Shown here piece after piece: positions 1 through 22,617 of a stretch of 22,617 bases of DNA. The DNA is taken from positions 1-22,617 of the IMG/VR virus record IMGVR_UViG_3300035670_001320. The stretch is one strand, 5' to 3'. A model generated the notes under the pieces. It had not been told where the DNA came from. It made no database searches and saw only the letters and a program-made list of their open reading frames with translations. How positions within the stretch are numbered: the stretch's first letter is position 1; each line of letters begins with the position of its first letter. The stretch is from a virus. Made by a program: the position numbers and the translations under genes.

Positions 1-31
1 TGGGCTCCTGAGTGGGTTCGGTTCAAAGGGT

Positions 32-55
32 GGGCGGGATTAACGGCTCCCGCCC
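32..55 (-). terminator. GC-rich hairpin after the tail tube gene (possible terminator)
   Basis: Read on the minus strand, GGGCGGGA and TCCCGCCC form a perfect 8-bp stem around an 8-nt loop, starting 17 nt beyond the stop of the tail tube gene. The sequence after the stem is ACCCTTTG, so the T-tract is poor. It may be a weak or partial terminator that reduces transcription after the highly expressed tube gene, or an mRNA 3'-end stabiliser. The stem is seen directly and the role is inferred. Confidence 0.45.
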
Positions 56-72
56 AAGGCCGTCATGCTTGG

Positions 73-846
73 CTACTGCTGGTAGATCGCGCCGAACTGT
101 CCCAGCGTGGCGCTGGAGGGCTTGGTGCCGTCGAGCAGGGCAGAACCTTCGAGCTGCATCTGAGCGAGGTCATCGGTGATGAGACTGAGCTCCTTGGTGG
201 GGTTCAGGTTCACCTTGTAGAGGTCGACCGTGACGATCTTCCCGCTGTCGGCCGCGTTCATGCCCACGAAGCGGAGGAACATATCCGACTGCGCGGTGTT
301 GAACATCCCGATCTCGGTGGAGATGCCGGGAGTGTAGTCGAGCTTGAGCGGTCCGACGAAGGGCCCACCCGTGGTGACGTCGATCAGCGTGATGGTGCCG
401 CTGATGGGCTCGAGGGTGTAGTTGACATCCTTGGTTAGCGTCTTGGGGGAACCAGTGCTGTCCTTGAGGACGACGGTGCCACCCACGTTGCGCTTGGCGG
501 AAGCGAACACCTGCCCGACAGCCAGAACAGTGATGTTGGGTGTGCCACCGAGGACCTCACCCGTGATGGCCGTGCCGGCAGCGACGGAGAGCGCGGTGCC
601 GTAGAGCGCCTGGGCCAGGTTCTCCTTGTTGAACTCTTCGAGGGTGAAGTTCAGGCTGGTGCTCTTGCCCTTCACGATCTTGAGGTCAGTCAGAGACTGG
701 CCGGAGTAGGATTCCTTGTGCTCGATGTTGTCGACCTGCAGACCGAGCTTGAGCTCAGGGCAGTTGCCGACCCACCGCAGCGCCTGGGGATTGCCAAGGG
801 CATCCCGAGAGCCGATGTAGACCTTACCTTGTCCACGGAAATACAT
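73..846 (-). CDS. Major tail tube protein
   Basis: A 257-aa protein that probably polymerises into the tail tube. It is rich in beta-strand-forming Thr/Val/Gly segments and opens with an MYFRGQGKVYIG segment typical of siphovirus tube proteins. The middle part (about residues 120-180) has an Ig-like or beta-sandwich insertion character (VVLKDSTG...VNYTLEPISGTITLID...LKLDYTP). The start is preceded by AAGGAGG nine nt upstream. It is the last complete gene of the leftward virion operon and lies 12 nt after the tail terminator-like gene, the usual place for the tube gene. The assignment rests on sequence character and position. A sheath protein is less likely from the length and from the lack of contractile-tail genes in view, though those could lie outside the window. 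Confidence 0.75.
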   Translation of the reverse strand: MYFRGQGKVYIGSRDALGNPQALRWVGNCPELKLGLQVDNIEHKESYSGQSLTDLKIVKGKSTSLNFTLEEFNKENLAQALYGTALSVAAGTAITGEVLGGTPNITVLAVGQVFASAKRNVGGTVVLKDSTGSPKTLTKDVNYTLEPISGTITLIDVTTGGPFVGPLKLDYTPGISTEIGMFNTAQSDMFLRFVGMNAADSGKIVTVDLYKVNLNPTKELSLITDDLAQMQLEGSALLDGTKPSSATLGQFGAIYQQ

Positions 847-858
847 GTTGTTGCCTCC

Positions 859-1308
859 TTAGGCGGTGACGGTGATGCGGGTTGTGAAACACAGGGGCAG
901 GTAGGCGAACCCGCTCTTGAAACCAGGTGCTGCCCCGTTGACTCGCTTCATAGGGCTGTGCTCCGGAGAAGGCTGCCATCCCTGCAGAGCCTTGAGAATC
1001 TTGAGAATCAGCGGACCCGCATCAGCACGAGCCGCTTCGTTGGTGAGTTGTGTGCGTGCGTTCTTGACAACGAGGATGACATACCAGACCTGGTCCACAG
1101 TCTGGCAGTCGCCAGTGGACGATCTACCCGATCCCTCCACGACCCGGTCCCCGTAGTAGAGGACGTGGGTCGCGGGGTGAACCTGCTTCGTCTCCTGGAC
1201 GCTGTCGAGGTCGGCAGCAGAGAAGGCACCAACAAGCTCAGGCACCTTCTCCTTTAGGCGAGCGACGATCAGAGGTTCGGCGGAAAGATAGTTGTCCATG
1301 GAAGTCAT
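859..1308 (-). CDS. Mu gp37-like (DUF1834-type) tail terminator/completion protein
   Basis: A 149-aa protein resembling the Mu gp37-like family, placed at the head-tail junction and thought to cap the tail tube. It has an N-terminal helix region (LIVARLKEKVPELVGAFSAADL), a central PATHVLYYGDRVVEGSG...QTVDQVWYVILVVKNAR segment with the alternating beta pattern of this family, and a C-terminal strand (FAYLPLCFTTRITV). The start at 1308 overlaps the previous stop as ATGA. A second in-frame ATG at 1299 has AAAGGA eight nt upstream and could be the true start, which would remove three residues. It lies between the gpG-like and tube genes, as in other phages with Mu-type heads. The family call is from recalled patterns, not from a search. 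Confidence 0.7.
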   Translation of the reverse strand: MTSMDNYLSAEPLIVARLKEKVPELVGAFSAADLDSVQETKQVHPATHVLYYGDRVVEGSGRSSTGDCQTVDQVWYVILVVKNARTQLTNEAARADAGPLILKILKALQGWQPSPEHSPMKRVNGAAPGFKSGFAYLPLCFTTRITVTA

Positions 1309-1787
1309 CCTTTGATGAAGCTCTCGATGATGTCGAGGACCTCTTGCTTATCAGCAGTAGAGAAGCCGAGGAACTGGCGCTTGGGGATCGTGACCTTGCG
1401 GCGAGAAACGAACTTACCGCCAACTTTGAACCGAAGGAAGGGCTTCGTCTTGGGGACGATAGTTCCACCCTCATTGAGGATCCAAGCGTAGGGGAACTCG
1501 GAAGGAACTCCCCACTCAACGCCATTCTTGTCGGCGAAGTAGGTGATGGAGTTTCTCAGGAGTCCACGATCAAGAAGCGTCTGTCCACCCTGCTCCTGGG
1601 CACGATAGGAAGGCACGAATGCCCGGCCATCCACATCCACCTGCTCCGTGATCCGGAGGCGAGTGTTCTCGCTCATCGCGAAGCCGATCGCTTCCCACAG
1701 ATCCGCAGGATTCTCCAAGACTGCGAGAATCTTCTGCAGACGAGCCTGAAGCGGAGCGGCTCCGGTGATGGCTAGAGAGTAGGCCAC
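1305..1787 (-). CDS. Phage virion morphogenesis protein (Mu gpG-like)
   Basis: A 160-aa protein of the virion morphogenesis (tail completion, Phage_tail_S) type, which acts at the head-tail interface. The segment NTRLRITEQVDVDGRAFVPSY (about residues 40-60) matches the family's 'R...DG..f.P' block. It is followed by LLDRGLLRNSITYF (about 71-84), then the IPKRQFLGFS motif (about 139-148) near the C-terminus, which is the 'P.R.flG' signature. The start codon is GTG, and the gene begins 16 nt inside the preceding gp36-like gene. The SD is weak, so translational coupling is likely. Its position between the gp36-like and gp37-like genes supports the assignment. Confidence 0.82.
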   Translation of the reverse strand: MAYSLAITGAAPLQARLQKILAVLENPADLWEAIGFAMSENTRLRITEQVDVDGRAFVPSYRAQEQGGQTLLDRGLLRNSITYFADKNGVEWGVPSEFPYAWILNEGGTIVPKTKPFLRFKVGGKFVSRRKVTIPKRQFLGFSTADKQEVLDIIESFIKG

Positions 1788-2221
1788 GTCGGTCCCATCC
1801 TGCTGAAAGCACTGTCAGAGAACACCTGAGCCCGAGACGAAACCACCACGATGGAGGGTTCTTCAGGGTTGTCGCTGGTGTTGGGGAACCCCAGGTTGAC
1901 GACTCCCTTCGCCACGTCACGGAGCCAACCCACTGCCCTCTCATATCGCTTGATCACCTGGTCCGTCGGGGATTCATCGTAGAGATAGTATCTCGCGATG
2001 TCACCCGCGAAGGTCTTCAGGCTCTCAGGCACGGATGGGAGAGGCAGTGTATAGGCAGCGCCAAGGTAGGAGTTCGCCTCGGACTCAGCGGTTGCCATGG
2101 CGCGATCCAACACCGTGTCCACGATGGCTCCGGTAGAACCATCCCGGTCGGTGAGCTGCATGAGCTCCTTCTCACCGAAGAGCAAGATCATCGTGGGTTT
2201 GTCGATGTAGATCGTCGCCAT
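1772..2221 (-). CDS. Mu gp36-like (DUF1320) head-tail connector protein
   Basis: A 149-aa protein of the gp36/DUF1320 type, a head-completion or connector protein that binds below the portal. Typical features are the opening strand and helix with an acidic run (ELMQLTDRDG), the helix DTVLDRAMATAESEANSYLGAAYTLPLP (residues about 35-62), and SLKTFAGDIARYYLYDESPTDQVIKRYERAVGWLRDVAKG with the R.YLY and Y..A..WL..va.G patterns (about 67-106). GGAGG lies five nt before the ATG. The spacing to the capsid gene (12 nt) and the overlap with the gpG-like gene fit one operon. Confidence 0.85.
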   Translation of the reverse strand: MATIYIDKPTMILLFGEKELMQLTDRDGSTGAIVDTVLDRAMATAESEANSYLGAAYTLPLPSVPESLKTFAGDIARYYLYDESPTDQVIKRYERAVGWLRDVAKGVVNLGFPNTSDNPEEPSIVVVSSRAQVFSDSAFSRMGPTWPTL

Positions 2222-2233
2222 GACGGCCTCCGT

Positions 2234-3253
2234 TTAGTTGCTGCTGTAGACGCGAACCAGGATGCCAGGCCGCATGCTGAGGGGCAGCACGTTGCTCTGG
2301 GTGTGCAGGTCCATTCCCCGGTCGAACTTCTGGCGCTCCATCTTGGCGTAGTAGGGCAGGCCGATGGTGTTGACCGTCTCGTTGAAGTCGGCAGGCGCGG
2401 CGAAGGTCTTGAAGGAGTTGACGGTGCCCAGAGGGAAGGCGTGGCCGTCGTTGGCGGCGATGTAGCGCTGAACGCCACCAGCGGGATCGCTGTTCTTGGC
2501 GCGGTATTCCTCGAAGGTCAGGCCTCCGAAGGTGAAGCCGCTCCGCATGTCGCCACCGATCCGTTCCTGCGCGGCCTGCCAGTTCTGGAACGCGGCAGTG
2601 ACCTTGGAGTGGGCAACGAACTTGTCGTAAAACTCCTCGGACACCAGGACGCGGATCTCGGTCATGCGCTCGCCGAGGAGGTTGTCCTCGATGTGGCGCT
2701 TGACTTCCATGCACTTCCCGCGAACGTCGGTGGTGGAAGTGCCGAGGACGAAGTCCACAGTCTTCTGGGTGACACCGAACTCGGTGTAGAGGTTATAGAG
2801 CACGGTGGACCCATCGGCATCCAGGATGATGCCCTTCAGAGCGCCCATTCGGCGCCACTCGAGGGTCTGGTCCAGCTTGTCCTTCATCTCCTGCAGCTTC
2901 TCCTGGACCTTGCGGGCCACAGGGTCGGCTTCGTTCTCCATGCCGAAAGCACGGATGCCCTGGACATCAGACGCCAGGACGGTGTCCTCCAGAGGCATGT
3001 GGGGAATGGCGAAGGACCGCAGCGAGCGCTTGCCGCTGACGTTCTGGTTTCCGGGAGAACCCCAGGGCTTGGTGGGCACCAGGGTCAGAACACCGTTCTT
3101 CTCCTCGACTTCGAGGGAGCGAGTGGAGAGACCCGCCATGGGGAAGAGGTTGAGCTCTTCCAGGCGACCATAGCGGTTGGGGAGCTTGTTGATGGCAGCG
3201 GTCAGCGTGGTGAGGCTGAAACCGTTAGCCGCAAAGGGATCGAGCATGGGCAT
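2234..3253 (-). CDS. Major capsid protein (lambda gpE-like, Phage_cap_E)
   Basis: A 339-aa protein, close to the 341 aa of lambda gpE, that forms the icosahedral shell with an HK97 fold. Recognisable blocks are the N-terminal FSLTTLTAAINKLPNRYGRL (residues about 12-31), the RSFAIPHMPLEDTVLASDVQGIRAFG stretch (about 81-106) shared by the gpE family, a long helix (VARKVQEKLQEMKDKLDQTLEWRRMGALKG), and a C-terminal QSNVLPLSMRPGILVRV motif. AAGGAG lies before the ATG. It sits beside the decoration-protein gene as in lambda (D-E). A second ATG two codons later is possible but is farther from the SD. Confidence 0.93.
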   Translation of the reverse strand: MPMLDPFAANGFSLTTLTAAINKLPNRYGRLEELNLFPMAGLSTRSLEVEEKNGVLTLVPTKPWGSPGNQNVSGKRSLRSFAIPHMPLEDTVLASDVQGIRAFGMENEADPVARKVQEKLQEMKDKLDQTLEWRRMGALKGIILDADGSTVLYNLYTEFGVTQKTVDFVLGTSTTDVRGKCMEVKRHIEDNLLGERMTEIRVLVSEEFYDKFVAHSKVTAAFQNWQAAQERIGGDMRSGFTFGGLTFEEYRAKNSDPAGGVQRYIAANDGHAFPLGTVNSFKTFAAPADFNETVNTIGLPYYAKMERQKFDRGMDLHTQSNVLPLSMRPGILVRVYSSN

Positions 3254-3298
3254 TGGTGAATCTCCTTAAGAGGGTTCGTTCGGTTGGAAGGTCGTGGC

Positions 3299-3676
3299 CT
3301 AGACGTCGGTCGCGGTGATGATGCCGGAGCTGGTCTTGAGGTTGGCGAGAGCGGTGTCCTTCTTGCCCTGGTCGGTGTAGCTCGCGCCCCACACCAGGTA
3401 GGCATCGCTGATGATGGCCGTGCGGCGAAGCACGGGGACCACAGCGCCAGCAGTGATGGGCAGGTCGTTCAGCAGGATGGCGACCGCGTTCTGGGTGCCG
3501 TCGGCCGCGCCATCCACGGAGGGATAGAACTTGCCGTCAGCGGTCTTGATGGCCAGGACCTGCCCACACTTCAGGGCAGCAGCGGCCACGACGGTGACGT
3601 TCTCGCGGGAGTAGTCGGGATTGACTTCCCACTTGACGATGTCGGCGATGTAGGTGTTCTCGGTGAGAGCAGCCAT
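3299..3676 (-). CDS. Head decoration protein (lambda gpD-like)
   Basis: A 125-aa protein similar in size and layout to lambda gpD (110 aa), which trimerises on the capsid surface and stabilises the expanded head. The N-terminus (ENTYIADIVKWEVNPDYSRENVTV) is followed by a beta-rich core with the A.L..GQVLA...DGK sequence typical of the HDPD family, then NAVAILLNDLPITAGAVVPVLRRTAII and the C-terminal strand. Its SD (AAGGAGAT) and leader nearly copy those of the adjacent capsid gene, which fits matched high expression. It directly precedes the capsid gene in transcription order. Confidence 0.9.
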   Translation of the reverse strand: MAALTENTYIADIVKWEVNPDYSRENVTVVAAAALKCGQVLAIKTADGKFYPSVDGAADGTQNAVAILLNDLPITAGAVVPVLRRTAIISDAYLVWGASYTDQGKKDTALANLKTSSGIITATDV

Positions 3677-3718
3677 TGGTGAAATCTCCTTGATCTCTGG
3701 TGCGGTTGTGGGAGGGAA

Positions 3719-4708
3719 CTACTTGCGGGACGCAGCGAAGGACTGCGCAGCCTGGTCGCACAGCGCGAGCAGACCACGATCAGCGCTCTTGCCGGCCTCG
3801 GGCTTCTTGCCGTTGTCCGCCTGGTGAGCGAACAGGCCCGGAGGAAGGGTCTCTTCCTGCGAGGGCTTGGCGAGGGAGAGCGCCTCGATCACGGCCGTGA
3901 CCGCTTCGTCGGGCATGGCGGAGAACTTGGCCACATCGGCCTCGGTCAGCTCCTTGCCCACCTTGGCGTAGGCTTCCTTGACGCGAGCCACGCGGCCTTC
4001 GGTCTCCTTCTTAGCGATGGAGGCCTTCAGCTCGTTGAGCTCTTTGGTGAGGGTGTCGGCATTCGTCTTGCTGGCCAGCAGCTCGCCCTCAAGCTGCGCG
4101 ACCTTGGCTTCCAGTTCTTTGGACACTTGGTCCTCCTGTGAAGTAGGGTTGCTGTTGCGGCTGAGGGCAGTAGCGGACGTTCCACTATCCCAGCCAGTGG
4201 GGGTGAAGGAAGTTTCCACGAGCTTGGACTCACGGAAGATGTATGCGGGACCAGTGATGGTCCGGTTGTTGACGACGGTCGTGGCGCCAGCAGCCAACTC
4301 CTCGATACGAGAAGGCTGGATGCGGACGGACATCTGCCAGGGGAAGCCCTCGTCGCTGAGCGCGGTGACCTCCTTGCCGGCGTCCGTGACCTTCGAGAGA
4401 ATGCCACCGAGCACCAACCCGTCAGCCGTGGTGGCGTGTTCGTCGCTGTAGCCAACGATTTCGTCGCCGTCATGGTTGAGGAGGATGGCCATTCGGTCAG
4501 GCACCTGGATCAGCGAGAGGTCAAAGACCACCGCGCCCCAGTAGTAGTGCCCAGTGATGGGGTCGCCCGTGTAGGCCACACCGGAGAAGCGGCGATTCCC
4601 GTCAGCAGCGTCCGACTTGATGCTGGTAGGAATGCCGAACTGGAACGTGAAGTCCTCGGGCTTCGGTATCGTTCCAGCGCTGTTCTTAAATGCAAAGACG
4701 TCAGTCAT
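3719..4708 (-). CDS. Prohead protease with C-terminal scaffold-like region
   Basis: A 329-aa protein. Residues about 20-180 look like a prohead serine protease of the HK97/S78-like group. His79 in the LLNHD motif followed by IVG, and Ser127 in FPWQMSV, are the likely catalytic pair, and RESKLVETSFTP (159-170) matches the conserved post-catalytic strand. Residues about 195-240 form a Lys/Glu heptad coiled coil and the tail is Ala/Lys-rich, so the C-terminus probably acts as the internal scaffold, as in fused protease-scaffold proteins. The start at 4708 was chosen because AAGGAGGTGCCG lies immediately upstream and the homologous region begins here. An upstream in-frame ATG (4837) would add 43 residues that overlap a separate small ORF. 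Codon-frame evidence favours the shorter form. Confidence 0.85.
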   Translation of the reverse strand: MTDVFAFKNSAGTIPKPEDFTFQFGIPTSIKSDAADGNRRFSGVAYTGDPITGHYYWGAVVFDLSLIQVPDRMAILLNHDGDEIVGYSDEHATTADGLVLGGILSKVTDAGKEVTALSDEGFPWQMSVRIQPSRIEELAAGATTVVNNRTITGPAYIFRESKLVETSFTPTGWDSGTSATALSRNSNPTSQEDQVSKELEAKVAQLEGELLASKTNADTLTKELNELKASIAKKETEGRVARVKEAYAKVGKELTEADVAKFSAMPDEAVTAVIEALSLAKPSQEETLPPGLFAHQADNGKKPEAGKSADRGLLALCDQAAQSFAASRK

Positions 4709-4823
4709 CGGCACCTCCTTGGTCTGCGTCTTGGGGTTTGGGCCACTGAGGAGGTGGCCGTGTTGGAACTGGATACCAGCCATAGGGATGTTCGTCATAC
4801 GGGTCGTCGGGGTCGACTGCCAT
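4701..4823 (-). CDS. Small acidic, proline-rich ORF (40 aa) between MuF-ART and protease
   Basis: This is a short reading frame distinct from both neighbours. It starts at ATG 4823 with an excellent SD (AGGAGGAA, six nt upstream), begins 10 nt after the MuF stop, and ends in TGA overlapping the protease start by 8 nt (ATGACTGA). The peptide begins MAVDPDDPYDEHPYGWYPVP, continues through a PPP-containing stretch, and ends acidic (GGADD). It has nine Asp/Glu residues, about ten Pro, two Trp and no Cys. The placement and SD are typical of a translated, coupled phage gene. I recognise no family. It could be a morphogenesis peptide, a partner or immunity factor for the upstream ART domain, or untranslated leader sequence. 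Confidence 0.6.
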   Translation of the reverse strand: MAVDPDDPYDEHPYGWYPVPTRPPPQWPKPQDADQGGADD

Positions 4824-4833
4824 CTATTCCTCC

Positions 4834-6183
4834 TCATGCTCGCTCCTCCAGGAAAATGGTGGAGCCGTCAATTCGCTTGACCAGGAACTTCGTTTCGGCA
4901 GGGAACATCCACTCAAGCTCAGCAGGAGTGGCAGAGATGGCAGAGATGGGGACAGCAGAAGATGCGCCCTTCTCAATGACGAACATCGTGGTCTCGATGC
5001 CGGCAGGTTCTACAGCGAAGGCCGACATGAAGCCCTTCTGCGTGACGGTCTGACCAACCTTGTAGGTCTTTCCGTTGATCACGGCAGCTTCGTCCAGAAC
5101 CTTGACATCACCTCTGGGAGGAATACGGTAGAGGACTGGCGCTTCTGAGGCTTCTCCCATCTGCAAGGTCGCGAAGACGTCGTCAGCCAAGTTCATGGCA
5201 GCTTGGCGAGCGGAGCCGCGAAGACCCAAGTCCCTCGGGATGTCGAGGGAAGAAGGCCTCGCAGCACGCGCCTCCTCAGCGATGGTGCGCAGAGCGACCT
5301 GCTGGTCCTCAGTCAGCTCACCCATCTTGATGAGCGAACCCTTGAAGTCCTCAGCTGCTCGGACAGTTATGGGCTCAGTCGCTCCGGGCATCGTTCTTTC
5401 ACGCAGAGCATCAAGAACTTCCTGCTTCGTTGCTTCGAGCTGCTGCTGAACAGTCTGAAGGTCCTTCACGGCACGAGAGGCTTGGGTCACGTTGATGAGG
5501 TCGTCGAGCAGAGGCTTCTCGAAGCCTTCCATCGCTTGCTGAAGCTGGTCAGAGCCACCCTGGCGGGGAAGCTTGGCCTGCTCAACACCAAAGTCGAACG
5601 CCTCGCCAGGGTTGTAGTCCCAGCCCTTGTCGGTCTTGGGCCAACCCTCGGTCGGCTCTTCGGTGACGCCTCCACGTGCTCGGGCCTGCGCCTCCGTCAT
5701 GCTGATGGTTGAGCAACGGCAGCGGTATCCGTTGGGAGGGTAGTGCGTGGCCCAGAAGGGGTCGTCGATGGGGCGGATGACGTTGTCCAACTCAAGGTGC
5801 GATGGGCGAGTCCGGCTGTCGTTGACCGCATCATACATGAGGTAGGGTCGCGTGCTCTTGAACTTCTGTTGCTGCTGCCAGTGCCCGTGGTTGTAGGCAA
5901 CCTGCATGTTGGTTCGGAAGATGTTGTCGAGACGGTGTTCGGGAAGATTGAGGCCAATCTCTCCGCTCTTGACCTTCTCCTTCCACTGGGCGAACGTGAG
6001 ACCCTGCGTCTGAACCGCCTTGAGCGAATCCAGAACACCCTGCAGCTGGTCGCGAGAAGACACCCCAGCGATGGAGAACGCCATGTCGCGGGTCTTTCCC
6101 TGCAGTCGCCCGTAGTATTCGGACGGAAGCTCCACCCGCCGAGACTCGGCGAAGCGAAGGGCTTCTGCAAAGGTGAGGGGCAT
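4834..6183 (-). CDS. MuF-like minor head protein fused to an ADP-ribosyltransferase-like domain
   Basis: A 449-aa protein. Residues about 1-170 are a Mu gpF/SPP1 gp7-type minor head protein: FRTNMQVAYNHG (89-100), YLMYDAVNDSRTRPSHLELD (114-133), and the WATHYPPNGYRCRC motif (144-157) with its two Cys residues. Residues 210-330 are mostly helical linker. Residues about 330-449 look like an R-S-E class ADP-ribosyltransferase: LYR with Arg353, the GFMS strand with Ser387, and an E422-L-E424 pair followed by MFPAETKFLVKRI, the usual ExE plus 'P..T.F.V' ending. MuF proteins are minor virion components, so the enzyme could enter the host with the DNA. The stop overlaps the next ATG as ATGA. MuF is certain by pattern; the ART domain is likely but not tested by structure. 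Confidence 0.88.
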   Translation of the reverse strand: MPLTFAEALRFAESRRVELPSEYYGRLQGKTRDMAFSIAGVSSRDQLQGVLDSLKAVQTQGLTFAQWKEKVKSGEIGLNLPEHRLDNIFRTNMQVAYNHGHWQQQQKFKSTRPYLMYDAVNDSRTRPSHLELDNVIRPIDDPFWATHYPPNGYRCRCSTISMTEAQARARGGVTEEPTEGWPKTDKGWDYNPGEAFDFGVEQAKLPRQGGSDQLQQAMEGFEKPLLDDLINVTQASRAVKDLQTVQQQLEATKQEVLDALRERTMPGATEPITVRAAEDFKGSLIKMGELTEDQQVALRTIAEEARAARPSSLDIPRDLGLRGSARQAAMNLADDVFATLQMGEASEAPVLYRIPPRGDVKVLDEAAVINGKTYKVGQTVTQKGFMSAFAVEPAGIETTMFVIEKGASSAVPISAISATPAELEWMFPAETKFLVKRIDGSTIFLEERA

Positions 6184-6185
6184 GG

Positions 6186-7820
6186 TTAGATCTTTCCGGA
6201 AGCGTTGAGGTAGCCGATGACGTCGGCGGTGAAGAGAGCGAACTGCAGGGTCTCGGCGAACTTGGGATCGGTCTTGCTCATCAGCGTGGTCAACCGAGCC
6301 TCAAGATCCTTGTCGTCCCGCGACGCAAGAACAACTTGGCGGACGAGCGCGGGATCCACAGGCGAGGAGGTCTGGGACAGCGCCAAGTCGGCATCGTCCT
6401 CGATCTTCTGTTGCGCAGGAGTAAACCGCTTCGGGTCGCTCTTTCTCTTCCGAGCGAAGGCCGTAGGGTCCACACCGAGCCTCCGAGCGAGCTCCGCCTG
6501 TGGGTTCGTAGGGTCGCCGTTCTCATCGGTCGGAACCGTGCCTCCAGCCCCCTCTCCAGAAGCACTGGAGTCACCTGTGTATCGTCCAGGGGTCTGGGGG
6601 TCGTTAGGGGTCCCTCCAGGGGTCTGAGACGACACCTGGACGATTTCGAAGTCATCTTCACGGAGATCGTAGCGATCCAGGAAGTATTCCTTCGTAAACC
6701 GAACACCCAGAGCACTTAGCTTGTTGTCGCGCTCTGCGCGGGCGACCTCCAGGCCAGAATCGTCGGCGAACACAATCTCCGGCACGTCCTTAAGCACTCC
6801 ATTCAGAGCGCATAGAGCGTTCACGATATTCTGCACCGTGCGACGAACCAAGCGGATGTCCGCTCGGCGGAGAGATTCCTTGACCTCGGCATGCACCTGA
6901 CCGAGCGCGTAGGACCCACCACCGTTCTTCCCAGTATCCGAGGTCAGCGTCTGCCCGAGAATGACTTTCTGGAAGCGGCGAACAACTGCCTGTTCCAGCT
7001 TCTCGAAAGCCTCGCCTGAGGTGGACGGTTGGATAGCTTCAACGGAGTCCTGGGGACCAATAGCGATTACCGCATCCTGATGTGCGTTGAGCAACGCAGC
7101 GGCCATTGCCTTCGGGTTTGCACTCTTTCCGGCGAGCAAAGGCTGCCCGAACCGCTCAAGGAACTGGCCCCAGAAGCGCCAACCATTAAAGCGGAAGAAC
7201 CAAGGCCAGTAGAGGCGGGAGAGCAGCGCCTCGCCCTTGGGTTGCTGGTAGCTGGGGTCAACACGGGTCAGGAAGAACTTGTAGGTCTGATCACAGACCT
7301 CGCCGTCGGCGCTGAGCCCGTCAGCAGCGAAGTAGCGAAGAGAGCCATCAGGCCTGGGGTCAAACCACTCGATAGGTTTCGCGACGACAGTGGAGAGTCC
7401 AATCTTCTTGTCCTCACGGCGACGATAGACAGCCTCAAGAACGGAGTAGCCATAAGGCACAGCCCGCCACGCACCAGAGACGATCTGCTCCATGAGAGGC
7501 TTCAGCTCCTCCTCAAGAAGGGCATTGGTGGAGTCGTCACCACCCTCGAGGCGCCACGGAGTTGCAACGACGGACTCGCGTCGAGTGCGGAGACCCTGGA
7601 AGATTTCGTCGTCAGTCTCGAGCTTCTTGAGGGAGGCTCGCGTGATGCCGGCCTGGTTCAACAGTTCGTCGGTCTCGGGAATGCGGGTAAGTAGCTCGAT
7701 GAGCTCGTTGACTGCGGTGTCACTCCACAGCGCTGCAGTCTTGGGGCCAGAACCCTCGCTGGTGCCGGCAGGTCGGGCGAAGGAAGTCAGCGCGTGGGAG
7801 ATGCGGGTGAGAATGCTCAT
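6186..7820 (-). CDS. Portal protein (Mu gp29-like, DUF935)
   Basis: A 544-aa portal that forms the dodecameric DNA channel at the head vertex. Evidence for the Mu gp29 (DUF935) family: DDEIFQGLRTRRESVVATPWRLEG (about 70-93), the WRAVPYGYSVLEAVYRR block (about 118-134), WFDPRPDGSLRYF, the WPWFFRFNGWRFWGQFLERFGQPLLAGK block before the clip/stem, and GSYALGQVHAEVKESLRRADIRLV near residues 300-325. A Gly/Thr/Pro-rich linker (about 405-440) leads to a helical C-terminal extension that may be a barrel or MuF-contact region. It lies directly upstream of the MuF gene with a 2-nt gap, as usual, and its start overlaps the 88-aa gene as ATGA. Confidence 0.92.
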   Translation of the reverse strand: MSILTRISHALTSFARPAGTSEGSGPKTAALWSDTAVNELIELLTRIPETDELLNQAGITRASLKKLETDDEIFQGLRTRRESVVATPWRLEGGDDSTNALLEEELKPLMEQIVSGAWRAVPYGYSVLEAVYRRREDKKIGLSTVVAKPIEWFDPRPDGSLRYFAADGLSADGEVCDQTYKFFLTRVDPSYQQPKGEALLSRLYWPWFFRFNGWRFWGQFLERFGQPLLAGKSANPKAMAAALLNAHQDAVIAIGPQDSVEAIQPSTSGEAFEKLEQAVVRRFQKVILGQTLTSDTGKNGGGSYALGQVHAEVKESLRRADIRLVRRTVQNIVNALCALNGVLKDVPEIVFADDSGLEVARAERDNKLSALGVRFTKEYFLDRYDLREDDFEIVQVSSQTPGGTPNDPQTPGRYTGDSSASGEGAGGTVPTDENGDPTNPQAELARRLGVDPTAFARKRKSDPKRFTPAQQKIEDDADLALSQTSSPVDPALVRQVVLASRDDKDLEARLTTLMSKTDPKFAETLQFALFTADVIGYLNASGKI

Positions 7821-8083
7821 GCCTGTCCTCCGTGGTGGAGATCTGTGCGGTGTTGCTCAATCCACGCAGGGTCCGTGAAGTTCACCTGGGCATAGCGGTC
7901 TTCGTCGAGCTCACGAAGTGCCAGGCACAGGCCATTGAGTTCAAAGTTCATCAGGTTGAGAGCGCTGCAGTCGTCGGACAGAACGCGACGATCTCGGAGC
8001 TCAGCGATCTCAGCAGCGGTGTCCGCGACCAGGCCCTCAAGCCGAACACGGAACAGGTCGAGACCACAGACGGCACACGTCAT
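7817..8083 (-). CDS. Small hypothetical protein between terminase and portal (88 aa)
   Basis: An 88-aa, mostly helical acidic protein with an N-terminal CxxC (MTCAVCGLDLF), a Leu/Asp/Glu-rich middle (RLEGLVADTAAEIAELRDRR) and a His-containing C-terminus. Its ATG overlaps the terminase stop and its stop overlaps the portal start, both as ATGA, so it is locked into the packaging operon and very likely translated by coupling. I recognise no family. A role in portal or terminase assembly can be guessed from position only. Confidence 0.7.
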   Translation of the reverse strand: MTCAVCGLDLFRVRLEGLVADTAAEIAELRDRRVLSDDCSALNLMNFELNGLCLALRELDEDRYAQVNFTDPAWIEQHRTDLHHGGQA

Positions 8084-9396
8084 GACATCATCCGCGATCC
8101 CGCAGTGACAGGTTCAGGTGATACGTCATCACCGCTCAGCTGGGTCAGCGCCCAGACCAGAGCGTCCATGCGGTCAGGCGACTTCGTGCTGGTGTTGGGG
8201 TCGTAGTCGCACATCTGGTCTTCCAGCATGGGGAAGGAACCAACGTGGTGGACGCGGCCTTGTTCGTAGAGCGCAGCAATGGGTTCTGCCCGGACGATCT
8301 TGCCGCGAGAGGCGCGGACAGCTTCGTAGGAAGCAAAGGGCATCTTGTTGCGTATGACAGCTTCAACGAGGTCACCACCGTTGTTGACCTCACCGATGAT
8401 GCGGTCAGCAGCGAAGGTCCGATAGGTGTCCACCACGCGCTGAGCCCACTGGTTGGGGGAGGCCATGGCGATGGAGGCGTCGTCGAAGATGTAGAAGTGC
8501 GGAGTCTCTTGGTTGTCGCGAGCAGCGACCACGATGCCCGTCTCGTCGGACTCCTCGCCACTGGTCACGGCAGGGTCGACGCCGACCACGATGCGGGAGA
8601 GATCCTCAGGAACGTCGCTCTTCTTCACCCGGTTCTTGTCGATGAGGGTGTGGTTCCACAGAGCGCCGGGATTGTCGGTCAGCAGCTCAGCGTTGAGCTC
8701 TTGCCGGCCGAGACGCGTCCCCTCATACTTCTTGATGATGCGTGAGTAGAACGCAGGAGCGAGGTTCTTCTTGTTGTCGTAGGTGGTGCCCCGAGTGACG
8801 ATCGTCGTGGGGTCGTTGATCAGCTCTCGGATCAGCTCCGTGTTCTTGGGAGTGGTGGTCGCGCAGACCTGAGGGGAGCTGCCGAGACGCAGACCAAACA
8901 TGAGCTGGTCCCACGCATCGCGGTATCGCCACGCAGCGACTTCGTCCGCCCAAGCCTTCATGTGCTGCTTACCACGAAGACGCTCAGGTTCGTCAGCCGT
9001 GAAGATCAGGCTCTTCGCTCCGTTGGGCCAGAGCAGCTGGCGCTTGGAGGGAATGTAGAGAGGACGCTCACTGGGGGAGCATATGGCGAGGATACCGCTC
9101 TCGCCTTCAATCATGATGTCACGTGCGTCGTCCGCAGTGGCCCCAACGAGGTTCACATACTCGAAGTCCCGGGCCCAGATCTTGACGGTCTCAGCGCCGA
9201 CTCGCGTCTTACCAAAGCCACGACCTGCGTCAACGAGCCACGTGGTCCAACTTCCGTCCTCGGTGTTGGGGTTGACATTGCCGGGAAGCAGCTGGTTGTC
9301 CCGAGCCCACCAATCCCAGTCGTAGAGCAGCGCTTCGGCCTCCTCTGGGGTGAGCGCCGCTAGACGTGCCTCGCGCTCCTCCTTGGGGAGAAGCAT
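8080..9396 (-). CDS. Terminase large subunit (ATPase-nuclease)
   Basis: The motor that cuts concatemeric phage DNA and pumps it through the portal. Numbered from the ATG at 9396 (438 aa), Walker A is GRGFGKT (58-64), Walker B is KAWADE (147-152) and the coupling motif is CATTTPKN (178-185). The RNase H-like nuclease has D274 in VVGVDPA, the E336-containing GEVNNGGD segment and D411 in SPDRMDAL. No strong SD precedes 9396. Other starts are ATG 9465 (weak AGCAAGG) and GTG 9516, but both lie inside the small-subunit gene and add a Ser/Thr/Arg-rich stretch that reads like frame shadow. All catalytic motifs are intact. Confidence 0.95.
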   Translation of the reverse strand: MLLPKEEREARLAALTPEEAEALLYDWDWWARDNQLLPGNVNPNTEDGSWTTWLVDAGRGFGKTRVGAETVKIWARDFEYVNLVGATADDARDIMIEGESGILAICSPSERPLYIPSKRQLLWPNGAKSLIFTADEPERLRGKQHMKAWADEVAAWRYRDAWDQLMFGLRLGSSPQVCATTTPKNTELIRELINDPTTIVTRGTTYDNKKNLAPAFYSRIIKKYEGTRLGRQELNAELLTDNPGALWNHTLIDKNRVKKSDVPEDLSRIVVGVDPAVTSGEESDETGIVVAARDNQETPHFYIFDDASIAMASPNQWAQRVVDTYRTFAADRIIGEVNNGGDLVEAVIRNKMPFASYEAVRASRGKIVRAEPIAALYEQGRVHHVGSFPMLEDQMCDYDPNTSTKSPDRMDALVWALTQLSGDDVSPEPVTAGSRMMS

Positions 9397-9421
9397 GAAC
9401 AGCTCAGCGCTGAAGGTGCGC

Positions 9422-9892
9422 TCAGCCGAGCAGCTTTGCACGCAGTCGCTCACGAATCTGTTCATCCTTGCTGGCGTCGAGGTTGAGGTTGGTGTTCGTC
9501 GCTTCGATGCGGTCACGATACTTGCCGGGCTTGTTGCCCTTCATCAGGAACATCGCGAGGGTGTCGCTGTATTCGCGGATGACCCCGACTCGGCGACCAC
9601 CCTGGAAGACAGGCTTGTCGTATCCTGCGAAGGCACGACGTTGGCACTCCTCTTCAAGAACGTCGTATCCGCGTTGGTAGGCTTCTTGGTATGCCTTCTC
9701 AAACTCAGGCTCCTTGTTGCGCCGAGCGTAGATCAGGCTCTTCGCGATTCCGGCGAACTCAGCGGCCTTGGTGCAGTTTGCACATTCACCGAGCATGTCG
9801 AGGAACTTCTGCCATCGTTCTTCAGACACACGCTGACCCTGACGCCCTGCTGTGCGCTGTGGAGTGCTGGACTTGCGGGGACCTAGAGCCAT
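9422..9892 (-). CDS. Terminase small subunit
   Basis: A 156-aa protein that recognises the packaging site and loads the large subunit. The N-terminus is basic (KSSTPQRTAGRQGQR), then comes an HTH-like region (about residues 27-62: WQKFLDML...TKAAEFAGIAKSLIYARRNK). The conserved central block is FEKAYQEAYQRGYDVLEEECQRRAF, and the SDTLAMFLMKGNKPGKYRDR motif (about 108-127) is characteristic of one small-terminase family. It is the first gene of the leftward operon, only about 27 nt from the predicted promoter start. The SD is weak (ATAGG). It sits directly before the large subunit, which supports the call. Confidence 0.87.
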   Translation of the reverse strand: MALGPRKSSTPQRTAGRQGQRVSEERWQKFLDMLGECANCTKAAEFAGIAKSLIYARRNKEPEFEKAYQEAYQRGYDVLEEECQRRAFAGYDKPVFQGGRRVGVIREYSDTLAMFLMKGNKPGKYRDRIEATNTNLNLDASKDEQIRERLRAKLLG

Positions 9893-9925
9893 TTAGAGAC
9901 CTATCGATGAAGATCACAGATTCGA

Positions 9926-9954
9926 AAAATACCTCGTGATGAATACCGTGTAAA
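9926..9954 (-). promoter_or_regulatory. Promoter for the packaging/virion operon
   Basis: On the minus strand, TTTACA (9954-9949) and TATTTT (9931-9926) are separated by exactly 17 nt, close to the sigma70 consensus. Transcription would begin near 9919, giving a leader of about 27 nt before the small terminase gene. It is the only strong leftward promoter seen in the control region. A copy of CTTTTGCACTTTG lies just upstream of the -35 box (9962-9974), where an activator would bind. Confidence 0.65.
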
Positions 9955-9961
9955 GAACTTT

Positions 9962-9974
9962 CTTTTGCACTTTG
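9962..9974 (+). repeat. Orphan copy of the 13-nt motif CTTTTGCACTTTG
   Basis: An exact copy of the 13-mer found in the two cassette promoters at 14338-14350 and 15227-15239. Here it is not followed by a usable plus-strand -10. Instead it lies just upstream of the -35 of the leftward promoter, so a regulator bound here could affect that promoter. The sequence identity is seen and the role is inferred. Confidence 0.6.
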
Positions 9975-10060
9975 TTAATTTTCTGCGCACTCTCTTGGGG
10001 ACGACTGTCATCGTGGTCTCGCAGAGGTCCTGGAGCAGAGCTTCTGGGGAGAATTCTGGC

Positions 10061-10073
10061 GTTCTTAGAGAAC
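10061..10073. promoter_or_regulatory. Perfect dyad GTTCT-TAG-AGAAC
   Basis: A perfect 5+5 palindrome with a 3-nt centre, located between the divergent promoters. It has the size of a dimeric repressor half-site pair. It does not match the spacing of the LexA boxes I know. No second copy was noticed in the window. Confidence 0.35.
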
Positions 10074-10075
10074 CC

Positions 10076-10161
10076 TAAGTGTAATAAGCGTAATGGGGGA
10101 GTAATTGCCAAAGCAAGACAGGCCGAGCCTTCCAGGGTCTTGAATTACTCTATTACACTTA
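10076..10161. repeat. Inverted repeat TAAGTGTAAT / ATTACACTTA
   Basis: TAAGTGTAAT (10076-10085) is the exact reverse complement of ATTACACTTA (10152-10161). The similarity extends imperfectly on the inner side, with GAGTAATT near 10099-10106 pairing with AATTACTC at 10143-10150. The right copy lies in the spacer of a plus-strand promoter. A related palindrome with ATTACAC/GTGTAAT occurs in the promoter at 18222. This arrangement suggests paired operators, perhaps looping. A long stem or an att-like site are alternatives. Confidence 0.55.
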
Positions 10162-10168
10162 TTACTAT
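10140..10168 (+). promoter_or_regulatory. Rightward promoter candidate with overlapping ATTACAC box
   Basis: TTGAAT (10140-10145) and TACTAT (10163-10168) are spaced by 17 nt, followed by T-rich DNA. The spacer contains ATTACACTTA, so a protein binding that box would block RNA polymerase. The start would be near 10175, about 250 nt before the first rightward gene. Confidence 0.5.
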
Positions 10169-10193
10169 TTTTATATTAAGAGAGAGAGAGTAA

Positions 10194-10226
10194 AGGGTAG
10201 AGTAGAGCTATATATATCTCTACCCT
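10194..10226 (+). other. 9-bp hairpin in the early leader
   Basis: AGGGTAGAG (10194-10202) and CTCTACCCT (10218-10226) form a perfect stem with an AT-rich 15-nt loop, followed by ATACAATTTT. In a transcript from the 10140 promoter it lies about 20 nt from the start and could act as an attenuator. As DNA it could be an operator. The role is not established. Confidence 0.4.
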
Positions 10227-10250
10227 ATACAATTTTACTCCAGAGGGGGT

Positions 10251-10280
10251 TTGGACGACGGTATGCCATAATTGTAGTAT
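10251..10280 (+). promoter_or_regulatory. Rightward early promoter candidate
   Basis: TTGGAC (10251-10256) and TAGTAT (10275-10280) are separated by 18 nt. The predicted start (about 10287) falls in TTGCACTTTCGACGTTGCAC (10280-10299), which repeats TTGCAC twice, 14 nt apart. The promoter would drive the early operon with a leader of about 138 nt. Confidence 0.5.
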
Positions 10281-10424
10281 TGCACTTTCGACGTTGCACA
10301 TTCTCTGTGATCATCGTGTCGAGGATCTTTACGATTGGTGCATCAGACATACGGAACCGCAGCACTTTTTAATATACGCACCACAGCACACCAGGTATAC
10401 TAGTCGCCTTTCGGAGGCCTTCCC

Positions 10425-10826
10425 ATGCGGACCCTTATCGACATCCCCGACGATCTACTCCCACGAGTCGACGCAATACGTCGAAGCTTGGACATCGCAG
10501 AGACTGCGCGGAAGAACGAGCTGCTCGCAGAGCGACGTTCTCATCGACAGCGAATGTCCGAACTGAAGCGTGAGATCGTGTTGTCGGCACCTGACATCGC
10601 CGAGATCAAGAACACCCTTAAGAAAAAAGGCTACAAGGCCGCCGAGCAGCTGCGCCTTGAGTTGCTCAAGAAGGCAGAGGAGGAGCGCAACGCCAAGCTC
10701 GCAGAGATCCCCGACCTTCCTTCCGGTCCAATCTACAAGAAGCCCTCTCGACATAGAGTATACGTCGAGGCCTTGATCGCTGGCATGGCCGTCGTCGAAA
10801 AGAAGTATGGTGTTGAGAGGAGCTAG
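10425..10826 (+). CDS. Putative ribbon-helix-helix-type regulator (133 aa)
   Basis: The first gene of the rightward arm. The N-terminus MRTLIDIPDDLLPRVDAIRR resembles the CopG/Arc ribbon-helix-helix start (a short strand followed by 'lPddLl.rvD.i'), which usually binds DNA as a dimer. After residue 25 the protein becomes a long Lys/Glu/Arg-rich helix (about 25-95), then a proline-containing segment (IPDLPSGPIYKKP) and a final helix. GGAGG lies eight nt before the ATG. It is placed just downstream of the control region, a usual site for an autoregulator. The second RHH helix is poorly conserved, so a structural or coiled-coil protein is possible. Confidence 0.55.
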   Translation: MRTLIDIPDDLLPRVDAIRRSLDIAETARKNELLAERRSHRQRMSELKREIVLSAPDIAEIKNTLKKKGYKAAEQLRLELLKKAEEERNAKLAEIPDLPSGPIYKKPSRHRVYVEALIAGMAVVEKKYGVERS

Positions 10827-10828
10827 AC

Positions 10829-11119
10829 ATGTCACGCAAGCATCCTCAGAGCTTTCATGGTCGGTGTAAAGTGGCTGTGGTGAGCACCGACGGGCAGCGT
10901 ATAGAGCTCATACGTGGTCTTCGCTTTAACGGAGAAGAGCACACCTATAAAGAGTGGACCGAGATCAGCGGACTCCCACTTATCAACATACGCCAGAGAG
11001 CATCTATGGGGTGGTCCGCCGAGGACATCCTAACAACAGATGTTGAGATACGTGGCTGCTGTCCTGTGTTCATTTACAAGTCGAAATTGCGAAAGGAACA
11101 GCATGGCAATCACATCTAA
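10829..11119 (+). CDS. Small putative DNA-binding protein (96 aa)
   Basis: A 96-aa basic protein. Residues about 38-68 (TYKEWTEISGLPLINIRQRASMGWSAEDILTT) match a pattern often seen beside HNH or AP2 modules in phage proteins, 'l.eWae.tGi....i..R...Gws.e.aL', which looks like a helix-turn-helix-type module. No nuclease motif (HNH, GIY-YIG) is present, so it may be a stand-alone regulator or a truncated endonuclease relative. GGAG lies eight nt upstream of the ATG. The gene follows the RHH gene by 2 nt and overlaps the primase-helicase start by 17 nt, so the three are one unit. Confidence 0.6.
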   Translation: MSRKHPQSFHGRCKVAVVSTDGQRIELIRGLRFNGEEHTYKEWTEISGLPLINIRQRASMGWSAEDILTTDVEIRGCCPVFIYKSKLRKEQHGNHI

Positions 11120-13169
11120 GTTCAAGAGCCCAGCACAGGTGCGCGACGCCATGCTGGACAAGCTCGAGATGAGCGGCCTCGACGAGGACGACGCGAAGAA
11201 GTTGGGTATGAAGCCCTGCACCGCACAAGCCTCCCCACAAGAGCTCGACGTGCACAAGGCCGGGTTCCTCGTCCCATACTTCGATCTCAAAGGTAAGGTC
11301 ACGAAGTTCTGGCGGTATCGCTACCTCGAAACAGCGAAGGAGGGCTGGGACAAGCTGACCGACAAGAAGGATCGTAGATACTCGCAGGCACCGAAGACCC
11401 TCAACGAGTTCTACCTTCCCAGCCTCGTCAACTGGCGAGACCTTGCAAAGGATGCCTCGAAGTCTCTGTGCATCACGGAGGGTGAGCTCAAGGCAGCTTG
11501 CGGCTGCAAGTATGGCTTCCCGACCATCGGACTCGGCGGAGTTTGGAACTGGAAGAGCACGAAGAACAAGCTGACCACGCTCCCGCAGTTCGACGAATTC
11601 GAGTGGTTGGGCCGAGTGGTCTATATCTGCTACGACAGCGATGCCAGAACCAACCCCATGGTCATCGCCGCCGAGAACGCTCTGGCGAAGGAGTTGCTCA
11701 ATCGCGGAGCGCAGACCTTTATTGTCAGAATCCCGACTCCTCTCGCACAGGGTGGGAAGGCCGGCATGGACGACTTCATTGTGAGTGAGGGAGTCGAGGC
11801 CTTCCGCAACCTTCTCGAGGAGGCGACGCTGTTCGAGATGGCGGAGGAGCTGCTCAAGCTCAACGAGGAAGTCATCTATATCAGCAACCCTGGGTTGGTC
11901 ATCAACCGCGACACACGTGCGAGAATCTCTCCCCACAGCTTCGTCAACCACACCTATGCGAACCGGAAGTTTGTCATACACGTCCCCACCGGAAAGAAAG
12001 GGGAGATGAAATCCCTAGAGAAGAGCGCTCCGAAGGAATGGATCGAGTGGCCGCTCAGGAGCGAAGCGCAATGTATGACGTTCGCACCGGGGAAGGATAT
12101 CATCACCGAGCGCGGGGAATACAACACATGGCGGAACTGGGGCTGCCGACCCGCCGAGGGCAGTGTGGCTCCATTCAAGCAGCTTCTGGACTTTATCTTC
12201 CGGGAAGCGGAGCCCGAAGCACGACGTTGGTTCGAGCAGTGGCTGGCTTACCCGTTGCAGCATCCGGGAACGAAGCTGCTGAGCAGCGTGTTGCTGTGGG
12301 GCCGAGTGCACGGAACGGGGAAATCGCTGGTTGGCTACACCATGTTCAAGATCTACGGTGACAACGCAACGGAGATCAGCGAGCGCGATCTGCTCAGCGC
12401 GCACAACGAATGGGCCGAGAACCGGCAGTTCGTGATGGGCGACGAGATCACCGGCGGTGACAAGCGCCACGCTGCCGACAAGATGAAGTCCATGATCACA
12501 CAGAAGCAGCTGCGCCTGAACCCGAAGTTCGTTGCGAGCTACACGGTGCCGGATTGCATTAATTACTTCTTCACGAGCAACCACCCGGACGCATTCTTCG
12601 TAGAGGACACGGACCGACGGTTCTTTATTCACGAAGTCCGGGGCAACCCGTTGCCGTCTGAGTTCTACCAGAGCTACATGAAATGGCTCGACGGATCGGG
12701 ACCGAGCGCCTTGTTCAATTACCTGCTGACGCTCCCCATGGATGGGTTCAACCCACAGGGCCACGCGCCGATGACACTCAGTAAGCAGGAGATGATTGAG
12801 GACGGTCGCTCCGATGTGATGTCCTGGGTTGATCGGCTCAAGGCTGCTCCGGACATGGTGCTGAGGCTCGGCGACGAGATCCTACGCTACGAACTCTGGA
12901 CCACGAGCGAGCTGCTCGGGATCTACGACCCGACAGGCAATAAGAAGATCACATCGAACGGTATTGGTAGAGCCCTGCGCTCTGCCGGCTTCCACCGGGT
13001 CTACAGGGGGATGCCAGTGCCGACGAAGGACGGACCGCAGAAGCTCTGGGCGATCCGGAACGCACTGAAGCTCGAAGCCATTGAGAACGGTCCCGCACTG
13101 GGGCAGATCTACAACCACGAAAGGGAGGGTAAGACCCGTGAGTCAAAAGCGCGAACCAAAAAGTTCTGA
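11103..13169 (+). CDS. Primase-helicase: TOPRIM-like domain plus SF3-type helicase
   Basis: A 688-aa replication protein. The N-terminal half carries a TOPRIM-type primase domain of the DUF3854 kind: E126 in CITEGE, the GLGGVWNW loop (143-150), and D178-x-D180 in YICYDSD, followed by GMDDFI. No zinc finger is seen. The C-terminal half is a superfamily 3-like AAA+ helicase: Walker A GRVHGTGKS (400-408), Walker B FVMGDE (443-448), sensor FTSNHPDA (490-497) and arginine-finger candidates in DTDRRFF (502-508). It would prime and unwind DNA for the polymerase at 20587. The start at 11103 follows AAAGGA; an upstream ATG (11040) has no SD and overlaps the previous gene. Confidence 0.9.
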   Translation: MAITSKFKSPAQVRDAMLDKLEMSGLDEDDAKKLGMKPCTAQASPQELDVHKAGFLVPYFDLKGKVTKFWRYRYLETAKEGWDKLTDKKDRRYSQAPKTLNEFYLPSLVNWRDLAKDASKSLCITEGELKAACGCKYGFPTIGLGGVWNWKSTKNKLTTLPQFDEFEWLGRVVYICYDSDARTNPMVIAAENALAKELLNRGAQTFIVRIPTPLAQGGKAGMDDFIVSEGVEAFRNLLEEATLFEMAEELLKLNEEVIYISNPGLVINRDTRARISPHSFVNHTYANRKFVIHVPTGKKGEMKSLEKSAPKEWIEWPLRSEAQCMTFAPGKDIITERGEYNTWRNWGCRPAEGSVAPFKQLLDFIFREAEPEARRWFEQWLAYPLQHPGTKLLSSVLLWGRVHGTGKSLVGYTMFKIYGDNATEISERDLLSAHNEWAENRQFVMGDEITGGDKRHAADKMKSMITQKQLRLNPKFVASYTVPDCINYFFTSNHPDAFFVEDTDRRFFIHEVRGNPLPSEFYQSYMKWLDGSGPSALFNYLLTLPMDGFNPQGHAPMTLSKQEMIEDGRSDVMSWVDRLKAAPDMVLRLGDEILRYELWTTSELLGIYDPTGNKKITSNGIGRALRSAGFHRVYRGMPVPTKDGPQKLWAIRNALKLEAIENGPALGQIYNHEREGKTRESKARTKKF

Positions 13170-13506
13170 ACCACGCACGATGGCCAAACGCCACAGGTTG
13201 CCGCACCGAAGGCTGGGCATTCGGATGGTGGTGGGGACCGGCAAGGACAAGGTCCACATGTCTACCGGAGAATACGAGGACGGGACCATTGGGGAGATCT
13301 TCCTGGACCACCAGCGGGAAGGCACGTTCGGGAGGGCCATGATCAACGCATTCGCGATCTCCGTGAGCATCGGGCTGCAGCATGGCATTCCGCTCAAAGC
13401 CTATGCGCACACGCTCAGCGGCCTGAAGATGGAACCTGACCTGATGCGGGGAATCTTCGACGAGCTCAACGAATTCTACGACGACAACGGAAGGTGCCGA
13501 CGATGA
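13138..13506 (+). CDS. Stand-alone TSCPD-domain protein
   Basis: A 122-aa protein. Residues about 20-101 follow the TSCPD pattern known from the C-terminus of B12-dependent (class II) ribonucleotide reductases: LPHRRLGIRMVVG...KVHMSTGEYEDGTIGEIFLD, then the AFAISVSIGLQHGIPLKAYAHTLSG helix pair. In the reductase this tail is a metal-binding accessory region, and free-standing versions are of unclear function. The usual Cys residues are missing in the core and only one Cys occurs near the end. The GTG start was chosen because GGGAGG lies 9 nt upstream; it overlaps the helicase gene by 32 nt. ATG 13180 is an alternative without an SD. No reductase gene is in the window. Confidence 0.75.
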   Translation: MSQKREPKSSEPRTMAKRHRLPHRRLGIRMVVGTGKDKVHMSTGEYEDGTIGEIFLDHQREGTFGRAMINAFAISVSIGLQHGIPLKAYAHTLSGLKMEPDLMRGIFDELNEFYDDNGRCRR

Positions 13507-13967
13507 GCTTGTTTGACTGGATATTCCCTGTCGTTGCGTTCTCAGTGACGCTCTTTCTCTGCTGGCTATTCCGGTGGACGAAAGAAGACCAGAAGGGCTG
13601 GGAGTGTTTGGTCAAAGAAGCCTTTCCTGAGAAAGGAGGACGCGTGTCAAAGTTTAGAGACCGCTATGTCGAGCATTGTGAGGTTGGGAGCAGTAGGAGA
13701 ACACGGGTGTTGGTGTCGCGAGAGAAGGTCTGCAATTGCGGAGGAACGCTCGACAGCCTCAGCGACGAGGAGTGCTTCCGCTGCCAGACAGCCGCGATGA
13801 TCAGCCAAGGAGAGATGGTGGTTCCTCGTGTCTACGGAACGACACACCTAATGTTGGGCCCTGACATCTCTCACATCACCAGACCGATTATGAACAAGTG
13901 CAAACACTGCGGAACCAAGAGCCCGTGCTCTGCGAACCGCTGTTCTTCGTGCGGAGCACCGTTATGA
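13503..13967 (+). CDS. Membrane-anchored zinc-ribbon protein, possible dual start
   Basis: A 154-aa protein. Residues 5-23 (DWIFPVVAFSVTLFLCWLF) form one membrane segment followed by a basic/Trp stretch. Two Cys clusters follow: C77-x-C79 with C91-x2-C94, and C133-x2-C136 with C147-x2-C150, probably two zinc ribbons. An internal in-frame GTG at 13644 (residue 48) has a strong AAGGAGG four nt upstream and would give a soluble 107-aa form without the membrane helix. The gene overlaps the TSCPD gene and the J-domain gene by ATGA. No function is recognised. Confidence 0.7.
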   Translation: MSLFDWIFPVVAFSVTLFLCWLFRWTKEDQKGWECLVKEAFPEKGGRVSKFRDRYVEHCEVGSSRRTRVLVSREKVCNCGGTLDSLSDEECFRCQTAAMISQGEMVVPRVYGTTHLMLGPDISHITRPIMNKCKHCGTKSPCSANRCSSCGAPL

Positions 13968-14314
13968 CAACCCTCTATGCCGTTCTGTCCCTCCCACCAG
14001 CGGCCGACGCCACGGAGATCCGAGATGCCTACCGTGAGCTGGCCCTGAAGCACCACCCCGACAAGGGTGGCGACCACGAGCTTTTCTGCCGGATTACAGA
14101 GGCCTGGGGCGTCCTAGGCGACGCCGAACGCCGGAGCCGCTACGATGCTGAGCTGCGCCTTACTCGGACGACCTGTAGCGTCTGTGGCGGTGACGGACGG
14201 GTCTGGAAGCAGGTTGGGTTCACAACCCGGAAGCCAAGCCCGTGCCCAAAGTGTAAGGGTATCGGGTTCGGCGAGGCACAAGTGCAAGCTGCAAGAGGAA
14301 ATAGAAAGAAGTGA
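13964..14314 (+). CDS. J-domain protein with zinc-finger repeats
   Basis: A 116-aa protein. Residues 3-62 are a DnaJ-type J domain (LYAVLSL..AADATEIRDAYRELALKHHPDK) with the essential HPD at 31-33, which stimulates Hsp70 ATPase. Residues 71-101 contain CSVCGGDG and CPKCKGIG, two of the four CxxCxGxG repeats of DnaJ, enough for one zinc site. The substrate-binding beta domains are absent. It may recruit host DnaK to phage replication or assembly complexes. The start is chosen by the ATGA overlap with the preceding gene. It is the last gene before the first cassette promoter, whose repeat begins at its stop codon. Confidence 0.88.
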   Translation: MTTLYAVLSLPPAADATEIRDAYRELALKHHPDKGGDHELFCRITEAWGVLGDAERRSRYDAELRLTRTTCSVCGGDGRVWKQVGFTTRKPSPCPKCKGIGFGEAQVQAARGNRKK

Positions 14315-14375
14315 AAATTTCTTGAACTTTTCTCTTGCTTTTGCACTTTGGCGCGGTATCTTGAAGTTGCACCGA
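14314..14375 (+). promoter_or_regulatory. Cassette promoter copy 1
   Basis: Here -35 TTGCTT (14335-14340) and -10 TATCTT (14357-14362) are 16 nt apart. The spacer begins with TTGCACTTT and GTTGCAC sits at the predicted start (14366-14372). The stretch is nearly identical to 15203-15265, including an upstream A/T-rich AAAATTTCTT block that could be an UP element. It begins at the stop codon of the J-domain gene. Confidence 0.7.
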
Positions 14376-14407
14376 TGGAAGGTGCCCGAAACCAAAAGGA
14401 GAGCGCC

Positions 14408-14680
14408 ATGATCGAACTCACCAACCTCGAAACCAAGACCTTGGTTGAGGGCATCTTCAGCAACCCGTTCTATGTTGAGAGTGGTTGGGCCTGGGTTGAC
14501 AGCGTTGCTGAGTATGCCGGCATCGAGGGTCCTGAGTTTCGTGGCGTCTTCACCAGCCTAAAGAAGAAGGGTATGGTCGAGCTCGATGGAAACAGTGGCC
14601 GCGATGCCTGTGTTCGCCCGACGAAGCTGGCTTGCGAAGTCACCGGACGCAGCTTCTCCCACCAGCACGATCAAGAGTAG
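14408..14680 (+). CDS. Small winged-helix-like protein (90 aa)
   Basis: A 90-aa protein, the first gene after cassette promoter 1, with leader SD AAAAGGAG. The helix-turn-helix-wing pattern is suggested by WVDSVAEYAGIEGPEFRGVFTSLKKKGMVELDG (about residues 27-59), where 'F.gv..sLkkkGlvel' is the recognition helix plus wing seen in many small phage regulators. The C-terminus is His/Ser-rich. It is a candidate DNA-binding regulator. No specific family is recognised. Confidence 0.65.
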   Translation: MIELTNLETKTLVEGIFSNPFYVESGWAWVDSVAEYAGIEGPEFRGVFTSLKKKGMVELDGNSGRDACVRPTKLACEVTGRSFSHQHDQE

Positions 14681-14685
14681 GCGAA

Positions 14686-14726
14686 ACAGGGCTTCGGCCC
14701 TGTCCGCAGGAACTGCCCTACCTGCG
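14686..14726 (+). other. Tandem hairpins (UUCG tetraloop plus second stem)
   Basis: ACAGGGC-TTCG-GCCCTGT (14686-14703) is a 7-bp stem closed by a TTCG tetraloop. It is followed two nt later (spaced by 14704) by CGCAGG/CCTGCG (14705-14726), a 6-bp stem with a 10-nt loop. No T-run follows, so a classic intrinsic terminator is unlikely. The pair lies between two co-transcribed small genes and may be an mRNA stabiliser, processing site or attenuator. Confidence 0.55.
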
Positions 14727-14765
14727 CTGATGAGCCAGGGCATCCACAACCAAAAGGAGAAAGCG

Positions 14766-14957
14766 ATGACCAACCTGACCCAGAAGTCCACCGCGAAGCG
14801 CGAAGCAGCTATGGCGAACATCACAGTTGCCCTGCAGCAAGTGAACGACCTCCTCTCGCTCCCTCAGAACGACAGCGACTATGCTGAGCTTGAGGGAGCG
14901 AAGGAGCTCCTCGAGATGGCCAAGGACCGCATGGAAATGTTCGGAAAGGAGGACTGA
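14766..14957 (+). CDS. Small helical protein (63 aa)
   Basis: A 63-aa protein, almost fully helical and amphipathic (AKREAAMANITVALQQVNDLLSL...ELEGAKELLEMAKDRMEMF). The start is fixed by the SD AAAAGGAG seven nt upstream in a leader shared with the gene at 15327. The next gene starts 1 nt after its stop. No family is recognised; its size and position fit accessory early phage proteins. Confidence 0.65.
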   Translation: MTNLTQKSTAKREAAMANITVALQQVNDLLSLPQNDSDYAELEGAKELLEMAKDRMEMFGKED

Positions 14958-14958
14958 A

Positions 14959-15204
14959 ATGGACGGTATCAAGGCGTCTACTTCTGCCAGTGGGTTCGCG
15001 AGCCGGTTCGCTGAGTTCGAGACCACCTTCAACGAGCTTCGCGGGGAGGTCCTGGGTGCCATCGCCGACGGTCGGCTTGACCTCGACGAGCTCGCCGCTC
15101 TTCGCGAGAAGGTGGCCACCGTCGCCATGGGCCTCGACTACATTCGCGTCCGGCTCGCCAATGTTGAAGAACTCCTCGTTGTCAGGACTTCTTCCGAAGA
15201 TTAA
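14959..15204 (+). CDS. Small hypothetical protein (81 aa)
   Basis: An 81-aa acidic protein. A Ser/Ala-rich start is followed by helices (RFAEFETTFNELRGEVLGAIADGRLDLDELAALREKVATVAMGLDYIRVRLANVEELL). The middle 'aiaDGrlDldEl..lr' resembles the DG.ld..E pattern of TerB/EF-hand-like small phage proteins. AAAGGAGG lies seven nt before the ATG. Cassette promoter 2 starts at its stop codon. No function is assigned. Confidence 0.65.
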   Translation: MDGIKASTSASGFASRFAEFETTFNELRGEVLGAIADGRLDLDELAALREKVATVAMGLDYIRVRLANVEELLVVRTSSED

Positions 15205-15265
15205 AATTTCTTCAAAATTTCTCTTGCTTTTGCACTTTGCCAGATGTATCGTGAAGTTGCACCAA
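15203..15265 (+). promoter_or_regulatory. Cassette promoter copy 2
   Basis: Here -35 TTGCTT (15224-15229) and -10 TATCGT (15247-15252) are 17 nt apart. As in copy 1, TTGCACTTT follows the -35 and GTTGCAC (15256-15262) lies at the start site. It differs from copy 1 mainly in the GCCAGATG spacer part and a few bases in the AT-rich block. It drives the 188-aa gene after a leader ending in the same CCACAACCAAAAGGAG as the gene at 14766. Confidence 0.7.
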
Positions 15266-15326
15266 TCGCGGTGCTCCCAAACAACCCGGCGCTGGTCGCG
15301 CCACCCACAACCAAAAGGAGTTTACC

Positions 15327-15893
15327 ATGACCGCTCAGCAAACCGTCCGCATCGCCAGCCGCTCCGCCAAGGAGCTGAAGGACGTCAAGACCTTGTTCCT
15401 CGTCAGCGAGGACAAGAAGGTCAAGATCCCCTTCCTCGACATCGAAGCTGCCAAGCACGAGCTTGACAAGCAGCCTGCTGACGCCACCTTCTTCATCATC
15501 GAGTCCCACAACGGTCGCGACGCTGCCGGCAAGGTGCTCGTCGAGCGCAGGGCTGGGGAGCGCCGGAAGGACGACGCCAAGGGTAAGGTGGCCAAGGGCA
15601 TCGCCAAGGCCAAAGAGAAGGCCCAGAAGGCCGATCCGAAGAAGGCCGTCGAGAAGGCCAAGAAGACCGCAGAGAAGTCTGCTCCGAAGTCCGAGGGAGG
15701 CGTCAAGGCCGCGAAGCACGGCGACGACCAGAAGCTCGTTCTTCTCGTGAAAGAGAACCCCAAGCGTGGTTCGTCCGCTGAGCGGTATGAGCTCTATCGC
15801 AAGGCCAAGACCGTGGGCGACTACCTCGCTGCCGGTGGCCTTCGCGCCGACCTGCGTTGGGACGAGGATCACGGATACATCCAGATCGGGTAG
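15327..15893 (+). CDS. Two-domain protein with Lys/Ala-rich histone-like linker
   Basis: A 188-aa protein. Residues 1-73 form a small alpha/beta domain (VRIASRSAKELKDVKTLFLVSED...). Residues about 75-132 are a Lys/Ala-rich, histone H1-like linker (KGIAKAKEKAQKADPKK...). Residues 136-187 form a compact domain with KLVLLVKENPKRGSSAERYELY and TVGDYLAAGG..ADLRWDEDHGYIQI, a pattern I recognise in other phage proteins, without a known function. The linker could bind DNA. It has its own promoter, a good SD (AAAAGGAG, six nt upstream) and a terminator-like hairpin behind it, so it is probably transcribed strongly as a single gene. Confidence 0.75.
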   Translation: MTAQQTVRIASRSAKELKDVKTLFLVSEDKKVKIPFLDIEAAKHELDKQPADATFFIIESHNGRDAAGKVLVERRAGERRKDDAKGKVAKGIAKAKEKAQKADPKKAVEKAKKTAEKSAPKSEGGVKAAKHGDDQKLVLLVKENPKRGSSAERYELYRKAKTVGDYLAAGGLRADLRWDEDHGYIQIG

Positions 15894-15913
15894 TTCCTAC
15901 CAGCCAACTGGTG

Positions 15914-15945
15914 AGTGCCGGGTCACAAGCTCGGCACTTTCTTTG
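15914..15945 (+). terminator. Rho-independent terminator candidate
   Basis: AGTGCCG (15914-15920) and CGGCACT (15932-15938) form a perfect 7-bp stem with an 11-nt loop, followed by TTCTTTG. It lies 20 nt after the stop of the Lys-rich protein, and an upstream ACCAG/CTGGT pair could extend the structure. The T-tract is modest, so read-through into the following small genes is likely. Confidence 0.55.
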
Positions 15946-15957
15946 AAGGAGCACGAA

Positions 15958-16074
15958 GTGACCAGATACTACGATCGCCGCCGGCACACAGGCCCGACCA
16001 GGATTCTCTTCATAGACGTCCGAGACTTCTGGGTGCGGTTCTGTCTCCCACGAATCCAAGGAGCCACCAGATGA
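15958..16074 (+). CDS. Very small basic ORF (38 aa)
   Basis: A GTG-started 38-aa peptide, Arg-rich at the N-terminus (TRYYDRRRHTGPTR), then hydrophobic/aromatic (ILFIDVRDFWVRFCLP), ending IQGATR. AAGGAG lies eight nt before the GTG and the stop overlaps the next ATG as ATGA. Both features argue that it is translated. No homolog is recognised. The upstream in-frame extension lies over the preceding gene in another frame and was discarded. Confidence 0.5.
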   Translation: MTRYYDRRRHTGPTRILFIDVRDFWVRFCLPRIQGATR

Positions 16075-16247
16075 CCAAGATGGGCCCTCCTGCCTTTGAC
16101 GACGACAAGTTCCCATACCCGGCCGAGACATTCTCATTGGCTGGGCAGTGTGGGCAAACCTTCCGCAAACCAAGCCTCGATGAGCTGGACCTTGACTGCG
16201 GGCCAGTTCACGACCGAATCAACTACCTGCAGAGCCACGAGGAGTAG
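16071..16247 (+). CDS. Small hypothetical protein (58 aa)
   Basis: A 58-aa acidic protein with two Cys residues (AGQCGQTFRKPSLDELDLDCGPVHDRI). AAGGAG lies seven nt before the ATG, and it overlaps the preceding ORF by ATGA. The next gene starts 2 nt after its stop. No family or domain is recognised. Compact packing between SD-led ORFs supports its reality. Confidence 0.6.
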   Translation: MTKMGPPAFDDDKFPYPAETFSLAGQCGQTFRKPSLDELDLDCGPVHDRINYLQSHEE

Positions 16248-16249
16248 AC

Positions 16250-16561
16250 ATGCAGACCAACCCTGTAACAAAGTTCAAGCTGCGGTTCAATCGCGTCGAG
16301 TGGGTCGCGACCTACATTGAAGAATACCTCGATGGGCAGCGCCGAGAGCTGTCGTGCCACGCAGCCTCCCCACTCCTGGCGCTGGAGAAGCTGGCGCTTG
16401 ACCTGAAGAAGGACCAGATCATCGAGCTCTACATGGACGGGAACAGCTGGTGCGCCACCTGGGGTGACCACATCGATCTGCAAGCCAGTCCGTCTGGGTT
16501 CGGCGGCTCTCCGTTCGAAGCCCTTCACCAGCTCTACCGTGAAACGATGCGTGCCGTATGA
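16250..16561 (+). CDS. Hypothetical protein (103 aa)
   Basis: A 103-aa alpha/beta protein: KFKLRFNRVEWVATYIEEYLDG, a helix (ASPLLALEKLALDLKKD), strand IIELYMDGNSWCATWGDHIDLQ, then SGFGGSPFEALHQLY. The last block 'G.g.spfeAl..L' resembles small phage proteins that fold like a double-stranded RNA-binding or HicB-like unit, but this is only an impression. GAGGAG lies before the ATG. The stop overlaps the next gene by 4 nt (ATGA). Confidence 0.65.
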   Translation: MQTNPVTKFKLRFNRVEWVATYIEEYLDGQRRELSCHAASPLLALEKLALDLKKDQIIELYMDGNSWCATWGDHIDLQASPSGFGGSPFEALHQLYRETMRAV

Positions 16562-17082
16562 ACATCTTCGTCCTCGACACCGACCCCGCTATTGCGGCTC
16601 AGATGCACTGCGACAAGCACGTGGTCAAGATGATCCTCGAGACTGCTCAGATCTTGAGCACTGTCTGGCACGGCCTCCCCGAGGGAGCCCACTACGCCAT
16701 TCCTGCCGAGGCGTATCGTCCCACCCATCGGAATCATCCGTGTGTCAAGTGGGCCGGCAAGTCCTCAGGCAACTACTCATGGCTCTTCAAGCTTGGCGTT
16801 GCCTTGTGCGATGAGTTCGAGCTTCGCTATGGTCACGCTCACAAAACGCGAGCTGTCTTGCATTCCTTGAGTCGCGTTCCTGCGTGTGTGCGAGGCGGCG
16901 AGATGACTCCATTCGTATGCTGCATGCCCGACGAGTTCATCGTCGCCTACGACAACGCTCGGCGCTCGGGAGACCACGACCGAGATGTCGTGCAGTCGTA
17001 TCGCGACTATTACCGCATGGCCAAGGCGCATCTTCTGATTTACACTAAGCGACAACGCCCAGAATGGCTCGGTGCTGTATGA
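16558..17082 (+). CDS. Conserved phage protein with HCDKH motif (174 aa)
   Basis: A 174-aa protein of a family I have met in many phages under hypothetical or DNA-repair-like names. Conserved-looking residues are the N-terminal FVLDTDP and H17-C-D-K-H21 with VKM, then YRPTHRNHPCVKW (53-65), NYSWLF (72-77), YGHAHKT (91-97), a CMPDE segment, and the C-terminal YRDYYRMAKAHLLIYTKRQRPEW. The concentration of invariant His/Cys/Asp/Lys suggests a metal-dependent or catalytic protein acting on nucleic acid or nucleotides, but no reaction can be named. It is ATGA-linked to both neighbours. Confidence 0.75.
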   Translation: MNIFVLDTDPAIAAQMHCDKHVVKMILETAQILSTVWHGLPEGAHYAIPAEAYRPTHRNHPCVKWAGKSSGNYSWLFKLGVALCDEFELRYGHAHKTRAVLHSLSRVPACVRGGEMTPFVCCMPDEFIVAYDNARRSGDHDRDVVQSYRDYYRMAKAHLLIYTKRQRPEWLGAV

Positions 17083-17330
17083 GTAGCTCTGCGAAAGCGA
17101 AGTTCACGATATGGTCGCGTAGAAAAGTAGAGGTGAATACCGACCCGCTACGACGCTGTTACAATGGTTGCCACTACAGCTCAGTTATGTCTTGGACCCC
17201 GTGGGGCGACTTGTTCGATGTCGACAGTAGAGCGTCAGCTGAAGACTCGGTCGCCACCTTCCAACGCTGCAACCCAACTCATGAATACCAAATTCTGCCA
17301 ATCGGCGTAAAGCCAACTTCAAAGGACTGA
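17079..17330 (+). CDS. Hypothetical protein (83 aa)
   Basis: An 83-aa protein starting at an ATGA overlap with the previous gene. N-terminal basic part FTIWSRRKVEVNTDPLRRCYNGCHYSSVMSWTPWGDLFDV, then ASAEDSVATFQRCNPTHEYQILPI. The C-terminal pattern 'A..sva.f...np..ey.i.p' is common among small phage proteins of unknown role. It contains three Cys and three Trp. The ligase gene begins three nt after its stop. Confidence 0.6.
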   Translation: MSSSAKAKFTIWSRRKVEVNTDPLRRCYNGCHYSSVMSWTPWGDLFDVDSRASAEDSVATFQRCNPTHEYQILPIGVKPTSKD

Positions 17331-17333
17331 ACC

Positions 17334-18218
17334 ATGCTACGACCCATGCTCGCCTCCGCTGTTGAAGACCTCAGCGCTCTCCGCTACCCTCTCCTCGCGA
17401 GTCCCAAGCTCGACGGTGTCCGGGCCATGTGCCTCCCAGGAGAAGGCCTCGTGTCTCGGAACGGGAAGCTCATTCCGAACGAGCACGTGCAGAAGCTGTT
17501 CGGGAGTGCTTCCTGCGCACAGTTCGATGGGGAGCTCATCGTTGGTGAACCGACGGACAAGGACTGCTACCGCAGCACCGTCAGCGGGGTCATGTCGGAG
17601 GACGGAGAGCCCAACGTGACGTTCTACGTGTTCGACCTCATCCCTGGTGAACGGGCCTACGATTTCAAGGACCGACTCGCGAAGGCCAAAGCAGCCGGCA
17701 AGGGATTAGCCAAAGTCAAGGTTCTGCACCACATCACGATCAAGAGCGAGGAGGAGCTGCTCCGCTACGAAGAGGTGTGTCTGGCGAAAGGCTACGAAGG
17801 CGTGATGCTCCGCGATCCAGAAGGACCCTACAAGAACGGCAGGAGCACGGTCAAGGAAGGGTGGCTCCTCAAGCTGAAGCGGTTCGCTGATAGCGAAGCG
17901 AAGATCATCGACACGGTCGAGCTGTGTAAGAACAACAACGAAGCCAAGCGCAATGCCATGGGGTTCACCGAGAGATCCTCCCACAAGGCGAACAAGCAAG
18001 GTGTGGGGAAGCTCGGGACGCTGGTCGTCCAGGACATCAAGAGCAAGGTCCAGTTCGAGATCGGCACCGGGTTCACTGACGAGGTCCGCAAAGAGCTGTG
18101 GGAAAAGCGAGAGGAGATTGTGGGGAAGTTGGTGGTCTACAAGTTCTTCCCCACCGGAAGCAAGGAACGTCCTCGATTTCCTGTCTTCAAGGGCTTCCGC
18201 GACGCACGCGATCTCTAA
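17334..18218 (+). CDS. ATP-dependent DNA ligase
   Basis: A 294-aa compact ligase, shorter than T7 ligase (359 aa). It seals nicks by the lysine-adenylate mechanism. Motif I is K25-L-D-G (SPKLDGVR) with R30, motif Ia SRNG (41-44), E67 in FDGELIV, motif III FYVFDLI (97-103), motif IV EGVMLR (155-160) and motif V LLKLKR (178-183). Residues about 185-294 form the OB-fold with KLGTLVVQD, FEIGTGFTDEVR and the end RPRFPVFKGFR (motif VI-like). All catalytic residues are present. AAAGGA lies before the ATG. It sits in the replication arm upstream of the polymerase. Confidence 0.94.
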   Translation: MLRPMLASAVEDLSALRYPLLASPKLDGVRAMCLPGEGLVSRNGKLIPNEHVQKLFGSASCAQFDGELIVGEPTDKDCYRSTVSGVMSEDGEPNVTFYVFDLIPGERAYDFKDRLAKAKAAGKGLAKVKVLHHITIKSEEELLRYEEVCLAKGYEGVMLRDPEGPYKNGRSTVKEGWLLKLKRFADSEAKIIDTVELCKNNNEAKRNAMGFTERSSHKANKQGVGKLGTLVVQDIKSKVQFEIGTGFTDEVRKELWEKREEIVGKLVVYKFFPTGSKERPRFPVFKGFRDARDL

Positions 18219-18221
18219 AAT

Positions 18222-18254
18222 AATTACACCCGTGTGTAATTTTCCCGCTATAAT
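18222..18254 (+). promoter_or_regulatory. Promoter with embedded operator palindrome
   Basis: AATTACAC (18222-18229) and GTGTAATT (18234-18241) form a perfect 8-bp dyad around CCGT, immediately upstream of a perfect -10 TATAAT (18249-18254). TTACAC (18224-18229) can act as a -35 with a 19-nt spacer. The dyad shares ATTACAC with the boxes in the divergent control region, so one regulator may control both. It drives 18303 and the genes after it. Confidence 0.65.
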
Positions 18255-18302
18255 CTTTTCAGCGACCGAATCCACGAGTCGCGGAACTTGTGAGGAGAGA
18301 AT

Positions 18303-18752
18303 ATGGCCCGAGCAGCCAAAGACCTCGAGGATCAACTCGAGACAGCAGTGAAGAAAGGCCGGAAGGGCGACGAGTTCAAGTTGCCGAAGACCCTGGCTGC
18401 GTGCGCTGACTTGTTCTACCAGACCAAGCAGGCACGGCTCGCACAGCAGAAGATCGTGGACGAGTTGAAGGCCAGGGAGAGTCTCCTCGAGAACCACCTG
18501 ATCGACAACCTGCCGAAGAGCGAAGCCACTGGGGTGGCCGGCAAGGTGGCCCGTGCCTCCGTGATCACCAAGGTCATCCCGACCGTGAACGACTGGGATG
18601 AGTTCTACAAGCACATCAAGAAGACGGGCAACTTCGAGCTGCTTCAGCGTCGCCTCAGCGAGACCGCTGTCAAGGAACGCTGGGAAGAGAAGAAGGTCGT
18701 GCCTGGTGTCGGAACCTTCAACAAGGTCACGATCTCCGTCACCAAGGTGTAG
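18303..18752 (+). CDS. Conserved phage coiled-coil protein (149 aa)
   Basis: A 149-aa basic protein. Residues about 35-75 form a helix or coiled coil (QTKQARLAQQKIVDELKARESLLENHLIDNL). A conserved-looking block follows: PKSEATGVAGKVARASVITKVIPTVNDWDEFYKHIKKTGNFELLQRRLSETAVKERWEEKKVVPGV (about 70-135), a pattern I recognise from replication-region phage proteins without a known function. AGGAGA lies before the ATG, and it has its own promoter at 18222-18254. It may be a recombination or host-nuclease-interacting protein by neighbourhood; that is only inference. Confidence 0.72.
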   Translation: MARAAKDLEDQLETAVKKGRKGDEFKLPKTLAACADLFYQTKQARLAQQKIVDELKARESLLENHLIDNLPKSEATGVAGKVARASVITKVIPTVNDWDEFYKHIKKTGNFELLQRRLSETAVKERWEEKKVVPGVGTFNKVTISVTKV

Positions 18753-18845
18753 CTGTCTGAGCAATGCTCAAGCGTCGTGCTTGCTGGGAGTGCCGGCAGC
18801 AAGTACGACGTATTCTGCTCCGGTGCACTTCAATGGAGGGTAGCC

Positions 18846-19649
18846 ATGGCGGCACCCAAGAAGAAGCCCAGCATGGGCGTCAACAAGTGGGACGAGGAGC
18901 TTGCTCGTCAGGCACAGATGGCCGCTTCTATCGAGGAGAGCGTCATCGTCGGTGGGAACTTCGTGTCGACCCGTGGTGGTCGCCTCAGCTTCAACGGTGG
19001 TGAGGTCCCCGGGAACAAGCTGAACGTCATCATCCTCGACCACGTTCTCGAGAACCACTACTACACGGGAAGGTTCGACCCCGACACCCCGCAGAGCCCG
19101 GTGTGTTTCGCCTTCGGCCGCACGGAAGCCGAGATGGCTCCCCACGAGAAGGCCACCGAGCCCCAGGCCGATGCCTGCAAGGGTTGCCCCCTGAACGAGT
19201 TCGGCTCGGCCGACACCGGGAAGGGCAAGGCCTGCAAGAACATCCGCCGACTGGCTCTGATCCCCGAGGACGCCATCGAAGATCTCGAGGGTGCGCAGGT
19301 CGCCTACTTCAAGGTGCCCGTGACCAGCGTGAAGGCCTGGGCTGGCTACATCCAGCAGCTGGCCAACGTGCTCAAGCGGCCTCCGTTCGCCGTCGTGACG
19401 GAGATCAGCATCGTCCCCGACGCGAAGACCCAGTTCAAGGTCCAGTTCAAGCTGGTCTCGCAGATCGACGATGGCGACCAGCTCGCTGCCCTTCTCGCCA
19501 AGAAGAACGAGATCGCCGAGACGATCGCCTTCCCCTACGCTCCCCCCAGCGAAGAGGAAGAGAAGGTTCCTTTCCGTGGCGGGAAAGCCGTCAAGGGCAA
19601 GCCTGCTCCTCCGCAGAAGAACGCGAAGTTCGCTCGCGGACGGAAGTAG
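18846..19649 (+). CDS. Putative ssDNA-binding-type protein with four-Cys motif (267 aa)
   Basis: A 267-aa protein: acidic N-terminal helices, then beta-rich segments (FVSTRGGRLSFNGGEVPGNKLNVIILD, 39-65), C87 in CFAFG, PHEK, C111-x2-C114 (CKGCPLNEFG), and C130 in GKACKNIRRLALIP, so Cys 87/111/114/130 could hold a zinc. Residues 150-225 have further strands, and the C-terminus is Lys/Pro-rich. Related proteins sit beside polymerase and ligase genes in many phages, which suggests ssDNA binding, but an acidic C-terminal tail typical of SSB is lacking. GGAGG lies seven nt upstream of the ATG. Confidence 0.6.
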   Translation: MAAPKKKPSMGVNKWDEELARQAQMAASIEESVIVGGNFVSTRGGRLSFNGGEVPGNKLNVIILDHVLENHYYTGRFDPDTPQSPVCFAFGRTEAEMAPHEKATEPQADACKGCPLNEFGSADTGKGKACKNIRRLALIPEDAIEDLEGAQVAYFKVPVTSVKAWAGYIQQLANVLKRPPFAVVTEISIVPDAKTQFKVQFKLVSQIDDGDQLAALLAKKNEIAETIAFPYAPPSEEEEKVPFRGGKAVKGKPAPPQKNAKFARGRK

Positions 19650-19651
19650 CC

Positions 19652-19807
19652 ATGAGCCGGAAGACCGCACGCAACCGCGATCGAGTGGTCGACGAAGACC
19701 ACATCAAGCGAGCACACACCAACCACAATCGCCGCCTTAAGCGCGGGTTCTTCAACCACTGGGAGGAGCGCAGCCACGAGAAGCGCTCGAAGAAGGAGAA
19801 GCTGTAA
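19652..19807 (+). CDS. Small basic protein (51 aa)
   Basis: A 51-aa protein that is very Arg/Lys/His-rich (SRKTARNRDR...HIKRAHTNHNRRLKRGFFNHWEERSHEKRSKKEKL), with no hydrophobic core longer than a few residues. It is likely disordered and nucleic-acid-binding. The ATG is two nt after the previous stop with a weak SD, suggesting coupling. The stop overlaps the next start as TAATG. No family is recognised. Confidence 0.55.
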   Translation: MSRKTARNRDRVVDEDHIKRAHTNHNRRLKRGFFNHWEERSHEKRSKKEKL

Positions 19808-19995
19808 TGCGCCTCTACACCGTCACCGACGTCAACGGCAACATCCTGGCCTGGGAGGGCACGCAGGGCGATGCCGCCAAGACCAAGAAGGAGATCAAGG
19901 GAAAGAGCTGGGACCAGTTCGATGTCCCCACCGGCAAGACCGATCTCCTCGAGTTCCTCAACAAGCACGCAGTCCACAAGCCCAGCGAAGACTGA
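19807..19995 (+). CDS. Small hypothetical protein (62 aa)
   Basis: A 62-aa alpha/beta protein (MRLYTVTDVNGNILAWEGTQGDAAKTKKEIKGKSWDQFDVPTGKTDLLEFLNKHA). The final 'vPt.K..Ll.fLN' pattern is one that recurs in small phage replication-region proteins. AAGGAG lies nine nt upstream of the ATG. Function unknown. Confidence 0.65.
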   Translation: MRLYTVTDVNGNILAWEGTQGDAAKTKKEIKGKSWDQFDVPTGKTDLLEFLNKHAVHKPSED

Positions 19996-20049
19996 GCGCA
20001 ACCTCGTCACCAACCACGAGCGCAGAGCGCTCATTCAAAGGAGGCCACC

Positions 20050-20328
20050 ATGGCCAAGCAGAGCCCCGCTGAGCTGAAGGCCCAGCTGAAGACCGAGAGC
20101 ACCAACCTCAAGACCCTCGAGCGCGAGCTGAAGGATCTGCAGGTTTCCCACGACAAGAGCACCATCTCCGAGCAGAAGCAGCGCGAGAAGGCCGCGAAGG
20201 ATCTCGAGCGCGAGCACGACAAGGCCGCTCGTGAGCGCCAGAAGAACATCGATGCCAAGGGCAAGGAAGTGTTCAAGGCGCAGAAGGCCGTCGAGAAGAC
20301 CCAGGCTGAGATCCAGAGGGTCGGCTAG
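20050..20328 (+). CDS. Coiled-coil protein (92 aa)
   Basis: A 92-aa protein that is one long, highly charged helix (Lys/Glu/Gln heptads through most of its length, no Pro after residue 6 and no Cys or Trp), so it is probably a dimeric or trimeric coiled coil. A strong AAAGGAGG lies five nt before the ATG. A GAGCGC-AGA-GCGCTC inverted repeat lies just upstream (20018-20032). A strong hairpin follows at 20348. No function is recognised. Confidence 0.7.
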   Translation: MAKQSPAELKAQLKTESTNLKTLERELKDLQVSHDKSTISEQKQREKAAKDLEREHDKAARERQKNIDAKGKEVFKAQKAVEKTQAEIQRVG

Positions 20329-20347
20329 CTCGTCGAAACCGCAACTC

Positions 20348-20376
20348 GGGAGGGTAGCCGACCCAGCTACTCTCCC
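20348..20376 (+). other. Strong hairpin before the small gene and polymerase
   Basis: GGGAGGGTAGC (20348-20358) pairs with GCTACTCTCCC (20366-20376) through 11 positions with one G-U wobble around a 7-nt loop. It is followed by ACGTTTA and lies 19 nt before the start at 20395. The T-run is short. It may be an attenuating terminator lowering polymerase expression or an mRNA-stabilising stem. Confidence 0.5.
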
Positions 20377-20394
20377 ACGTTTATGGAGGATGCC

Positions 20395-20583
20395 ATGGGG
20401 AGCCCTGCGCTCGCGAACTGGGGTGCGCTTCAGGAAGCGCTGAGAGAAGTGTCCGAAGAGGAATGTTGGCGGCTGCTGACTGAAGAGAAGGCTGTGAAGA
20501 ACCGTGTGCAATTCCTCCTTAGAATCTATGGCCGTGCGAACAGGCTGCGCACCGAGCGCGAACGTCGCGAATTGATGGGGTGA
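20395..20583 (+). CDS. Small helical protein upstream of the polymerase (62 aa)
   Basis: A 62-aa helical protein (ALANWGALQEALREVSEEECWRLLTEEKAVKNRVQFLLRIYGRANRLRTERERRELMG) with the 'L...d..ecw.LL..E...rR..fl.Riy.R.nklR...ER..L' pattern seen in many small phage proteins of unknown role. The start at 20395 is preferred because GGAGG lies five nt upstream. An ATG at 20383 has no SD and would consume the SD itself. It lies 3 nt before the polymerase ATG. Confidence 0.68.
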   Translation: MGSPALANWGALQEALREVSEEECWRLLTEEKAVKNRVQFLLRIYGRANRLRTERERRELMG

Positions 20584-20586
20584 GAG

Positions 20587-22443
20587 ATGGCTATTCCGAA
20601 ACCAATCGTCATCGACTTCGAGACCGAGGGAATCCAGGGAAGGCCTCTCTACCCACCGAAGCCCGTCGGGTTCAGCATCAAGCGACCGAGCGATCGTCGC
20701 TCTCAGTATTTCGCCTGGGGCCACCCCACCGGAAACAACTGCGACTTCGGGAAGGCCAAGCAGGTTCTCCGCGATGCGTGGACCAGCGGACAGCCGCTGC
20801 TCTTCCACAACGCCAAGTTCGACGTTGACGTCGCCGAGACCCACATGGGCATGCCGCGGATTGACTGGCGGTTGATCCACGACACCCTCTACCTGCTGTT
20901 CCTTCACGACCCCCACGCGACGAGCCTCAGCCTGAAGCCGGCAGCTGAGCGCCTTCTGGGCATGGCTCCGGAAGAGTGCGATGCTGTCCGTGATTGGCTT
21001 GTCGACCAGAAGATCTGCAAGAAGAACGAGCGCGGTTGGGGAGCCAACATCTGTCTGGCGCCTGGTGATCTCGTCGGGAAGTATGCTGACGGCGACGTCA
21101 TCCGCACCGACAAGATGTTCAAGATGCTCTGGAAGGACATCTACGATCGCGACATGGTCGAAGCCTACGACCGTGAACGACAGCTAATGCCGCTCCTTCT
21201 CGATAATGAGCGCGGGGGTGTCCGCGTTGACATGAAGTCTCTTCGTGAGGATCTCGCGACCTACACTGCTTCGATGGAACTGGCTGACATCTGGCTTCGG
21301 AAGCGGCTCAAGGCCAAGGACCTCAACATCGACTCCGACGAAGACCTCGCCGATGCGCTGGAGAAGGCCGGAGTCGTCACCCAGTGGACACTCACAGCGA
21401 CAGGCCAGCGTAGTGTCGCGAAGAAGAACCTGACGCCTGACATGTTCGAGGACCCCAAGGTCGCCCGAGCACTCGGATACCGCAACCGTCTCGCCACCTG
21501 CCTGGGCACGTTCATCAAGCCCTGGCTGCTCGTCGCTGAGCGATCCAATGGCCTCATCTACACCAGCTGGAACCAGGTTCGTCAGAGTCACGGGAACGAC
21601 CAGTTTGCTGGTGCGCGAACGGGTCGTATGAGCAGCAACCCGAACTTCCAGAACATTCCCAAATCGTTCTACGACAAGGATGACGGATACGAGCATCCGA
21701 AGCACATCGCTGTCCCCGAGCTGCCGTTCATGCGCAAATACTTCCTCCCCGACAAGGGAGGCGTCTTCTGCCACCGCGATTACAACCAGCAGGAGCTCCG
21801 CATCCTGGCCCACTTCGAAGACGCGAGCCTCTGCGCAGCCTACAACGAGAACCCGCTCCTCGACGTTCACACCTTCGTTCAGACGGAGATTGAACGGCTC
21901 TTCGGTCTGAAGCTCGAGCGCCGACCTGTGAAGATCCTCAACTTCGGCATGATCTACGGCATGGGATTGGCCAAGCTGGCCATCGGTATCCACACCAGCG
22001 TCGAGGAGGCCAGGAAGATCAAGGATGCGCAGAGGAAGGCCATCCCCGGCCTCGCTGTCCTAGAGCGCACCATCAAGGAGCTGGGGAAGGCTGGTGAGCC
22101 CATCCACACCTGGGGTGGCCGGCAATACTACACTGAGCCGCCGAAGATCATCGATGGTCGGACGCAGACCTACGAATACAAGCTGCTCAACTACCTCATT
22201 CAAGGTTCCGCTGCCGACTGCACCAAGCAGGCCATCATCAACTACCACGAACTCAAGAAAGACAGCCGCCTCCTCACGACCGTGCACGACGAACTCAACA
22301 TCTCCGCTCCGAAGAGCGCGGTCAAGCAAGAGATGGCTCTTCTTCGCGAGGCAATGCAGTCTGTCAAGTTCGATGTTCCTATGCTCAGCGACGGGAAGGT
22401 CGGGCCGAATTGGGCGTCGCTGGAAAAGTTCAAGGAGAAGTGA
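20587..22443 (+). CDS. Family A DNA polymerase with 3'-5' exonuclease
   Basis: A 618-aa replicative polymerase with no 5'-3' exonuclease domain. Exo I is D10-x-E12 (VIDFET), exo II is HNAKFDVD (74-81, D79) and exo III is Y166-x3-D170, so proofreading is intact. Template motif: ARTGRMSSNPNFQNIP (343-358). Palm motif A is D398-YNQQELR, motif B is R445-x3-K449-x7-Y457 with F453 at the position that decides dideoxynucleotide discrimination (Phe as in E. coli Pol I, unlike Tyr in T7), and motif C is H567-D-E569. YLIQGSAADCTKQAI (536-550) is also conserved. The SD is weak (GGGGTGAGAG). The motif A sequence differs from the usual DYSQIELR at two positions, as in many phages. Confidence 0.97.
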   Translation: MAIPKPIVIDFETEGIQGRPLYPPKPVGFSIKRPSDRRSQYFAWGHPTGNNCDFGKAKQVLRDAWTSGQPLLFHNAKFDVDVAETHMGMPRIDWRLIHDTLYLLFLHDPHATSLSLKPAAERLLGMAPEECDAVRDWLVDQKICKKNERGWGANICLAPGDLVGKYADGDVIRTDKMFKMLWKDIYDRDMVEAYDRERQLMPLLLDNERGGVRVDMKSLREDLATYTASMELADIWLRKRLKAKDLNIDSDEDLADALEKAGVVTQWTLTATGQRSVAKKNLTPDMFEDPKVARALGYRNRLATCLGTFIKPWLLVAERSNGLIYTSWNQVRQSHGNDQFAGARTGRMSSNPNFQNIPKSFYDKDDGYEHPKHIAVPELPFMRKYFLPDKGGVFCHRDYNQQELRILAHFEDASLCAAYNENPLLDVHTFVQTEIERLFGLKLERRPVKILNFGMIYGMGLAKLAIGIHTSVEEARKIKDAQRKAIPGLAVLERTIKELGKAGEPIHTWGGRQYYTEPPKIIDGRTQTYEYKLLNYLIQGSAADCTKQAIINYHELKKDSRLLTTVHDELNISAPKSAVKQEMALLREAMQSVKFDVPMLSDGKVGPNWASLEKFKEK

Positions 22444-22444
22444 C

Positions 22445-22617
22445 ATGTGGAACTGGGCACAACTTCACCCGTATCTCTTCACCATCCTCGGCCTCGCAAC
22501 GCCGATCACGGTTGGGTTGGTCATCCTGCTCTCTTTCTCAGGTGCGATCAAGGTCATCGAAGCCCGTCGCGCCGGCAAGAACATCTTCGAGTCCATTCTC
22601 GACCTCACGCGCTACGC
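22445..22617 (+). CDS. Partial small membrane protein (runs off the window)
   Basis: The ORF begins at ATG 22445 with AAGGAG ten nt upstream inside the polymerase end and continues past the last base. The readable 57 residues start MWNWAQLHPYLF, then a membrane helix (TILGLATPITVGLVILLSFSGAIKV, about 13-37), then a basic stretch EARRAGKNIFESILDLTRYA. It may be a single-span membrane protein with a cytoplasmic amphipathic tail. Too little is present to assign a function. Confidence 0.65.
   Translation, partial: MWNWAQLHPYLFTILGLATPITVGLVILLSFSGAIKVIEARRAGKNIFESILDLTRY

Follow-up and report, generated by a model that had tools for sequence, protein, structure and literature searches.

Unannotated small overlapping ORFs are a general class in phage structural operons. 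A more specific setting has been described for genes encoding MuF proteins: 89.4% of MuF toxin genes precede an ORF of less than 150 aa, compared with 25.5% of short MuF genes, and toxin-domain MuF proteins have been reported from temperate phages only (PMC5576092). The ORF considered here (ORF40) can be compared with both. With the small overlapping ORFs of structural operons it shares a Shine-Dalgarno sequence, shortness, a stop-start overlap and a narrow distribution, although no known member of that class is recognisably homologous to it. It is also like the small ORFs downstream of MuF toxins, being short, family-less, and placed directly after a MuF gene whose C-terminal domain is enzyme-like, but differs from them in showing no co-variation with that domain.

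The stretch analysed (the window) is a 22.6-kb virus record of 22,617 nt, with a head operon on the minus strand. The operon begins with a terminase small-subunit-like gene, large terminase, an 88-aa ORF, a Mu-type portal (PF06074) and MuF (PF04233), and continues with ORF40, a head maturation protease (PHROG 3244), a decoration protein (PF02924) and the major capsid protein (PF03864). A divergent replication arm occupies positions 11040-22443 on the plus strand, and includes genes for a DUF3854/DUF5906 primase-helicase-like protein, a DnaJ-domain protein, a pyrimidine dimer glycosylase-like protein, an ATP-dependent DNA ligase and a family A DNA polymerase. The features around the junction of MuF and protease are the following.

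4834-6183, minus strand: MuF (Phage_Mu_F) minor head protein (Pfam PF04233, E 2e-23), with an ART-like C-terminal domain at about residues 320-445
4709-4837, minus strand: alternative frame that would extend the protease N-terminus by 43 aa, judged not to be real
4829-4834, minus strand: ORF40 Shine-Dalgarno sequence AGGAGG, 5 nt before the ATG and identical in the relative L002
4701-4823, minus strand: ORF40, an acidic, Pro/Tyr/Trp-rich small ORF of 40 aa with a calculated pI of 4.05
4714-4720, minus strand: protease Shine-Dalgarno sequence AAGGAGG, inside the 3' end of ORF40
3719-4708, minus strand: head maturation protease carrying a fused scaffold-like coiled region (PHROG 3244, E 4.7e-34), true start judged to be at 4708

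The ORF40 product, read from 4823 to 4701 on the minus strand, is MAVDPDDPYDEHPYGWYPVPTRPPPQWPKPQDADQGGADD. The MuF stop codon (TGA, 4836-4834) is followed by 10 nt (GGAGGAATAG) and then the ORF40 ATG, with the first A of the AGGAGG supplied by the final base of the TGA. At the other end, ORF40 and the protease gene share 8 nt (ATGACTGA), running from the protease ATG (4708-4706) to the ORF40 stop (4703-4701). The first-pass annotation had described a 40-aa ORF after the MuF gene in a frame other than that of the protease; its coordinates, sequence, start and stop proved exact, as did the spacing of the Shine-Dalgarno sequence, the 10-nt gap to the MuF stop and the overlap with the protease ATG. 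Proline accounts for one quarter of the residues of the acidic peptide. Because 46% of random 40-codon stretches in the window are open, an open frame of this length is unremarkable by itself. The unusual feature of ORF40 is its Shine-Dalgarno site, which is nearer to consensus than those of several adjacent head genes (MuF, portal). An exact AGGAGG is found 3-9 nt upstream of just 11 of the 1072 start codons heading ORFs of at least 30 aa in the window; among these 11 are the starts of the protease and of a 257-aa gene (73-846), and a conserved nested start considered below. The peptide has no family match in Pfam or PHROG. Its structure model, built from a two-sequence alignment (pLDDT 68, pTM 0.17), has no strand and no helix of four residues, only one three-residue helical turn, and the peptide is probably disordered.

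IMG/VR was scanned with ORF40 (as an alignment), MuF, protease, portal and capsid, and only two records emerged as close kin: L002 (17.5 kb), whose protease is 80% identical to that of the window, and L003 (48 kb), with a protease 67% identical and head genes 62-85% identical. L002 has an ORF40 homologue at L002:2892-3008, with a GTG in place of the ATG start, 38 aa and 68% identity. Between the 40-aa and 38-aa proteins 26 residues are identical, including an unchanged first 14, and the 6-nt difference in length is in frame. The frame is open, the Shine-Dalgarno sequence is retained letter for letter, and the 8-nt stop-start overlap with the protease (ATGNCTGA) is the same in both. In L003, MuF and protease are separated by 71 nt without ORF40, and no copy was found elsewhere in the 48-kb record at E values up to 10. 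No ORF40-like peptide was seen in other loci (protease 31-51% identical) where the upstream region was read, nor among phage records with blastn and tblastn, though a Pro-rich query could be missed there through low-complexity filtering; GTDB genomes yielded distant protease relatives only. The L002 copy is thus the sole homologue across the phage records, IMG/VR and GTDB searched.

The protease start and its AAGGAGG site are kept in both L002 and L003. The protease gene also has a nested in-frame start (CAGGAGGACCAAGTG; window 3719-4126, minus strand) that would yield a 135-aa scaffold-like product (MSKELEAK...), an arrangement reminiscent of lambda C/Nu3. The start codon here is GTG in both the window and L002 and ATG in L003, and the L004 protein has an M at this position. 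The window, L002 and L003 all carry the AGGAGG, and the surrounding DNA has 0-1 differences per 81 nt between the window and L002.

Whether ORF40 codes separately depends in part on how the protease gene begins. As an N-terminal part of the protease, the stretch would belong to a 372-aa protein starting at ATG 4837, which overlaps the MuF stop (ATGA) and is preceded by its own candidate Shine-Dalgarno sequence (GGAGGAG, in GGAGGAGCGAGC). Since ORF40 and the extension frame each have a possible Shine-Dalgarno sequence, these signals alone cannot choose between the frames. Codon usage does not favour ORF40 either: its codon score is below all 40-codon pieces of known genes, if above 99.2% of off-frame pieces, and that of the extension frame is slightly higher. 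Both the window and L002 leave the extension frame open, but a stop codon closes it in L003, so that in-frame continuity with the PHROG 3244 protease is not kept, and the L003 protease begins at the equivalent ATG with AAGGAGG. A short protease N-terminus (M...FKN) is common to the window, L002, L003 and L004, and the PHROG 3244 match, aligning protein residue 44 to profile position 51, leaves space for about 7 residues rather than 43. The gene downstream is thus a member of this family, while ORF40, in another frame, is not part of it. Substitutions point the same way. Over 101 aligned nt there are ten differences between the window and L002, distributed 3/2/5 over the codon positions of ORF40 and 2/5/3 over those of the extension, where position 2 is the most often changed. 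With the start codon set aside and the remaining nine differences placed randomly, ORF40 has 4 changed residues against 6.3 expected and the extension frame 6 against 6.0; random placement gives as few in 7.5% and 63% of trials, respectively. This pattern favours the ORF40 frame but is suggestive only, not being significant alone (p = 0.075). Taken with the L003 stop, it leaves an extended protease very improbable. Separate translation of the ORF40 frame, as the first-pass annotation proposed, is supported by the retention of Shine-Dalgarno sequence, start, frame and overlap in L002, with L003 contradicting the extended protease. That annotation had named relatives losing the ORF with the extension frame left open as evidence to look for against it; in L003, the relative without ORF40, the extension is closed as well. 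The same retained features weigh against a non-coding spacer or decaying sequence, open by chance and with an incidental AGGAGG, for which the frequency of open stretches, the intermediate codon score and the mere 71 nt without any such ORF in L003 can be cited. The first 81 nt of ORF40 differ at 8 positions between the window and L002, whereas the rate at protease third positions (106 differences in 328 codons) would predict about 26. Its flanks are far less alike, with unrelated MuF C-terminal cassettes upstream and 24-33 differences per 81 nt at the protease 5' end. As about a fifth of 81-nt windows in the operon are conserved to this degree, the conservation of ORF40 is gene-like, not exceptional. 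A spacer seems rather unlikely on these figures, and ORF40 is probably a genuine small gene specific to its lineage, its translation being predicted from the conserved start signals.

The first-pass annotation also offered ORF40 as a candidate immunity or inhibitor peptide, which would follow MuF polymorphic toxin logic with the ART-like domain as its target. The MuF domain itself is clear, but the ART assignment of the C-terminus is weak. The Pfam match (E 0.0085) does not reach the curated cut-off, profile matches to ADP-ribosyltransferases in the PDB, including XopAI and a PAAR-repeat protein, have E values of 7e-4 to 0.02, and the domain model is poor (pLDDT 36). The window and L003 share 56% identity over this region, and LYR, GFMSAF and ELE stretches in their alignment could represent an R-S-E signature. 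In L002, MuF (L002:1377-2651) keeps the N-terminal ~220 residues, after which comes another domain carrying HEVGHH; this domain is HEXXH metallopeptidase-like and weakly matches a PHROG of phage metallo-proteases (E 0.006). A 77-aa orphan ORF (L002:2648-2881) overlaps the MuF stop there and is followed by ORF40, to which it has no similarity. From about MuF residue 220, identity between the window and L002 is at background level, and it returns at the ORF40 Shine-Dalgarno sequence; the ends of the exchanged cassette are at about 5500-5560 and at 4834 of the window, on the minus strand. By this comparison ORF40 is on the protease side of the exchange breakpoint, and the 77-aa ORF would be the better candidate partner of the MuF cassette, if there is one. 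ORF40 does lie immediately downstream of MuF (10 nt) and at 40 aa is well within the 150-aa limit, in line with the figures for small ORFs behind MuF toxins (PMC5576092), but it does not travel with the toxin domain. It persists in L002, where the metallopeptidase-like domain and its own 77-aa ORF take the place of the ART-like domain, and is absent from L003, which retains that domain. Since each of these relatives has one without the other, ORF40 and the ART-like domain are, to judge from gene content, independent of each other. The records of the window, L002 and L003, which may be fragments, yielded no tyrosine integrase, and this makes a need to protect lysogens doubtful. The immunity proposal is not upheld by these comparisons, and such a role appears improbable. 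A virulent lifestyle, if true here, would be unusual for a phage with a toxin-domain MuF (PMC5576092). Another possibility, an RNA switch, arises from CCACCTCCTCA inside ORF40 (window 4747-4757, minus strand), which is complementary over 8 nt to each of the ORF40 and protease Shine-Dalgarno sites and might pair with one or the other; if it did, the relative output of MuF and protease/scaffold would depend on ORF40 being translated. The joint 8 + 8 nt complementarity is reached in 0.26% of codon-order shuffles, but it was noticed after the fact, the two sites share an AGGAGG core, and in L002 complementarity extends to only 7 and 5 nt. The switch was not accepted. RNA folds of the whole region were no better than those of shuffled sequences (z -0.4 and 0.6), and a switch of this kind is hardly to be expected.

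There remains the question of what a translated ORF40 would do. The reading preferred here, with a probability of roughly 0.5, is that it is a lineage-specific small gene serving most likely as a translated link between MuF and protease, that is, in translational coupling. Ribosomes would start at its own strong Shine-Dalgarno sequence right behind MuF, make an acidic, Pro-rich and probably disordered peptide of 38-40 aa, and stop within the protease start region, where the 8-nt overlap would allow them to re-initiate. ORF40 would in this way couple the MuF gene, with its exchangeable 3' cassette, to the protease/scaffold gene. The anatomy is that of termination-reinitiation, since the stop-start overlap is conserved in the window and L002 and the protease Shine-Dalgarno sequence is embedded in the 3' end of ORF40. 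A coupling role is suggested by this arrangement; evidence against it comes from L003, where the protease gene does without an ORF of this kind. Alternatively, the peptide itself could act in trans as a small accessory factor in head assembly, for instance as a disordered linker or a partner of scaffold or protease. Its place inside a portal-MuF-protease-decoration-capsid operon, its association with the protease side of that operon in L002, and the 26 identical residues with their unchanged first 14 are all consistent with this. It has no family match, however, and, with L003 managing without it, heads of this type do not need it; such a factor is possible, if not probable. As L003 lacks ORF40, neither its peptide nor coupling through it can be essential for heads of this type, and any function of the peptide would be accessory.

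Overall, ORF40 appears to be a small orphan gene in a phage structural operon, mostly ordinary and of the sort that annotation could lose within an extended protease start. In this group of phages it marks one end of an exchangeable cassette encoding the MuF C-terminus. It is also a clean example of a toxin-like neighbour suggesting an antidote, with two relatives then dissociating them, and co-variation with the toxin domain should be checked before a downstream ORF is named an immunity gene.
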